DNA of 64,000 nt from Martinezella rhizogenes (GTDB lineage Bacteria > Pseudomonadota > Alphaproteobacteria > Rhizobiales > Rhizobiaceae): contig NZ_JAPYZZ010000001.1 of NCBI RefSeq assembly GCF_027460065.1, positions 764,501 through 828,500 of the forward strand, in the 5' to 3' direction. The notes under the pieces were generated by a model. That model was not told the origin of the DNA and made no database searches. It saw only the letters and a list, made by a program, of their open reading frames with translations. The number at the start of each line of letters is the position of its first letter. Within the stretch, counting starts at the first letter, position 1. This document shows positions 1 to 64,000 of this stretch, one piece after another. Both the position numbers and the translations under genes were made by a program.

Positions 1-695
1 TTGGTGAGCGTGTGCTGATCGTGGACCTGGACCCGCAGGGTAACGCGAGTACTGGGCTTGGTATTGACCGCAAAGAGCGCAAGCTTTCGTCTTATGATCT
101 TCTGGTAGGAGAACATGGGGTTGCGGAAGTTGCTGTTCCCACCGCGGTCCCCAATCTCGATATCGTCCCTTCAACAATGGATTTGTTGGGTTTTGAGATG
201 CAGGTCGCGAATGTTGCAAACCGCGTTTTCCTGTTGCGTGCGGCAATGGAAACGCAGGAAGCCAAGGGCTACTCCTACATTCTCGTTGATTGCCCGCCCT
301 CCTTCAATCTTTTGACGATGAATGCGATGACGGCGGCTCATTCGGTGTTGGTGCCGCTGCAATGCGAATTCTTCGCCCTGGAAGGGCTCAGCCAGTTGCT
401 GGATACGGTCAGCCAGATTCGTGGGTCGGTTAACCCGCAGCTTGATATACAGGGCATCGTTTTGACGATGTTTGATGCGCGTAACAATCTTGCGCAACAG
501 GTTGTGTCGGACGTGCGTAGCCATCTTGGTGAGAAGGTTTACCATACCCTCATCCCGCGCAATGTTCGTGTTTCGGAAGCGCCGTCCTATGGTAAACCGG
601 CAATCCTTTACGATTTGAAATGCGCTGGCAGTCAGGCCTATTTGCAGCTGGCATCCGAAGTGATCCAGAGAGAGCGCCTGCGCAAAGCTGCCTGA
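1..695 (+). CDS. parA: Chromosome partitioning ATPase ParA (5' end cut by window)
   Basis: The reading frame is open to the left edge (frame from base 3) and ends with TGA at 693-695, so the N-terminus with the deviant Walker A motif lies outside the window. Visible ParA motifs are LIVDLDPQGN near the left edge, with the downstream STGLG, and the Walker B-like LVDCPPS around bases 285-305. ParA ATPases bind nucleoid DNA non-specifically and move ParB-parS complexes, here presumably segregating the chromosome origin. parB follows after 29 bases, the usual parAB order, so the two are probably one transcript. Family identity is clear. The chromosomal rather than plasmid type is inferred from the housekeeping neighbours. 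Confidence 0.96.
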   Translation, partial: GERVLIVDLDPQGNASTGLGIDRKERKLSSYDLLVGEHGVAEVAVPTAVPNLDIVPSTMDLLGFEMQVANVANRVFLLRAAMETQEAKGYSYILVDCPPSFNLLTMNAMTAAHSVLVPLQCEFFALEGLSQLLDTVSQIRGSVNPQLDIQGIVLTMFDARNNLAQQVVSDVRSHLGEKVYHTLIPRNVRVSEAPSYGKPAILYDLKCAGSQAYLQLASEVIQRERLRKAA

Positions 696-724
696 CATTT
701 GCGGACTGTATGGAGTAATATCTT

Positions 725-1606
725 ATGAGTGATGATCTTTCCAAGCGTCGATTGGGGCGCGGTCTTGCCGCATTGATCGGTGAAATGGATCAGCCCGTAC
801 CGGTCGGCGAGCCTCAGCGCGCGGTTAACGCCGATCGCACCATTCCGATTGAATTCATCGCTCGCAGCCAGAGAAACCCGCGGCGCCATTTTGATGAAAA
901 CGAGCTGCAGGACCTTGCTGCCTCCATCCGTCAGCATGGAATTGTTCAGCCAGTGGTGGTGAGAACGGTAGGAGTCAACCGCTACGAGATTATCGCCGGT
1001 GAGCGCCGCTGGCGCGCGGCGCAGCTGGCCGGCTTTACCGATGTGCCCGTTATCGTTCGCGATGTGGATGACCGCACAGCGCTGGAACTCGCCATCGTTG
1101 AAAACGTGCAGCGTTCCGATCTCAATCCGCTTGAAGAGGCGATGGGGTATGAACAGCTGATCGCCGAACACGGCTATACGCAGAACGACCTCGGCGAAAT
1201 CATCGGAAAAAGCCGAAGCCATGTTGCCAATAGTCTGCGCCTTCTCAAGCTGCCCGATCCGGTGCGGGATATGCTGGCGGATGGTTCGCTTTCCGCCGGC
1301 CACGCACGCGCGCTGGTCTCCACTTCCGATCCGGCGACCTTGGCGCGTACGATTGTGTCCAAGGGGCTTTCGGTGCGCGATGCCGAGCGTCTGGCGCAAA
1401 ACGATATCAAATCCCAGGGCGAGATTGCTGAAAAGCGTCCGGTTGGGGAAAAGGATTCGGATACGGTCGCGCTCGAACGCAGCCTTTCCGATGCTCTCGG
1501 CCTAGATGTGAAAATCAGCCATAAGGGTGGATCGGGGCAAATTCGTATCGGTTACCGCACGCTTGAACAGCTTGAGGCCGTCTGCCGGTTGCTAGAGCAG
1601 AAATAA
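725..1606 (+). CDS. parB: Chromosome partitioning protein ParB
   Basis: A 293-residue ParB, the normal length for chromosomal ParB. The N-terminus carries the short KRRLGRGLAALIG box that contacts ParA. The CTP-binding region contains GERRWRA at about residues 92-98 and ENVQR-DLNP-EEA at about 126-139. A helix-turn-helix for parS recognition follows at about 151-177, and a C-terminal dimerisation part ends the protein. ParB loads at parS, slides as a CTP-dependent clamp and spreads along DNA. A parS-like site is present at 7960-7975. The ATG start follows a short A/T-rich leader after parA, and a strong terminator follows the stop codon. Confidence 0.97.
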   Translation: MSDDLSKRRLGRGLAALIGEMDQPVPVGEPQRAVNADRTIPIEFIARSQRNPRRHFDENELQDLAASIRQHGIVQPVVVRTVGVNRYEIIAGERRWRAAQLAGFTDVPVIVRDVDDRTALELAIVENVQRSDLNPLEEAMGYEQLIAEHGYTQNDLGEIIGKSRSHVANSLRLLKLPDPVRDMLADGSLSAGHARALVSTSDPATLARTIVSKGLSVRDAERLAQNDIKSQGEIAEKRPVGEKDSDTVALERSLSDALGLDVKISHKGGSGQIRIGYRTLEQLEAVCRLLEQK

Positions 1607-1629
1607 TTAAATATCTGTTTTAATTAATG

Positions 1630-1660
1630 AATACCCGCCGTTGGCGGGTATTCTCGTTTT
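1630..1660. terminator. Rho-independent terminator after parB
   Basis: A perfect 10-bp stem, AATACCCGCC (1630-1639) with GGCGGGTATT (1643-1652), closes a 3-base loop and is followed by a T-rich tract on the plus strand. It sits between the convergent parB and the minus-strand DUF1674 gene and probably serves parB. It may also act in the other direction. Confidence 0.85.
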
Positions 1661-1667
1661 GTGACTC

Positions 1668-1880
1668 TCAAAAATCGATAGCGCGGCCTTTTATTTCGTA
1701 GTCACCGAAACGAACGGGTTCCGCGCCGCCGCGACCGCCTGTCTCCGGCGGCAATTGTAGTTCCGCCTGCTGCCGGCGCCGTTCTTCCGCTTCATTCAGT
1801 GCCCGCTGCGCTGCGGGTGAAAGTCGCTTCACCCGTTCGGTGCCCTCTTCCGCACCATTGTCATTATCCGCATTCTGCAT
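1668..1880 (-). CDS. DUF1674 / succinate dehydrogenase assembly factor 4 family
   Basis: A small 70-residue protein starting at ATG 1880, chosen because GGAGG lies 5 bases upstream (1886-1890). A longer open frame to 2018 has no such support. The C-terminus has the family signature GGRGG-EP-RFGDYE-KGR-IDF, which is the conserved core of DUF1674/SDHAF4. Eukaryotic members bind the flavinylated SdhA subunit and help assemble succinate dehydrogenase; the bacterial role is inferred from this. The N-terminal half is charged and low in complexity, rich in Asp, Asn, Glu and Arg. It is transcribed away from htpX, with 116 bases between the two starts. No sdh genes are nearby. Confidence 0.8.
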   Translation of the reverse strand: MQNADNDNGAEEGTERVKRLSPAAQRALNEAEERRRQQAELQLPPETGGRGGAEPVRFGDYEIKGRAIDF

Positions 1881-1996
1881 GAAATCCTCCCAATGACGGG
1901 ATATTGAAATATGTTTGCTGCTTCCCAGATTATATAATCGAACGGGCTTTATAAACCCCACAATATTTCCGGCGAGTGAGAAGGAGAGTTCAACGG

Positions 1997-2962
1997 ATGA
2001 ACATGATGCGCACGGCAATGCTTCTGGCCTTCATGACCGCATTGTTCATGGGTGTCGGTTTTCTGATTGGTGGCAAGGGCGGCATGATGATTGCGCTGCT
2101 CATCGCTGCCGGTATGAACCTGTTTTCCTACTGGAACTCGGACAAGATGGTGCTGTCAGCCTATCGCGCCCGGGAGATCGACGAGGCGAATGCGCCCGAG
2201 TTCTTCCACATGATCCGGGATCTGTCACAGAATGCCGGTTTGCCCATGCCGAAGGTCTACATTTACGACAGTCCGCAGCCAAACGCATTCGCGACGGGTC
2301 GAAATCCAGAGAATGCGGCTGTCGCCGCTTCGACTGGACTTCTGGAGCGCCTGACGCCCGAGGAAGTTGCCGGCGTCATGGCGCATGAACTCGCGCATGT
2401 GCAAAACCGCGATACCCTGACCATGACAATCACCGCCACGCTCGCGGGCGCGATCTCCATGCTCGGTAATTTTGCCTTCTTCTTCGGCGGTAACAGGGAA
2501 AATAATAACAATCCCCTGGGCTTCATCGGCGTGCTGGTGGCGATGATCGTGGCGCCGCTGGCGGCAATGCTGGTGCAGATGGCGATCAGCCGGACCAGGG
2601 AATATTCCGCCGACCGGCGCGGCGCGGAAATCTGTGGCAACCCGCTCTGGCTTGCCTCTGCCCTGCAGAAAATCTCAGGCATGGCGCAGCAAATTCACAA
2701 TGATGATGCCGAGCGCAATCCGGCGACGGCGCATATGTTCATCATCAATCCGCTCTCCGGCGAGCGTATGGACAATCTCTTTTCCACCCATCCAAACACG
2801 GAGAACCGCGTGGCGGCGCTGCATGCGATGGTGCAGGAGTTTTCCCCGCGAGGATCGACGCCGCCGCCATCGGGTGATAGACCGTTGCGCAAATCAGGTT
2901 CCGTTCCCAAAACGGGCTGGGGACGAGGCAATGAAAACGAGCGCAAGGGGCCGTGGTCTTGA
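1997..2962 (+). CDS. htpX: Membrane zinc metalloprotease HtpX
   Basis: Start set at ATG 1997 (product begins MNMMRT) because AAGGAG lies 11 bases upstream; the frame upstream of it reads MRRRVQR. The 321-residue protein is an M48B HtpX protease. It has two N-terminal membrane segments at about residues 5-47, the catalytic HELAH motif at about 130-134, two more hydrophobic stretches at about 150-205 and the third zinc ligand region [10 protein letters not shown] after them. HtpX works with FtsH in quality control of inner-membrane proteins. The hydrophilic proline- and glycine-rich tail of about 30 residues is typical of rhizobial homologues. A TATATAAT sequence at 1931-1938 lies in the divergent promoter region, but I could not place a convincing -35 box. 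The end overlaps the next gene by 10 bases. Confidence 0.95.
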
Positions 2963-4344
2963 CATCCGATAATCAGAATAAGCCGGCACGGTCCAGAAAA
3001 CCGAAGCCAGCGCATGGAAGGGGCCGCGAAGACGGCCCCTCGTCTTTCGAGGACAAGCCGGGTCTTGCAGCGCGCATTGCCGCCACCCGCATTCTCGCGG
3101 CCGTTCTGGAAAAGAAGACCTCCATGGATGGGATGCTCGACAGCGAAAACGGCAATCCCGTCTATCGAGCTTTGTCGCTTGCCGATCGGGCACTGGTGAG
3201 GGCCATCGTCAATAGTGCGCTTCGTCACCTTCCCCGCATCGAGACGGCATTGTCGATGTTGTTGGATGGGCCATTGCCGCAAGGCGCACGATCGCTGCAT
3301 CACGTCCTGGTCGTCGGTGGTGCGCAGATGCTTTACCTCGATGTACCGGATCATTCCGCTGTCGATCTCGCCGTGGAGCAGGCGCATCGCGATCCGCGCA
3401 ACCGGCGTTTCGTCAAGCTGGTCAATGCCGTGCTCCGAAGGCTCGGCAGGGAAAAAGCGGAGATCGAAAAGGCCATCGCCGATGTTCCGGTCCTGCCGGA
3501 CTGGTTCTATGCGCGGCTTGTTTCGGCTTATGGCGATGAGGTGGCTCAAAGGATTTCGGAGGCGCAGCTGACGCCGTCCTCCATCGACCTGACGGTGAAG
3601 GCCGATCCGGCTCTCTGGGCGGAGAAACTGGGCGGCACGCTTCTGCCGAATGGCAGCGTGCGTCTGGGTGAATTCGAAGGCCAGATCCCCTCGCTCGATG
3701 GTTTCGCGGAGGGCGCGTGGTGGGTGCAGGATCTCGCAGCCAGCATGCCGGTGAAGCTTCTCGGCGATATCTCCGGCAAGCGCGTCGCCGATCTTTGCGC
3801 TGCCCCCGGTGGCAAAACAGCCCAGCTTGCGCTGGCGGGCGCCAAGGTGACGGCGCTGGATCAGTCCGGCAACCGTCTTCGCCGCCTGCGGAAGAATCTC
3901 GACCGGCTTGGCCTCCATGCCGAAACGGTGGAGACCAACATGTTGAAATATCAGCCGGAACAGCTTTTTGACGCCGTGTTGCTTGATGCACCCTGTTCGT
4001 CTACCGGGACTTTGCGCAAGCATCCCGATGTCTGCTGGACGAAAGACGAGAACGATATTGCCAAACTTGCAGCACTTCAGGGCCAGATGCTGCGACATGC
4101 GCTGACTCTTGTCGGGCCGGGCGGCCTCGTGGTCTTTTCCAATTGCTCGCTCGATCCCTCCGAAGGGGAAGAGATGATTGCCGAGGTTCTGGCGGAAAAT
4201 CCTGATGTGGAGCGCGTTGCCGTTCACAGGGAAGACTGGCCAGGAATGGAAGCGGCCATCAGTGCAGTGGGGGATCTGCGCACGACGCCCGATATGTTCG
4301 GTGGCGTCGATGGGTTCTTTAGCAGCGTCTTGCGTAAGAAGTAG
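2953..4344 (+). CDS. rsmB: RsmB/NOP-family 16S rRNA m5C methyltransferase
   Basis: A 463-residue protein with a NusB-like RNA-binding domain (about residues 30-165) and a C-terminal SAM-dependent m5C methyltransferase domain. Visible motifs are the SAM loop [13 protein letters not shown] near residue 280, the catalytic-cysteine motif [15 protein letters not shown] near 345 and a second conserved cysteine in [11 protein letters not shown] near 395. By family it methylates a cytosine in 16S rRNA (C967 in E. coli) using S-adenosylmethionine. The start drawn is GTG 2953, overlapping htpX by 10 bases; TTG 2959 is an alternative. The overlap suggests translational coupling with htpX. Confidence 0.92.
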
Positions 4345-4469
4345 AAAAAAGCCAAGCTTTCGCGAATCATTAGATATTTATCGAAAACGTTCCGATCATC
4401 GCGGTTCACTGATAAAAACAAAACATGTGAAACGGGAAACACAGCTTGTTAGGGTCCTTCGCAGGCAGC

Positions 4470-6137
4470 ATGAATGCCGCCGGTCTTCTTTCGCGGATGG
4501 CTTATCGTCATCTGTGTGTCGGCCTTACCCCGTTACGCCTGCATCTATCGCGATTCGCCAACCGCGTGCCCGCTGGTCTGGTGGCTGCACCCACCGATCT
4601 GAGAGCGATCGATCCCTATTTTGCCGAGGAGTTGTTGCGCGGTCGCATAGCGCTTGCCGGACGCGTCGTTGAAACCGGCGGTGCCTCGCCGTTTCAGGTA
4701 GATTACCCTTCAGCGGTTTTTGAAGAACGGCTGCATGCATTCAGCTGGCTGCGGCACATTCGTTCCGATAAATCGAGCGAGGCCTGCAAACGCGCGCGCC
4801 GCATCGTCGCCGAGTGGATGGTGTTGCATGGCAAGCGCATTACGGGCACGGCCTGGTCGCCTGAAATTGCGGCGCAGAGGCTGATCGCCTGGCTCTCGCA
4901 CTCTCCCGTGGTTCTCTACGAGGCAGATGCCGGTTTTTATCGCCGTTTCCTGAAAAGCCTCGCCTTTCATGTGCGTTACCTCGAGCGTATCGTCAAACAT
5001 GCGCCGGATGGTGAAGCGCGGCTGAGGATCAGGATAGCGCTTGCCATGGCCTCCATCGCCATGCCCATGCGGCTATCACGGATCAACCGGAACGGAACGA
5101 AGCTGGCCCAGGAAATGGAACGCCAGATTCTCCCCGATGGCGGGCATGTTTCCCGTAATCCCCGGGTCATGCTGGATTTACTGCTCGATCTCCTGCCGCT
5201 GCGGCAAAGCTATATCAATCTTGGCCACGACCTGCCCTCCGGACTGGTGCCGGCGATAGACCGCATGTTTCCGGCGATCCGGTTCTTCAGGCATCAGGGC
5301 GGCGATCTTGCGCTGTTCAACGGCGCCACGGCGACGCTCGCCAACGAGCTTGTTTCCGTGCTGCGTTATGATGAAACCGCCGGCCGGCCTTCCAAAGTCC
5401 TGCCGGATGTGAATTACCATCGGCTAGCGACCGATGAGACCGTTATCATCGTGGATACCGGTTATCCCGGCTCGGCGGAACTGTCGCGCAGCGCCCATTC
5501 CGGGTGCCTCTCTTTCGAAATGTCCTGCGGCAAGAACCGGTTCATCGTTAATTCCGGGTTTCCGCGTAATGCCGCACCGGAATACCAGCGCGCCAGCCGT
5601 TCCACTGCGGCGCATTCCACGGTGACACTTGCCGATACCTCGTCGTGCAGATTGTCGCGCTCGAGGCTGCTTGGCCCGATCATGGTCTCGGGCGTCAGCG
5701 AGGTTGATAGCCGACGTGGAACGGATGCAAATGGCAATGATGTCCTTTGGGCGTCCCATGATGGTTATTTACAGAATTTCGGCTGTTACCACGAGCGGGA
5801 AATAGAATTGAATGCGGCGGGCACCAAGATAAAGGGCCGCGACCTGCTTCGCACCGACGACGCGGTGGTGAAGGTGCAATTGCAATCGATATCGGCGGTT
5901 TCCCGTTTCCACATCCATCCCCATATCCAGCTTCATCAGCGGGATGAGGAGTCGGTTTATCTGGAGGCCGCGGATGGCACCACCTGGCTGTTTTCGGCGC
6001 CCGGACTGGAGCTTTTCGTGACCGATGATGTTTTCATGGCGGATGCATCCGGCATGCGTCCGTCACAGCAGATCGAATTGCCCTTCAATCTCGCCACTAC
6101 ACGGGAAATCCGCTGGCTCATCGAACGCATGGGCTGA
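4470..6137 (+). CDS. Heparinase II/III family protein
   Basis: A large cytoplasmic-looking protein of about 555 residues from ATG 4470; TTG 4446 is an in-frame alternative, and neither start has a strong ribosome site. The N-terminal half is alpha-helical, with WL-H-R and AQRLIAWL patterns. The C-terminal half has the beta-rich heparinase II/III-like fold, with conserved segments such as the GCLSFEMS region and HSTVTLADTSS. Such proteins are found next to rsmB and purH in Rhizobiales. Family members cleave acidic polysaccharides by elimination, but many bacterial homologues have no known substrate, and no signal peptide is evident here. The substrate cannot be assigned from sequence alone. 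Confidence 0.8.
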   Translation: MNAAGLLSRMAYRHLCVGLTPLRLHLSRFANRVPAGLVAAPTDLRAIDPYFAEELLRGRIALAGRVVETGGASPFQVDYPSAVFEERLHAFSWLRHIRSDKSSEACKRARRIVAEWMVLHGKRITGTAWSPEIAAQRLIAWLSHSPVVLYEADAGFYRRFLKSLAFHVRYLERIVKHAPDGEARLRIRIALAMASIAMPMRLSRINRNGTKLAQEMERQILPDGGHVSRNPRVMLDLLLDLLPLRQSYINLGHDLPSGLVPAIDRMFPAIRFFRHQGGDLALFNGATATLANELVSVLRYDETAGRPSKVLPDVNYHRLATDETVIIVDTGYPGSAELSRSAHSGCLSFEMSCGKNRFIVNSGFPRNAAPEYQRASRSTAAHSTVTLADTSSCRLSRSRLLGPIMVSGVSEVDSRRGTDANGNDVLWASHDGYLQNFGCYHEREIELNAAGTKIKGRDLLRTDDAVVKVQLQSISAVSRFHIHPHIQLHQRDEESVYLEAADGTTWLFSAPGLELFVTDDVFMADASGMRPSQQIELPFNLATTREIRWLIERMG

Positions 6138-6156
6138 GGGCTTTCAGGCCAGGCAG

Positions 6157-6181
6157 GGCAAAAACGGCCTTAGTTTTTGCC
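6157..6181. terminator. Hairpin between heparinase-like gene and purH
   Basis: A 9-bp inverted repeat, GGCAAAAAC (6157-6165) with GTTTTTGCC (6173-6181), sits 20 bases after the stop codon of the heparinase-like gene. There is no clear T tract after it, so it may be an mRNA 3' stabiliser or a weak terminator. Confidence 0.45.
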
Positions 6182-6289
6182 GTTCGGCATCCTCGCTGTT
6201 TATTAATGCGGTAAGCTGTGTTAACGCGGCGGCAATCGCTGGATCATTCCCCTTCCAGCCTGTCCTCCCTGTTAAACGGAGTATGCCCG

Positions 6290-7906
6290 ATGGCCGTGGT
6301 GTCCAAGAAAATTCCCGCCCCCGATAAGGTCAAGATTCGCACGGCGCTTCTTTCCGTGTCCGACAAGGCCGATATTATCGAGCTGGCAACGGTGCTCTCC
6401 AAGCTCGGCGTCAAGCTCCTGTCGACCGGCGGTACGGCAAAGGCGATTGCCGAAGCGGGTCTTGCGGTAACGGATGTCTCCGATGTCACCAATTTTCCTG
6501 AAATCATGGACGGCCGCGTCAAGACCCTGCATCCCAACGTGCATGGCGGGCTTCTGGCTATCAGGGATGATGCGGACCATGTGGAGGCGATGAAGGCGCA
6601 CGGCATCGAGGCGATCGATCTTTCCGTGATCAATCTTTATCCTTTCGAGGAAGTCCGCGCCAAGGGCGGCGATTATCCGACGACGGTCGAAAACATCGAT
6701 ATTGGCGGCCCGGCGATGATCCGCGCTTCCGCCAAGAACCATGCCTATGTCACTGTTGTCACCGATCCTTCCGATTACCCTGCACTGGTCGAAGCCCTGC
6801 AGGCCGACGACGGACAGACTTCCTATGCGCTGCGCCAGCGTTTTGCCGCCAAGGCCTATGCCCGCACGGCTGCCTACGACGCCGTGATTTCCAACTGGTT
6901 TGCCGAAGCATTGGCAATCGAGACGCCTGATTACCGCGCCATCGGCGGCGTGCTGAAGGAAAAGATGCGTTATGGTGAAAACCCGCATCAGAGCGCCGGC
7001 TTTTACCTGACCGGTGAAAAGCGTCCAGGCGTCGCGACCGCGACGCTTCTTCAGGGCAAACAGCTCTCCTACAACAATATTAATGATACGGATGCGGCTT
7101 ACGAGCTGGTGGCGGAGTTCCTGCCGGAAAATGCGCCGGCCGTTGCCATCATCAAACATGCCAATCCCTGTGGCGTTGCGACCGGCCCAACCCTTGCTGA
7201 AGCCTATCGACGCGCACTTGCGTGCGATTCCGTTTCCGCCTTTGGTGGTGTCATTGCGCTCAACCGCACGCTCGATGCTGAAACGGCGGAAGAGATCGTC
7301 AAACTCTTCACCGAAGTTATCATCGCGCCTGATGTTACCGAAGAAGCCAAGTCCATCATCGCCCGCAAGCCGAACCTGCGCCTCCTGACGGCTGGAGGCC
7401 TGCCAGACCCGCGCGCCGCTGGCCTCACGGCGAAGACCGTTTCCGGCGGCCTACTGGTGCAGAGCCGTGACAATGGCATGGTCGAAGATCTCGAACTCAA
7501 GGTCGTCACCAAGCGTGTGCCGACGGCGCAGGAGCTTGAGGACATGAAGTTCGCCTTCAAGATCGCCAAGCATGTGAAATCCAATGCCGTAATCTATGCC
7601 AAGGATGGCCAGACGGCGGGCATTGGCGCTGGCCAGATGAGCCGCGTGGACTCTGCCCGCATTGCTGCCCAGAAGGCGGTAGATGCAGCCAAGGCTCTCG
7701 GTCTCACTGAACCTTTGACACGCGGTTCTGCCGTTGCGTCGGAAGCATTTTATCCCTTTGCCGATGGTTTGCTTGCTGCAATCGCTGCGGGCGCCACCGC
7801 TGTCATCCAGCCGGGCGGCTCCATGCGCGATCAGGACGTGATCGACGCTGCAAACGAGCATAATGTGGCAATGGTCTTCACCGGCATGCGCCACTTCCGC
7901 CACTAA
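6290..7906 (+). CDS. purH: Bifunctional AICAR formyltransferase / IMP cyclohydrolase PurH
   Basis: The 538-residue product from ATG 6290 has the standard PurH length; ACGGAG lies about 10 bases upstream. The open frame extends to 6218, but that extension does not resemble PurH. The N-terminal MGS-like domain (IMP cyclohydrolase) shows STGGTAKAI and [14 protein letters not shown]. The C-terminal AICAR transformylase part contains [18 protein letters not shown] with the catalytic Lys-His pair, and a C-terminal GMRHFRH. It catalyses the last two steps of de novo purine synthesis, AICAR to FAICAR to IMP, in the cytoplasm. It is probably transcribed from its own promoter in the 152-base gap and ends at a strong terminator. 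Confidence 0.98.
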
Positions 7907-7930
7907 GCGCTGATATAGACGGAAATAACG

Positions 7931-7962
7931 AAGGCCCGGAAAGTGATTTCCGGGCCTTTTGT
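7931..7962 (+). terminator. Rho-independent terminator after purH
   Basis: A 12-bp perfect stem, AAGGCCCGGAAA (7931-7942) with TTTCCGGGCCTT (7947-7958), has a 4-base loop and is followed by a T tract. It directly abuts the parS-like site. Confidence 0.9.
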
Positions 7963-7975
7963 TTCACGTGGGACA
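7960..7975. other. parS: parS-like centromere site
   Basis: TGTTTCACGTGGGACA matches the widely conserved parS palindrome TGTTTCACGTGAAACA at 14 of 16 positions. Read on the minus strand as TGTCCCACGTGAAACA it differs by one base from the Bacillus-type TGTTCCACGTGAAACA. It lies in a non-coding gap, 6.4 kb after the end of parB, the usual neighbourhood for chromosomal parS. ParB binding is inferred, not shown. Confidence 0.75.
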
Positions 7976-7993
7976 GTCGTTGGTGCTGCGGTT

Positions 7994-9526
7994 TCAGGTC
8001 ACCGCGCCGACCTGCCACGGCACAAATTCATTGTCGCCGTAGTCATAAATTTCGCTCACCGTCTTGTCGCCGGAAGCGACCGCAAGAATATGCTCGAAAA
8101 TTCGTTTGCCGGATTCTTCGATGGTCTCCGTTCCCGTGACGATCTCGCCGCAATTGATATCCATGTCTTCCTTCATGTGTTCATACATTTCGGAATTGGT
8201 GGCGATCTTGATGCAGGGCGAGGGCTTGAAACCTGAAACCGAACCACGGCCGGTGGTGAAACAAATGACGTTGCAGCCGCCGGCGACCTGGCCGGTAACG
8301 GCAACCGGATCGTAGCCGGGCGTATCCATGAAGACGAAACCCTGCTCCGTCACCGTCTCGGCAAATTCATACACCGCCTTCAACGGCATGGAGCCACCCT
8401 TGGCGACGGCACCCAGCGATTTCTCCAGAATGGTGGTCAAGCCGCCGAGCTTGTTGCCGTGGGAAGGATTGTTGTTGAGTTCGTCGCCATTGCGGGCAGT
8501 ATAGTCCCGCCACCAGTCGATGCGCTGCAGCAGTTTTTCGGCGACCGCAGGCGTGACGGCGCGTTTGGTCAGCAGGTGCTCGGCGCCGTAGATTTCCGGC
8601 GTTTCGGAAAGCACGGTCGTGCCGCCATTGCGGACAATAAGGTCGGACGCATAACCCAGAGCCGGATTGGCGGAGATGCCGGAATATCCATCCGAGCCGC
8701 CACATTCCAGTGCGACCTTCAGCTTGGAAAGCGGTTGTTCCGTGCGGCGGGCGGCGTTCACCATCGGCAGCATCGCCTTGATCTCGGTGATTGCCGCATC
8801 GATGGTCTTACGGGTGCCGCCATGCTGCTGGATGGTCATGGTGCGCAGCCGTTCGCCTTCTTCCATCTTGTAATGTTCGAGGATGGGGGCGATCTGGTTG
8901 GTTTCGCATCCGAGGCCGATCAGCAGAATGCCGCCGAAATTCGGATGGCGGGCATAACCCTGGATGGTGCGGATCAAAAGGCGGTAACCTTCCGACTTGG
9001 TATTCAGCGCACAGCCGCCGCCATGGGTCAGCGCCACGACTCCATCGACATTGTCGAAGCCGTCCAAACCGCCCTGTTTGTTGAAGTAGTCGGCGATGTA
9101 GCGCGACACGGTGGCGGAACAGTTTACCGAGGCGATGACGCCGATATAGTTGCGTGTACCAACGCCGCCGATACCACGGTCGTAGCCCATGAAGGTCCGG
9201 CGCTCGGCTTCCGGCACCATGCCCTTTTCCTCGATGTCAACGCTGAACTGATGCGCGTGTTCGGAAGGCACCATGGCGAGATTGTGCAGGTGCACATGCC
9301 GGCCGGCTTCGATGTCCTGGGTCGCGATGCCGATAACCTGCCCGTATTTCAGCACCTCGTCTCCGGATTTGATGAAGTTGAGGGCTACCTTATGCCCGCG
9401 CCCGATAAGCTCGAGCGCTGCCAGATCGCCCCTGCCCGTCGCACCGCCGGCCGGAATGGACCGACGTGCCACTGCGACATTGTCGTTGGCGTTCAGCAAA
9501 ATGGTTGCCTCGGAATTCTCACTCAC
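7994..9526 (-). CDS. uxaA: Altronate dehydratase family protein (UxaA-like)
   Basis: I place the start at GTG 9526, preceded by GGAGGA with a 6-base spacer. The open frame continues to ATG 9568, which directly abuts the regulator stop but lacks a ribosome site. The product is about 510 residues. It has an N-terminal SAF domain (about 1-90) and a large altronate/galactarate dehydratase domain with cysteine-containing motifs GVIASVNCSATV, THGGGCAL, GLGCE and CGGSDGYSGI. UxaA removes water from D-altronate to give 2-keto-3-deoxy-D-gluconate (KDG). It lies downstream of the GntR gene on the same strand and is divergent from the sugar ABC operon, whose UxaB-like reductase would supply altronate. 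Galactarate or another aldonate could be the real substrate. Confidence 0.85.
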   Translation of the reverse strand: MSENSEATILLNANDNVAVARRSIPAGGATGRGDLAALELIGRGHKVALNFIKSGDEVLKYGQVIGIATQDIEAGRHVHLHNLAMVPSEHAHQFSVDIEEKGMVPEAERRTFMGYDRGIGGVGTRNYIGVIASVNCSATVSRYIADYFNKQGGLDGFDNVDGVVALTHGGGCALNTKSEGYRLLIRTIQGYARHPNFGGILLIGLGCETNQIAPILEHYKMEEGERLRTMTIQQHGGTRKTIDAAITEIKAMLPMVNAARRTEQPLSKLKVALECGGSDGYSGISANPALGYASDLIVRNGGTTVLSETPEIYGAEHLLTKRAVTPAVAEKLLQRIDWWRDYTARNGDELNNNPSHGNKLGGLTTILEKSLGAVAKGGSMPLKAVYEFAETVTEQGFVFMDTPGYDPVAVTGQVAGGCNVICFTTGRGSVSGFKPSPCIKIATNSEMYEHMKEDMDINCGEIVTGTETIEESGKRIFEHILAVASGDKTVSEIYDYGDNEFVPWQVGAVT

Positions 9527-9568
9527 GGGTTTTCCTCCTCCCGATATATTGCCTGCTATGTTTGTCAT

Positions 9569-10261
9569 TCAGCTATCTACCCAGCGGCGTTTCGAGCCTT
9601 CCAGATGGGTATGCATGGCGGCCTGCGCCAGCAGCGGATCCTTGAGTTCCAGTGCCGCCAGAATGGCTTCGTGCTCTTGCAGGGCGCGGGTCCAGGTGTC
9701 TCGATCTTCGAATTTGACCCGAAGCTGGGCCGAAATGGGGCTGTGGCGCTCATCGAAGAGGTTGGCCACCAGTCTCGCCAGAACGCTGTTGCCAGATTGT
9801 TCGGCAATGGTGACGTGAAACAGCCGATCCTGATCGAGGGGTTTGCGGCCAGCCTCGATCTCCTTTTGCATGGTGTTGAGAATCTGGCGGAGGGCCGCGA
9901 TCGTCTCATCGGTCATTCGGCTTGCTGCCAGCACGATGGTCGCCCCCTCCAGCGCTGCCCGCGCCTGCATCAGTTCGGAAGGGCTGTCTCCCAGCGACTT
10001 GGTGTGATGGGTGGTCTGAAGCGCTTCGGTAGATACATAGACGCCGGAACCCATGCGAATTTCGACGGTGTTGTCGATTTCAAGCGCAATCAGCGCCTCT
10101 CGCAACGAGGGTCTCGACACGCCGAGTTTCTGTGCCAGTTCCCGTTCGGCGGGAAGCCGCGTTCCGGGCAGGAATTCACCCACGTCGATGAGTTCGCGTA
10201 TCTGATCCGCAATCTGCTGATAAAGCCTGCGCGGTTCCGCTATTTTGGCCTGACCACTCAT
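9569..10261 (-). CDS. GntR-family (FadR/FCD type) transcriptional regulator
   Basis: A 230-residue regulator with an N-terminal winged helix (about 10-80, including PGTRLPAERELAQKLGVSR and a SLREALIALE recognition helix region) and a C-terminal helical FCD ligand-binding domain (about 95-220) with the ARAALEG and HVTIAEQSGN segments. FCD regulators usually repress sugar-acid operons and release DNA when they bind the acid. Its position between uxaA and the divergent ABC/catabolic operon suggests it controls both. Repeats of a TTGG-CTTGACCA type motif in and beside the intergenic gap are candidate binding sites. The effector is unknown; a sugar acid or lactone intermediate of the pathway is likely. 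Confidence 0.9.
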   Translation of the reverse strand: MSGQAKIAEPRRLYQQIADQIRELIDVGEFLPGTRLPAERELAQKLGVSRPSLREALIALEIDNTVEIRMGSGVYVSTEALQTTHHTKSLGDSPSELMQARAALEGATIVLAASRMTDETIAALRQILNTMQKEIEAGRKPLDQDRLFHVTIAEQSGNSVLARLVANLFDERHSPISAQLRVKFEDRDTWTRALQEHEAILAALELKDPLLAQAAMHTHLEGSKRRWVDS

Positions 10262-10464
10262 GTGTTTTTCGCTGAAGCCTTCGTGCTGCCTATATTTGGC
10301 CTTACCGTAGCGCCAAGCGTATCAATACGCAAGAAGTTACTTAAATTATTGAAAATACGATGATATTTTGAATTTTCTTATGATGGCTTTCCATCTCTTC
10401 CAAAGCGTCCTTTCAATTTTTGACCTAATTGGCTTGACCATTATAAAAAACCGGCCTAACCATT
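10244..10464. promoter_or_regulatory. Divergent control region: sigma70-like promoter and four operator-like repeats
   Basis: For the ABC operon I see TTGACC (10420-10425), a 16-base spacer and TATAAA (10442-10447). Four copies of a related motif occur: TTGGCCTGACCACT (10244-10257, inside the GntR start region), TTGGCCTTACCGTA (10296-10309), TTGGCTTGACCATT (10429-10442, inside the promoter spacer) and CCGGCCTAACCATT (10451-10464, just after the -10 box). The shared core GGCYTNACC resembles the GG-N4-ACC half symmetry of FCD-type GntR operators. There is also a CGTAT-CA-ATACG inverted repeat at 10318-10329. The function is inferred from placement. Confidence 0.55.
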
Positions 10465-10513
10465 TGCCCTGTTCATGACCCCGGTGGAGCGGGGAACGGG
10501 TGGAGGTTTCCAG

Positions 10514-12079
10514 ATGTCGCAGGGCGCATCGACAATTCGGGGCGATTTTTCGCCTGAGGAGATGGCGCGTGCGGAGCGTTCGGTCCTTCTGCGTCTCGAG
10601 AACATCAGCAAGGAATTTCCAGGCGTAAAGGCGCTGTCCAACGTTCATTTCGATCTGCGCAGCGGCGAAGTACATGCCGTCTGCGGCGAGAATGGCGCGG
10701 GAAAATCGACACTGATGAAAATCATCAGCGGTGTGTACCAGCCAAGCGAAGGGACGATCCTGCATAAGGGCGTGAAGGTGCAATATGCATCGCCGCTGCA
10801 ATCCGAAGCCGCCGGCATCGCCATCATTCATCAGGAACTCAATCTCGTTCCGCATCTTTCCGTAGCCGAGAACATCTATCTGGCGCGTGAGCCGCGCCGG
10901 GGTTTTCTCGTGGACCGCAAGAAGCTGCGGCTGGACGCCAAACGCTGTCTCGACCGGCTGGGCGTCGATATCAACCCAGACCAGATGGTCCGCGGTCTTT
11001 CCGTCGCGCAATGTCAGATGGTGGAGATCGCCAAGGCGCTCTCTCTTGACGCCGAAGTTCTCATCATGGATGAGCCGACCTCCTCGCTAACTGAGCAGGA
11101 AACCCGGCTTCTGTTCAAGGTCATCCGCGATCTCAAGGCTTCCGGCGTGGGCATCGTCTATATTTCCCACCGTCTCGATGAGATGGCCGAGATCGTCGAC
11201 CGCGTGACGGTGCTGCGCGACGGACGTTATATTTCGACAGACGATTTTGCCTCGATCACCGTTGATGACATTGTCACACGCATGGTTGGGCGTTCGCTGG
11301 AAGACAAATTCCCCGAGCGCACCTCGCGCCCGGCGGACGACATTCTCTTCTCCGTCGAAGGACTAACGCGCAATGGCGTGTTCAGCGACGTCAGTTTCTC
11401 CCTGCGGCGCGGCGAAATCCTCGGTTTTGCCGGACTTATGGGCGCGGGACGAACGGAAGTCGCGCGGGCAATCTTCGGGGCTGATCCGATCGATGCGGGC
11501 AAGATCGTTTTCAACGGGCGCGAACTTTCGATCGGCTCGCCGCAGGACGCCATCGAGGAAGGCATTGCCTATCTCTCGGAAGATCGCAAAAGCGATGGCC
11601 TCGCCATCAAGATGTCGGTGGCGGCCAATACGACGCTCGCCAATCTCGGCGAGGTTTCCAACCGTTTCGGGCTGATCGATTTCAAGAAGCATGACGATGT
11701 GGCGAAGCGCTACGTCGATCTCTTGAACATCCGCACCCCCTCGATCGATCAGACGGTGCGGCTGCTTTCGGGTGGCAACCAGCAGAAAATCATCATCGGC
11801 AAATGGCTGTTCCGGCAGTCACGCGTGCTGTTCTTCGACGAGCCGACGCGCGGCATCGATGTCGGCGCGAAGTTCGCGATCTACAAGATCATGGATGAAC
11901 TGGCCGCACAGGGCATCGGCGTCATTCTCATCAGCTCGGAACTGCCGGAAATTCTCGGACTGACGGATCGCATCGCGGTGTTTCATCAGGGCCGTATCAC
12001 GGGCGTGCTCGAAACCGCCAAGACCAATCAAGAAGAAATCATGCGGTATGCGTCCGGTTACGGCCGGGCCGCGCAGTGA
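10514..12079 (+). CDS. Sugar ABC transporter ATP-binding protein (CUT2 family)
   Basis: Start at ATG 10514, preceded by GGAGG with a 7-base spacer. The 521-residue protein has two ABC domains, as in RbsA/MglA/XylG. The first has Walker A GENGAGKSTLMK, an LSVAQ signature region and Walker B VLIMDEPTSSL. The second has the degenerate GLMGAGRTEVARA loop, the LSGGNQQK signature and VLFFDEPTRGID. It energises monosaccharide import in the inner membrane together with the permease and binding protein encoded next. The catabolic genes downstream suggest L-fucose, L-galactose or related sugars as cargo; the transporter sequence alone does not show the substrate. Confidence 0.93.
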   Translation: MSQGASTIRGDFSPEEMARAERSVLLRLENISKEFPGVKALSNVHFDLRSGEVHAVCGENGAGKSTLMKIISGVYQPSEGTILHKGVKVQYASPLQSEAAGIAIIHQELNLVPHLSVAENIYLAREPRRGFLVDRKKLRLDAKRCLDRLGVDINPDQMVRGLSVAQCQMVEIAKALSLDAEVLIMDEPTSSLTEQETRLLFKVIRDLKASGVGIVYISHRLDEMAEIVDRVTVLRDGRYISTDDFASITVDDIVTRMVGRSLEDKFPERTSRPADDILFSVEGLTRNGVFSDVSFSLRRGEILGFAGLMGAGRTEVARAIFGADPIDAGKIVFNGRELSIGSPQDAIEEGIAYLSEDRKSDGLAIKMSVAANTTLANLGEVSNRFGLIDFKKHDDVAKRYVDLLNIRTPSIDQTVRLLSGGNQQKIIIGKWLFRQSRVLFFDEPTRGIDVGAKFAIYKIMDELAAQGIGVILISSELPEILGLTDRIAVFHQGRITGVLETAKTNQEEIMRYASGYGRAAQ

Positions 12080-12087
12080 GGAACGAC

Positions 12088-13110
12088 ATGGCCAATATTG
12101 CAGAACCCAAGAAGGGCTTCGCCGTCAGCGATCGCCAGAAGGACATCATCCAGAAATTTGCGGCGCTCGGCAGCCTCTTTGCGCTGGTCGCGGTCTTCTC
12201 CGCGACCAGCAACGCCTTCTTCACCGTCAATAATGGCATGACGATCGCGTTGCAGGTGACTTCCATTGCGCTGCTCGGCATTGGTGCCACCTGTGTCATC
12301 ATCACCGGCGGCATCGATCTTTCCGTCGGTTCGGTGCTCGCGCTTGCCGGCGTCGTTGCCGCCCTTGCGGTGAAGGAACTCGGCATGCCGGTGCCCATCG
12401 GCATGTTGCTCGGCATTCTAACGGGGTCGCTTTGTGGTCTCATCAACGGTCTTCTGGTAACGCGCTTCAAGCTGCCGCCCTTCATCGCCACGCTCGGCAT
12501 GATGTTGATTGCCCGCGGTGTGGCCCTGCAGATCACCGGTGCGCGCGCCGTATCCGGCCTGGGCGAGTCCTTCGGCGAACTCGGCAATGGCGCACTCTTC
12601 CGCATCGTCACTATCGGTGATGACGGTTTTCCGAATGTCGTGTTTCCCGGCATTCCCTATCCGGTCATCCTGATGGTGGTGATTGCGCTTGCGGTTTCCT
12701 TCATGCTCAACCGCTCCATCCTCGGCCGCCACATCTATGCCGTGGGTTCCAATGCGGATGCTGCCCGCCTCTCCGGCGTCAACGTCGCCCGCGTTACCAA
12801 TTTCACCTACATCCTGTCCGGCACGCTTGCTGGGCTGACGGGCTGCGTGCTGATGTCGCGCCTCGTCACCGCCCAGCCGAACGAAGGTGTGATGTATGAG
12901 CTGGATGCCATTGCCAGCGCGGTCATCGGCGGCACGTCGCTGATCGGCGGCGTGGGCACGATTTCCGGCACGGCGATCGGCGCCTTTGTCATCGGCATTT
13001 TGCGTAACGGCCTCAATATGAACGGCGTTTCCGCCTTCACGCAACAGATCATCATCGGCCTCGTCATTCTGGTCACCGTCTGGATCGACCAGCTGCGCAA
13101 CCGCCGCTGA
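12088..13110 (+). CDS. Sugar ABC transporter permease (CUT2 family)
   Basis: A 340-residue integral membrane protein with 8-10 hydrophobic segments, of the RbsC/XylH type. Recognisable conserved regions are ITGGIDLSVGS near residues 76-86, GLINGLLVTRF and the cytoplasmic-loop segment YAVGSNADAARLSGVNV. It starts at ATG 12088, 8 bases after the ATPase stop, behind GAGGAA. It forms the translocation channel, probably as a homodimer, for the monosaccharide delivered by the periplasmic protein encoded after it. Confidence 0.93.
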   Translation: MANIAEPKKGFAVSDRQKDIIQKFAALGSLFALVAVFSATSNAFFTVNNGMTIALQVTSIALLGIGATCVIITGGIDLSVGSVLALAGVVAALAVKELGMPVPIGMLLGILTGSLCGLINGLLVTRFKLPPFIATLGMMLIARGVALQITGARAVSGLGESFGELGNGALFRIVTIGDDGFPNVVFPGIPYPVILMVVIALAVSFMLNRSILGRHIYAVGSNADAARLSGVNVARVTNFTYILSGTLAGLTGCVLMSRLVTAQPNEGVMYELDAIASAVIGGTSLIGGVGTISGTAIGAFVIGILRNGLNMNGVSAFTQQIIIGLVILVTVWIDQLRNRR

Positions 13111-13186
13111 TCAAACGGGCTGCGGACCCTTTCCGCAAACAAGATCGGCAGGGGAGGCCCGGTATGCCGACATCACGGAGGAAGAA

Positions 13187-14128
13187 ATGAAGAAAATTGC
13201 GACTGCCCTTCTGACATCCGCAATTGCGCTGTGGAGCGTTTCCACCGTGCAGGCCGGTGAAATCGCCGTCATCGTCAAGACCGTCAACTCCACTTTCTGG
13301 CAAAACGTCCAGAAGGGCGCTGACGCGGCGATGAAGAACTCTGCCGGCAACACCATGACCTTCCAGGGCCCGGCTGCCGAATCTGCGATTGCCGACCAGG
13401 TCAACATGGTCGAAAACGCCATCAACCGTAAGGTTGCCGGCATTGTTCTCGCACCTTCCGATCCGGACGCACTGGTGCCGGCCGTCAAGAAGGCCTGGGA
13501 AGCCCGTATCCCGGTGGTTCTGATCGACTCTCAGCTCGCCAAGGGCTCGGAGCAATATTACCAGTCGTTCCTGGCGACCGATAATAAGAAAGCCGGCGAA
13601 CTGGCAGCAAAGGCGCTGATCGACAAGGTGGGCAAGGAAGGCAAGATTGCCGTCATGTCCTATGTCGCGGGTGCCGGTTCCGAAATCGGTCGTGTCGGCG
13701 GTTTTACCGACTACATCCAGATGAATTCCAACCTGAAGATCGTTGGTCCGTTCTATTCGCAATCGCAGATGGCGACGGCGCTGAACCAGACCACCGACGT
13801 TCTGGCCGCCAATTCCGACCTGAAGGGCATTTTCGGCGCCAATGAGCCGACCGCCATCGGTGTTGGCCGTGCGCTTGCCCAGTCCGGCAAGGCCGGTAAG
13901 GTCGTTGCCATCGGCTTCGACGGTAACCAGGACCTGCAGAGCTTCGTCAAGGACGGCACGCTTGCCGGTATCGTCGTTCAGGGCTCCTACCAGATGGGCG
14001 AAAAGGGCGTGGAAACCGTGACCAAGCTCATCAACAAGGAAAAGGTTGAGAAGTTCGTCGATACCGGCGTCGTTGTTGTCACCAAGGACAATATCGAGAA
14101 GCCTGAAGCCAAGAACGTGCTTTACTGA
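13187..14128 (+). CDS. Periplasmic sugar-binding protein (CUT2 ABC transporter)
   Basis: A 313-residue substrate-binding protein of the RbsB-like peripla_BP_4 fold. A Sec signal peptide spans about residues 1-23, with cleavage likely at VQA-GE. Conserved segments include the early VKTVNSTFWQ-V-KGADAA, AINRKVAGIVLAPSDPDALVP, IPVVLIDS, FLATDN, GANEPTAIG and the C-terminal QGSYQMGEKGVE. GGAGGAAG precedes the ATG. It captures the sugar in the periplasm and presents it to the permease. A strong hairpin after the stop codon may protect its mRNA, since binding proteins are needed in excess. Confidence 0.93.
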   Translation: MKKIATALLTSAIALWSVSTVQAGEIAVIVKTVNSTFWQNVQKGADAAMKNSAGNTMTFQGPAAESAIADQVNMVENAINRKVAGIVLAPSDPDALVPAVKKAWEARIPVVLIDSQLAKGSEQYYQSFLATDNKKAGELAAKALIDKVGKEGKIAVMSYVAGAGSEIGRVGGFTDYIQMNSNLKIVGPFYSQSQMATALNQTTDVLAANSDLKGIFGANEPTAIGVGRALAQSGKAGKVVAIGFDGNQDLQSFVKDGTLAGIVVQGSYQMGEKGVETVTKLINKEKVEKFVDTGVVVVTKDNIEKPEAKNVLY

Positions 14129-14135
14129 TGCCGAC

Positions 14136-14161
14136 GGCGCGCCGCCAGGTGGCGGCGCGCC
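14136..14161 (+). terminator. Stable GC hairpin after the binding-protein gene
   Basis: A perfect 11-bp stem, GGCGCGCCGCC (14136-14146) with GGCGGCGCGCC (14151-14161), has a 4-base AGGT loop. No T tract follows, so it is more likely an mRNA-stabilising or partial-termination element between transporter and enzyme genes than a full terminator. Confidence 0.6.
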
Positions 14162-14225
14162 TCACCCTTTGAGAAGCGGTTTTCACCATCCCGCTCCATG
14201 CTTAAGAATTCAGGAAGTCCCTGCG

Positions 14226-15239
14226 ATGAAAGTCTCCGATACACGTAAACTGCCGCGTCGCACTGTCGACGTCACCGTCATGGGCCTCGGTTGCGCCCAG
14301 ATGGGCAATCTCTACCGCGTCACGCCTTATGAAGAGTCCAAAGGTGCGTTCGACAAGGCATGGGAAAGCGGGATGCGTTATTTCGATACTGCGCCGTTTT
14401 ATGGTTATACGCGGTCGGAGCGTCGTCTGGGTACCATGGTAACTGAGCACGGCCGCAGCGACTATACGCTCAGCACCAAGGTCGGCCGTGTGATGGTGCC
14501 GGATGAGACCGTGGGTCCGGAGGAGGATGCCTATATTGCGCCCCTGCCGTTCCGCCCGGTCTATGATTATTCCTATGACGGTATTCTGAGGTCCTTCGAG
14601 GCAAGCCAGCAGCGGTTGGGCATCCTGAAGCCGGATATTCTTTATGTGCACGATATCGGTTCCCATACCCATGGCGAAAAGCACCAACACTATTGGGAGC
14701 AGCTGACCACCGGCGGCGGGTTCCGCGCGCTCGGCAAGCTGCGCGAAGAGGGATCGACCGGGGCTGTTGGCCTCGGTGTCAACGAGTGGGAAATCATCAA
14801 CGACGCCATGGATGTCTTCGACATCGACGTCGCCATGCTGGCCGGCCGTTATACCCTGCTCGAACAGCAAAGCCTTGCTTTCATGAACCGCTGCGCTGAA
14901 AGCGGCGTCGCGATCGTCGCCGCTGGCGCTTTCAATTCGGGCATTCTGGCTGGCAACCGCAAATTCAATTATGCCGATGCGCCTGCCGATATCCTCAAGC
15001 GCGTGGACGCGTTGCACAGCGTCTGTGAGGAGCTGGGTGTTTCGTTGCAGGCCGCCGCACTTCAGTTTCCGCTCGCCCATCCGGCGGCGGTCACGGTTGT
15101 TTCAGGTGCGCGCAATGCACAGCAGCTCACTTCCAATATCGAATGGTTCGAGCAGTCTATCCCGGATGAATTCTGGTCTGAGCTGCACAAGCGCGGCCTG
15201 ATTGCCGAAGGTGCGCCCGTGCCGGGCGGAAAGGCCTGA
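14226..15239 (+). CDS. Aldo/keto reductase, likely L-fucose/L-galactose 1-dehydrogenase
   Basis: A 337-residue NAD(P)-dependent aldo/keto reductase starting at ATG 14226. Family residues visible are Asp54 and Tyr59 in YFDTAPFYG, a lysine in LSTKVGR near 85 and a histidine in LYVHDIG. Its close relatives include D-threo-aldose 1-dehydrogenases, which oxidise L-fucose at C1 to L-fuconolactone and commonly accept L-galactose. The next gene, 4 bases away, encodes a lactonase that would open the product, and fucD lies further down the operon. The reaction direction (oxidation) is inferred from this context. Confidence 0.85.
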   Translation: MKVSDTRKLPRRTVDVTVMGLGCAQMGNLYRVTPYEESKGAFDKAWESGMRYFDTAPFYGYTRSERRLGTMVTEHGRSDYTLSTKVGRVMVPDETVGPEEDAYIAPLPFRPVYDYSYDGILRSFEASQQRLGILKPDILYVHDIGSHTHGEKHQHYWEQLTTGGGFRALGKLREEGSTGAVGLGVNEWEIINDAMDVFDIDVAMLAGRYTLLEQQSLAFMNRCAESGVAIVAAGAFNSGILAGNRKFNYADAPADILKRVDALHSVCEELGVSLQAAALQFPLAHPAAVTVVSGARNAQQLTSNIEWFEQSIPDEFWSELHKRGLIAEGAPVPGGKA

Positions 15240-15243
15240 GGCA

Positions 15244-16065
15244 ATGCTGATCGACGCCCACCAGCATTTCTGGCTGATGAAGGATCGCGCCGGGCAATGG
15301 CCGCCGCCATCGCTGGCCGCCATTTACCGGGATTTTCTTCCGTCCGATCTGTCGTCCTTGCTTGATGCTGCCGGGGTTTCCGGCACGGTGCTGGTTCAGA
15401 CGATGGAGACTGCGGCCGATACGGATTTCATGCTGGAACTGGCGGAAAAGACTGATTTCATCAGGGGTGTGGTCGGCTGGGTGGACATGAAGTCTGCTGA
15501 AGCGGTGGCGGAAATCGCCCGCCGGGCGCAACATCCTGCCTTCAAGGGTGTGCGCCCCATGTTGCAGGGCATGGAAGATGTCGCCTGGATAGACGATCCC
15601 GCGCTGGATGCTGCCGTGGAGGCGCTGGTGAAGCACGATCTGGTGTTTGATGCGCTGGTCCTGCCACCCAATCTGCCGCATCTTCTCTCCTTTGCCATTA
15701 AGCATCCGGAGTTGCCTGTTGTTATCGATCATGGTGCGAAGCCTCTGATTGCCACCGGTCACTATGGTGACTGGCGGCGTGATATGGCGGCTCTGGCAGC
15801 CCTTCCTAATGTGCATTGCAAGCTATCCGGCCTGCTGACCGAGCGCGGCGAGCAGCGCATGGAAGCGGTGCGGCCCTATGCCGAGACCATTCTGGAACTG
15901 TTCGGTGGTGATCGCGTGATTTTCGGCAGTGACTGGCCGGTGCTGCGCCTTGCGGGCGACTATCAGGGCTGGCTGGATTTCTGCCGCGATATCGTGCCGG
16001 CGAAGGACCATGCGGCAGTCTTCGGCGGCAACGCCATTCGTTTTTACTCCCTTACTGACAGGTGA
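15244..16065 (+). CDS. Amidohydrolase 2 family lactonase (L-fuconolactonase type)
   Basis: A 273-residue TIM-barrel amidohydrolase starting at ATG 15244 (MLIDAHQHFW). The HxH metal motif is His6 and His8, a further histidine is in VIDHGAKP and the catalytic Asp is in IFGSDWPV. This is the COG3618 family, which includes L-fuconolactonase and L-rhamnono-lactonase. It would hydrolyse the L-fucono- or L-galactono-lactone made by the preceding dehydrogenase. The coupled position and the following LgoD-like and FucD genes support this. The exact lactone preference is not visible from sequence. Confidence 0.85.
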   Translation: MLIDAHQHFWLMKDRAGQWPPPSLAAIYRDFLPSDLSSLLDAAGVSGTVLVQTMETAADTDFMLELAEKTDFIRGVVGWVDMKSAEAVAEIARRAQHPAFKGVRPMLQGMEDVAWIDDPALDAAVEALVKHDLVFDALVLPPNLPHLLSFAIKHPELPVVIDHGAKPLIATGHYGDWRRDMAALAALPNVHCKLSGLLTERGEQRMEAVRPYAETILELFGGDRVIFGSDWPVLRLAGDYQGWLDFCRDIVPAKDHAAVFGGNAIRFYSLTDR

Positions 16066-16068
16066 TGC

Positions 16069-17079
16069 ATGCTGGCGATTTTCTGTGACACTCCCGGTCA
16101 ATTAACCGCCAAGGATTTGCCGAAACCCATGCGCGGCGAAGGTGAAGTCCTCGTGCGTATTCGCCGGATTGGCGTTTGCGGCACGGATCTGCATATCTTC
16201 ACCGGCAACCAGCCATATCTCTCCTATCCGCGTATCATGGGCCACGAACTTTCCGGCACGGTTGATGAGGCACCCGAAGGCAGCCACCTTTCCGCCGGCG
16301 ATGTTGTGACCATCATTCCCTATATGTCCTGCGGGAAATGCAATGCCTGCCTGAAGGGCAAAAGCAATTGCTGCCGCAATATCGGTGTGCTCGGCGTCCA
16401 TCGCGATGGCGGCATGGTGGAATATCTGAGCGTGCCGCAGCAATTCGTGCTGAAGGCGGAGGGGCTGAGCCTCGACCAGGCAGCCATGACGGAATTTCTG
16501 GCGATCGGTGCCCATGCGGTGCGTCGCGGTGCCGTCGAAAAAGGGCAGAAGGTCCTGATCGTCGGTGCCGGCCCGATCGGCATGGCGGTTGCTGTCTTCG
16601 CCGTTCTCGATGGCGGTGAAGTGACGATGATCGACGGTCGCACCGACCGGCTGGATTTCTGCAAGGACCACCTCGGTGTCGCTCATACCGTCGTCCTCGG
16701 GGAAGGCGACAAGGACCGTCTGTCCGAGATCACCGCTGGCGATTTCTTCGATGCGGTCTTTGATGCGACCGGCAATCCGAAAGCCATGGAGCGGGGTTTC
16801 TCCTTCGTCGGTCACGGCGGCTCCTATGTTCTGGTGTCCATCGTCGCCAGCGATATCAGCTTCAACGACCCGGAATTTCACAAGCGTGAGACGACGCTGC
16901 TCGGCAGCCGCAACGCAACGCCGGAGGATTTCGAGCGCGTGCTTCGCGCTTTGCGCGAAGGGAAAGTGCCGGAGGCGCTGATCACCCATCGCATGATACT
17001 TGCCGATGTTCCCTCGAAGTTCGCCGGCCTGACCGATCCGAAAGCCGGAGTCATCAAGGGCATGGTGGAGGTCGCATGA
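16069..17079 (+). CDS. Zinc alcohol dehydrogenase, L-galactonate 5-dehydrogenase (LgoD)-like
   Basis: A 336-residue medium-chain zinc dehydrogenase. The catalytic zinc ligands are Cys37, His59 and Glu60 (GVCGTD and GHE). The structural zinc cysteines are 88, 91, 94 and 102. The nucleotide loop is GAGPIGMAV near 165. Segments such as FTGNQPYLSYPRIMGHE, GVHRDGG and the FNDPEFHKRETT / SRNATPEDF stretch strongly recall E. coli LgoD (YjjN), which oxidises L-galactonate to D-tagaturonate. The UxaB-like gene follows directly with a 4-base overlap and could reduce tagaturonate. An alternative is oxidation of another aldonate from the fuconate branch. The comparison is from memory, not an alignment. 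Confidence 0.75.
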   Translation: MLAIFCDTPGQLTAKDLPKPMRGEGEVLVRIRRIGVCGTDLHIFTGNQPYLSYPRIMGHELSGTVDEAPEGSHLSAGDVVTIIPYMSCGKCNACLKGKSNCCRNIGVLGVHRDGGMVEYLSVPQQFVLKAEGLSLDQAAMTEFLAIGAHAVRRGAVEKGQKVLIVGAGPIGMAVAVFAVLDGGEVTMIDGRTDRLDFCKDHLGVAHTVVLGEGDKDRLSEITAGDFFDAVFDATGNPKAMERGFSFVGHGGSYVLVSIVASDISFNDPEFHKRETTLLGSRNATPEDFERVLRALREGKVPEALITHRMILADVPSKFAGLTDPKAGVIKGMVEVA

Positions 17080-18209
17080 CGCCCGATACGCCCATCCTGC
17101 AATTTGGCACCAGCCGCTTTCTTCTCGCCCATGCGGATCTGTTCGTTTCGCAGGCGCTGGATCGTGGCGAGGCGCTCGGGCGCATTGCAATCGTTCAGAC
17201 AACCGGCAACGCGGAGAGCCTGAAGCGCGTTGCGGCGCTGAACAGCGGCGCACTCTACCCCGTGCGCATTCGCGGCATTCGAGACGGGCAGGAAGTGGAC
17301 GAGGAAATTCAGGGCAAGGCCGTCGCGCGGGCGCTGACGGCTGCGACCGACTGGGCCGAGATACGCCGTCTCGCCTGTGTCGCCGAAGTCATTCTGTCCA
17401 ACACGGGCGATCGCGGTTATGAGCTGGATTCTGGCGACGGACCCGGGCTTGCCGCCGATTTCACGATCGTGCCGAAAAGCTTTCCGGCGAAACTCTGCAT
17501 GCTGCTGCTGGAGCGTTTTCAGCGCAATCCGGAAGTGCCCGTCTCGATCTTCCCCTGCGAGCTCGTGCCGCGCAACGGCGAGAAGCTGAGCCAAGTCATT
17601 CGCCGGCTTGCGGATGAATGGCAATTGCCGGCGGGTTTTGCCTTCTATCTGAATGAGAAGTGCCGTTTCGCCAATAGTCTGGTGGATCGCATCGTCTCCG
17701 AGCCGATCGATCCGGTCGGCGCCGTGGCGGAACCCTACGCACTCTGGGCAATCGAGAAGCAGGAAGGTCTCGTCCTCCCCTGCACCCACCCGGCCGTGGT
17801 GCTGGCCGACGATCTCGACCACTATGAAAAGCTCAAGCTGTTCCTGCTCAATCTCGGCCATTCCTATCTGGCGGAGCGCTGGATGCAGGATGCGCGCGCG
17901 AAGGACGAGACGGTGCGGCAGGCCATGGCCGACGACGCTCTGGTCGCGGATCTGGAAGTGCTCTGGCGCGACGAGGTTCTGCCGGTCTTTGCGGCTGAAG
18001 GCATGGGAGAAGAGGCGCAAACCTATATTGGTGTGTTGCGGGAGCGTTTGCGCAATCCTTTTCTCGCGCATCGCCTTGCCGATATCGCCGGCAACCATGA
18101 CGAAAAGAAGCGCCGCCGCTTTGCGCCGGTCATTGCTGCGGCCGAAAGGCTGGAATTGAAGTTGCCGCAATCGAAGCTGCGGGCGGCGCTTGCCACCATC
18201 GAGCAATAA
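17076..18209 (+). CDS. Mannitol dehydrogenase family oxidoreductase, tagaturonate reductase (UxaB)-like
   Basis: A 377-residue member of the long-chain mannitol dehydrogenase/UxaB/UxuB group, clearly shorter than E. coli UxaB (about 480). The N-terminal NAD-binding region reads ILQFGTSRFLLAHAD, and a later VILSNTGDRGYE matches the SNT-E-G stretch of tagaturonate reductases. PCELVPRNGEKL is the typical P-E-NG-L motif of the family. It would reduce D-tagaturonate to D-altronate, the substrate of the UxaA-like enzyme at the other end of the locus. It overlaps the preceding dehydrogenase as ATGA, which points to coupled translation. Confidence 0.75.
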   Translation: MTPDTPILQFGTSRFLLAHADLFVSQALDRGEALGRIAIVQTTGNAESLKRVAALNSGALYPVRIRGIRDGQEVDEEIQGKAVARALTAATDWAEIRRLACVAEVILSNTGDRGYELDSGDGPGLAADFTIVPKSFPAKLCMLLLERFQRNPEVPVSIFPCELVPRNGEKLSQVIRRLADEWQLPAGFAFYLNEKCRFANSLVDRIVSEPIDPVGAVAEPYALWAIEKQEGLVLPCTHPAVVLADDLDHYEKLKLFLLNLGHSYLAERWMQDARAKDETVRQAMADDALVADLEVLWRDEVLPVFAAEGMGEEAQTYIGVLRERLRNPFLAHRLADIAGNHDEKKRRRFAPVIAAAERLELKLPQSKLRAALATIEQ

Positions 18210-18220
18210 CGGAGTTTTTC

Positions 18221-18550
18221 ATGCAGCGCATGGGTATGGTCATCGGCGTCAAGCCTGAGATGATCGCGGAATATAAAAGGCTGCACGCCGCTGTCTGGCC
18301 GGAGGTTCTGGCATTGATCAGCGAAAGCAACATTCGCAACTATACGATCTTCCTGCGCGAGCCGGAAAATCTGCTGTTCGGCTATTGGGAATATCACGGC
18401 AGCGATTTCAGCGCCGATATGGCGAAGATAGCTGCGAGCCCGAAGAACCAGGAGTGGTGGTCTTTCACCATTCCCTGCCAGCAACCACTCGAAAGCCGCA
18501 AGGAAGGCGAGTGGTGGGCGATGATGGAAGAGACCTTCCACCTCGATTGA
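18221..18550 (+). CDS. L-rhamnose mutarotase-like (RhaM family) protein, probable L-fucose mutarotase
   Basis: A 109-residue protein of the RhaM/DUF718 dimeric ferredoxin-like family. It shows the family features GMVIGVKPEMIAEYKRLHA-VWPE near the N-terminus, NYTIFL, LFGYWEY and a WW pair near residues 86-87 (QEWWSF), plus EMxE-FHLD at the end. Such enzymes interconvert alpha and beta anomers, speeding supply of the form the dehydrogenase uses. In a locus with FucD, L-fucose or L-galactose is the likely sugar. It starts at ATG 18221, 11 bases after the reductase stop. Confidence 0.8.
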   Translation: MQRMGMVIGVKPEMIAEYKRLHAAVWPEVLALISESNIRNYTIFLREPENLLFGYWEYHGSDFSADMAKIAASPKNQEWWSFTIPCQQPLESRKEGEWWAMMEETFHLD

Positions 18551-18586
18551 ACGATTTTCTTTGACACTGACCGCGAGTAACCGGCC

Positions 18587-19864
18587 ATGACCAAAATTAC
18601 AGATCTGCGTGTTTTCGACCTGCGTTTCCCGACCTCTCAAAGCCTCGACGGTTCGGATGCGATGAACCCCGACCCCGATTATTCGGCGGCTTACGTCATT
18701 CTCGATACCGACGAGCCGGGCCTGAAGGGCCATGGTCTGACCTTCACCATCGGCCGTGGCAATGACATTTGCTGCATGGCCATCGAAGCGATGCGCCATC
18801 TGGTCGTCGGCACCGATCTTGCCACCGTCACCGAAAATCCCGGCAAATATTGGCGGCATCTGACGAGTGACAGCCAGCTGCGCTGGATCGGCCCTGATAA
18901 GGGCGCAATGCATCTCGCTACCGGTGCCGTGGTCAACGCGGTGTGGGATTTGCTGGCCAAGAAGGCAGGCAAGCCGGTGTGGCAGCTTGTCGCCGATATG
19001 AGCCCGGAAGAAATCGCGGATATCGTCGATTATCGTTACCTCACCGACGTGCTGACACGCGATGATGCGCTGGCGATCCTCAGAAAGGCAGAAGCCGGCA
19101 AGAAGGAGCGCATCGAGACGCTGAAGAACGAAGGTTATGCCTGCTATACGACGTCGGCCGGCTGGCTGGGTTACGACGATGCCAAGCTTCGCCGTCTTTG
19201 CCAGGAGGCGATCGATGCAGGTTTCAACCATGTGAAGATGAAGGTCGGTCGCGATCTGGAGGACGATATCCGCCGTCTCACCATTGCCCGTGAAGTGATT
19301 GGCCCCGACCGTTATCTGATGATCGACGCCAACCAGGTATGGGAAGTGGATCAGGCAATCGAGTGGGTGAATAAGCTCGCCTTTTCCAAGCCTTTCTTCA
19401 TCGAAGAGCCGACGAGCCCGGATGATGTCGCCGGCCATCGCAAGATCCGTGCCGCTATCGGCTCGGTGAAGGTGGCGACTGGTGAAATGTGCCAGAACCG
19501 CATCATGTTCAAGCAGTTCATCGCCGAAGGCGCAATTGATGTCGTACAGATCGACAGCTGCCGTATGGGCGGCCTGAACGAGGTGCTGGCGGTTCTGCTG
19601 ATTGCTGCCAAATACAATCTGCCGGTCTGGCCGCATGCCGGCGGCGTCGGCCTTTGCGAATATGTGCAGCACCTGTCGATGATCGACTATCTCGTGGTGT
19701 CAGGCACCAAGGAAGGCCGCGTGATCGAATATGTCGACCATCTGCATGAGCACTTCATTGAGCCCTGCGATATCCGCAACGCCGCCTATATGCCGCCGAA
19801 GCTGCCTGGCTTCTCCATCGAAATGAAGCCGGAATCGATCGAGACTTACACTTTCGAGGCATGA
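18587..19864 (+). CDS. fucD: L-fuconate dehydratase (enolase superfamily)
   Basis: A 425-residue mandelate-racemase-type enolase superfamily enzyme. The N-terminus TKITDLRVFDLRFPTS and internal segments match L-fuconate dehydratase. Catalytic elements visible are KMK in HVKMKVG (about 216-218), Asp in MIDANQ (about 246), Glu in FIEEPTSPDD (about 272), Glu in TGEMC (about 300) and His in WPHAGGVGLCE (about 350). It dehydrates L-fuconate to 2-keto-3-deoxy-L-fuconate. The later dehydrogenase and hydrolase (or aldolase) of the fucose route are not in this window. Its last 19 bases overlap the convergent cobC. Confidence 0.88.
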   Translation: MTKITDLRVFDLRFPTSQSLDGSDAMNPDPDYSAAYVILDTDEPGLKGHGLTFTIGRGNDICCMAIEAMRHLVVGTDLATVTENPGKYWRHLTSDSQLRWIGPDKGAMHLATGAVVNAVWDLLAKKAGKPVWQLVADMSPEEIADIVDYRYLTDVLTRDDALAILRKAEAGKKERIETLKNEGYACYTTSAGWLGYDDAKLRRLCQEAIDAGFNHVKMKVGRDLEDDIRRLTIAREVIGPDRYLMIDANQVWEVDQAIEWVNKLAFSKPFFIEEPTSPDDVAGHRKIRAAIGSVKVATGEMCQNRIMFKQFIAEGAIDVVQIDSCRMGGLNEVLAVLLIAAKYNLPVWPHAGGVGLCEYVQHLSMIDYLVVSGTKEGRVIEYVDHLHEHFIEPCDIRNAAYMPPKLPGFSIEMKPESIETYTFEA

Positions 19865-20892
19865 TCAAAGGATGACAGCGCTCCCTTGAGGCGCTGCCAT
19901 TCCGTTTCGCTCCCGGGAAGGCCGAAACGCATGTCGTTCGGCCTCTCATCGAAAATGCGGACCAGAATGCCGTGTTGGCCGAGATGGTCAAACAGTGCCT
20001 TGGCACGCACGTCCCGCACCAGCGTGAACAGGGACGTGCCTCCGGCGATTTTCAGTTCTGCCTTTTTCAGCAGCTCGTTGAGGTGCCGTGCTTCCTCCGC
20101 GAGCTGCAGGCGCATGGATGATTGCCATTCCCTGTCCGCCAGGGCTTCGGTTGCGATGTGCAGTGCCGGGCCGGAAACCGCCCAGGGGCCAAGCCTTGCT
20201 TCCAGTTCGGCAGCGATGTCGGGATGCGCAATTGCAAAGCCCAGGCGCACGCCCGCCATGCCGTAAAACTTACCGAAAGATCGCAGGACCACCAGCCCGT
20301 CGCCATTGGTTGCATCCGCAAGGCTTTCGCTACCGCCCGTTTCGATGAAGGCTTCGTCCACAACGACCAGACCGCCTTTTCGGTCTGTCGCCCGGGCCAG
20401 GGTGAGTAACGTTTCGCTATCGGTGATGCGACCGTCGGGGTTGTTGGGATTGACCACCACCACATAGCCGTAGGCCGACAGGTCGCTGGTGTTTTCCACT
20501 TCCGTGACGGTAAGTCCCGCCATGCGGGCGGTGCGGGCATGTTCCGCATAAGCGGGCGAAAGCACGGCACCGCTTTGGGCGCCACGATTGATGGCGATCT
20601 GCGCCAGCAGAGGCATCAGCATCTGGGTGCCGGGAGAGAGCGTGACATGCTGCGCGGAAGGTGCGCCGAAATGGGCTGCCGCCAGCTGTTTCAGTTCCTC
20701 GGCAGCGCCGGGTTCCGGCAGGCGGGCGAATGCGCTGGCAGGAATGGGCGAATGCGGATAGGAGTGCGGGTTGATCCCGGTCGAAAGGTCGATCCACGGT
20801 TCAGGTGCTTCCGGAAACATCAGGCGTGCCTTGCCGAGATTGCCGCCGTGACGGATCGCTCCTTGAGCCTTTTCTGGTACTGTCTCGCCCAT
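19846..20892 (-). CDS. cobC: CobC, aminotransferase-fold cobalamin biosynthesis protein (L-threonine-phosphate decarboxylase type)
   Basis: A 348-residue fold-type I PLP enzyme. It opens with IRHGGNLGKAR and DLSTGINPHSYP, typical of CobC/CobD decarboxylases. It has VVVNPNNPDG, VVDEAFIE and the PLP-lysine region VLRSFGKFYGMAGVRLGFA. It supplies or attaches the (R)-1-amino-2-propanol arm used by the divergent cobD product. The naming follows Pseudomonas denitrificans (CobC). Its ATG (20890-20892) overlaps the ATG of cobD on the other strand by two bases. Its 3' end overlaps fucD by 19 bases. Confidence 0.9.
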   Translation of the reverse strand: MGETVPEKAQGAIRHGGNLGKARLMFPEAPEPWIDLSTGINPHSYPHSPIPASAFARLPEPGAAEELKQLAAAHFGAPSAQHVTLSPGTQMLMPLLAQIAINRGAQSGAVLSPAYAEHARTARMAGLTVTEVENTSDLSAYGYVVVVNPNNPDGRITDSETLLTLARATDRKGGLVVVDEAFIETGGSESLADATNGDGLVVLRSFGKFYGMAGVRLGFAIAHPDIAAELEARLGPWAVSGPALHIATEALADREWQSSMRLQLAEEARHLNELLKKAELKIAGGTSLFTLVRDVRAKALFDHLGQHGILVRIFDERPNDMRFGLPGSETEWQRLKGALSSFDHASKV

Positions 20893-21856
20893 GTTTTTTG
20901 CTCTCGCTTTCCTGTCGCTCGTGATCGACCGCCTGACCGGCTATCCGGACTGGCTGTTCAAATGCATCGGCCACCCCGTCACCTGGATCGGTTCGCTTAT
21001 CGCGCTCATGGACAAAAAATGGAACCGGGAGAGCGCGTCATTTTTTCAGCGTAAGGCCGCAGGTGTTGCGGCGCTGGTTGTTTTTGTCGGGCTGACGGTG
21101 ATCCTTGCGTGGTTTATGCAATCGGTTCTGCTTCTCCTGCCCTTCGGTCTGCTGGCCGTGGCGATACTCGGCGCTTCGCTTCCGGCGCAAAAAAGTCTGG
21201 AACAGCATGTGGAGGCAGTCGCCACTGCTCTGGAGCGCGAGGGGGTGGAAGGCGGTCGCAAGGCGGTGTCAATGATCGTCGGACGTGACCCGCAAAAGCT
21301 TGATGAGGCGGCGATCTGCCGGGCAGCGATCGAAAGTCTTGCCGAGAATTTTTCCGATGGCATCGTCGCTCCTGCCTTCTGGCTGGGGCTTCTGGGCCTG
21401 CCGGGCGGTGCGGCTTATAAGGCGATCAATACGGCCGACAGCATGATCGGCCATCGTTCGCCGCGCTATGAGGCCTTCGGCTGGGCCTCGGCCCGGCTGG
21501 ATGATCTCGTCAATCTGCCGGCTTCAAGGCTGAGCGGCAGTCTGTTTGTGGTCGCCGCATTTTTTGTCGAGGGCGCGTCGCCCAAAGCGGCCATTGCCGC
21601 AATCCACCGTGATGCGCGCCACCACCGCTCCCCCAATGCCGGCTGGCCGGAGGCGGCGTTGGCCGGTGCGCTGGGTTTTGCGCTTGCCGGGCCACGTTCC
21701 TATGGCGGACAGATGATCGAGGCGCGTTTCATGGGCGAAGGCGGAAGGTCGGCGCTGGTTGCCGGTGATATTCGCAAAGCATTGCGGCTGGCGCGGATCG
21801 CGGATCTGTTGCTGATCGGCCTGTTCGGACTTCTGGCGATCCCTATCGCGCTATAG
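20891..21856 (+). CDS. cobD: Adenosylcobinamide-phosphate synthase CobD/CbiB
   Basis: A 321-residue polytopic membrane protein of the CobD/CbiB family. Conserved features are the N-terminal [43 protein letters not shown] near 155-170 and [16 protein letters not shown], then a [20 protein letters not shown] stretch near 235-260. It joins the aminopropanol arm to adenosylcobyric acid in the inner membrane. Its start codon shares the CATG with cobC, so each promoter must lie inside the other gene. It ends 14 bases inside the convergent cobQ. Confidence 0.93.
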
Positions 21857-23300
21857 CAAGCAGCCTGTCGAGATCGAGGTGCTGTTCCATATGCGCAGCC
21901 AGACGGTCGAGAACCGCATCCACCTGCGCATCATAGTTCAGATCCGTGCCTTGCCCGCCGAGACGCTCCAGCCATGCGCTGCGCTGGCGGTCATCCGCAA
22001 AAAGACCGTGAATATAGGTGCCGAAGACGCGGCCGTCGGGCGAGATGGTCCCATCGGCATGTCCGTCGATAGTCGAAAACACCAGACTACCCGCTATTCC
22101 CGTGGTTTCACCGACATGCATTTCGTAGCCGGATAAACTAACACCATCAAAACTTGCGCCTTGAACGGAAACGAGCCGCTTGTCGCCCGTCAAAACCGTT
22201 TCGACATCCAGCAGGCCAAGCCCCTCGACAGTCGCGGGCAGTCCCTCGATGCCCTCAGGATCGGCAACGGTCTTTCCAAGCATCTGGTAGCCGCCGCAAA
22301 GGCCGAGAACGTAGCCGCCGCGTCTCACATGCGCCTTTATATCGATGTCCAGGCCCGCATCTTTCAGCACGGCGAGATCGGCAATGGTGGATTTCGAGCC
22401 GCACAACAAAACCAGACGGCAATCGGCGGGGATCGTCTCACCCGGCCGAACGCGGATCAGTTCCACATCCGGCTCCATGTCGAGGGGATCTAGATCGTCG
22501 AAATTGGAAATATGCGGCAGGATCGGCACGGCGATACGGATTTTTGCGCCGGGCTTCCGTTGGGCCGGGCCGGAAAGACCCAGCGCATCTTCCGCCGGCA
22601 GTTTCGCGGCATCGGAAAAATGCGGCAGAAGCCCTATGGACGACCAGCCTGTCTTTTCGGCGATCATCCGCATACCATCGGAAAACAGCGCCGGATCGCC
22701 GCGAAATCGGTTGACGATAAAACCTTCGATCATCGCTGCGTCATAGGCGTCGAGCACTGCCCTGGTGCCGACAAGGCTGGCGATGACGCCGCCGCGGTCG
22801 ATATCGCCGATCAGGATCACCGGCGCATCGGCTGCCCGGGCAAAACCCATATTGGCGATGTCGTTGGCGCGCAGGTTGATTTCCGATGCGCTGCCCGCCC
22901 CTTCCACCAGCACCAGATCGGCCCGCTGTTTCAGGTGTTCGAAACTCTCAAGCACGTGCGGCATCAGCCCGGCCTTCATGTGCTGATAGTCAGCCGCCTT
23001 GGCATTGCCGACGATCTTGCCCTGCACCACCACCTGTGCGCCGGTTTCACTCTGCGGCTTCAGGAGCACCGGGTTCATGTGCACGGAAAGCGGCACGCCC
23101 GCTGCCCGCGCCTGCAGCGCCTGCGCGCGGCCGATCTCGCCACCATCGGCGGTGACAGCGGCATTGTTCGACATGTTCTGCGGCTTGAACGGCATGACGG
23201 AGAGGCCGCGCCGGGTGAATGCGCGGGCAAGGCCGGTCACCATCAGCGATTTGCCGACATCGGAGCCGGTTCCCTGAAACATCAGCACTCGTGCCGCCAT
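21843..23300 (-). CDS. cobQ: Cobyric acid synthase CobQ
   Basis: A 485-residue glutamine-dependent amidotransferase. The N-terminal ATPase part has [12 protein letters not shown] at about 8-19 and [13 protein letters not shown]. The C-terminal triad-type glutaminase shows the nucleophile cysteine in [11 protein letters not shown] (about 335) and a later FGTYIHGLF histidine. It amidates four carboxyl side chains of adenosylcobyrinic acid a,c-diamide. It follows cobO on the same strand with a 1-base gap, so the two are co-transcribed leftward. Confidence 0.96.
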
Positions 23301-23301
23301 G

Positions 23302-23919
23302 TCAGAACTCTATCCCGGCCTGAGCCTTCACGCCTGCCTTGAAATGATGTTTCACCAGCGTCATTTCCGTCACCATGTCGGCGGCGTCGATCAGTGGCTG
23401 CTTGGCGTTGCGACCGGTCACGATAACATGCAGATCGGGCCTGCGGTTGGAAAGCGTTTCGACAACCTCTTCCAGCGGCAGGTAATCGTAACGCAGCGCG
23501 ATGTTCAGCTCGTCGAGGATCAGCAAGCCGATCGTTGGGTCTGCCATCAGGGTCTTGGCCTCTTGCCAGGCCTTTGCCGCTGCCGCGACATCGCGTTTGA
23601 GGTCCTGCGTGTCCCATGTGAAACCTTCACCCATGGTGCGCCACACGACCTTATCGCCAAACAGTGTCAGGGCCTGCTGCTCGCCCGTCGACCATGCACC
23701 CTTGATGAATTGCACGACGCCCACCCGCCGCCCGGTGCCGAGCATGCGCAAGGCGAGGCCGAAAGCGGCCGTGGACTTGCCCTTGCCGGGGCCGGTATTG
23801 ATCATCAGCAGGCCTTTTTCGATGGTCTTTTCCGCAACTTCGGCATCCTGCACCGTCTTGCGGTTGACCATTTTCTGCCGGTGGCGTTCGGCTTCGCTGT
23901 CGCTGATGTCGCGGGTCAT
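23302..23919 (-). CDS. cobO: Cob(I)yrinic acid a,c-diamide adenosyltransferase CobO
   Basis: A 205-residue CobA/CobO/BtuR-type ATP:corrinoid adenosyltransferase. The P-loop [13 protein letters not shown] lies at about 42-54. It is followed by [19 protein letters not shown] and [12 protein letters not shown]. It attaches the 5'-deoxyadenosyl ligand to cobalt, using the reduced cob(I) form. It is the first gene of the leftward cobO-cobQ unit and is divergent from the riboswitch-controlled genes. Its promoter should lie in the 150 bases before the riboswitch on the minus strand. No separate riboswitch is apparent for it. Confidence 0.96.
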
Positions 23920-24069
23920 CGCTTGTTCCTTCTTTTCCAGCGGCGCGGGACCTTATGCGCCCCGCCATTCGGAGCGGCGACTATACTCAATTTGCCGCAC
24001 CCGGCAATGCGTCGGTCACGGGCGCACGGCATTGACCCTCACACCCGTTCAGCCTAAGGGTAAGGGACT

Positions 24070-24256
24070 GACGGTCTTTTCCCGGCAACGGGAAAAGCTA
24101 AGAGGGAACACGGTTCCGCCCTGAGAAAGGGCCATTCCGTGGCTGCCCCCGCAACTGTAAGCGGTAAGCCCGCACCGTAAAGCCACTGAACCTTTATGAT
24201 CGGTTCGGGAAGGCGGTGACAGGGTGTTGATAGCCGCAAGCCAGGAGACCTGCCGT
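24070..24256 (+). ncRNA. Cobalamin (adenosylcobalamin) riboswitch
   Basis: The element contains the class-defining pieces in order: GGTCTTTTCCC with a GGGAAAAG partner, AAGAGGGAACACGGTT (24109-24124 region), GCTGCCCCCGCAACTGTAAGC (24151-24171 region), GCCACTG, GGGAAGGCGG and AGCCAGGAGACCTGCC near the 3' end. Binding of adenosylcobalamin lowers expression of downstream genes. It lies about 100 bases before the DUF1636 gene, so it should control DUF1636-cobW-cobN and possibly the genes up to cobJ. I see no clear terminator between it and the ATG, so translational control is more likely. With the 23920-24069 stretch, which presumably holds divergent promoters, and the 24257-24357 spacer, this accounts for the 438-base gap. 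Confidence 0.95.
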
Positions 24257-24357
24257 TTCAGGAAAAAACGTCTGCCGGGCGGGGTGCTCCGGTCAGTCGG
24301 TCAGATCGAACAGCCGGTTTGCACCTGTCGCACACCGTTTTCGATAGCCGCACCCCG

Positions 24358-24816
24358 ATGAATTTTAACGTGGCGCGGGAACGGGACGGTTTGGATATTT
24401 CAGCGACATCTTCATGTGCAAACGGGAACCCGCAGGACGAAACCGCGCCGGGCGTTACCGTCTTTGTATGCCGCAGTTGTCGCGACGATGTCGATCCCAA
24501 TGCCGAACCGCGTCCCGGTTCGCGTCTTGCCGATGCCGTTATTGAAAAGGCGCAGGAGAGCGGCATTGTCGTTCGCTCCGTCAATTGCCTTGCCAATTGC
24601 AAGCGTGGTCTCAGCGCCGTTCTGCGCAGCGCCGATGGCTGGTCTTATGTGTTTGGCGGGCTGACGCCCGGTGATGCGGAAGACCTGCTGACCGGCGCGC
24701 GGCTGCTTTCCGTCGCCCCCGATGGCCTGATGCCATGGCGCGGGCGGCCCGAACCCCTAAAGCGCGGCATGGTGGCGCGCATTCCCCCATTCGATTTTAC
24801 TGAGGAGAGATCATGA
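24358..24816 (+). CDS. DUF1636 family ferredoxin-like protein
   Basis: A 152-residue protein from ATG 24358; TTG 24319 is an in-frame alternative, and neither has a good ribosome site. The core has VFVCRSCRDD (Cys-x2-Cys) and, about 55 residues later, VNCLANCKRG (Cys-x3-Cys). That four-cysteine pattern on a thioredoxin-like ferredoxin fold suggests a metal or [2Fe-2S] site. SYVFGGLTPGDAEDLL closes the domain. It is the first gene after the cobalamin riboswitch and overlaps cobW by 4 bases, so a role in cobalt handling or electron supply to corrinoid reduction is plausible. The function is not established. Confidence 0.85.
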   Translation: MNFNVARERDGLDISATSSCANGNPQDETAPGVTVFVCRSCRDDVDPNAEPRPGSRLADAVIEKAQESGIVVRSVNCLANCKRGLSAVLRSADGWSYVFGGLTPGDAEDLLTGARLLSVAPDGLMPWRGRPEPLKRGMVARIPPFDFTEERS

Positions 24817-25850
24817 GCACCCTTCTGGACCGCGTTCCCTGCACCATCGTCACCGGCTTTCTGGGCGCCGGAAAAACCACGCTGCTGCGCGGCCTTCTCG
24901 AAAAGCTTGATGGTAAGCGGCTCGCTATCATCGTCAATGAATTCGGCGATATCGGCATAGACGGTGAAATTCTGAAAGGCTGCGGCATTGAAAGCTGCCC
25001 TGAGGAAAACATCGTCGAGCTGGCCAATGGCTGTATCTGCTGCACGGTGGCGGATGATTTCCAGCCCGCCATCGAACAAATTCTCAGCCGCCAGCCGAAG
25101 GTGGAGCATATCCTCATCGAGACCTCCGGCCTTGCCCTGCCGAAGCCCCTGGTGCAGGCCTTCCAGTGGCCGGCCATCAAGAGCCGCGTGACTGTCGATG
25201 CCGTGGTCGCCGTGGTGGATGGTGCGGCTCTGGCTGAGGGTCAGGTCGCCCACGACATGGAGGCGCTTGCTGCCCAGCGCGCCAATGATGAGGCACTTGA
25301 TCATGACGATCCGGTCGAAGAGGTCTTCGAGGATCAGGTCGCCTGCGCCGATCTCATCGTGCTAACCAAGGCCGATCTTCTCGACGATGCCGGCCTCGAT
25401 AGGGCGAAGGCGCATATCCTCGAACATCTGCCGAAGGCGGCGAAGATCGTTGTCGCTTCGAATGGCGCCATCGATCCGGCGGTGCTGATCGGCCTCGGCC
25501 TTGCGGTGGAGGAGGATATTGAAAACCGCCGCACCCATCATGATGGCGAACTCGACCATGAACATGATGATTTCGACAGCTTTGTCATCGACCTGCCGGC
25601 CATTACCGATCCGGAAGCGCTGGCGGCCCGTATCGCCGAGACGGCCGCTGCCGAAAATGTGCTGCGCATCAAGGGTTTTATCGAAGTTGCCGCCAAGCCT
25701 ATGCGTCTGCAGGTGCAGGCTGTCGGCAGCCGCGTCAACCACTATTACGATCGCCCCTGGGCGGCGGGTGAGGAGCGCCGCAGCCGCCTCGTCGTCATCG
25801 GCGAAAAGGGCATCAACCGCGAAAAGATCGAACAGATGCTGGCCGCCTGA
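24813..25850 (+). CDS. cobW: CobW, G3E-family GTPase linked to cobalt insertion
   Basis: A 345-residue COG0523/G3E GTPase. The P-loop GFLGAGKTTLL is at about 15-25, and the metal-binding CxCC motif NGCICC is at about 71-76. NEFGDIG, the ETSGLA switch and the guanine-specificity TKAD follow. A histidine/acid-rich stretch (HHDGELDHEHDD) lies near residue 245, and the CobW C-terminal domain closes the chain. It is thought to deliver cobalt to the CobN-type chelatase using GTP. It lies between the DUF1636 gene and cobN under the cobalamin riboswitch. Confidence 0.94.
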   Translation: MSTLLDRVPCTIVTGFLGAGKTTLLRGLLEKLDGKRLAIIVNEFGDIGIDGEILKGCGIESCPEENIVELANGCICCTVADDFQPAIEQILSRQPKVEHILIETSGLALPKPLVQAFQWPAIKSRVTVDAVVAVVDGAALAEGQVAHDMEALAAQRANDEALDHDDPVEEVFEDQVACADLIVLTKADLLDDAGLDRAKAHILEHLPKAAKIVVASNGAIDPAVLIGLGLAVEEDIENRRTHHDGELDHEHDDFDSFVIDLPAITDPEALAARIAETAAAENVLRIKGFIEVAAKPMRLQVQAVGSRVNHYYDRPWAAGEERRSRLVVIGEKGINREKIEQMLAA

Positions 25851-25914
25851 CATAAGCCATTTGCGCATTGTCCGGACGCACAACCGCTGCGCATTTTTAC
25901 TGGAAATGCTTTAG

Positions 25915-28900
25915 ATGCATATTCTCGCCACCACATCCTCGTCTCTGGACGACCTGATCGAGCCGGTTGATCTCAACCAGCCGCGCTCGGATGTGGTGGT
26001 GCTGTCTTTTTCAGCAAGCGATCTTGCCGGGCTTGAGCGGGCGTGGGGAAAGGCGGGAGAGACCCTCCTCTCCCTCTCTGCCGCGAACCTCTCCGAGCTT
26101 CGGCACCCGATGTCGGTCGATCTCTGGATCGAAAAAACGGCGGAACATGCACGCGTTATTCTTATCCGGATTCTCGGAGGCGCGGAGCGCTGGCGCTATG
26201 GGGTTGATCAGCTGGCTATTCTGGCGCGCAGGCGGGGCATCAAGCTTCTGCTTTTGCCGGGGGAGTGCAGTGAAAGGGATGAAAAGCTCGAGGCGGCCTC
26301 TACCGTCGATAAGCCGATGCTTGCCTCCGTTCTCTCTTTCTTCCGCGAAGGTGGAGGGGAGAATATGGGCCGCCTTGCCGCTGGTCTTGCTGTTCTAGCG
26401 GGCGGAGGAGAATGGCCGGATATAAAGGCTGACCCCCTGCCAAAGGCCGGCTTCTATCGGCCGGATCTGGGTGTCTTGGGGCAGGAGGAGGCTTGTGCCG
26501 GGTTTCCTGCCGGTGCGTCCGTTCTGCCAATCCTCTTTTACCGCTCCATGCTTCTGGCGGAAGATGCTGCACCCGTCGATGCGCTGTTTCAGGCGCTCTC
26601 TGCGCGCGGGTTTGCACCCCTGCCGATTTTCGTCAGCGGGTTGAAGGATGGGGAAGCGATCCGTTTTCTCGAAACGGTGCTGCCCGCTGTTCAGCCTGCC
26701 GCCATCATTGCCGCCACGGCCTTTGCCAGCCAGACGGATGATAGAGGCGAAACACTGTTCGACCGTCTCGGCGTTCCCGTTTTTCAGGTGGTGATGGCAA
26801 CCACCCGGCGCGACGGCTGGGCGGAAAACGCGCGCGGTCTCAATCCGTCCGATCTTGCCATGCATGTTGTTTTGCCCGAGTTGGACGGGCGGATTCTCGC
26901 AGGAGCGATTTCGTTCAAACAGGCGAGGACGGATGGTGGTGTCAGCCTTCTGAATGTGCCGGAGGCGGATCGCGGCGAGCAGGTTGCGAACCGCATCGCG
27001 GCTTTTCTGCGAATGAAATCTGCGGCACCTCGGGATCGCCGTATCGTCATCCTGATGCCGGATTATCCCGGTGCCGCGCCGGGGCGCACCGGTTATGCCG
27101 TTGGTCTTGATGTGCCGCAAAGCGTGCTCGAAATGCTGCGTGATCTCGCCGATGCGGGTTATGCGGTGGAGGAGATTCCTGAGACAGCGCGGGCGTTGCT
27201 CGATCGCATCGAGAGCCAGGAAGCGACGGTCGATCTTTCCACCTATCGGGATTTTTTTGCGGGTTTGACTGAGACCGCCTCCAGCTCGGTGAATGCGACG
27301 TGGGGAGCTGCGGAACAGGACGACGCTTTCGCCGACGGCACTTTCCATTTTCGCGTTGCCCGCTTCGGCCAGGTCTTCGTAGCGCTTGCCCCGGATCGGG
27401 GGCGGAACGAGGATCGGCGGGTGGATTATCACGACCCTGCCCTGCCGCCGCGCCACGCGCTCGTCGCCTTCGGCGCATGGATGCAGCGTGTGGCAGCGGC
27501 GCATGCCATCGTCCATGTGGGCGCGCATGGCACGCTGGAATGGTTGCCCGGCAAGACGGTTGCGCTTTCCCGCGATTGTTTCCCGGAAATCGTCACCGGC
27601 CCGCTGCCGGTGGTCTATCCGTTCATTGTCTCCAATCCCGGTGAGGCGGCGGTTGCCAAGCGGCGCATCGCGGCGGTTACCATCGGCCATGTGCCACCGG
27701 TGCTTGTCAATGCCGGGCTTTCGCCGGAACAGTTGGCGCTGGAACAACTGGTCGATGAATATGCGCAGGCGGACGGCCTTGATCGCCGCCGCCGCGACCG
27801 GCTGGCGAAGTTGATCGTCGAAAAGGCGCTGGAAACCGGGCTGGCGGCCGAGGCCGGCGTTGGCGCGAAGGATGATGCCGATACGGCCCTGTCACGTATC
27901 GATGCCTTTCTCTGCGACCTCAAGGATTTTGCCATCAAGGACGGCCAGCATGTTTTCGGCCGTTCCCCCGAAGGTGAGGCCGATCCTCTCCGGCTTCAGA
28001 GCGGGAAGGCTGAGAAAGCCGCGCTGCTTGCAGCGCTCGATGGCCGACACATCGCCCCCGGCCCTTCCGGCGCGCCAGCGCGAGGGCGTCTCGATGTGCT
28101 GCCCACCGGCCGCAACCTTTATGCCGCCGATCCCCGCACCATGCCGACGCCGACAGCTTTCGAGCTCGGCCGCATGGCGGGCGAAGAGGTGCTGCGCCAT
28201 CATCTGCAGTCCCATGGTGATTGGCCGAAACATCTGGTGTTCGATCTTTGGGGCAGCGCCAGCCTTCGCAATGGCGGCGAGGATGTGGCGCAGGCGCTGC
28301 ATCTGATGGGGGCAAGGCCGATCCATGATCCTGCCACCGGCCGGGTCACCGGCATCGAGGTTCTGCCGCCGGCGAGCCTCGGACGGCCGCGGATCGATGT
28401 GACCTTTCGCATTTCAGGCCTGTTCCGCGACATGTTTCCGGCGCTCATCGCGCTTCTCGATGCCGCCGCCGGGGCGGTTGCGCGGCGGGACGAAGCGCCG
28501 GGCGACAATCCGCTGGCGGAAGAGGCGGCAGCGCTTGGGCATATCCCTGCCCGCATCTTCGGTTCTGCGCCGGGTACCTATGGCGCGGGTATCGAGGAAA
28601 AGCTTGCCAGCGGTACATGGGATGAGCGCGAGGAGCTGGGGCAGGCCTATCTCGATGCGGCGAACCATGCCTTTGGTGGTGCGGATGGGCTCGAGATCTT
28701 CGAGGATGCCGGCTTTACGGAACTGGTGCGCCGGGCCGATCTTCTGGTTCATACCGGCGACGATCCCGGTCGCGATCTTCTCGACGGCTCTTCGGATGTC
28801 GCCTTTATCGGCGGTTTTTCCGCCGCGAAGGCAGTACTTGGCGGTATCGCGGATATCGTCGCACTGGATACGACCGATCCGGCGCGCCCGCGTGCGAGAT

Positions 28901-29265
28901 CGATGACACAGGCGCTGACGCGGGTGGTGCGCGCACGTGCCGTCAATCCGCGTTTCATTGCAGGCCAGATGCGGCACGGCCCACGCGGGGCAGCGGAATT
29001 TGCAGAAACGGTGGACCGGCTGGTCGGCTTTGCCGAAACCACCCATACGGTATCCTCCTCGCTGATCGAGGCGCTTTACGATGCCTATTTTGGCAATGAG
29101 GATGTGCGCGATTTCATCCTGCGGGAAAATCCGAAGGCGGCCGAGGTGATGGCCGCGCGCTTTTTATCCGCCCGCCGCCGTGGCCTCTGGCACAGCCGCC
29201 GCAATGCGGTGGATGCGGAGCTGGAAATGCTGATCCTGCCCCGATCTGAAAAGGTGGGTGCATGA
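25915..29265 (+). CDS. cobN: Aerobic cobaltochelatase subunit CobN
   Basis: A 1116-residue CobN/magnesium-chelatase H-type subunit, the substrate-binding part of the ATP-dependent CobN-CobS-CobT cobalt chelatase. Family segments include HPMSVDLWIEKTAEHA, VHVGAHGTLEWLPGK, GPLPVVYPFIVSNPGE, GPSGAPARGRLDVLPTGRN and FRISGLFRDMFPALI. Compared with the roughly 1270-residue P. denitrificans protein as I remember it, a segment of about 100 residues is absent between the VFGRSPEGE motif (about 680) and ALLAALDGRHIAPG (about 704), although both flanks are intact. cobS and cobT are not in the window. The gene starts 64 bases after cobW and overlaps cobG by 4 bases. Confidence 0.94.
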   Translation: MHILATTSSSLDDLIEPVDLNQPRSDVVVLSFSASDLAGLERAWGKAGETLLSLSAANLSELRHPMSVDLWIEKTAEHARVILIRILGGAERWRYGVDQLAILARRRGIKLLLLPGECSERDEKLEAASTVDKPMLASVLSFFREGGGENMGRLAAGLAVLAGGGEWPDIKADPLPKAGFYRPDLGVLGQEEACAGFPAGASVLPILFYRSMLLAEDAAPVDALFQALSARGFAPLPIFVSGLKDGEAIRFLETVLPAVQPAAIIAATAFASQTDDRGETLFDRLGVPVFQVVMATTRRDGWAENARGLNPSDLAMHVVLPELDGRILAGAISFKQARTDGGVSLLNVPEADRGEQVANRIAAFLRMKSAAPRDRRIVILMPDYPGAAPGRTGYAVGLDVPQSVLEMLRDLADAGYAVEEIPETARALLDRIESQEATVDLSTYRDFFAGLTETASSSVNATWGAAEQDDAFADGTFHFRVARFGQVFVALAPDRGRNEDRRVDYHDPALPPRHALVAFGAWMQRVAAAHAIVHVGAHGTLEWLPGKTVALSRDCFPEIVTGPLPVVYPFIVSNPGEAAVAKRRIAAVTIGHVPPVLVNAGLSPEQLALEQLVDEYAQADGLDRRRRDRLAKLIVEKALETGLAAEAGVGAKDDADTALSRIDAFLCDLKDFAIKDGQHVFGRSPEGEADPLRLQSGKAEKAALLAALDGRHIAPGPSGAPARGRLDVLPTGRNLYAADPRTMPTPTAFELGRMAGEEVLRHHLQSHGDWPKHLVFDLWGSASLRNGGEDVAQALHLMGARPIHDPATGRVTGIEVLPPASLGRPRIDVTFRISGLFRDMFPALIALLDAAAGAVARRDEAPGDNPLAEEAAALGHIPARIFGSAPGTYGAGIEEKLASGTWDEREELGQAYLDAANHAFGGADGLEIFEDAGFTELVRRADLLVHTGDDPGRDLLDGSSDVAFIGGFSAAKAVLGGIADIVALDTTDPARPRARSMTQALTRVVRARAVNPRFIAGQMRHGPRGAAEFAETVDRLVGFAETTHTVSSSLIEALYDAYFGNEDVRDFILRENPKAAEVMAARFLSARRRGLWHSRRNAVDAELEMLILPRSEKVGA

Positions 29266-30620
29266 TGGCCGCCGCTGCCGATCCCGTTCAGCCATTTGGC
29301 CGCCGTGGTCTGTGCCCGGCCTTGTCCGCCCCCATGCAAACCGGCGACGGTTTTTTGTCGCGGGTCGCGTTCGAGGCGGATATTTCGCCGCATGTGATGG
29401 TGACGCTTTGCGGTCTCGCCGAGCGCTACGGTAACGGGTTAATCGACATTACCGCGCGCGGAAGCCTGCAGTTTCGTGGCTTGACACCGCAAAGCGCCTG
29501 CGCCCTGGAAAAAGATGTTCTGGCGCTCGATCTGCCACTACGCGAAGGTTTGGCGGTCGAGACTTCACCTCTTGCCGGCCGGGATGATGCGGAAATCGCG
29601 GATGGCCGTTTTCTCGCCGAGGAGATTCGAAAAGGGGGTGAGGCCCTTGCGATTTCTGACAAACTCGCGGCCAAAACCTCTGTTGTCATTGATGGCGGCG
29701 GACGCCTCTCCATGGGCGATTTGCTGGCCGATATTCGTTTGAAAGCAATCCGGCTGGAAGGTCGGACCTTCTGGCAACTGCTTGTCGGCGGGCCGGAACG
29801 CACGGCGTTGAATGCGGGACTTGTTGAGCCGGTTAAGGCGGCCGGTGTGGTTCTGTCACTTCTTGTTTTTCTGGCTGAAAAGGGACCGTTTGCCCGCGGT
29901 CGCGATCTGGATCGGCAGACCGTGAAGGCGGTTTGCGGTGAGCGTTTGCTGGATCGGGAAAGCGGGGGCGAAGCCCGGACACCTTCGTTGCCGCTGGGTT
30001 TGATGAGGGCTGGAGATAGCCGTTTCGCCGTTGGTATAGCAGCCGCTTTCGGACAGGTTCGAGGTGCCGACTTGGCGCATCTGTGCGAGCGGGCCGAGAC
30101 GCTCGGTATCAAGGCCCTGCAGCCAGCGCCAAACCATAGCCTGCTATTTTTTGGGTCGTCGTCTGCCTGTGATACGTTGCTTGAGGCTGCGGCGGCATCC
30201 GGCTTCGTCACGACTTCAGGCGATGCGCGGTGCTCCATCGCCGTCTGTCCCGGCGCGCCGGGCTGTGCCTCGGCTTTTCTTGCCACGCACGACCTGGCGG
30301 CTTTTGCTGCCAAAGAATGTGCCGGGTTGCTGGACGGTTCGTTCACGCTGCATGTTTCCGGCTGCGGCAAGGGCTGTGCACGTCCCACGCCCTCGCTCTT
30401 GACCCTCTCGGGCACTTCGGATGGCCTGGCATTCTCGATTTCCGGCCGCGCCGGTGACCCGCCAGACGGGATTTTGCCCTTAGGCCATCAGAAGACGGCG
30501 CTTTCGCGGCTTGCCCGTCTTTACGAAAAAGAACATAAGCCCGGTGAAAACGCCGCCGACCTTCTTGCCCGTCTGGGCCGGGAGGAAATCGGTGCGGCGC
30601 TTCGACAGGATAACCAATGA
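29262..30620 (+). CDS. cobG: Precorrin-3B synthase CobG
   Basis: A 452-residue protein of the nitrite/sulfite reductase ferredoxin-like family. The early RRGLCPALSAPMQTGDGFLSRV and ITARGSLQFRGL match the substrate/sirohaem-like region. The iron-sulfur cysteines appear as CSIAVCPGAPGC (about 325-336) and SGCGKGCARP (about 367-376). CobG uses oxygen and a [4Fe-4S] centre to turn precorrin-3A into precorrin-3B, the step that marks the aerobic route. ATG 29262 overlaps the cobN stop. Within the cluster it precedes cobH, cobI and cobJ, all coupled by 4-base overlaps. Confidence 0.93.
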   Translation: MMAAAADPVQPFGRRGLCPALSAPMQTGDGFLSRVAFEADISPHVMVTLCGLAERYGNGLIDITARGSLQFRGLTPQSACALEKDVLALDLPLREGLAVETSPLAGRDDAEIADGRFLAEEIRKGGEALAISDKLAAKTSVVIDGGGRLSMGDLLADIRLKAIRLEGRTFWQLLVGGPERTALNAGLVEPVKAAGVVLSLLVFLAEKGPFARGRDLDRQTVKAVCGERLLDRESGGEARTPSLPLGLMRAGDSRFAVGIAAAFGQVRGADLAHLCERAETLGIKALQPAPNHSLLFFGSSSACDTLLEAAAASGFVTTSGDARCSIAVCPGAPGCASAFLATHDLAAFAAKECAGLLDGSFTLHVSGCGKGCARPTPSLLTLSGTSDGLAFSISGRAGDPPDGILPLGHQKTALSRLARLYEKEHKPGENAADLLARLGREEIGAALRQDNQ

Positions 30621-31249
30621 CCGACTATGATTATATTCGCGACGGCAATGCGATTTATGAGCGCTCTTTCGCCATCATTCGCGAAGAAGCGGATTTATCC
30701 GCCTTTACCGCAGAGCAGGCGGATATCGCCATTCGCATGATCCATGCCTGCGGGCAGGTGGAGGCGGCAGGCCATTTCCGCTTCTCGCCGGATTTCGTTT
30801 CGGCCGCGCGCGGCGCGTTGCTCGCCGGCAAACCCGTTCTGTGTGATGCGCAAATGGTTGCCCATGGCGTGACGCACGCAAGGCTTCCGGCTGACAACGC
30901 CGTCATCTGCACGCTTCGCGATCCACGCACGCCGGAACTTGCGAAAAACATCGGCAACACCCGATCCGCTGCCGCACTCGATCTCTGGGCGGACCACCTT
31001 GAAGGTGCTCTGGTCGCTATCGGCAACGCGCCGACAGCGCTGTTTTATCTTCTGGAAATGCTGGAAAAAGGCGGGCCGCGTCCGGCTGCCATCATCGGCA
31101 TGCCGGTCGGTTTTGTTGGTGCGGCGGAATCGAAAGATGCGCTGGAGGCAAGTGCGCTTGGCATACCCTATGCTATCGTCAAGGGACGTTTGGGCGGCTC
31201 GGCCATGACGGCCGCCGCCATCAACGCGGTTGCGAGGGCGGGCCTGTGA
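30617..31249 (+). CDS. cobH: Precorrin-8X methylmutase CobH
   Basis: A 210-residue CobH/CbiC protein of normal length. His43 in RMIHACGQVEAA is the expected catalytic histidine. ALLAGKPVLCDAQMVAHG, IGNAPTALF and GMPVGFVGAAESK are family hallmarks. It moves the C11 methyl group to C12, converting precorrin-8X to hydrogenobyrinic acid. It overlaps cobG and cobI by ATGA/GTGA junctions, so the four genes should be translated together. Confidence 0.97.
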   Translation: MTDYDYIRDGNAIYERSFAIIREEADLSAFTAEQADIAIRMIHACGQVEAAGHFRFSPDFVSAARGALLAGKPVLCDAQMVAHGVTHARLPADNAVICTLRDPRTPELAKNIGNTRSAAALDLWADHLEGALVAIGNAPTALFYLLEMLEKGGPRPAAIIGMPVGFVGAAESKDALEASALGIPYAIVKGRLGGSAMTAAAINAVARAGL

Positions 31250-32013
31250 GTGCTGCTCTTTTTGAACATGCCAAGGGTAAACTCGTCGGCGTCGGCACTG
31301 GTCCGGGTGATCCTGAGCTGCTGACGCTGAAAGCCGTGCGCGCCATTGAAAATGCCGACGTTCTCGCCTTCTTCTGCAAGAAGGGCAGCGCCGGCAATGG
31401 CCGAGGTATCGTCGAAGCCTTTATTCGTCCCGGCACGCTGGAAATGCCGCTGGTCTATCCCGTCACCGTCGAAAGCGACAAGAACGGTGAGGATTATCGC
31501 GGCGCGATTGCTGCTTTCTTTGATCAGTCGGCAAAGGACATTGCCGTGCATCTCGATGCCGGGCGCAATGTGGCCGTGCTCTCTGAAGGCGATCCGCTGT
31601 TTTACGGCTCCTATATGCATCTGCATTTGCGGCTTGCGCCGTCCTATGAGGCTGAAGTCGTTGCCGGCATCACCGCCATGTCCGGTTGCTGGTCCATGGC
31701 CGGTTTGCCGCTGGTGCAGGGCGACGATATTCTGAGCGTGCTTCCCGGCACGCTGGCAGAAGAGGTGCTCGCGGAGCGACTTTCCGGCACGGATGGCGCC
31801 GTGATCATGAAGGTCGGCCGCAATCTGCCGAAAATCCGCCGCGCGCTGGAAGCGGCCGGCAAGCTCGAAGAGGCGCTGTATGTAGAGCGCGGCACCATGG
31901 TAAACAGCCACGCGGTGCGGCTCATCGAACGGGATGCCTCGCCAGCGCCCTACTTCTCGCTTGTCCTGGTGCCGGGCTGGAAAACCAGGCCAGCCGGGAG
32001 CGAAGGGTCATGA
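31246..32013 (+). CDS. cobI: Precorrin-2 C20-methyltransferase CobI
   Basis: A 255-residue tetrapyrrole methylase with the SAM-binding VGVGTGPGDPELLTLKA near the N-terminus, VAVLSEGDPLFYGSYMHL near 110 and AGITAMSGCW. It adds the C20 methyl group to precorrin-2. It starts at GTG 31246, which overlaps the cobH stop as GTGA, and overlaps cobJ by 4 bases. It is one of several paralogous methylases in the cluster; assignment to C20 rests on the DPELLTLKA and GSYMHLHLRL segments and gene order. Confidence 0.94.
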   Translation: MSAALFEHAKGKLVGVGTGPGDPELLTLKAVRAIENADVLAFFCKKGSAGNGRGIVEAFIRPGTLEMPLVYPVTVESDKNGEDYRGAIAAFFDQSAKDIAVHLDAGRNVAVLSEGDPLFYGSYMHLHLRLAPSYEAEVVAGITAMSGCWSMAGLPLVQGDDILSVLPGTLAEEVLAERLSGTDGAVIMKVGRNLPKIRRALEAAGKLEEALYVERGTMVNSHAVRLIERDASPAPYFSLVLVPGWKTRPAGSEGS

Positions 32014-32771
32014 CCGGCAAACTCGTTGTTGTCGGCCTCGGTCCCGGCAATGTGGATCAGGTAACGCCCGAGGCGCTAACCGCTGTCGAGGCTTCGGAAG
32101 ATTTTTTCGGGTACATCCCCTATCTCGACCGCCTGTCGCTTGGCCCTCACCAGCGACGCCATGCTTCCGACAATCGTGAGGAAATCTCCCGCGCCGAACG
32201 GGCGCTCACGCTTGCGGCCCAAGGTGGCAAGGTCTGCGTGGTGTCAGGCGGTGATCCCGGTGTTTTCGCCATGGCGGCGGCGATTTGCGAGGCGATTGAA
32301 AACGGACCCTCCGAATGGCGTGAGATCGATTTTTCCGTCGTTCCGGGTGTGACCGCCATGCTGGCCGTCGCCGCTAAAGCCGGTGCGCCGCTCGGCCATG
32401 ATTTCTGCGCCATTTCGCTTTCAGATAACCTCAAGCCCTGGAGCATCATCGAAAAACGGCTGATTGCGGCGGCCGAAGCCGGATTTGTGATGGCCTTCTA
32501 CAATCCCGTCAGCAAGGCGCGGCCGCACCAGCTTTCCACCGCCTTCGACCTGTTGCGCAAACATTTGCCCGGCTCGGTGCCGGTGATCTTCGGTCGCGCC
32601 GCAGGCCGGGCGGATGAGCGCATTCGGGTGGTGCCGCTTTCGGAGGCGTCGAGCGACATGGCTGACATGGCCACCTGCATCATCGTCGGTTCGGTGGAAA
32701 CCCGTCTGATCGTGCGTTCCGGAAAGGAACCGATCGTTTATTCGCCACGGTTTTCGAAAAGGGAAAGCTGA
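32010..32771 (+). CDS. cobJ: Precorrin-3B C17-methyltransferase CobJ
   Basis: A 253-residue tetrapyrrole methylase from ATG 32010 (TGKLVVVGLGPGNVDQ). Typical CobJ features are GYIPYLDR, VSGGDPGVFAMAAA, GAPLGHDFCAISLSDNLKPW and AFYNPVSKAR. It methylates C17 and drives ring contraction to precorrin-4. An open frame extends upstream to 31686 inside cobI, but that part is an alternative-frame artefact. The 3' end overlaps the convergent cobK by 34 bases. Confidence 0.96.
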   Translation: MTGKLVVVGLGPGNVDQVTPEALTAVEASEDFFGYIPYLDRLSLGPHQRRHASDNREEISRAERALTLAAQGGKVCVVSGGDPGVFAMAAAICEAIENGPSEWREIDFSVVPGVTAMLAVAAKAGAPLGHDFCAISLSDNLKPWSIIEKRLIAAAEAGFVMAFYNPVSKARPHQLSTAFDLLRKHLPGSVPVIFGRAAGRADERIRVVPLSEASSDMADMATCIIVGSVETRLIVRSGKEPIVYSPRFSKRES

Positions 32772-33520
32772 TGGCGTATAGCGGTGAGCGCAATGGCGAT
32801 ATCCGGCACGGTCACATTATTCCCGTGCGTATCGTTCAATTGTTGCGGCCTTTCGATCATGATGACCGGCAGGCCAAGTCGTCTCGCCGCTTCGATCTTG
32901 CCGTAACTGGCGCTGCCGCCCGAGTTTTTAGATATCACCACCTCGATGCGGTTTACCTCCAGCATACGGATTTCATCTTCCGTCACGAAAGGACCGCGTG
33001 CTGTGATATAACGCGCATTCGGCGCCTTCAGCGGCGGTTCCACCGGGTCGACGCTGCGGATGAGGTAGCTGTGCTGAGGTGCGGCTTCGAAAGGAAGAAG
33101 CTCCTGACGGCCGAGCGCCAGAAACACTCGTCTACCCACGGTACCAAGCGCTGTGACGGCCTGTCCGACGGTATGGACGCTCCGCCATGTATCACCCGGC
33201 TGACGCGGCCAGACGGGGCGCGAGAGCACGACCAGTGGAACATCGGCAAGCCTTGCCGCCTCGACGGCATTGGCGGAAATCATGGCCGCATAGGGATGGG
33301 TGGCGTCTACGAGAATATCGAAACCCTCTGTGCGAATGAAATCCGTCAGCCCTGCCGCGCCGCCAAACCCACCACTGCGCATCGGCACGGGCTGTTCCAC
33401 CGGCGAGAGCGTGCGCCCGGCCATCGACAGCAAAATTCGGTAGCCGGAGTCTTCCGCCAGCCGGCCGGCCAGAATGCGGGCATCCGCCGTGCCGCCAAGG
33501 ATGAGTATGGAGCGTGTCAT
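32738..33520 (-). CDS. cobK: Precorrin-6A reductase CobK
   Basis: A 260-residue protein starting at ATG 33520 (MTRSILILGGTADARIL), chosen because the Rossmann-like GGTADAR motif is normally at the extreme N-terminus. The open frame runs further to 33586. Other CobK segments are DATHPYAAMISANA, FLALGRQEL and ITARGPF-EDE plus VISKNSGG. It reduces precorrin-6A with NADPH. The start codon overlaps that of the divergent cobL by two bases (CATG). The 3' end runs 34 bases into cobJ. Confidence 0.94.
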   Translation of the reverse strand: MTRSILILGGTADARILAGRLAEDSGYRILLSMAGRTLSPVEQPVPMRSGGFGGAAGLTDFIRTEGFDILVDATHPYAAMISANAVEAARLADVPLVVLSRPVWPRQPGDTWRSVHTVGQAVTALGTVGRRVFLALGRQELLPFEAAPQHSYLIRSVDPVEPPLKAPNARYITARGPFVTEDEIRMLEVNRIEVVISKNSGGSASYGKIEAARRLGLPVIMIERPQQLNDTHGNNVTVPDIAIALTAIRHQLSLFENRGE

Positions 33521-34778
33521 GACATCTGAATATTCCGGAACGGCGAGGGCTTCCACTGAAAAGAACGAGAAGCCGTGGCTTTCCATCGTCGGTATCGGCG
33601 AGGACGGGCTTCAGGGGCTGGGTGAAAATGCGCGTCAGGCGATAGAGGCAGCCGAGGTGGTTTTCGGCGGCAAACGCCATCTGGAACTGGCTGCAACGGC
33701 CATTCGCGGCGAAGCGCATGCCTGGCCGGTGCCGTTCGACGTAGAAATGAGCGATGTTCTCGCATTGCGCGGCCGCCGGGTGTGTGTGCTGGCCTCCGGC
33801 GATCCGTTCTTCTATGGTGTCGGCGTCACGCTTCTGCGGCGGATTCCGGCGGAGGAAACGGCCTGTTATCCCTCGCCTTCCGCCTTTTCGCTGGCCGCCT
33901 CGCGGCTTGGCTGGGCCCTGCAATCGGCCGAATGCGTTTCGCTGCATGGGCGTTCCATCGATCTGGTGCGGCCACATCTGCATCATGGCGCGCGGATCAT
34001 CGCGCTGACGTCCGATGAGCGCGACCCGGCCTTGGTTGCGCGGCTGCTGTCCGATGCCGGATTCGGCCGTTCGGAATTCATACTGCTTGAAGCATTGGGC
34101 GGAGACCGTGAAAAGCGCCGGCAAATCCCGGCGGCTGATTTTGACTTCGAAGATATTGACCCGCTGAACGTCGTGGCGATCGAAGTCGTGGCGGATGAGG
34201 GTGCACGTGTCCTGCCGTTTGCAAATGGTCTTGATGACGGCCTTTTCGAACATGACGGGCAGATTACCAAGCGCGAAATCCGCGCGGTGACGCTTTCCTC
34301 ACTCGCCCCCCGCCGGGGAGAACTGCTTTGGGATATCGGTGCGGGGTCCGGTTCTATTGGCATCGAATGGATGTTGTCGCATCCCTCGCTGCGCGCCATC
34401 GCCATCGAGCAGCATCCGGAAAGGGCAGAGCGGATTGCCCGCAATGCCGATGCTTTTGGCGTTCCGGGGCTCGAGGTCATGATCGGCACGGCTCCGGCGG
34501 CTTTTGAAGGCTTGTCTTTGCCGGATGCGATTTTTATCGGCGGTGGCGGCAGTGAGACAGGCGTACTGGAGGCCGCCATGGACGCCCTGAAACAGGGCGG
34601 GCGGCTGGTGGCCAATGCGGTGACGCTGGAAATGGAAGCGGTATTACTGGCTGCCCAAGCGAAATTCGGCGGTTCGATGATCCGTCTGGAAGTCTCGCGG
34701 GCTGCTGCTGTCGGTTCCATGTCCGGTTGGCGTTCGGCCATGCCGGTGACACAATGGAGCTGGGTCAAGCCATGGTGA
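33519..34778 (+). CDS. cobL: Precorrin-6Y C5,15-methyltransferase (decarboxylating) CobL
   Basis: A 419-residue fusion. The N-terminal tetrapyrrole methylase (CbiE-like, about 15-210) has LSIVGIGEDGLQGL and VLASGDPFFYGVG. The C-terminal CbiT-like methyltransferase (about 240-410) has LLWDIGAGSGSIGIEWML and AIFIGGG, the last written here as DAIFIGGGGSE. The two halves methylate C5 and C15 and remove a carboxyl group to give precorrin-8X. The start shares CATG with cobK. The 3' end overlaps cobE by 7 bases. Confidence 0.95.
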   Translation: MTSEYSGTARASTEKNEKPWLSIVGIGEDGLQGLGENARQAIEAAEVVFGGKRHLELAATAIRGEAHAWPVPFDVEMSDVLALRGRRVCVLASGDPFFYGVGVTLLRRIPAEETACYPSPSAFSLAASRLGWALQSAECVSLHGRSIDLVRPHLHHGARIIALTSDERDPALVARLLSDAGFGRSEFILLEALGGDREKRRQIPAADFDFEDIDPLNVVAIEVVADEGARVLPFANGLDDGLFEHDGQITKREIRAVTLSSLAPRRGELLWDIGAGSGSIGIEWMLSHPSLRAIAIEQHPERAERIARNADAFGVPGLEVMIGTAPAAFEGLSLPDAIFIGGGGSETGVLEAAMDALKQGGRLVANAVTLEMEAVLLAAQAKFGGSMIRLEVSRAAAVGSMSGWRSAMPVTQWSWVKPW

Positions 34779-35191
34779 CCGTGGCTGGCATAGGCTGTCG
34801 CAAAGGTGCCAAGTCGGACGCGATCATTGCGGCTGTGCGGGCGGCCGAGCGTGCTTTTGGCGTGACAGTTGACTATCTGGCGACTGCGCCGCTCAAGGCG
34901 GAGGAGGCCGGCCTCGCCGAGGCGGTGAAGTGTCTGTCTCTGTCGCTTGAAATAGTGGCGCAGGAACGTCTTGAAGCGGTTGCCGTCGAGACGATGACAT
35001 TTTCACAGGCCAGCCTCGATCACGCTGGTTCGCCAAGCGTGAGTGAAGCAGCAGCACTTGCGGCGGCAGGTGCGGGTGCAAGGCTGGTCGCACCACGCCT
35101 CGTGGTCGGTCACGTCACTGTGGCTATCGCAATGACGAGTGACGCGCCGCATGGTAGCCGCAGCGCCATTGAATACGGAGAACAAGAATGA
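34772..35191 (+). CDS. cobE: Cobalamin biosynthesis protein CobE (CbiG C-terminal-like)
   Basis: A 139-residue protein from ATG 34772; ATG 34754 is an in-frame alternative. It resembles the C-terminal domain of CbiG, with [16 protein letters not shown] at the start, [16 protein letters not shown] in the middle and [14 protein letters not shown] toward the end. CobE's role in the aerobic pathway is poorly defined; binding of a corrinoid intermediate has been suggested for the family. It sits between cobL and cobM with overlaps on both sides, as in other Rhizobiales. Confidence 0.88.
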
Positions 35192-35961
35192 CGGTTCATT
35201 TCATCGGCGCCGGTCCGGGCGCCGCCGATCTCATCACGGTGCGCGGGCGCGATCTTATCGCCGCCTGCCCGGTCTGCCTTTACGCCGGTTCGCTGGTTCC
35301 GAAGGCCCTCATCGATTATTGCCCGCCGGGTGCACGCATTGTCGATACCGCAGCACTTTCGCTTGACGAGATCGAGGCGGAGTTCGTGGCGGCCGCCAAG
35401 GACGGCAAGGATGTGGCGCGCCTGCATTCCGGCGATCTTTCGGTCTGGAGCGCCATGGGCGAGCAGATTCGCCGGCTGGAGCGCCTGGGTCTCGATTATA
35501 CCGTCACCCCCGGCGTCCCCTCCTTCGCCGCCGCCGCTGCCACCCTGCAGCGAGAGCTGACGGTGCCGGAAGTGGCGCAGAGCCTGGTGCTGACCCGTAT
35601 CTCCGGCCGCGCCTCGAAGATGCCTGATGGTGAGACGCTGAAGGCTTTCGGCGCGACGGGTGCGACACTCGCCATTCATCTCGCCATCCATGCGATCGGC
35701 AAGGTGGTGGAGGAGCTGACGCCGCTTTATGGCTCCGATTGCCCGGTTGCCATTGTCGTTCGGGCCTCGTGGCCGGATGAGCGGGTTATTAGAGGCACGC
35801 TTTTCGATATTGAGGGCAAGCTTGCAGCCGAGCCGGTGGAGCGAACGGCGCTGATCTTTATTGGGCGTGGTCTGGCCTCAACGGATTTCCGCGAAAGTGC
35901 GCTTTATAGCGCCGACTATGTACGCCGGTTCCGGTCCCCGAAGGAGGATGCGGCAGGCTGA
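35188..35961 (+). CDS. cobM: Precorrin-4 C11-methyltransferase CobM
   Basis: A 257-residue tetrapyrrole methylase with [50 protein letters not shown] and [12 protein letters not shown], all characteristic of CobM/CbiF. It adds the C11 methyl group to precorrin-4. It starts at ATG 35188, overlapping cobE, and its last 46 bases overlap the convergent cbiD, the longest 3' overlap in the cluster. Confidence 0.96.
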
Positions 35962-37046
35962 TGCGACGGCGTGGAGGCGGTGCGCCCCTTGAGTGCACCC
36001 TGACGGTCAAACACCAGAATATCGAGCGCGATCGCCGGCGACTTCAGCGCCGCGGCGGCGGTCACCCAGGCTTTTTCCGCAACGATCGCGCCAAGGTCTA
36101 CGCCTGCGCTTTCGGCCAGCTGAAAGGCGTGCGCGACCATGTTGGCCTCGCGGATGGCAATGGCGAGATTGTCATCGCCTCCCGCCTCCGTGGCCAATGC
36201 CGCCAGTGCTTCAAGGTCGGCAAGGCCTTTCTTGGAATGCACGTCGAGCATGCCCTGGGCGAGCTTGGTCATCTTGGCAACGCCGCCAGCGATCGTTACC
36301 CGCTCGACCGGGTGGCTGCGCAGATATTTCAGCATGCCGCCGATGAAGTCACCCATGTCGATCAGCGCGGTTTCCGGCAGGTCGTAAAGCGCTTGGCCGG
36401 CCTTTTCGGATGTATTGCCGGTGGCGCCCAGAACATGGGTGCAGCCGGTCGCGCGAGCCACATCGATGCCGCGCCAGATGGAGTGAATCCAGGCAGAGCA
36501 GGAAAAGGGAATGACGACGCCCGTGGTGCCGAGAATGGAAATGCCGCCAAGGATGCCGAGCCTGCCATTCAGGGTTTTTTCTGCCAGCTTCTCGCCGTCG
36601 CGGACGGAAATCTCGACCTCGAAATCGGCATTCTCCCCCGCCACTTCGCGAATGGCGGTCTCGATCATCCTGCGCGGAACGGGGTTTATTGCGGCTTCTC
36701 CCGGTGGCAGGGGCAGGCCCGGCCTCGTGATCGTGCCGACGCCCTTACCCGCCCTGAAAGTGATGCCGCTTCCCGGTTCGCCCCGTCTGACCGTGCTTTC
36801 GATCAGCGCGCCGTGGGTGACGTCAGGATCGTCGCCGGCATCCTTGACGACGCCGGCGCGGGCGAAGTTTTCACCTTTTTCCTCGGTGGCGAGGGAAAAT
36901 GCCGGCCTCGCGCCGCTTGGAAGTTCCACTTCGACAGGGTAAGGAAACTCGCCGGTCAGAAGGGCCGCGCAAGCCGCCTTCGTGGCGGCTGCCGCGCAGG
37001 TGCCCGTGGTCCAGCCGCGGCGAAGGGTCTTTCCATCCGTTTCCAT
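35916..37046 (-). CDS. cbiD: Cobalt-precorrin-5B (C1)-methyltransferase CbiD
   Basis: A protein of about 376 residues from ATG 37046, chosen because AGGA lies 6 bases upstream; ATG 37082 is possible. The N-terminal [18 protein letters not shown] is the CbiD signature, followed by the expected [33 protein letters not shown] and a later [11 protein letters not shown] region. CbiD methylates C1 in the anaerobic pathway. Here it sits in an otherwise aerobic cluster with no cobF, so it probably performs the C1 methylation on the cobalt-free intermediate. It is divergent from cobA. Confidence 0.94.
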
Positions 37047-37104
37047 ATGCATTCCTATAGCCGGGACGGCTTTTTCCGTCATCGTTAAAAAGCAGCCAAG
37101 AACA

Positions 37105-37893
37105 ATGTCGATACCGCAGATTTTGAACAGCATCGCCGCAAAGGGTCCGGTCTTCGAAGCCGGCCACGTCTGGCTCGCGGGCGCGGGGCCGGGTGATGTG
37201 CGTTATCTGACGCTCGAAGTGGCGCTCGCGCTGTCGCACGCCGATATCATCGTGCGCGATGCGCTGGTAAGCGATGATGTCGTGGCGCTCGGTCCGCAGG
37301 CGGAAGTCGTCTTTGCCGGCAAGCGTGGCGGCAAGCCCTCCGCGACGCAGGATGACATTACCGCTTCGCTGATCGATTTCGCCGGTCAAGGCAAAAAGGT
37401 GCTGCGGCTGAAGGGCGGCGATCCCTTTATTTTCGGGCGTGGCGGCGAAGAGGCGGAGGCGCTTGTCGATGCCGGCATTCCGTTTCGGATATTGCCGGGC
37501 ATGACCTCGTCGTTTACCGCGCTTGCTTCAGCGCGCATACCCGCCACCATGCGTGGAATCAGCCGCGCAGTGACACTCGCTACGGGCCATGCGGCGGGCA
37601 CCGAAGAGGATCTCGATTGGCTGGCATTGGCGAAAACGCGAGAACCCATCGTCGTTTATATGGGGTTGAAGAATATCGGCACGATTGCCAGTCTTCTGAT
37701 GCAGGGTGGGCGTTCGGGAAAAACGCCCGTCGCTGTCATCATGTCGGCAACCACCGCGCAGGAGCGAATTTTCATCGGTACATTGGAAAGCATAGCTGAC
37801 GATGCAATGCGGGAAAATTTCGAAGCGCCGGCTTTGATCGTTATCGGCGAGATTGTTTCGATGCGGGATCGTCTCGGAGTGTCCGGGTTATGA
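37105..37893 (+). CDS. cobA: Uroporphyrinogen-III C-methyltransferase CobA
   Basis: A 262-residue SUMT enzyme starting at ATG 37105. The LAGAGPGDVRYLTLEVALAL stretch near residues 25-44, RGGKPSATQDDI, LKGGDPFIFGRGGEEAEAL, and a TLATGHAAG segment are diagnostic. It makes precorrin-2 by methylating C2 and C7 of uroporphyrinogen III, the entry step to cobalamin and sirohaem. The frame is open upstream to 36982, but that stretch lies over cbiD and does not look like SUMT. It overlaps cobB by 4 bases. Confidence 0.95.
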   Translation: MSIPQILNSIAAKGPVFEAGHVWLAGAGPGDVRYLTLEVALALSHADIIVRDALVSDDVVALGPQAEVVFAGKRGGKPSATQDDITASLIDFAGQGKKVLRLKGGDPFIFGRGGEEAEALVDAGIPFRILPGMTSSFTALASARIPATMRGISRAVTLATGHAAGTEEDLDWLALAKTREPIVVYMGLKNIGTIASLLMQGGRSGKTPVAVIMSATTAQERIFIGTLESIADDAMRENFEAPALIVIGEIVSMRDRLGVSGL

Positions 37894-39206
37894 CGGCGCG
37901 GGCAATCATCGTCGGCGCGCCGCGCTCGGGCTCCGGCAAGACCAGTGTGACCATCGGCCTGCTCCGGGCCTTTGCGCGCCGCGGGGTGAAGGTGCGCGGC
38001 ATCAAGACGGGGCCGGATTACATCGATCCCGGTTTCCATGCCTTCGCCACGGGCACATCAGGTCTCAATCTGGACAGCTGGGCCATGCAGCCGAACCTGC
38101 TGCGACATCTGTTTTCGCAGCAGACCGAAGGTGCGGAACTCATACTCATCGAAAGTGCAATGGGCCTGTTCGATGGTATTCCCGTCGTGGAAAACCGCAC
38201 CGGCTCGGCGGCGGATCTGGCGCGGCTGTTCGGCATTCCGGTTCTGCTGGTGCTGGATGTCTCCGGTCAGTCCCAGACGGCGGCTGCGGTAGCGCATGGT
38301 TTTGCCCACTACGATCCTGATGTCACCATGGGGGCGGTGGTGCTGAATCGTGCTGGCAGCGAAAGGCACCGGACGCTGTGCACGGAAGCCATCGAAAAAA
38401 TCGGCCTGCCCGTCGTCGGCTGCGTTCTGCGTGATCCTTCCCTTATCCTGCCGGAACGGCACCTGGGGCTGGTGCAGGCGAGCGAACATCCGGAAATTGA
38501 CGCCCATATAGACCGGCTTGCGGATGCGATGGAAAAATCCATCGATCTCGACGCCTTGTTTTCGCTCGCCGCGCCGGTGGAAATGCCCTGCGGTTCGGTG
38601 GAGGCGGCGATTGCGCCGCCAGGTCAGCGCATCTCGCTGGCGGAAGATGCGGCCTTCACCTTCCTTTATCCGCATCTCAGGAAGCATTGGCGTGCGGCCG
38701 GGGCAGAGATCGTGCCGTTTTCGCCGCTCGCCGATGAGGCACCCGATGAGAGCTGTGATATCTGCTGGCTGCCGGGTGGCTATCCCGAGCTTTTTGCCGG
38801 AAAACTTGCCGCTGCCGTCGGCTTCAAGGCGGGTATTGCCCGTTTTGCAGAGACAAAGCCGGTGCATGGCGAGTGCGGCGGTTACATGGTGCTCGGTGAG
38901 GGGCTGGAGGATGCGGAGGGCGTGACCCATGCCATGACTGGTCTCCTGTCGCACGCCACGAGCTTTGCGACACGCAAGATGAATCTCGGTTATCGGCAGG
39001 CCACGATTGCGGCAGACAGCCCGCTCGGCATGGTGGGGGACGTTCTGCGCGGCCATGAATTTCATTATGCCCGGGTCACCGATCCCGGCCGTGATGAGCC
39101 CTTCGCTCATATGGCTGACGGGCAGGGTCGCCCGCTCGGGCCATCCGGCGGCAGGAGAGGTTTTGTCTCGGGCACGTTCTTCCACGCCATCGCCAGAGGC
39201 GGTTGA
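37890..39206 (+). CDS. cobB: Hydrogenobyrinic acid a,c-diamide synthase CobB
   Basis: A 438-residue glutamine amidotransferase. The N-terminal ATPase loop is IVGAPRSGSGKTSVTIGL (about 6-23), followed by KTGPDYIDPGFH. The C-terminal class I glutaminase has the nucleophile cysteine in HGECGGYMVLGEGL (about 330) and a late HEFHYA histidine. It amidates the a and c side chains before cobalt insertion by CobN-CobS-CobT. It is the last cob gene of the cluster. No clear terminator follows. Confidence 0.95.
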   Translation: MTARAIIVGAPRSGSGKTSVTIGLLRAFARRGVKVRGIKTGPDYIDPGFHAFATGTSGLNLDSWAMQPNLLRHLFSQQTEGAELILIESAMGLFDGIPVVENRTGSAADLARLFGIPVLLVLDVSGQSQTAAAVAHGFAHYDPDVTMGAVVLNRAGSERHRTLCTEAIEKIGLPVVGCVLRDPSLILPERHLGLVQASEHPEIDAHIDRLADAMEKSIDLDALFSLAAPVEMPCGSVEAAIAPPGQRISLAEDAAFTFLYPHLRKHWRAAGAEIVPFSPLADEAPDESCDICWLPGGYPELFAGKLAAAVGFKAGIARFAETKPVHGECGGYMVLGEGLEDAEGVTHAMTGLLSHATSFATRKMNLGYRQATIAADSPLGMVGDVLRGHEFHYARVTDPGRDEPFAHMADGQGRPLGPSGGRRGFVSGTFFHAIARGG

Positions 39207-39429
39207 TCGTTTGCGATTTTGGCCGGGGAACCTGCGGCAAAGTGGAGCAAGCTGCGAAAGTTTCTAGGCTCCGATCACGGGAAAGTGCTATAGCTCCCTT
39301 TATGGGATTTGGAAAAGCGGGGTTAGCTCCGATTGTCCATATGCGGTGAAGCGAGACGGGACCTCAAGCTGCTTCATATTTCCCGGTCCGAAGCTGTTAT
39401 CGCGCATTTTATGTCGAGCGTGCCTACCG

Positions 39430-40677
39430 ATGATGAAACCCGGATTTTTTCTCTCTGCCGCTCTCGCTGCAGCCATTCTGCTGGTTCCTTTAGGCACCGG
39501 GCTCGACAGCATCGCCGCCCATGGCGGTGAAGATTATGCGACGCTGGAAAAGCTTGGTGCGGTCCTCTTCGATGATCCCAATCTCTCGATGAACCGCACC
39601 ATGGCCTGTTCCACCTGCCATATGCAGGCGGCCGGGTTTTCCGATGCAAGGGAGAACGAAAAGGTCGGGCGGGATGTATCGCTTGGCGATGACGGGATTT
39701 CTCTTGGCGACCGCAACGCGCCAACCGCGGCTTATGCGAAGTTCACGCCGCCTTTCGGCAGGAACGCCGCGGGAGAGTATGTCGGCGGGCAATTCTGGGA
39801 TGGCCGCGCGTCCCTGCTGGAAGATCAGGCGGGCGGACCACCGCTCAACCCCGTCGAAATGGGCATGCCGGACAAGGCGGCTGTCGTTAAAAGGCTGAAA
39901 GAGAACCCCGAATACGTTGCGGCGTTCGGCACGCAGTTCGGCAAGGATGTGTTCCAGAGCGACGAAACCGCCTATGCCGCGATGACCAAGGCGCTGGCGA
40001 GTTTCGAGCGTTCGGACGAGTTTTCCACCTTCGATTCCAAATATGACCGCTTCCTGCGCGGTGAAGAAAAGCTGACCGATCAGGAAGAGCTGGGCCGCGT
40101 TCTGATTTCTTCGACGCAATTCACCAATTGCAATACCTGCCACGAAATCCGTGGAGCCAAGGGTCTGGAAGATGGCCTCTTTACCAACCACAAATATTTC
40201 AACATCGGCGTTCCCGCCAATACGGCGGTCAGGGCGGTGAATGGCTCGAAGCCGGATGCTATCGATCTGGGTCTGGCGCAGAATCCGGCCGTCGCCGGTG
40301 ATCCTGCCCAGCGCGGCAAGTTCAAGGTGCCGACGTTGCGCAACGTCGCCGTGACCGGTCCTTATATGCACAATGGCGTATTCAAGGACCTGCGAACGGT
40401 GGTGCTGTTCTACGTGAAATATAAGAGCAAGAAGCCCAGCCGTCAGATCAATCCGGAAACCGGCAAGACTTGGGATGCGCCCGAGGTGCCCGAAAATATC
40501 GCCATGACGGAACTGACATCCGCGCCGGCGCTGGATGACAAGCGGGTGGATGCCATCGTGGCTTTTCTGAAGACGCTGACCGACCGGCGTTACGAGCATC
40601 TTCTGCCAAAAGAGGACGGGCAGACGGCGGTGCCGCCTGCCCAGCCCGTTTCAAGCGTTACGCCGAAAGCGCCTTAA
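39430..40677 (+). CDS. Di-haem cytochrome c peroxidase / MauG-family protein
   Basis: A protein of about 415 residues starting at ATG 39430 (or 39433), with a signal peptide over residues 1-30. It has two c-type haem motifs: CSTCH at residues 60-64 and CNTCH at about 235-239. [30 protein letters not shown] and DGL--NHKYFN are features of the bacterial cytochrome c peroxidase/MauG superfamily. The protein should act in the periplasm, either reducing hydrogen peroxide or performing an oxidation. The gene stands alone between cobB (223-base gap, nothing else recognised) and the convergent leuB, which it overlaps by 20 bases. Confidence 0.9.
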
Positions 40678-41770
40678 ATTCGGCGATAACCGCATCCCCC
40701 ATCTCAGAGGTGCCGACCTGACGGCAACCGTCGGCCATGATGTCGGCGGTGCGGATGCCCTTGTCCAATACGTTGGCGATTGCCGCCTCGAGCTTGGTGG
40801 CTTCATCCACCATGTTGAACGAGTAGCGCAGGCACATGGCGAAGGACGCGATCATGGCGATCGGGTTGGCAATGCCCTTGCCGGCGATATCAGGGGCCGA
40901 ACCGTGCACCGGCTCATACATGGCCTTGCGTTTGCCGGTCTTGGCATCAGGTGCGCCAAGCGAGGCGGAAGGCAACATGCCGAGCGAGCCGGTGAGCATG
41001 GCGGCGACGTCAGACAGCATATCGCCGAACAGATTGTCGGTCACGATGACGTCGAACTGCTTGGGTTTGCGCACAAGCTGCATGCCGCCGGCATCCGCCA
41101 GCATATGTTCCAGCTGAACATCCTTGTATTTCGCAGCGTGGGTTTCGGTGACCACCTGGTTCCACAACACGCCCGATTTCATGACGTTGCGCTTTTCCAT
41201 CGAGCAGACGCGGTTATCGCGGGTGCGGGCCAGTTCGAAAGCGACGCTGGCGATACGTTCGATCTCGAAAGTGTCGTAGATCTGCGTGTCGATGCCACGC
41301 TTCTGGCCGTTGCCGAGATCGATGATCTGCTTCGGTTCACCGAAATAAACGCCGCCGGTCAGTTCGCGAACGATGAGGATATCCAAGCCTTCGACCAGTT
41401 CTGGCTTCAGCGAGGAGGCGGCGGCAAGTGCTGGATAGCAGATGGCCGGGCGCAGATTGGCGAAAAGTTCGAGGTCCTTGCGCAGGCGCAGCAGACCCGC
41501 TTCCGGGCGATGCTCGTAGGGAACGCCATCCCATTTCGGACCGCCGACGGCGCCGAACAGGATAGCATCGGCGGCAAGCGCCTTTTCCATGTCCGCATCG
41601 GAAATCGCGACTCCGTGGGCGTCATAGGCGGAACCGCCAACGAGGCCTTCCGAAACGGTGAAGCCGGCATTTTGCGCGCTGTTCATATAATCGATCAGCT
41701 TGCGGACCTCAGTCATGGCTTCGGGGCCGATACCGTCACCGGGCAGCAGGAAAAGCGAACGGACTGTCAT
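40658..41770 (-). CDS. leuB: 3-Isopropylmalate dehydrogenase
   Basis: A 370-residue decarboxylating dehydrogenase of normal length. Visible motifs are [12 protein letters not shown] at the N-terminus, substrate-binding [20 protein letters not shown], the [11 protein letters not shown] region and [18 protein letters not shown], with [10 protein letters not shown] binding the metal. It oxidises 3-isopropylmalate in leucine synthesis using NAD. An AGGAGGG ribosome site precedes ATG 41770. It follows leuD on the same strand, but a terminator-like hairpin separates the two. Confidence 0.97.
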
Positions 41771-41932
41771 GAGAACCCTCCTTGGGCGGCGCGCCGGAAA
41801 ACATCACGAAGGGTTTTCGATGGCGGCGAGCGCGGCGTCAAACTCGTTCCGTCCTGCGCATGCCAAGTCGTATCGCAGCCGGACGGGATCGAGGGCTTCT
41901 TATCTCCGCCTCAGGGGCTTTTCAAGCAAAGC

Positions 41933-41974
41933 AAAAGCCGATCCGGTACGGTTTGGTACAGGATCGGCTTTTTT
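41933..41974. terminator. Terminator-like hairpin between leuD and leuB
   Basis: A 12-bp arm AAAAGCCGATCC (41933-41944) pairs with GGATCGGCTTTT (41961-41972), with T tracts at both ends. An inner GGTAC/GTAC repeat occupies the loop. It should end leuD transcription and can act in both directions. The rest of the 221-base gap (41771-41932) presumably carries the leuB promoter; I found no leucine-rich leader peptide there. Confidence 0.75.
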
Positions 41975-41991
41975 GAAGAGCAGAAATGTGG

Positions 41992-42597
41992 TCAGGCCCA
42001 GGGGCGGACCGAGGCGTTCGCCTTTTCAAACGTATCGATGGCACCGGAATGTTCCAGCGTCAGGCCGATATCGTCGAGACCGTTCAGCATGCAATGCCGC
42101 TTGAATTCGTCGATCTCGAAAGTGATCGTGCCGCCATCGGGGCCGCTGATTTCCTGGCGCTCCAGATCGATGGAGAGAACGGCGTTCGAGCCGCGCGAGG
42201 CGTCGTCCAGCAGCTTTTCGAGATTCTCGGGGCTGACGACGACCGGCAGGATGCCGTTCTTGAAACAGTTATTGTAGAAGATATCGGCGAAGCTGGTGGA
42301 GATGACGCAGCGGATGCCGAAATCGAGCAGTGCCCATGGTGCATGTTCGCGCGAGGAGCCGCAGCCGAAATTGTCGCCGGCGACGAGAATCTGGGCATTC
42401 TGGTAGGCTGGCTTGTTCAGCACGAAGTCGGGATTGGGCGAACCGTCTTCGAGATAACGGGATTCGGCGAAAAGACCCTTGCCGAGACCGGTGCGCTTGA
42501 TGGTTTTCAGATAATCTTTCGGAATGATCATATCGGTGTCGATATTGACGACCGGCATGGGCGCGGCGACGCCCGTCAGCTTGGTGAATTTTTCCAT
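41992..42597 (-). CDS. leuD: 3-Isopropylmalate dehydratase small subunit
   Basis: A 201-residue LeuD from ATG 42597 ([15 protein letters not shown]), the normal length; GGAAG precedes the start. [19 protein letters not shown], the [15 protein letters not shown] motif and the [12 protein letters not shown] segment are diagnostic of the aconitase-like swivelling domain. With the LeuC large subunit, which is not in this window, it isomerises 2- to 3-isopropylmalate. Confidence 0.97.
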
Positions 42598-42680
42598 CTG
42601 TCGCTTCCCGTGTTTCCCTTGAACAAAATCCGGCACTGACAAAAGCCTGCCGGATGTTCTCTCTCGGGAAATACTGCAAA

Positions 42681-42703
42681 ACTCGGCGCTTTAGAAGCGC
42701 AAA
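42681..42703 (-). terminator. Possible terminator of the small membrane-protein gene
   Basis: GCGCTT (42686-42691) and AAGCGC (42695-42700) form a 6-bp stem with a 3-base loop. On the minus strand it is followed after four bases by TTTT. It sits about 60 bases after the stop of the minus-strand small gene. Confidence 0.4.
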
Positions 42704-42762
42704 CCCACGTTCTTCGGTACGCCTCCTCGGGCGTTCTCGCATCCTGACCGGATTAAGCGATC

Positions 42763-42993
42763 TCAGAGATCGATAATCGTGCCCTTGCCGTCGTTCCAGA
42801 CGCGCATATCGCGCTGGTTACGGGGCTTGACCGGAATCGGGGCCGGCTTCAGACGCGCGGAAAGCAGGCGGGCAGCACTTAGGACCGCGAGCACGCCGAT
42901 GAAAGCCACCGTAAGCGACGCGGTAAAAAGAGCGACGATCGCCAGAATTGCAATGCCAGATGCGGCGATGAAAAACGAACGTATGCCTTGCAT
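42763..42993 (-). CDS. Small hydrophobic protein, function unknown
   Basis: A 76-residue protein with a long hydrophobic N-terminal half (about residues 7-45, room for one or two membrane passes) and a basic, proline-containing tail (KPAPIPVKPRNQRD) that ends in an acidic segment. I do not recognise a named family. Coding is supported by a sensible amino-acid pattern and a ribosome-site-like AAAGG before ATG 42993. It is divergent from the CitE-like gene and upstream of leuD on the same strand. Confidence 0.65.
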   Translation of the reverse strand: MQGIRSFFIAASGIAILAIVALFTASLTVAFIGVLAVLSAARLLSARLKPAPIPVKPRNQRDMRVWNDGKGTIIDL

Positions 42994-43130
42994 GATCCAA
43001 ACCTTTCTATCCAGACGAATGTGGGCCTTCTTCTTCCGGCTTGCAAGAGGATTCAGTGGATTGTCGGCTTGCAGATGTCACAAAAGCTTGACACAAGTGC
43101 GGCATCGTCAATTTTTCCGAAAATATTTCC

Positions 43131-44015
43131 GTGAGACCACGTCGTTCCTTGCTGTCAGTTCCGGCCATCAATGTCCGGGCACTCGAAAAAATCCGGGAGC
43201 TCGACTGTGATGGCGTGATCCTCGATCTCGAGGATTCGGTTGCGCCCGATATGAAGGGCAAGGCGCGGGACAATCTGGAAAAGCTGTTCTCAGGCCCGTC
43301 TTTCGATGGACGGGAAACTATTATCCGCATCAATCCGCTTTCGACACCGGATGGAAAAGCGGATCTCCAGCTTGTGCTTTCCTGCCGGCCGGATGCGGTT
43401 TTATTGCCGAAGGTGGAACAACCTTCCGATATTCATGAGTTGGCCGATCTTCTGGCTGAAACTGATGCGCCCGAGCACCTGAAAATCTGGGCGATGATCG
43501 AAACGCCGTTCGGCGTCCTGAATGCCGCCTCGATTGCCGACGCGGCCCATACGCCGAATGCCCGGCTTGCCGCCTTCGTCATCGGACTCAACGATCTGCG
43601 CAAGGAAACCCGTGTTCCGCGCCTTCCCGGCCGCACCTATCTCGTGCCGTGGATGATGCAGGTGGTTCTTGCCGCGCGGGCCTACGGGCTCGACGTTATC
43701 GACAGCGTCTCGAATGATTTTCGCGACATCGAGGCTTTCGAAGCCGAATGCGAACAGGCGCGCGCGATGGGCTTCGATGGCAAGATGCTGATCCATCCGG
43801 CCCAGATCGAAGCGACCAACCGCCACTTCGGCCCGGATGAGGCGGCAGTTGCGGAAGCGCGCGAGATTATTGCGGCTTTCGCAAAACCGGAATCTGTGGA
43901 ATTGAACGTCATCAACATGAACGGTCGGATGATCGAACGACTGCATGTAGGGCAGGCCGAAAGGCTGGTCGCCATGGCCGATATCATCGCACAAAGAAAG
44001 GCAAAAAAGACGTGA
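43131..44015 (+). CDS. HpcH/HpaI aldolase / citrate lyase beta-subunit-like CoA-ester lyase
   Basis: A 294-residue CitE-like TIM-barrel lyase starting at GTG 43131 (RPRRSLLSVPAINVRALEK). LILDLEDSV-like GVILDLEDSVAPD, IRINPLSTP, VLLPKVEQ, MIETPFGVLNA and a FDGKMLIHPAQ stretch are family features; the glutamate and aspartate of the DLEDSV region help bind magnesium. Relatives cleave citramalyl-CoA, malyl-CoA or methylmalyl-CoA. No citrate lyase alpha or gamma subunits are present, so a stand-alone CoA-ester lyase or thioesterase is likely. The substrate is not predictable. The next gene overlaps by 4 bases. Confidence 0.85.
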   Translation: MRPRRSLLSVPAINVRALEKIRELDCDGVILDLEDSVAPDMKGKARDNLEKLFSGPSFDGRETIIRINPLSTPDGKADLQLVLSCRPDAVLLPKVEQPSDIHELADLLAETDAPEHLKIWAMIETPFGVLNAASIADAAHTPNARLAAFVIGLNDLRKETRVPRLPGRTYLVPWMMQVVLAARAYGLDVIDSVSNDFRDIEAFEAECEQARAMGFDGKMLIHPAQIEATNRHFGPDEAAVAEAREIIAAFAKPESVELNVINMNGRMIERLHVGQAERLVAMADIIAQRKAKKT

Positions 44016-44218
44016 AGGTCTATCGTTTCATAACCGGTCCTGATGACTCGAAATTCTGTCACCGGGTCACCGAAGCGTTGAACAAGGGCTGGGAACTTGC
44101 GGGTTCACCGAGCTATGCCTTCAACGCCGCAAGCGGCGTCATGCATTGTGGTCAGGCCGTGACCAAAGTGGTCGAAGGCAAGGAATACCATCCGGACATG
44201 AAGCTCGGCGAGCAATAA
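44012..44218 (+). CDS. DUF1737 domain protein
   Basis: A 68-residue protein that consists almost wholly of a DUF1737 domain: YRFITGPDDSKFCHRVTEAL, KGWELAGSPSYAFN, then GVMHCGQAVTK. It starts at GTG 44012, overlapping the stop codon of the CitE-like gene (GTGA), and so is probably co-translated with it. No function is known for the domain. The compact alpha/beta pattern and two cysteines suggest a small soluble protein. Confidence 0.85.
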   Translation: MKVYRFITGPDDSKFCHRVTEALNKGWELAGSPSYAFNAASGVMHCGQAVTKVVEGKEYHPDMKLGEQ

Positions 44219-44236
44219 GACGCACCGCCGGCGGGG

Positions 44237-44677
44237 CTATCGCTCCGCTGCGGCTTCGTCGGCGCTTTCCTCGATTCGCTCCATGTCGTCATCCGACAGG
44301 CCGAAATGGTGGCCGATTTCGTGGATGAGGACGTGGGTGATGATGTCGCCAAGCGTTTCCTCGTTCTCGGCCCAATAGTCGAGAATGGGACGGCGATAGA
44401 GCGTGATGCGGTTTATCATTTCGCCCGTTTCCATGGTGAAACGTTCGGAAATGCCGCGCCCTTCAAAGAGGCCGAGAAGATCGAAGGGTGTTTCGAGCGC
44501 CATGTCTTCGAAGACGTCATCGGTCGGAAAATCGGCGATCTCGATGATGAGATCCTTGGTCAGTGCGCGAAATTCTTCCGGCAGGTGGCCATATGCCTCG
44601 ATCGCAAGCGACTCGAAGGCGGAAAGTGTCGGCGCGTGGCGGTCCCGCCAATCGTCGGTCTGGTCTATGCGGGCCAT
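44237..44677 (-). CDS. Minimal zincin-like metallopeptidase family protein
   Basis: A 146-residue protein from ATG 44677, chosen for the upstream AAGGAG; the frame is open to 44710. The zincin motif HEIGHH lies at residues 119-124 (HEIGHHFGLSDDD), preceded by ITLYRRPILDYW. This is the small COG3824-type metallopeptidase family found in alphaproteobacteria and actinobacteria. No signal peptide is seen, so it is probably cytoplasmic. Its substrate is unknown. It is convergent with the DUF1737 gene. Confidence 0.85.
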   Translation of the reverse strand: MARIDQTDDWRDRHAPTLSAFESLAIEAYGHLPEEFRALTKDLIIEIADFPTDDVFEDMALETPFDLLGLFEGRGISERFTMETGEMINRITLYRRPILDYWAENEETLGDIITHVLIHEIGHHFGLSDDDMERIEESADEAAAER

Positions 44678-44801
44678 TTCTGCTCCTTGTTGGAAGGCCC
44701 ATATAAACACTTGCGGGGCAAATTTCGAGACCCGTCTGCTTCACCCGCCGAAAAAGCATGAAATTCTTGGCGTTACAGTTACTTTTCAAGCCGTCGTCAT
44801 C

Positions 44802-45009
44802 TTGACATAAACAGGCGTCTCGCGTAATCGGCACCCAAATTGATGGCGTAGTGCGCCTTCCGTTTATTCCGCCCTTTAAAAGGCGGCTTCACCGGCAGAT
44901 ATTCAAAGGGACATTCGGTCCCGACGGGTTTCTACCAAATTCCGACTGATAAAAAGACGGCCAGCTTGCATTTGCGGGCAGAGCCGGAACGAACATGAAA
45001 GGATAAACA
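44802..45009 (+). promoter_or_regulatory. rplU promoter and structured 5' leader
   Basis: TTGACA (44802-44807) with a 17-base spacer precedes TAATCG (44825-44830), a candidate promoter for rplU-rpmA. The leader of roughly 170 bases contains the hairpins CCGCC/GGCGG (44869-44886) and GGGAC/GTCCC (44908-44922). Ribosomal-protein leaders are often sites of autogenous control, so this is a candidate. The remainder of the 332-base gap (44678-44801) shows nothing I recognise. Confidence 0.45.
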
Positions 45010-45324
45010 ATGTTCGCAGTCATCAAGACCGGCGGTAAGCAGTACCGCGTAGCGGCCGACGCCGTGCTGACCATCGAAAAGCTGGAAGCAGAGGCAGGCG
45101 CAACTGTAGAATTCACCGAAGTTCTCGTTGTTGGCGAAGGCGCTGACGCCAAGTTCGGTGCACCCTTCGTCAAGGGCGCCATCGTCAAGGCTGAAGTTGT
45201 CGAGCACAATCGCGGCAAGAAGGTCATCGCCTTCAAGAAGCGTCGTCGTCAGAACTCCAAGCGTTCGCGCGGCCATCGTCAGCATCACACTGTCGTCCGC
45301 ATCACGGACATCGTTGCTGCCTGA
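45010..45324 (+). CDS. rplU: 50S ribosomal protein L21
   Basis: A 104-residue L21. The start [14 protein letters not shown], the GAPFVKGA segment and [22 protein letters not shown] with its basic RNA-binding face are diagnostic. It binds 23S rRNA in the large subunit. AAAGGA precedes the ATG. It forms an operon with rpmA 40 bases downstream. Confidence 0.99.
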
Positions 45325-45364
45325 TCGGCGCGACACCGGAAACAAGGTTTAAAGGAGAACTCCA

Positions 45365-45634
45365 ATGGCACACAAAAAAGCTGGCGGTTCCTCGCGTAAC
45401 GGTCGCGATTCCGAATCCAAGCGCCTTGGCGTAAAGAAGTTCGGCGGCGAAGCTGTCATTCCAGGCAACATTATTCTGCGTCAGCGCGGCACGCAGTGGC
45501 ATCCGGGCGCCAATGTTGGCATCGGCAAGGACCACACGATTTTCGCACTGACCGCAGGTAACGTGAACTTCCGTACGAAGGCCAATGGCCGCGTATTCGT
45601 ATCCGTGGCTCCGAAAGCGGAAGCCGCAGAATAA
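45365..45634 (+). CDS. rpmA: 50S ribosomal protein L27
   Basis: An 89-residue L27 starting [21 protein letters not shown], the flexible N-terminus that reaches the peptidyl-transferase centre, followed by [18 protein letters not shown]. There is no N-terminal cleavage extension of the Firmicutes type. AAAGGAGAA precedes the ATG. The structured leader to the GNAT gene begins about 20 bases after its stop. Confidence 0.99.
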
Positions 45635-45652
45635 GCCGGTAAGCGTCATATG

Positions 45653-45765
45653 CAGCCGGTGTCCCATCGACCCGGCTGAGACGTATCAGGTTCAGTCAAG
45701 AAAACAGGGGAGATGGGGCACCACCCAACTCCCCTTTTTCTTTAACCTCATGGAGGGACTGAACC
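45653..45765 (+). ncRNA. Candidate regulatory leader RNA between rpmA and the GNAT genes
   Basis: Four pairings are visible. CAGCCGG (45653-45659) pairs with CCGGCTG (45672-45678). GGTGTCCCATC (45658-45668) pairs with GATGGGGCACC (45712-45722), 11 bp with one G-U. A terminator hairpin occupies 45707-45734. GGTTCAGTC (45689-45697) is perfectly complementary to GACTGAACC (45757-45765), the bases between the ribosome site and the GNAT start codon. The second pairing competes with the terminator and the fourth could mask the start. This is the architecture of an attenuator or riboswitch, but it could also be a separate sRNA ending at the terminator. No known class is recognised. Confidence 0.6.
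45707..45740 (+). terminator. Rho-independent terminator between rpmA and the GNAT gene
   Basis: GGGGAG (45707-45712) pairs with CTCCCC (45729-45734), and TGGG (45714-45717) with CCCA (45724-45727) inside it, with an A-A mismatch between the two helices and a 6-base loop. A run of five T follows. It ends the rplU-rpmA transcript at least in part and is a component of the leader described above. Confidence 0.85.
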
Positions 45766-46398
45766 ATGCAAGCTGAATTGTTAAGGGTCGACCAATCACG
45801 GTCACCCGAAGAGCGGCCGAGGCCCGATCGGTCGAGGAGCGATTGCCCCGTTTTACTGTCGCAGAGGCTGGTTTTACGCAAGCCTCACGAAGAAGACATC
45901 GACGCCCTTGCCCATCTTGCCAACAATGCCAATATCGCGACCATGGTGTCGCGTATGCCGCACCCGTACACGGCGAAAGACGCCGCGGATTTTGTGCGAC
46001 GCTCTAAAGCTGGCGAGATTGGCAAGTGCGTCTATGCGATTACCCGCATGGACAATGGCGAGTTTTTAGGCTGCTGCGCGCTCGAACCCCAGGAAGACGA
46101 AAAGACGCTTGAGATCGGTTACTGGCTGGGGGAACCCTACTGGAACCGCGGCTACATGACGGAAGCGGCGCATGCGCTGATCGATATGGCCTTCCGCACG
46201 CGTGAAATCGACCAGATCGATGCCCGTTGCCGGGTTACCAACATCGCGTCGCGCCGCGTCATCCAGAAATGCGGTTTCCAGTTCCAGGGCTCCGGAATGG
46301 TCGGTTCGCTGGCGCTTGGCGGTATGGTGCCGGTGGAATGGTACAGGCTGGACCGCAAGACCTGGGTTTCGCTGAAGAGCTGGGGGGACATGGGATGA
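45766..46398 (+). CDS. GNAT-family N-acetyltransferase (RimJ/RimL-like) 1
   Basis: A 210-residue acetyltransferase. The N-terminal 30 residues are a basic, low-complexity extension (RSPEERPRPDRSRSD). The GNAT fold begins with LLSQRLVLRKPHEEDIDAL, has a GYWLGEPYWNRGYMTEA motif A that holds acetyl-CoA, and ends with NIASRRVIQKCGFQFQG. Relatives acetylate ribosomal-protein N-termini or small molecules; the substrate is unknown. GGAGGG precedes the ATG, and the start region is complementary to an upstream strand of the leader. It overlaps the next GNAT gene by 4 bases. Confidence 0.88.
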   Translation: MQAELLRVDQSRSPEERPRPDRSRSDCPVLLSQRLVLRKPHEEDIDALAHLANNANIATMVSRMPHPYTAKDAADFVRRSKAGEIGKCVYAITRMDNGEFLGCCALEPQEDEKTLEIGYWLGEPYWNRGYMTEAAHALIDMAFRTREIDQIDARCRVTNIASRRVIQKCGFQFQGSGMVGSLALGGMVPVEWYRLDRKTWVSLKSWGDMG

Positions 46399-46985
46399 GT
46401 GCGCTCGAACTGACCCGTCGCCGGACTGGCGCTACGACAGCGCCGCCCGGCCCCTGCCCCGTCATCGAGACACGGCGCCTGGTGTTGCGGCCGCAGCGAC
46501 TTTCCGATGCCGGCAGCATTGCGGAATCGCTTGGCGATTTCGCCGTGACGAAGATGCTGGCCCGCGTTCCCGCCCCCTATCACAAGCAGGATGCGCTGGA
46601 ATGGCTGGTCTTGCGTACATCCGGCACCCTGCCCGACTGGGATTTCGCCATCACCAGCGGTGACGATACCCTAATCGGTGTGGTTTCGGTGGAATTGCGG
46701 CATGGCGAGTGGCATCTCGGCTACTGGCTGAACCGCTTCTATTGGGGCAAGGGTTACATGACCGAGGCAGTGGCCGGCGTGGTGGAGCGGTTCTTCCGCC
46801 GCATGCCGGGGGTGACCCTTCATTCCGGTGTGTTTGCGGATAACCCCGCTTCGCTGCGTGTGCAGGAGAAACTCGGCTTCCGGGTGACCGGTTGCCACCA
46901 GATCTACGCCACGGCGCGGGCCGCCATGGTGGCGCATATCGATACGGTGATCGCGGCTCAGGATTTCATCTGGCCGCACCGCTGA
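46395..46985 (+). CDS. GNAT-family N-acetyltransferase (RimJ/RimL-like) 2
   Basis: A 196-residue acetyltransferase from ATG 46395, overlapping the preceding stop codon (ATGA). It is clearly related to gene 1: VIETRRLVLRPQRLSDAGSI, then HLGYWLNRFYWGKGYMTEAVAG, then NPASLRVQEKLGFRVTG. The pair probably arose by tandem duplication and is translationally coupled. The longer open frame back to 46227 lies inside gene 1 and is not real. Substrate unknown; the ribosomal gene neighbourhood is suggestive only. Confidence 0.88.
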   Translation: MSALELTRRRTGATTAPPGPCPVIETRRLVLRPQRLSDAGSIAESLGDFAVTKMLARVPAPYHKQDALEWLVLRTSGTLPDWDFAITSGDDTLIGVVSVELRHGEWHLGYWLNRFYWGKGYMTEAVAGVVERFFRRMPGVTLHSGVFADNPASLRVQEKLGFRVTGCHQIYATARAAMVAHIDTVIAAQDFIWPHR

Positions 46986-46997
46986 CACTGAGGAGCA

Positions 46998-47066
46998 TCG
47001 GGCCGAAAACAGAGGGAGTTTTCGGCCCGAAGCGTTAAACGAAGCCGGTTTGAAGCAAACCGGCCT
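46998..47066 (+). terminator. Two tandem hairpins upstream of obgE
   Basis: Hairpin 1 is TCGGGCCGAAAA (46998-47009) with TTTTCGGCCCGA (47019-47030), a perfect 12-bp stem. Hairpin 2 is GCCGGTTTG (47044-47052) with CAAACCGGC (47056-47064), a 9-bp stem with a 3-base loop, followed by CTTGTT. They probably end the GNAT transcript. A weak promoter candidate for obgE, TTGACG (47100-47105) with TATTCG (47123-47128), lies after them. Confidence 0.6.
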
Positions 47067-47187
47067 TGTTCCGCGCAGGGGCTTGCCGCACGATAGTCTT
47101 TGACGTTGCGGAGAAGCGCTTGTATTCGAAACGACGATATTTTTGTTTGGCGCGGCACGATTGGTTGGTGCGCCCGCAAACCGATAG

Positions 47188-49425
<2,238 letters not shown>

Positions 49426-49433
<8 letters not shown>

Positions 49434-50712
49434 ACAGGCCGTGAAGCAGAGCCATGATATCGATGCGCTGATGATGACCATCGGCGCTCAGGCGAAAGCT
49501 GCTTCGCGACCGTTGTCCATCGCCGGCACGGACCAGAAGAACCGTGCGCTGCTTGCCATGGCCTCTGCCATCGAGGCTTCGAAGGAGGTGATCCTTGCCG
49601 CCAACCGCAAGGATCTGGCGGCTGCGGAAAGCGCGGGCCTTGCCGCTTCGTTCGTCGACAGGCTGACGCTTAACGATGCGCGCATCGCCGGCATTGCCGA
49701 AGGCATCCGCTCGGTTGCCGCGCTGCCCGATCCGGTCGGTGAAGTCATCGCGGCGTGGGATCGGCCCAATGGGCTGAAAATCGAGCGTGTCCGCACGCCG
49801 CTCGGTGTTATCGGCGTGATCTACGAAAGCCGCCCGAATGTGACGGCGGATGCCGGCGCACTGTGCCTCAAGGCCGGCAATGCCGTGATCCTGCGCGGCG
49901 GTTCGGATTCACAACATTCATCGCGTGCTATCCATGCCTGCCTCGTGGAGGGTCTGAAGATCGCCGGTCTTCCGGAGCATGCCATTCAACTCGTGCCGGT
50001 AACCGACCGCGCGGCTGTCGGTGCGCTTCTCAGCGGCTTGAACGGCACGGTTGACGTGATCGTGCCGCGGGGCGGCAAGAGCCTAGTGGCGCGGGTCCAG
50101 TCGGAAGCCCGTGTGCCAGTCTTTGCGCATCTGGAAGGTATCTGCCATATCTATGTCGACAAATCCGCCGATCTCGACATGGCAAAGCGCATCGTCGTGA
50201 ATGCAAAGATGCGCCGCACCGGCGTTTGCGGGGCGGCCGAAACCTTGCTAGTGGATATCGCTGCCGTTTCCACGCATCTGGAGCCAGTCGTCAAAACCCT
50301 GCTTGACGCGGGTTGTGAAGTACGCGGTTCGCAGGCGGTTCTTAATGTGGTTGAGGGGCTGAAGGCCGCTACGGAGGAGGACTGGCGCACCGAATATCTC
50401 GATGCGATCATTTCGGTGGCCGTGGTGGATGGCATTTCCGGTGCGATCGATCATATCGGCACCTATTCGTCCAACCACACAGAGGCGGTGATCGCCGAGG
50501 ACCCATCCGTGGTCGAGCGATTCTTCAACGAACTGGATTCAGCCATTCTGCTGCACAATGCCTCGACACAATTTGCCGACGGCGGCGAATTCGGCATGGG
50601 TGCGGAAATCGGCATCGCCACCGGCAAGATGCATGCGCGCGGCCCTGTTGGCGTCGAGCAGCTCACTTCGTTCAAATACCGTGTGCATGGCACCGGCCAG
50701 ACACGGACGTGA
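49426..50712 (+). CDS. proA: Gamma-glutamyl phosphate reductase
   Basis: A 428-residue ProA from ATG 49426, preceded by AAGGATGAGG; the frame open back to 49384 is inside proB. The NAD(P)-dependent aldehyde dehydrogenase fold shows [23 protein letters not shown], the catalytic cysteine in [14 protein letters not shown] and SSNHTEAV. It reduces gamma-glutamyl phosphate to the semialdehyde after ProB. Confidence 0.98.
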
Positions 50713-50754
50713 TATTTGCCGGCCGATAAGCGCCTCGACAGACGTTATCTCACC

Positions 50755-51339
50755 ATGCCGCATGTGGAGCGCGGCATGGTCGTCGGGCTTTTCGGCGGCT
50801 CCTTCAATCCACCGCATGCAGGTCATGCGCTCGTCGCTGAAATCGCTCTGCGCAGGCTGGGTCTCGACCAGCTCTGGTGGATGGTCACGCCGGGCAACCC
50901 GTTGAAAAGCCGCTCCGAACTGGCGTCCCTTGAGGACCGCATTGCCGCTTGCGAAAAGCTTGTCCATGATCCCCGCATCAAGGTGACGGCTTTCGAAAAA
51001 TCGCTGGGCATAAGCTATACGGCCAATACGCTCGCCAAGGTGAAGGCAAAAAATCCGCATGTGCGCTTCATCTGGATCATGGGGGCGGACAATCTGAAGA
51101 GTTTTCACCACTGGCAGAAATGGCGCACCATCGCGGAGACTTTCCCGATTGCGGTGATCGACCGGCCGGGCTCGACGCTCTCCTATCTTTCCTCCACCAT
51201 GGCGCAGGCCTTCAGCCAGGCGCGGATCGATGAGGACGATGCCGGTGTCTTGTGGAAAAAACCAGCGCCCGCATGGGTTTTCATCCACGGACCGCGTTCG
51301 ACGCTCAGCTCCACGGCGCTGCGTAACGGCCGGAAATAA
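50755..51339 (+). CDS. nadD: Nicotinate-nucleotide adenylyltransferase
   Basis: A NadD of about 194 residues from ATG 50755; TTG 50716 is an in-frame alternative just after proA, and neither has an obvious ribosome site. VGLFGGSFNPPHAGH near the N-terminus is the ATP-binding HxGH motif, with WWMVTPGNPLK, FIWIMGADNL and the C-terminal STLSSTALRNG following. It makes deamido-NAD precursor from nicotinate mononucleotide and ATP. It is in the conserved nadD-rsfS-rlmH neighbourhood. Confidence 0.95.
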   Translation: MPHVERGMVVGLFGGSFNPPHAGHALVAEIALRRLGLDQLWWMVTPGNPLKSRSELASLEDRIAACEKLVHDPRIKVTAFEKSLGISYTANTLAKVKAKNPHVRFIWIMGADNLKSFHHWQKWRTIAETFPIAVIDRPGSTLSYLSSTMAQAFSQARIDEDDAGVLWKKPAPAWVFIHGPRSTLSSTALRNGRK

Positions 51340-51442
51340 CACGGTCGATCACAAATGATGTATGGGGTAGCCGTCGAAGGCTCCATATCTTGAAAAGTTA
51401 ATACTTTGATGCCACCTTCATAGGGTAACGCAGAGAATCGCG

Positions 51443-51898
51443 TTGCTCAGTATCTGTTTTGTCATTCTTGGAAAGGGAAAACCTCTGACAACAGTACACA
51501 CCAAGGGAAAAGCATTTGTTGCTATCCCGAAGGGTCAGGACAGTGGCGACGATGCCGCCGATCATGCCCTCGAAACCGTCCTCGCGAGCCTCGAGGACTC
51601 CAAGGCTGAAGATATCGTATCTCTCGACATTGCCGGAAAATCGGCGCTTGCGGACTACATGGTTGTGGTCTCCGGGCGGTCGAACAGGCATGTCTCGGCG
51701 ATCTGCGAGCATCTCCTGAAAGATATGAAGGATGAAGGGTTCGGAAACGCCCGCATCGAAGGCCTAGAGGCCGGAGACTGGGTGGTTATCGATGCCGGCG
51801 ATATCATCGTTCATGTGTTCCGTCCGGAAATCCGCGTCTTCTACAACATTGAAAAAATGTGGGCGACGCCGGAAATGCCGGAAGAAACGCTGCATTGA
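51443..51898 (+). CDS. rsfS: Ribosomal silencing factor RsfS
   Basis: The C-terminal 110 residues are an RsfS/DUF143 domain: VLASLEDSKAEDIVSLDI, KSALADYMVVVSGRSNRHV, DWVVIDAGDIIVHVFRPEIR and a final FYNIEKMW. It binds L14 and blocks subunit joining when nutrients are short. TTG 51443 is the only canonical start ahead of the domain, with poor ribosome-site support. CTG 51485, giving TTVHTKGKAF after the initiator, is preceded by AAAGGGAAAA and may be the true start. There is no in-frame ATG before the domain. Confidence 0.92.
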   Translation: MLSICFVILGKGKPLTTVHTKGKAFVAIPKGQDSGDDAADHALETVLASLEDSKAEDIVSLDIAGKSALADYMVVVSGRSNRHVSAICEHLLKDMKDEGFGNARIEGLEAGDWVVIDAGDIIVHVFRPEIRVFYNIEKMWATPEMPEETLH

Positions 51899-52056
51899 TG
51901 CGGTGAGCCTTTGAGCGAGTGCATCGTGTTTGCCGAAGATCGTGACTGACTTCGGAAACGGTGTCTCTGGCCGGAAATCAGACCTGCCGCATAGGAATCC
52001 GCAGGTTATGCTGTTAAAGCGGGACCTTGTTGGGTCACGACGAATGCAGGTTTGCG

Positions 52057-52539
52057 ATGCGGATTTCAATTTTTGCGGTGGGACGGCTGAAATCCGGCCC
52101 TGAAAAGGATCTTGCGGCCCGTTATATCGAGCGTCTGGCCAAGACCGGCCCGGCGATCGGGCTGGAGTTTTCCCGGGTGATCGAGGTGGGCGAAAGCCGT
52201 GCTTCCAATGCCGAGACCCGCAAGCGCGAAGAAGCGGCGATGCTGGAAAAACATCTGGCTGACAGCGCAGTCCTCGTCTTGCTGGACGAGCGCGGAAAAG
52301 CCCTTGATAGTCCTGCCTTCGCTTCGTTTTTTGGCGATCTGCGCGATAGCGGCAAGCGTGACCTCGTGATCGCCATAGGCGGTGCAGATGGGCTCGATCC
52401 CGCGCTTTACGACAAGGCGACGGCCGTTCTCAATCTCGGCAAGCTGACATGGCCGCATCAGATCGTTCGTATCCTGATTGCCGAACAGCTTTACCGTGCC
52501 GTTACAATCCTTTCCGGCCATCCCTATCACCGTGTTTGA
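52057..52539 (+). CDS. rlmH: 23S rRNA pseudouridine-1915 N3-methyltransferase RlmH
   Basis: A 160-residue SPOUT methyltransferase starting at ATG 52057. RISIFAVGRLKSGPEKDLAARY begins the protein, LLDERGKALDSPAFA lies in the middle and the knotted SAM site is represented by IAIGGADGLD and the C-terminal LSGHPYHRV. It methylates pseudouridine 1915 in helix 69 of 23S rRNA. It follows rsfS after 158 bases. Confidence 0.96.
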   Translation: MRISIFAVGRLKSGPEKDLAARYIERLAKTGPAIGLEFSRVIEVGESRASNAETRKREEAAMLEKHLADSAVLVLLDERGKALDSPAFASFFGDLRDSGKRDLVIAIGGADGLDPALYDKATAVLNLGKLTWPHQIVRILIAEQLYRAVTILSGHPYHRV

Positions 52540-52699
52540 ACGGGTTTCGGTTCCAGTAATCGTCTCAATTTCAACATGAAACTCCGCGACATCGATGGAT
52601 GTCGAACGGCTTTGAGGCCGACCTCTTTCAGGCCTCTTGGAAGATGGCGGCAAAATCCCTAATATCGGCGCTTCCGCTTCGGCAGCAAAGAAAGTTCAA

Positions 52700-54097
52700 A
52701 TGGACACCAGGCCTCAACGAAAACGGCACGCTGCCCTTGCGGGCGCGGTTATTGCTGCTTTCGTCATGGGCGTTGGTCCGACCTATTCGCGGGATGATGC
52801 GGGCGCTCTCCCTGTGACAGGCGATGATTCATCGCCGGCTGCGCTGCAGACGCTGGAGAAGCGCCGTGACCAGAACCGGCAGGATCTCGAGGAACTGGTC
52901 GACAGCATCGGCCTGTCGGAAGACAAGACAAGGACGCTCGAGGAAAGCATCGCTTCCCTCAATCAGGACAGCGCGCGCATCCGCGAAGAACTGATCGCAT
53001 CGGCTGCCCGGCGCAAGGCGCTGGAAACCAAGATCAGTGACGGCGAAGATCGTCTGGCCAAGCTCTCGGTGCGTGAAGACGACGTCAAGGCATCGCTACG
53101 GGAAAGACGCGGCGTGCTGGCGGAGGTTCTGGCCGCGCTGCAGCGTATGGGCCGAAACCCGCCCCCTGCCCTTCTTGTTTCGCCGGAAGATGCGTTGGCT
53201 TCGGTGCGCAGCGCCATCCTTCTCGGCGCAGTCGTGCCCGGCATTCGCGGTGAAACCGACAAGCTGGTCGCCGCTCTCAAAGAATTGACCGATGTCAGGC
53301 AGGCAATCGCTCGCGAAAAGGATGATCTTACGGGTATGATGACGGCAAGTCTGGAGGAGGAAAAACGCCTCGACCTGCTGATTGCCGAAAACGACCGCAA
53401 GAACACCCAGACGGCGGCGGAGCTGGAGGTGGAACGCAAGCGATCTGAAGAGCTTGCGAGCAAGGCGACGAGCCTTGAGGGGCTGGTCAGCTCGCTTGAA
53501 GGCGAGATTACCTCGGTGCGTGAGGCGATGGAAAAGGCGCGGGCGGAAGAGCAGCGCCTGGCCCGTCTTTCGGAAGCGGAACGCGAGAAGGAGCGCGCCG
53601 CGGCCGAGGCCGGAATGCCCGATAAAAACCGCATTGCGCCCGCATATCCCTTCGCGAGTTTGAAGGGAAAGCTGGAGCTGCCGGTTGCCGGCGAGGTGTT
53701 GCGGCGCTTCGGCGATGCGGATGGTACGGGTCACTTTTCCAAGGGAATTGTTGTGGCGAGCGGACCGGAAGCCATCGTGACAGCGCCTGCGGATGGCTTC
53801 GTGGTGTTTGCCGGAGATTTTCGCAGTTACGGCCGGATGATCATCCTCAATACGGGTAATGGATATCATGTGGTGATGACGGGCATGGACAATGTGAGGA
53901 CACGACAGGGCATGTTTGTGTTCTCCGGAGAGCCCATCGCCTCCATGGGTGCAAAAAGAGTAGCGAGTGCAGCAGCATTGGCGCTGGAAACCGACCGGCC
54001 AACGCTCTACATTGAGTTCAGGAAAGATGGTGTGCCGGTTGATTCCCAACCATGGTGGACCGCAAAAAATACCGGAAGGGCGCACAATGATTCGTAA
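52700..54097 (+). CDS. EnvC-like murein hydrolase activator (degenerate LytM domain)
   Basis: A 465-residue envelope protein from ATG 52700; TTG 52637 is in frame but less likely. A basic N-terminus and hydrophobic segment (about 8-30) form a signal sequence. Two long coiled-coil stretches rich in Glu, Lys and Arg fill about 50-310. The C-terminal M23/LytM-like domain (about 330-450) keeps the fold but appears to lack the zinc ligands: the usual HxxxD region reads GHFSKGIVVASG and the HxH region reads YHVVMTG. Such proteins activate amidases rather than cut peptidoglycan. It overlaps ctpA by 11 bases. Confidence 0.88.
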   Translation: MDTRPQRKRHAALAGAVIAAFVMGVGPTYSRDDAGALPVTGDDSSPAALQTLEKRRDQNRQDLEELVDSIGLSEDKTRTLEESIASLNQDSARIREELIASAARRKALETKISDGEDRLAKLSVREDDVKASLRERRGVLAEVLAALQRMGRNPPPALLVSPEDALASVRSAILLGAVVPGIRGETDKLVAALKELTDVRQAIAREKDDLTGMMTASLEEEKRLDLLIAENDRKNTQTAAELEVERKRSEELASKATSLEGLVSSLEGEITSVREAMEKARAEEQRLARLSEAEREKERAAAEAGMPDKNRIAPAYPFASLKGKLELPVAGEVLRRFGDADGTGHFSKGIVVASGPEAIVTAPADGFVVFAGDFRSYGRMIILNTGNGYHVVMTGMDNVRTRQGMFVFSGEPIASMGAKRVASAAALALETDRPTLYIEFRKDGVPVDSQPWWTAKNTGRAHNDS

Positions 54098-55415
54098 GGT
54101 TTCGCTTCTCCTTATCGGTGGGCTTATGGGCGCCACGGCGATGAGTGTGATTTATTCGGCGAGCATGCCGGCACAGGCGGCCGGGCCTTCGACCTATAAA
54201 GAACTGTCGATTTTTGGCGACGTGTTCGAACGCGTGCGCGCACAATATGTGACGCCGCCCGATGACGAGAAGCTGGTTGAAAATGCCATCAACGGCATGC
54301 TCAGCTCGCTCGATCCGCATTCCAGCTTCATGAATGCCAAAGATGCCAACGATATGCGCACCCAGACCAAGGGTGAGTTCGGTGGTCTCGGCATCGAAGT
54401 GACCATGGAGAACGAGCTGGTCAAGGTCATCTCGCCGATGGACGACACACCGGCTTCGCGTGCAGGCATTCTCGCCGGTGATTATATTTCGGAAATCGAC
54501 GGCACGCCGGTTCGTGGCCTGAAGCTGGAACAGGCCGTCGAAAAGATGCGTGGCGCGGTCAAGACGCCGATCAAGCTGACGGTGATCCGCAAGGGTGCCG
54601 ACAAGCCGCTCGAATTCACCGTCGTGCGTGACGTGATTGCCGTGCGGGCCGTCAAGTCCCGCGTCGAAGGCGACAATGTCGGTTATCTGCGCGTCATCTC
54701 CTTCACCGAGAAGACCTATGACGATCTCGAAAAGGCGATCAAGAAGATCAAGGCGGACGTGCCGGCCGACAAGCTGAAGGGCTATGTTCTCGACCTGCGC
54801 CTCAACCCGGGCGGCCTGCTCGATCAAGCGATCAATGTCTCCGATGCGTTCCTTGAGCGCGGCGAAGTCGTTTCGACCCGTGGCCGTAATCCCGATGAGA
54901 CGCGTCGCTTCAATGCGACGGCTGGCGATCTGACCGATGGCAAGCCGGTGATCGTGCTCGTCAACGGTGGTTCGGCTTCGGCTTCGGAAATCGTCGCGGG
55001 CGCGTTGCAGGATCTGCGTCGTGCGACCGTGGTCGGCACGCGCTCCTTCGGCAAGGGTTCGGTCCAGACGATCATTCCGCTCGGTGAAGCGGGCGCGCTG
55101 CGCCTGACCACGGCGCTTTATTACACGCCGTCGGGCAAATCGATCCAGGGCACGGGCATTACGCCTGACATCAAGGTTGAACAGCCTTTGCCGCCGGAAT
55201 TGCAAGGTCGCGTCACCACCGAAGGCGAATCCAGCCTGACCGGCCATATCAAGGGCCAGAGCGAAACGGACGAAGGTTCGGGTTCCTCCGCCTACGTGCC
55301 GCCGGAAGCAAAGGACGACATCCAGCTTAACTACGCGCTGGACCTGTTGCGCGGCGTCAAGACGGATCCGTCTTTCCCGCCGAACCCGGACAAGGCTGTG
55401 GTCAACAAGCAGTAA
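54087..55415 (+). CDS. ctpA: Carboxyl-terminal processing protease CtpA (S41)
   Basis: A 442-residue periplasmic protease from ATG 54087, preceded by GGAAGGG. The signal peptide covers about residues 1-31. A PDZ domain lies near 90-165 (GGLGIEVTMENELVKVISPMDD and GDYISEIDG). The S41 catalytic serine is in NGGSASASEIVAGAL (about 296) and the lysine in TRSFGKGSVQT (about 321). It trims periplasmic and envelope proteins, often peptidoglycan hydrolases. Its place after the EnvC-like activator suggests a shared role in cell-wall remodelling. Confidence 0.97.
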   Translation: MIRKVSLLLIGGLMGATAMSVIYSASMPAQAAGPSTYKELSIFGDVFERVRAQYVTPPDDEKLVENAINGMLSSLDPHSSFMNAKDANDMRTQTKGEFGGLGIEVTMENELVKVISPMDDTPASRAGILAGDYISEIDGTPVRGLKLEQAVEKMRGAVKTPIKLTVIRKGADKPLEFTVVRDVIAVRAVKSRVEGDNVGYLRVISFTEKTYDDLEKAIKKIKADVPADKLKGYVLDLRLNPGGLLDQAINVSDAFLERGEVVSTRGRNPDETRRFNATAGDLTDGKPVIVLVNGGSASASEIVAGALQDLRRATVVGTRSFGKGSVQTIIPLGEAGALRLTTALYYTPSGKSIQGTGITPDIKVEQPLPPELQGRVTTEGESSLTGHIKGQSETDEGSGSSAYVPPEAKDDIQLNYALDLLRGVKTDPSFPPNPDKAVVNKQ

Positions 55416-55419
55416 GATG

Positions 55420-55441
55420 ATGCGCCGGTTCGCCGGCGCAT
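55420..55441 (+). terminator. UUCG-type hairpin after ctpA
   Basis: ATGCGCCGG (55420-55428) and CCGGCGCAT (55433-55441) form a perfect 9-bp stem closed by a TTCG tetraloop. The following sequence is moderately T-rich. It lies 4 bases after the ctpA stop codon and may end or stabilise the transcript. Confidence 0.6.
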
Positions 55442-55477
55442 TGTCTCTATTGCCTAACCATTTGGACGGATCGTTCA

Positions 55478-56677
55478 TTGTCTTCGGACCTGCGAAAACC
55501 GCTTCTGGGTCGTCAGAAAAAAAGCGTCGGCATCAACCGGCGCTTTTCCGTCATTATGCTTCTGTCGGTGCTTGCCGTTCTGTCGATCGGTGGCTTGTCC
55601 ATCTATACGGCGCTGTCGCCCGGTAATCTGCAGAAAACAGCGGCGGGACAGGATGGACAGCCGAAGCTTGCCGAAAAGACGGCTGAAAAGGCACCGGCCG
55701 ATGTGCCTGCTGCGGGTGACACCGCCGGGCTGCAGCCGCAAAGCGGTCGCTCCGGCGCCAATATCAATCGGGCGACCCTGCCTGATGGCAATGTCGTGTC
55801 GGTTTATTCTCCCCGACCCCGTGACAATGACGGCCCGGTGCTGATGAGTGGCCAGACCTACGGTCAGGATCCGCGCATGGCGACGCGGCCCAATGAGGAG
55901 TTGCTGGAGGAAACCGCCTTCGGTCAATTGCCCGTTGTCGGCACGGATGGCCTGCGGCCGATGGAGCAATATGCGCGGCCATGGTCCGGCGCACGCGGCA
56001 CCCGTGTAGCAATTGTGGTCGGCGGCCTAGGTCTCAGCCAGGCGGGTTCACAAAAGGCGATCCGGGAGCTGCCGCCGGAGGTAACACTCGGTTTTGCCGC
56101 CAGCGGCAACAGCCTGCAGCGCTGGATGCAGGACGCGCGCCGGCAAGGGCATGAGATTCTTCTGCAGATACCGCTGGAACCTTTCGGTTATCCCGGCACC
56201 AATCCCGGTCCAGACACGCTACTGGCGGGCGACCCCGCCAAGGTCAATATTGACCGGCTGCATCGCTCCATGGCGAAAATCACCAATTATACCGGTATCA
56301 TGAATTATCTCGGTGGGCGTTTCCTGGCCGAGCAGTCCGCGCTGGAGCCGGTCATGCGCGATATCGGCAAACGTGGACTGCTGTTTCTGGATGATGGCTC
56401 CTCGGCGCAGTCGCTGAGCGGTGGGATTGCGAAAGCCATTTCCGCACCGCAGGGTTTCGCGGATGTTCTGCTCGACGGAGAGGTGACCGAAGATTCCATT
56501 CTGCGCAAGCTGGACGATCTGGAGCGTATTGCGCGCCGCAACGGCCAGGCGATCGGCGTGGCCTCGGCATTCGATGAAAGCATTGCGGCGATCTCGAAAT
56601 GGTCACGCGAGGCCGGCGGGCGCGGCATCGAGATTGTCGGCGTTTCTGCGCTTGTTTCCGGGCAGGCGGGGCAGTAA
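55478..56677 (+). CDS. Divergent polysaccharide deacetylase family protein
   Basis: A 399-residue protein starting at TTG 55478 (product begins [11 protein letters not shown]), with GGACGGA 8 bases before it. One N-terminal membrane anchor lies at about 24-45 (a hydrophobic [12 protein letters not shown] core), then a Pro/Ala/Glu-rich linker. A C-terminal divergent deacetylase domain (about 170-395) contains [41 protein letters not shown] and GLLFLDDGS. The YibQ-type family is seen next to envC/ctpA in many Proteobacteria. The enzymatic activity is unproven. It is anchored in the inner membrane with the domain in the periplasm. Confidence 0.87.
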
Positions 56678-56723
56678 ACCTTGCCTACGCCCATTTCCGG
56701 CGCTTAGACAATGCGGGTTTCCC

Positions 56724-57236
56724 ATGACAATCAAAGCAGAAGATTTGCCTTACCGTCCCTGTGCGGGAATAATGGTTCTGAACGCTCAGGGCCTCGTCTG
56801 GGCCGGCCGGCGCATCAAGGAGGGCAACTCCGAATATGATGGCTCACCGCAATTGTGGCAGATGCCGCAGGGCGGCATCGATGATGGCGAACGGCCTCTG
56901 ACGGCTGCCATTCGTGAACTCTACGAAGAGACGGGTATGAAGACAGTGACCCTGCTTGCGGAGGCGAGCGACTGGATTCACTATGATCTGCCGCACGAAC
57001 TGATTGGTATAGGCCTCAAGGGCAAATATCGCGGCCAGGCGCAACGCTGGTTCGCGTTCCGCTTCGAGGGGGACGAGCGCGAGATCCAGATCGATCCGCC
57101 GCCTACCGGGCATTCGGCCGAATTCGACGCCTGGGACTGGAAGCCGATGGAAAGTCTTCCGGAACTGATCGTGCCCTTCAAGCGCGCGGTCTATGAACAG
57201 GTCGTGGCGGAGTTCCAGCACCTTTCCGGCAAATAA
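56724..57236 (+). CDS. rppH: RNA pyrophosphohydrolase RppH (Nudix)
   Basis: A 170-residue Nudix protein from ATG 56724; the frame open back to 56529 is inside the deacetylase gene. The N-terminal [13 protein letters not shown] is typical of RppH. The Nudix box [20 protein letters not shown] continues to TGM at residues 50-72. [11 protein letters not shown] and the final EFDAWDWKP are RppH features. It removes pyrophosphate from mRNA 5' ends to start decay. The following terminator is shared with the convergent bfr. Confidence 0.95.
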
Positions 57237-57260
57237 AAAAGGCGGCCAAGGCCGCCTTTT
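57237..57260. terminator. Bidirectional terminator between rppH and bfr
   Basis: AAAAGGCGGC (57237-57246) pairs with GCCGCCTTTT (57251-57260), with a 4-base loop and runs of A and T at both sides. It can end rppH on the plus strand and bfr on the minus strand. Confidence 0.88.
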
Positions 57261-57279
57261 CCGTTCTGTCAACCAGTGC

Positions 57280-57765
57280 TTATTCCGCTTCGTTGGCGGA
57301 ATCGGCGTTGAGCTGGCCGTATTTTTCCGCGCCGATCTTGCCGAGAAGTTCGAGCTGGGTTTCGAGGAAGTCGATATGGCCTTCCTCGTCGATCAGCAGG
57401 GCTTCGAACAGCTTCATGGAGACGTAGTCTCCAGCCTCGGAACAGATATCACGCGATTTCTTGTAGGAAGTCCGTGCGTCGTATTCACCAGCGAGGTCGG
57501 CTTCCAGCACTTCCTTGACGTTCTGGCCGATGCGCAGCGGGGCCAGAGTCTGGAGGTTGGGATGACCTTCCAGGAAGATGATACGATCGATGATCTTGTC
57601 GGCGTGCTGCATCTCTTCGATGGATTCTGCACGCTCCTTCTTTGCGAGCTTGGTGAAACCCCAATCGTTCAGAAGCCGGTAGTGAAGCCAATACTGGTTT
57701 ACTGCACCGAGTTCTAGAAAAAGGGCTTCGTTAAGCCGCTCGATGACTTTTTTGTCGCCTTTCAA
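57280..57765 (-). CDS. bfr: Bacterioferritin
   Basis: A 161-residue bacterioferritin. I place the start at TTG 57765 (product begins [15 protein letters not shown] after the initiator, the usual N-terminus), with GGAG 8 bases before it; ATG 57789 is the longer alternative. Ferroxidase ligands Glu18, Glu51 and His54 are in place, with Met52 as the expected haem ligand in [10 protein letters not shown], and a second set in [12 protein letters not shown] near 127-130. It stores iron as a 24-mer shell. It overlaps the upstream bfd by 35 bases, so bfd-bfr is a coupled unit. Confidence 0.95.
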
Positions 57766-58042
57766 TGTCCGCTCTCCTGTTCTCTTCATGGAATCGCTTC
57801 AGGCGGGACATAAAATCAAAAACATCGGCCTCCGTCGAGTGGCGACGGGCGTGATATTCTTCCGTGGTCTTGATGATCAGGTCGACAACGGTCGGAAAAC
57901 AGCCGCAGCAGCGACCGCGTTTTTCCATGGCGTGATACACTTTTGCAGGAACGATAAGCTGCCAACAGTCCTCATCGAGGAGTTCGTTGATGACGTCCCG
58001 GATATCGTGATCGGTAATGTAATTGCAGCTGCAAACCAGCAT
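57731..58042 (-). CDS. bfd: Bacterioferritin-associated ferredoxin
   Basis: A 103-residue protein with the BFD-type [2Fe-2S] ligands: Cys4 and Cys6 (VCSCNYIT) and Cys45 and Cys48 (RCCGCFP). The remaining 50 residues form an acidic/basic helical tail. Bfd passes electrons to Bfr to release stored iron. It precedes bfr on the same strand with overlapping coding ends. An Irr-type box lies upstream. The 103-residue length is longer than the 64-residue E. coli protein because of the C-terminal tail. Confidence 0.92.
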
Positions 58043-58081
58043 GATGGACTGCCTGTATGACGCAACACGTTGTTTTCATTC

Positions 58082-58158
58082 TTAAACCAAAACAGGACAG
58101 CAAATGTCAAGAAAAACCTCTGATAGCATGGGGATCGGTTTTCTAGATTCATTCTAAA
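58082..58158 (-). promoter_or_regulatory. bfd promoter and candidate Irr box (iron control element)
   Basis: On the minus strand TTGACA (58105-58110), a 17-base spacer and GTTTAA (58082-58087) form a promoter 40 bases before bfd. TTCTAGATTCATTCTAAA (58141-58158), read on the minus strand as TTTAGAATGAATCTAGAA, closely matches the imperfect palindrome of Irr/ICE boxes in Rhizobiales (TTTAGAA-N-TTCTAAA). Irr controls iron storage genes by haem status. The remaining 58159-58306 stretch shows an ACGAAAACTGTCGT inverted repeat and is otherwise unassigned. Confidence 0.65.
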
Positions 58159-58306
58159 CTATACGAAAACTGTCGTATTTTCATTGGTTTAGCAGTTGGT
58201 GTATTGCGGTATTTTGCATTCAAGTTTTTGTGCGCGGCAAATTATCCAGTGCAATTATCACGAAAAGTTTACTGCATCCGTCGGCCGAAAGTGAGGATGG
58301 CCTGTC

Positions 58307-59032
58307 TCAGGCGAAATATTGCCCGCCATTGGCCGTCATCGTGGAGCCGGTGATGAAACCCGCCTCGTCCGACACCAGAAACAGGACACAGCGCGCGATT
58401 TCCTCCGGCTCGCCCAGCCGTCCGACGGGAATTTGCGGCACGATCCGTTCCGCCAGAACCTTTTCCGGTATCGCCCGCACCATCTCCGTGCCGATATAGC
58501 CGGGGCAGATGGCATTGACGGTGATGTTGCGGCTGGCGCCTTCCTGGGCAAGCGCCTTGGTGAAGCCGATATCACCCGCTTTCGAGGCGGAATAATTGAC
58601 CTGTCCCGCCTGTCCCTTCTGGCCGTTGATGGAAGAGATGTTGACGATCCGGCCGAAGCCGCGCTCGCGCATGCCCGGCCAGACGGGGTGCGTCATGTTA
58701 AAGACGCCGGTGAGGTTGGTGTCGATCACCTCTCGCCATTGCTGCGGCGACATTTTGTGGAACATGGCGTCGCGGGTGATGCCCGCATTGTTGACGAGCA
58801 CTTCGACCGGTCCGAGGGTTTCTTCCACCTTCGTTATGCCATTGACGCAGGCGTCGTAATCGCGAACATCCCACTGAAATGCGGGAATGCCGGTTTCGTT
58901 CTGGAATGCTTCCGCCCTGTCGGTCGTGAAGGCGTAGTTGACGGCCACGCGGTAGCCGGCTGACTGCAGGGCGCGGGCGATTGCAGCACCTATGCCGCTC
59001 GTCCCGCCGGAAATCAAAGCAACCCGGCTCAT
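58307..59032 (-). CDS. phbB: Acetoacetyl-CoA reductase PhaB/PhbB
   Basis: A 241-residue short-chain dehydrogenase from ATG 59032, with GGAGG 5 bases upstream; the frame extends 12 bases to 59044. The nucleotide loop is ISGGTSGIGAAIARAL at about 8-23, the NNAG motif follows and the catalytic YSASK is near 150. GYIGTEMVRAIPE matches PhaB. It reduces acetoacetyl-CoA to (R)-3-hydroxybutyryl-CoA with NADPH for polyhydroxybutyrate. It follows phaA after 170 bases on the same strand. Confidence 0.95.
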   Translation of the reverse strand: MSRVALISGGTSGIGAAIARALQSAGYRVAVNYAFTTDRAEAFQNETGIPAFQWDVRDYDACVNGITKVEETLGPVEVLVNNAGITRDAMFHKMSPQQWREVIDTNLTGVFNMTHPVWPGMRERGFGRIVNISSINGQKGQAGQVNYSASKAGDIGFTKALAQEGASRNITVNAICPGYIGTEMVRAIPEKVLAERIVPQIPVGRLGEPEEIARCVLFLVSDEAGFITGSTMTANGGQYFA

Positions 59033-59202
59033 ATCGGCCTCCATGACCTGTCAATGAAGCGCCTCGATATGCGAGTGCTCCTAACTATTGCGGAACTTGT
59101 TCGTCGTGCTCAACGGCCATAGAAATGCGGCCAATGGGAGGCCGCTTCTACCCTATTGTCTGCCGAACCGGAATTGCTTTTTGGTAAGCCGTAAGCGGGT
59201 TT

Positions 59203-60384
59203 TCAGAGCGCCTCGATGCACATGGCGACACCCATGCCGCCGCCGATGCAGAGCGTTGCGAGACCCTTCGACACGTTGCGGCGACGCATTTCGAAAATCA
59301 GCGTATTCAGGACGCGTGCGCCGGAAGCGCCGATCGGATGGCCGATGGCAATCGCCCCGCCATTGACGTTGACGATAGCAGGATCGAGGCCCAGTTCGCG
59401 CACGACCGCACAGGACTGGGCGGCAAAAGCCTCGTTGGCCTCGACAAGGCCAATATCGTTTATCGACCAGCCGGCCTTGGCCAGCGCCTTGCGGGAGGCG
59501 GGGATGGGACCGGTGCCCATGATCTGCGGATCAACACCGGCCGTTGCCCAGGAGGCGATACGCGCCAGCGGCTTGATGCCGCGCTTTGCCGCTTGCTGTT
59601 CCGACATCAGAAGCGTGGCGGCTGCGCCGTCATTCAGGCCGGAGGCGTTACCGGCCGTGACCGTGCCTTCCTTGTCGAAGGCGGGACGCAGCTTGGCCAT
59701 GGTTTCGATCGATGCGCCATGACGGATATGTTCGTCCGCATCGATGACGATATCGGCCTTGCGGCCCTTTACCGTGAAAGCCACGATCTCGTCAGTGAAG
59801 CGACCGGCGTTCTGCGCGGCTTCGGCCTTGTTCTGCGATGCTACTGCGAACTGGTCCTGCTCATCGCGGGAAAGCTGCCATTGGCGAGCGATGTTTTCGG
59901 CAGTGATGCCCATCGGGTATCCGTAAAAGGCGTCGGTCAGACCGTCCTTCATCATGGTATCGATCATCTTTAAGTCGCCCATCTTCACGCCGCCGCGCAG
60001 ATGGGCGCAATGGGGCGCCATGGACATGGATTCCTGGCCGCCGGCAATGATGATGGCCGCATCCCCCGTCACGATCTGCTGCATGCCCAGCGCCACGGCG
60101 CGCAGGCCCGAACCGCAGAGCTGATTGATGCCGAAGGCGGTTGCCTCCTGCGGAATGCCGGCCTTCATCGCTGCCTGCCGCGCCGGGTTCTGCCCCTCGC
60201 CTGCCGTGAGCACCTGGCCGAGAATGACCTCATCCACTTCATTGGCCGCGACGCCGGCACGTTCCAGCACCGCACTAATGACGGTGGCACCAAGTTCGTG
60301 GGCGGGCGTGTTGGCGAAGTGGCCGTTGAAAGAGCCGACGGCGGTGCGCGCGGCGCTGGCAATCACGATTGAAGGCAGGGTCAT
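59203..60384 (-). CDS. phaA: Acetyl-CoA acetyltransferase (beta-ketothiolase) PhaA
   Basis: A 393-residue thiolase of standard length. The acyl-cysteine is in INQLCGSGLRAV (about 88), with NVNGGAIAIGHPIGASGAR (about 345) and CIGGGMGVAMCIE (about 380) at the C-terminus. It condenses two acetyl-CoA to acetoacetyl-CoA, the first step of polyhydroxybutyrate synthesis. It is transcribed divergently from phaR and upstream of phbB; no synthase phaC is in the window. Confidence 0.97.
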   Translation of the reverse strand: MTLPSIVIASAARTAVGSFNGHFANTPAHELGATVISAVLERAGVAANEVDEVILGQVLTAGEGQNPARQAAMKAGIPQEATAFGINQLCGSGLRAVALGMQQIVTGDAAIIIAGGQESMSMAPHCAHLRGGVKMGDLKMIDTMMKDGLTDAFYGYPMGITAENIARQWQLSRDEQDQFAVASQNKAEAAQNAGRFTDEIVAFTVKGRKADIVIDADEHIRHGASIETMAKLRPAFDKEGTVTAGNASGLNDGAAATLLMSEQQAAKRGIKPLARIASWATAGVDPQIMGTGPIPASRKALAKAGWSINDIGLVEANEAFAAQSCAVVRELGLDPAIVNVNGGAIAIGHPIGASGARVLNTLIFEMRRRNVSKGLATLCIGGGMGVAMCIEAL

Positions 60385-60627
60385 TTCTCATCTCCTCACA
60401 TGCGGGCGGAGACTGGCAAAGCTTTTAATACAAGTCAAATGGCGAAAGTTGCTTTAAAAGATGTTGCTAAATCATGCCGGAATCTTGCGGAAAATTGCTG
60501 CGCAAAAAACAAACTGTTGCGATGCACAAAACATTTGTCAGACGGCTCATTTTGCGCATACACTTCGCGCCGGGAAGAGCAAGAAAAGCAAAAAACAAGA
60601 AAATACCATCATCGCGAGGAGGCGGGC
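60385..60627. promoter_or_regulatory. phaA-phaR intergenic control region
   Basis: The 243-base divergent gap should hold promoters for phaA (leftward) and phaR (rightward). It contains TTGCTGCGCAA (60495-60505), an inverted repeat with a TGC core, and a nearby TTGCGATGCACAA (60516-60528). PhaR-type regulators bind TGC-rich elements in other bacteria, so these are candidate operators. No promoter boxes could be placed with confidence. Confidence 0.35.
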
Positions 60628-61203
60628 ATGGCGAAACACGACGGCGAAACAATCATTAAAAAATATGCCAACCGGCGGCTCTACAATACCGGCACGAGCA
60701 CCTATGTGACGCTCGATGACCTCGCGCAGATGGTCAAGCGCGGCGAGGACTTCAAGGTTCAGGACGCCAAGTCGTCTGAGGATATCACCCACGCGGTGCT
60801 GACGCAGATCATCGTCGAACAGGAGGCAAAAACCGGCAATACGCTGCTGCCGACGGCGTTTCTGCGGCAATTGATCTCCTATTACGGCGACCAGATGCAG
60901 ATGGTCGTGCCGACATTTCTCGAACATTCGATGAAGACCTTCTCCGATCAGCAGAGCCAGATGCAGGAGCATATGGCCAAAGCTTTTGGCGACGGTTCGC
61001 TTGCCCGCAATTTTCAGGCGCCGCTGCAGATGATGGAAGAGCAGATTCGCCGCAACACGGAACTCTTCCGGCAGGCGATGCAGGGTTTCACGCCTTTCGC
61101 AATGCCGCAGGCGCCGAAGGAAACCCGCAAGCCGAATGCGTCTGAAATCGATGAGCTGAAGGCGCAGCTGCGCGCATTGCAGCAAAAACTCGATCAGCTC
61201 TGA
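60628..61203 (+). CDS. phaR: Polyhydroxyalkanoate synthesis repressor PhaR
   Basis: A 191-residue PhaR from ATG 60628, with GAGGAGG upstream; the open frame to 60400 is not part of the protein. The PHB_acc_N domain shows IKKYANRRLYNTGTSTYVTL (about 8-27), LAQMVKRGEDF and a PHB_acc block with LRQLISYYGDQMQMVVP. A C-terminal coiled coil (ASEIDELKAQLRALQQKLDQL region) closes it. It represses granule-associated genes until polyhydroxybutyrate accumulates. It is divergent from phaA. Confidence 0.95.
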   Translation: MAKHDGETIIKKYANRRLYNTGTSTYVTLDDLAQMVKRGEDFKVQDAKSSEDITHAVLTQIIVEQEAKTGNTLLPTAFLRQLISYYGDQMQMVVPTFLEHSMKTFSDQQSQMQEHMAKAFGDGSLARNFQAPLQMMEEQIRRNTELFRQAMQGFTPFAMPQAPKETRKPNASEIDELKAQLRALQQKLDQL

Positions 61204-61218
61204 TCCTGTTATGTGCGG

Positions 61219-61249
61219 GCCGATGCCGGGTTTGATCAACCGCATCGGC
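61219..61249. terminator. Hairpin between convergent phaR and MFS genes
   Basis: GCCGATGC (61219-61226) pairs with GCATCGGC (61242-61249), with an inner GGTT/AACC extension around TGATC. It lies 16 bases after the phaR stop and 16 bases before the stop of the minus-strand transporter gene. There is no T tract. Confidence 0.55.
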
Positions 61250-61264
61250 TGCTGCGTCGAACTT

Positions 61265-62641
61265 TCAGCCTGCCGCTCTTTCCGGAACGCGCAACAGCAG
61301 CAGGAAACCCGCCCCCAGGAATACGATGAGCGTGGCCATGCCGATATGGGCGGAACCGCTTATGTAGGTTGCTATGGAAAATGACAGCGTCGCCATGAAA
61401 CTCGTGGCGCGTCCGGAAAGTGCATAGATGCCGAAATAACGGCCCGCTTCCGCCACGGTGATATTGCGGGCGAGATAAGAGCGCGACGAGGCTTGAACCG
61501 GCCCGAAAGCGAGGCCGATCAGCACACCATAGAGCAGATAGGCCTTTTCCGCGCCTGTCGCGAAGATGCCGCCATTATCCGTGGTCGATAATTGCACCCA
61601 GCCGAACAGGGTGGAGCCCTTTTCCGTCGAGACGATGCCGATTGTGGCCAGCAGCAGCAGCGCCAGACTGATGAGGATAGTGATGCGCGAGCCGAGTTTC
61701 TGATCGAGCCGTCCGGCAGCAAAGCAGCCTGCGATGGCGACGACATTGAGGAGGATGCCGAAGAGACCGATTTCCATCGTCGCCCAGCCGAACATGCCGG
61801 CGGCGAAGGCACCGCCCAGAATGAGAACGCCATTGACGCCATCCTGATAGAGCATGCGCGCAATCAGAAACCGCAACAGCACGGGGCGGTAGCGAAGTTC
61901 GCGGAGCGTAATCTTCAGTTCACCAAGTCCAGCGCGGATTGCTGCTGCAAAGGGCAGACCCTTTTCGGCATCCGGGGTCAACAGGAACATCGGCAGAATG
62001 AAGACGAGATACCAGGCGGCAGCAAGCGGTCCGGTTATTCTGGCGTCCTCGCCAGTGGCCGGGTCGAGGCCGAACAGCGGTTTGATACCGGCAATCGTCA
62101 GCCCCGTCTGAGGGTTGGCGGCGAGAAGCGTCACCACCGCAATCAGCACCACCATGCCACCGAGATAACCGAGCCCCCAGGCGAGATTGGAGATGCGTCC
62201 GACGTTTTGCGGATTGGTCAGCCGCGGCATCATGGAATCGTTGAAGACAATCGAAAATTCCGCCGCGATGGAAGCGAGGATCATGCAGATGATCGGCAGG
62301 ATGATCGGCGAGCCGGGCGCCGCAAACCAGAGGAAAAACAGGCTGACGATCTTGATGACGGCAAAAAAGGCGATCCACGGTTTGCGGGCGCCGGATTGAT
62401 CGGCGATGGAGCCGAGGATGGGGGAGAAGAGGGCGATGATGATCGAGGAGACCGTCGCCATGTTGCTCCATGTCGCCTGCGCCGAAATCGGATCCTCGGT
62501 GAGGCGGGCGACGAAATAGGGGCCAAAAATGAAGGTGGTGACAACAGTGAAGAAGGGCTGCGCCGCCCAGTCGAACATGACCCAACCCCAGATGCCGCGT
62601 TTGGCAACCACTGTTTCCGCGTTCTGGGAGGGGACAGTCAT
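61265..62641 (-). CDS. MFS transporter, UMF1/Atg22-like family
   Basis: A 458-residue membrane protein with about 12 hydrophobic segments. WGWVMFDWAAQPFFTVVTTF near the N-terminus and the ARKPWIAFFAV loop after TM2-3 (ADQSGARKPW) are typical of the UMF1 family (COG2270), a branch of the major facilitator superfamily related to Atg22. A KGLPF loop and the GPVQASSRSYLARN segment near residue 380 also fit. The substrate is unknown; related eukaryotic proteins export amino acids from vacuoles. It lies downstream of the NAD-GDH gene on the same strand. Confidence 0.88.
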   Translation of the reverse strand: MTVPSQNAETVVAKRGIWGWVMFDWAAQPFFTVVTTFIFGPYFVARLTEDPISAQATWSNMATVSSIIIALFSPILGSIADQSGARKPWIAFFAVIKIVSLFFLWFAAPGSPIILPIICMILASIAAEFSIVFNDSMMPRLTNPQNVGRISNLAWGLGYLGGMVVLIAVVTLLAANPQTGLTIAGIKPLFGLDPATGEDARITGPLAAAWYLVFILPMFLLTPDAEKGLPFAAAIRAGLGELKITLRELRYRPVLLRFLIARMLYQDGVNGVLILGGAFAAGMFGWATMEIGLFGILLNVVAIAGCFAAGRLDQKLGSRITILISLALLLLATIGIVSTEKGSTLFGWVQLSTTDNGGIFATGAEKAYLLYGVLIGLAFGPVQASSRSYLARNITVAEAGRYFGIYALSGRATSFMATLSFSIATYISGSAHIGMATLIVFLGAGFLLLLRVPERAAG

Positions 62642-62706
62642 TCATCGTCCTATCGGATTATCGGGAAGGATAGAGTGCGGGATGCCGGCCATCCGCTTCG
62701 TTTGTC

Positions 62707-62738
62707 GCCACCCGGGCCGGTGACCCGGATGGCATTTT
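62707..62738. terminator. Terminator-like hairpin between NAD-GDH and the MFS gene
   Basis: GCCA-C-CCGGG (62707-62716) pairs with CCCGG-A-TGGC (62724-62733), followed on the plus strand by ATTTTT. Both neighbouring genes run on the minus strand, where the stem lacks a T tract, so it may end NAD-GDH inefficiently or block antisense transcription. Confidence 0.45.
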
Positions 62739-62750
62739 TCGGATGGTCGC

Positions 62751-64000
62751 TCAGCGTGCCTGAACGATATCGGAAAGCAGCCCGGCTGCCACGGTCAGGC
62801 GGGCGAGGTTGGTGTCGCCGCTTTCGCTGAGAGCGCCCAGTTCGGAGACGATACGGTTGACGCGCACGCGGTCGGCCGCATACCAGGCCTGAACCGGGTC
62901 TTTTTCCTTCGCATAGTCGGTCAGCGCCGAGATGACGATGCGGCGTCTCGATGAGGAAATCTGGTCCTGACTGCGCAGTAGAGCCAGACTCTCATAGTGA
63001 TCCGCCGGCGTGATGCGCTGGCTGGCATCCAGCAGACGCGCAACACGGAAGGTCGAGGACACGGTGGCGTAACTTTCCGCGGCGCGGGCAAGCGTTGTGC
63101 CGGCACTTTCTGCAATGCGCATGATTTCAGGCACGTAGACCAGCAAGGAAAGCGTATCCAGCTCTTCCAGAAGGCCGGAGGGAACGCCATCGATTTCGGT
63201 CACGCCGAGCTCGCGGCTATATTTCGCCGCTGCCGGCGATAGCGTCTTGATCGCGGTCTTCAGACGCTCGATCTCGGTCGCCATGTCGCCTGCCGACGCA
63301 CCTGCGCTGCCGGTTTGCAGGTAAAGCCTGCTCGCATCGGAAAAGATGCGGGTGATGGTGGCATAAAGTCCATTCTGGACCTCACCACCGATCTTGCCGT
63401 CAAGCGCATCGATCTCGCTCCACAGACGTTTGAGGCCGAAACCATCTTCAACGATCACCGCCGCCTTGACGACATCGGCGGCAAGCAGACCACTTGCATC
63501 GCCAAGTTTCTGCACGAAGCCGGGACCGCCGCGATTGACCACCGCATTGGCAAGCGCGGTCGCGACGATTTCGCGGTGCAGGCGATGCGCCTTGATATCG
63601 TCAGCATAGTTCTTCTGCATCTTGGCCGGGAAATAGTCGAGCAGCAGATGCTGGAGATAGGGTTCATCCGGAAGCGGGCTCGCCACCAGCGCATCGAACA
63701 GGGTGAGCTTGGCATAGGAGAGAAGCACACCGATTTCCGGCCGGGTTAAAGGCTTACCAGAGGCGTATCTTTCACTGAACTCGGCATTGTTTGGCAGGGT
63801 TTCCACCTTGCGATTCAACTGTCCTGTTGCCTCCAGCGCCCCCATCAGGCGGCCGAGCTCCTCGCGGTTCGCAAGCCCCAGCCGCTCCGTCAGCGAGATC
63901 GCCAGCGATTGCAGGTAGTTGTTGCGCAGCACCAGCTGCGCCACATCAGGCGTCATGGAAGCGAGAAGCTGATTGCGTTTCGGCATCGTCAGGCGGCCGC
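62751..64000 (-). CDS. gdhB: NAD-specific glutamate dehydrogenase, large type (C-terminal part; 5' end cut by window)
   Basis: The frame is open to the right edge and the stop codon lies at 62751-62753, so only the last 416 or so residues of a large (about 1600-residue) enzyme are visible. The visible part matches the C-terminal helical region of the bacterial NAD-GDH family: RNQLLASMTPDVAQLVLRNN, TRPEIGVLLSYAKL, VNRGGPGF and DYFPAKMQ. The enzyme deaminates glutamate to 2-oxoglutarate with NAD. The ATG at 63986 is internal (coding continues upstream as GRLT), not the gene start. The gene symbol is only one usage; family identity is firm. Confidence 0.9.
   Translation of the reverse strand, partial: GRLTMPKRNQLLASMTPDVAQLVLRNNYLQSLAISLTERLGLANREELGRLMGALEATGQLNRKVETLPNNAEFSERYASGKPLTRPEIGVLLSYAKLTLFDALVASPLPDEPYLQHLLLDYFPAKMQKNYADDIKAHRLHREIVATALANAVVNRGGPGFVQKLGDASGLLAADVVKAAVIVEDGFGLKRLWSEIDALDGKIGGEVQNGLYATITRIFSDASRLYLQTGSAGASAGDMATEIERLKTAIKTLSPAAAKYSRELGVTEIDGVPSGLLEELDTLSLLVYVPEIMRIAESAGTTLARAAESYATVSSTFRVARLLDASQRITPADHYESLALLRSQDQISSSRRRIVISALTDYAKEKDPVQAWYAADRVRVNRIVSELGALSESGDTNLARLTVAAGLLSDIVQAR

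Follow-up and report, generated by a model that had tools for sequence, protein, structure and literature searches.

The gap between rpmA, the gene for ribosomal protein L27, and the first of two acetyltransferase genes in Martinezella rhizogenes seems to house a switch for the genes that follow. In our view, this gap is probably an intercistronic kinetic transcription attenuator: its translated leader would be the complete rpmA gene, and it would be read by the ribosome that ends rpmA translation. The action of this putative attenuator on transcription is well supported by sequence evolution, and it probably acts on the translation of the GNAT genes as well. The window, i. e. the whole stretch of 64,000 nucleotides that was analysed, carries the genes in the order rplU, rpmA, GNAT1, GNAT2, obgE (Table 1). 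The start codon of GNAT2 overlaps the stop codon of GNAT1 (ATGA). GNAT1 scores 38.3 bits with the NCBIfam model for L7/L12-serine acetyltransferases, under the cut-off of 184, and among the matches listed the GNAT1 proteins of A. tumefaciens B6 and A. leguminum MOPV5 are 100% identical to it. The gap between GNAT2 and obgE contains two perfect inverted repeats (46999-47029, 12 pairs, and 47044-47064, 9 pairs), neither of them with a clear U-run behind it; they are possible further control or processing sites ahead of obgE.

Table 1. Genes and RNA helices of the rpmA-GNAT locus (positions in the window)
Feature	Position	Strand	Details
rpmA (ribosomal protein L27)	45365..45634	+	TIGR00062 L27 123.5 bits, cut-off 90.35
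P0, hairpin directly 3' of the rpmA stop codon	45635..45660	+	45635-45640:45655-45660 and 45643-45646:45650-45653
P1, hairpin, anti-antiterminator, predicted to free the terminator	45653..45678	+	CAGCCGG-U-GUC/GAC-CCGGCUG, loop CCAUC
AT, long-range antiterminator	45658..45722	+	45658-45668:45712-45722 and 45671-45673:45707-45709
P2, linker with the GNAT1 ribosome-binding region	45689..45765	+	45689-45697:45757-45765; closes around T
T, intrinsic terminator hairpin	45707..45739	+	hairpin 45707-45734, then U-run 45735-45739 (five U)
GNAT1, RimL-like acetyltransferase, first controlled gene in the model	45766..46398	+	PF13302 116.5 bits
GNAT2, second acetyltransferase	46395..46985	+	PF13302 102 bits; sequence
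obgE, next gene	47200..48267	+	NF008956 454.8 bits

Five helices make up the element: P0, P1, AT, T and P2. In the following, segment a is the stretch after the stop codon, b and c are the two arms of P1, and d and e those of T. The leader as a whole (45630-45775) folds at -69.1 kcal/mol as compared to -40.7 kcal/mol (sd 4.3) for shuffled versions (z -6.7), and none of 200 shuffles was as stable. P0 is made by the bases just past the rpmA stop codon (TAA, 45632-45634) and the 5' arm of P1, the hairpin that follows. AT unites the 5' arm and loop of P1 with the 5' arm and loop of the terminator: 11 pairs including one G-U (45662:45718) are followed by a GA/GA internal loop and three further pairs. 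AT and T compete for a common strand (45707-45722), and both covary. The strands of P2, GGTTCAGTC (45689-45697) and its complement GACTGAACC (45757-45765), leave no base between the helix and the GNAT1 start codon at 45766. The original prediction had already described P1, the terminator, the 11-bp arm as its exclusive competitor, and the complementarity ahead of the GNAT start; all four were recovered at the same positions, with the arm being three pairs longer than assumed and P0 being an additional helix. The helices are mutually exclusive in an orderly manner, and this is established: P0 excludes P1, and AT excludes both P1 and T, which leaves the compatible pairs P0+AT and P1+T, of which the first excludes the second. 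P2 nests around T and would take a pseudoknot to form alongside AT. In the fold of the window's leader, the pairing of the ribosome-binding site and the terminator are joined in one long stem, and thus P2 belongs to the terminator state there. In common with ribosome-mediated attenuators, the gap holds a terminator faced by an antiterminator on the same strand, a hairpin (P1) predicted to free the terminator and one (P0) that opposes P1, all of this at a translated frame.

The conservation of these pairings is well established. In an alignment of 76 sequences (A4), built from sequence only, 92.8% of the cells are paired for T, 89.8% for P1 and 89.3% for AT, and double-change cells are far more frequent than in shuffled alignments: 30 vs 4.8 for T, 61 vs 16.6 for P1 and 52 vs 19.4 for AT, in each case matched by none of 500 shuffles. 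Slid controls reached at most 71.3% (T), 48.9% (P1) and 56.5% (AT) of paired cells, with the native values being well above. If pairs rather than cells are counted, 8 AT pairs changed on both sides vs 5.5 in the shuffles, and 21 of 500 shuffles matched this number. Since relatedness stays in alignment shuffles, we performed swap tests with 36 cluster representatives, drawn from the 154 distinct sequences left after the removal of duplicates. Native partners were preferred over swapped ones both for AT (z -9.6) and for P0 (z -5.5; 0 of 10000 permutations each), and the control pairing a:d exhibited no significant native preference (z +1.9) among the same representatives. For P2, the native partner beat the swapped ones in 26 of 27 clusters representing 64 sequences of the family (z -7.3, 0 of 10000). 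Judged from the sequences, the cleanest single case of covariation is a base that is bulged from P1 and pairs with the terminator loop in AT: in the 25 of 36 representatives that could be parsed, the combination U-A was kept in 11 of 11 and C-G in 12 of 14 cases (p 2e-5), and in the 113 parsed sequences of all 153 (40 unparsed) the values were 33 of 34 and 55 of 77. As the AT partner of this base sits in the terminator loop, T cannot account for the covariation. Loci without the element (L072-L078) were kept out of these tests, and L045 was omitted from alignment A1. RNAalifold returned P0+AT rather than P1+T on the plain alignment, in which one clade has its P1 3' arm out of register. The original prediction had staked its case on covariation, and the named helices do covary or prefer their native partners: across related genomes, the long helices keep either compensatory changes or the partners with which they are found. 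The same observations support the proposed existence of an undescribed element that could switch both transcription and translation.

How would such an element choose between its two states? We calculated energies for all sequences except L159, which has the terminator only, and also left out L160 where transcripts ending before d and barriers were concerned. For the full-length RNA at equilibrium, the terminated state wins in every one of the 153 sequences, by a median of 13.9 and at least 3.0 kcal/mol. When the stop region is masked, the balance moves in no consistent direction, by more than +1 in 69 and by less than -1 in 53 of these sequences. A thermodynamic ribosome switch is not supported because masking had no consistent effect at equilibrium. 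In growing transcripts, P0 is dominant in 151 of 152 sequences before c is made. Just before d, P1 is dominant at equilibrium in 137 of 152 sequences if a is free and in 150 of 152 if a is masked. Once d but not e is present, the probability of AT exceeds one half in 141 of 154 sequences with a free and in 125 of 154 with a masked. Since there is no switch at equilibrium, it has to rest on kinetics, and here the order of the computed barriers is clear. For the direct paths, which give upper bounds and do not consider pseudoknots, the median barrier is 4.7 kcal/mol for P0 to AT and 15.1 kcal/mol for P1 to AT in the 95 of 152 sequences usable for this comparison (57 were unusable), and in 94 of the 95 the second barrier exceeds the first by more than 1 kcal/mol. 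The passages from P0 to P1 (117 usable sequences) and from AT to T (138 usable) have median barriers of 10.5 and 17.1 kcal/mol, respectively; for the window, the four values are 4.8 (P0 to AT), 12.9 (P1 to AT), 8.0 (P0 to P1) and 20.1 kcal/mol (AT to T). Part of the easier access to AT from P0 than from P1 results from the overlap of the helices itself. The order of the barriers suggests that the hairpin formed first would fix the outcome, as in a kinetic attenuator: masking segment a lacks a consistent effect at equilibrium, and the barriers are in line with the terminator being favoured in this case.

The dominance of the terminated state is also what would be expected if the gap were just the terminator of rpmA, releasing a 3' UTR fragment that is perhaps an sRNA, and if pairing with the GNAT start did no more than silence read-through RNA, without any switch. 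Our script detected the terminator hairpin in 165 of 167 loci (all but L074 and L151), and the conservation of P2 fits in as well. We nevertheless regard this explanation as quite unlikely: AT and P0 have been kept, as judged from native-partner preference or compensatory changes, although they oppose P1 and T. An sRNA that ends at the terminator had been among the suggestions of the original prediction; it has lost ground since it leaves both P0 at the stop codon and P2 on the GNAT start unexplained, but the fragment released on termination could nonetheless have a role as an sRNA.

The attenuator reading gains a possible input from the position of P0. The distance from the rpmA stop codon to the start of P0 is 0-3 nucleotides in 149 of 153 distinct sequences and in 33 of 35 cluster representatives, if L160, in which P0 could not be scored, is counted as a miss. 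P0 is both anchored and at -8 kcal/mol or lower in 32 of the 35 representatives as compared to a mean of 10 and a maximum of 16 with shuffled spacers. The paired segment ends no more than 10 nucleotides from the stop codon in 22 of 35 representatives and passes this limit in 12 of 35, including the window, where the end is at 12. Given the size of its footprint, a ribosome that has reached the stop codon is expected to lie over the first bases of the P0 segment. As the element begins right at the stop codon of rpmA, it may sense the presence of a ribosome; it could also be that P0 sits at the stop merely since the element is compact. The location of P0 at the stop codon, which is firmly established, makes an attenuator read by the ribosome the best reading, and from this location together with the barriers we infer the ribosome as the signal.

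According to this model, P0 would form first, on the bases directly past the rpmA stop codon. With the stop codon free of ribosomes, P0 would hold the 5' arm of P1 so that AT could capture the emerging 5' arm of the terminator, and RNA polymerase would then read into GNAT1-GNAT2 and perhaps into obgE. In this AT state, the GNAT start would stay free because P2 would need a pseudoknot. A ribosome at the stop codon, on the other hand, would cover segment a and prevent P0; P1 would form and shut out AT, T would form and end transcription, and P2 would close the GNAT start on any read-through RNA. The direction of control is inferred, and so are termination and read-through in the cell.

The main rival to the ribosome as input is a protein. 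The same attenuator could be governed by L27, L21, a GNAT protein or another factor that binds P1 or P0 and stabilizes one of the states, as a feedback in the operon. Such autoregulation is common in ribosomal protein operons, as in the case of the L10 attenuator of B. subtilis (PMC4538822), and several P1 positions are invariant or almost so within the family of the window. These conserved letters are largely explained by the joint demands of pairing in AT, P1 and T, and protein binding would not need the tight spacing between P0 and the stop codon. We therefore consider control by a protein unlikely. Control by a metabolite, which the original prediction had put forward next to a protein-controlled attenuator, is very improbable: the attenuator as such is supported, whereas a riboswitch is not needed, and the conserved part consists of the switching strands. 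The ligand would have to control termination by binding a pseudoknot in which the loop of P1 is paired with the terminator 5' arm. Such an H-type pseudoknot is indeed feasible, since the stem of P1 can persist during this pairing of its loop. In a riboswitch one would hardly expect helix sequences that drift widely while the pairing stays, nor would one expect each genome to have just one copy, which in the loci examined sits at one operon and is not adjoined by the genes of any one metabolic pathway. Moreover, the Rfam search of the leader yielded only five matches at E values up to 10, i. e. at chance level, all of them far under the cut-off; with no family above its gathering cut-off, the undescribed status of the element is borne out as far as Rfam goes. 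Elsewhere in the window, Rfam identified a cobalamin riboswitch (24055-24271, + strand, 119.9 bits). Three ORFs lie downstream of it, at 24319, 24813 and 25915; the second resembles the GTPase CobW and the third CobN, as judged from their translations and not from a family search.

Relatives of GNAT1 are encoded in 146 of 151 genomes of the window's own family. We examined 70 loci of the family (30 and 40 from searches for GNAT1 relatives), and P1 and T were seen by eye in all 69 loci in which the end of rpmA is readable; the 70th (L054) is cut before rpmA. Among eight reduced or GNAT-poor genomes, one locus (L071) has both a GNAT gene and the element, and the other seven have no GNAT gene downstream on the same strand and, by eye, no element. 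In four loci (L062, L064, L066, L070), the order of the GNAT genes is apparently swapped, with a GNAT2-like gene directly 3' of the element, suggesting that control stays with the position rather than with one particular GNAT. Model R1 of the element matches 80 of 80 loci fetched with GNAT1 at E values below 1e-10, including loci of Agrobacterium, Rhizobium, Neorhizobium, Sinorhizobium, Ensifer and Shinella; as these are the best 80 of at least 540 GNAT1 relatives, they are uninformative on distant relatives. In the order, R1 matches 120 of 347 genomes under stricter filters by which weak matches are lost, with one match per matched genome, except that a single genome also has an antisense echo overlapping its match. 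A multi-copy regulon is not supported, since these strict filters leave a single match per genome, which belongs to one operon wherever the locus was inspected. Among 84 R1-matched loci of the order (L085-L168, some of them from the window's own family), the nearest downstream gene of the GNAT or ObgE kind codes for a GNAT protein in 82 and for ObgE in two (L146 and L157); in one locus (L159), the terminator is present and the rest of the element absent. Among 20 genomes of the order without an R1 match, rpmA could be located in 19: on visual inspection, L365 resembles a divergent member, and others such as L363, L366 and L368 have rpmA and GNAT genes with a plain terminator only. Taken together, the GNAT loci with plain terminators and the ObgE loci indicate that the element occurs widely without being universal or strictly bound to GNAT genes.

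Its presence in other orders of the Alphaproteobacteria is less certain. Model R2 matches 24 of 385 genomes of the class, that of the window included. Of the other 23 loci, 17 have rpmA, followed by GNAT in 12 and by ObgE in five cases, and the six without rpmA nearby are probably chance matches. In the R2 loci of the class, the antiterminator strand appears by eye to be mostly the 3' arm of P1. In 89 rpmA loci of the class chosen without an RNA model, many rpmA-obgE gaps have a plain terminator by eye, and antiterminator-like pairing (z <= -2) did not separate GNAT loci (3 of 11) from ObgE loci (8 of 65; Fisher p 0.19). Swap tests with 19 sequences from outside the order gave z -6.8 for P0 (0 of 10,000), z -2.6 for AT (64 of 10,000) and z -1.0 for the control a:d, values that are supportive only since the sequences were picked by eye. 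ObgE is encoded by the nearest downstream gene, without any GNAT gene, in two loci of the order (L146, L157) and five of the class (L172-L175, L178). Several of these loci keep stem-loops and an antiterminator-like strand before the terminator, with L178 seemingly lacking them; obgE may thus be the controlled gene in some lineages. In addition, three rpmA-obgE loci of the class without a GNAT gene (L302, L211, L314) exhibit a strong complementarity between an upstream stretch and a terminator arm, possibly another or an earlier form of the switch.

It is tempting to speculate that, in the Alphaproteobacteria, the stop codon of the L27 gene is the input of a kinetic RNA switch that is off if the ribosome keeps in step with RNA polymerase and on if it lags behind or is missing, and that acts on transcription and translation together to control ribosome-modifying acetyltransferases and, in some lineages, ObgE, a GTPase of ribosome assembly. 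For this wider proposal, the chances seem to us to fall a little short of even. If it is true, a general sensor of transcription-translation coupling would be located inside a ribosomal protein operon; a complete ribosomal protein gene would serve as the leader of an attenuator, with the termination of its translation as the sensed event; and coupling would be tied to ObgE and to enzymes with a possible role in modifying the translation machinery, in well-studied plant-associated bacteria. Even without the ribosome part, we are dealing with a widespread regulatory RNA that has no match in Rfam 15.

The rplU-rpmA mRNA of S. meliloti is reportedly a target of the sRNA rnTrpL, a report that our literature search did not retrieve. 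In another study, rpmA is among the genes up-regulated in an hfq mutant (PMC2848018). No description of an RNA at the rpmA-GNAT junction was found in the literature searched by title, start of abstract or passage, which included few subscription papers, nor was there a match to the terms searched in PMC1273637. The Rhizobiales-1 and GUCCY-hairpin motifs share with the rpmA element the order Rhizobiales or, respectively, the Proteobacteria and a GUCCY-like string (GUCYC in P1); in their report, Rhizobiales-1 is tabled as probably not cis-regulatory and no Rfam accession is given for either motif, and our comparison is one of published descriptions (PMC2864571). Like the rplJL attenuator of B. 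subtilis, an autoregulatory leader of a ribosomal protein operon, the rpmA element would employ transcription attenuation in such an operon; unlike rplJL (PMC4538822), it is located downstream rather than upstream of the ribosomal protein genes, and a protein site in it would be hypothetical.

With the attenuators of the trp, his and leu type, the rpmA element shares a terminator and an antiterminator that exclude each other, a translated frame just upstream, and a ribosome whose position would choose the helix. Those attenuators are ribosome-mediated and belong to amino acid operons. Here, in contrast, a whole gene for a ribosomal protein takes the place of a short leader peptide with control codons, the stop codon is proposed to be what is sensed, five segments are involved, and the fold also closes the start of the next gene. 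Attenuation of the pyrBI type is coupled to the distance between polymerase and ribosome. In both systems, the tightness of this coupling would set the outcome, but the predicted sign is opposite: at the rpmA stop codon, close coupling would lead to termination.
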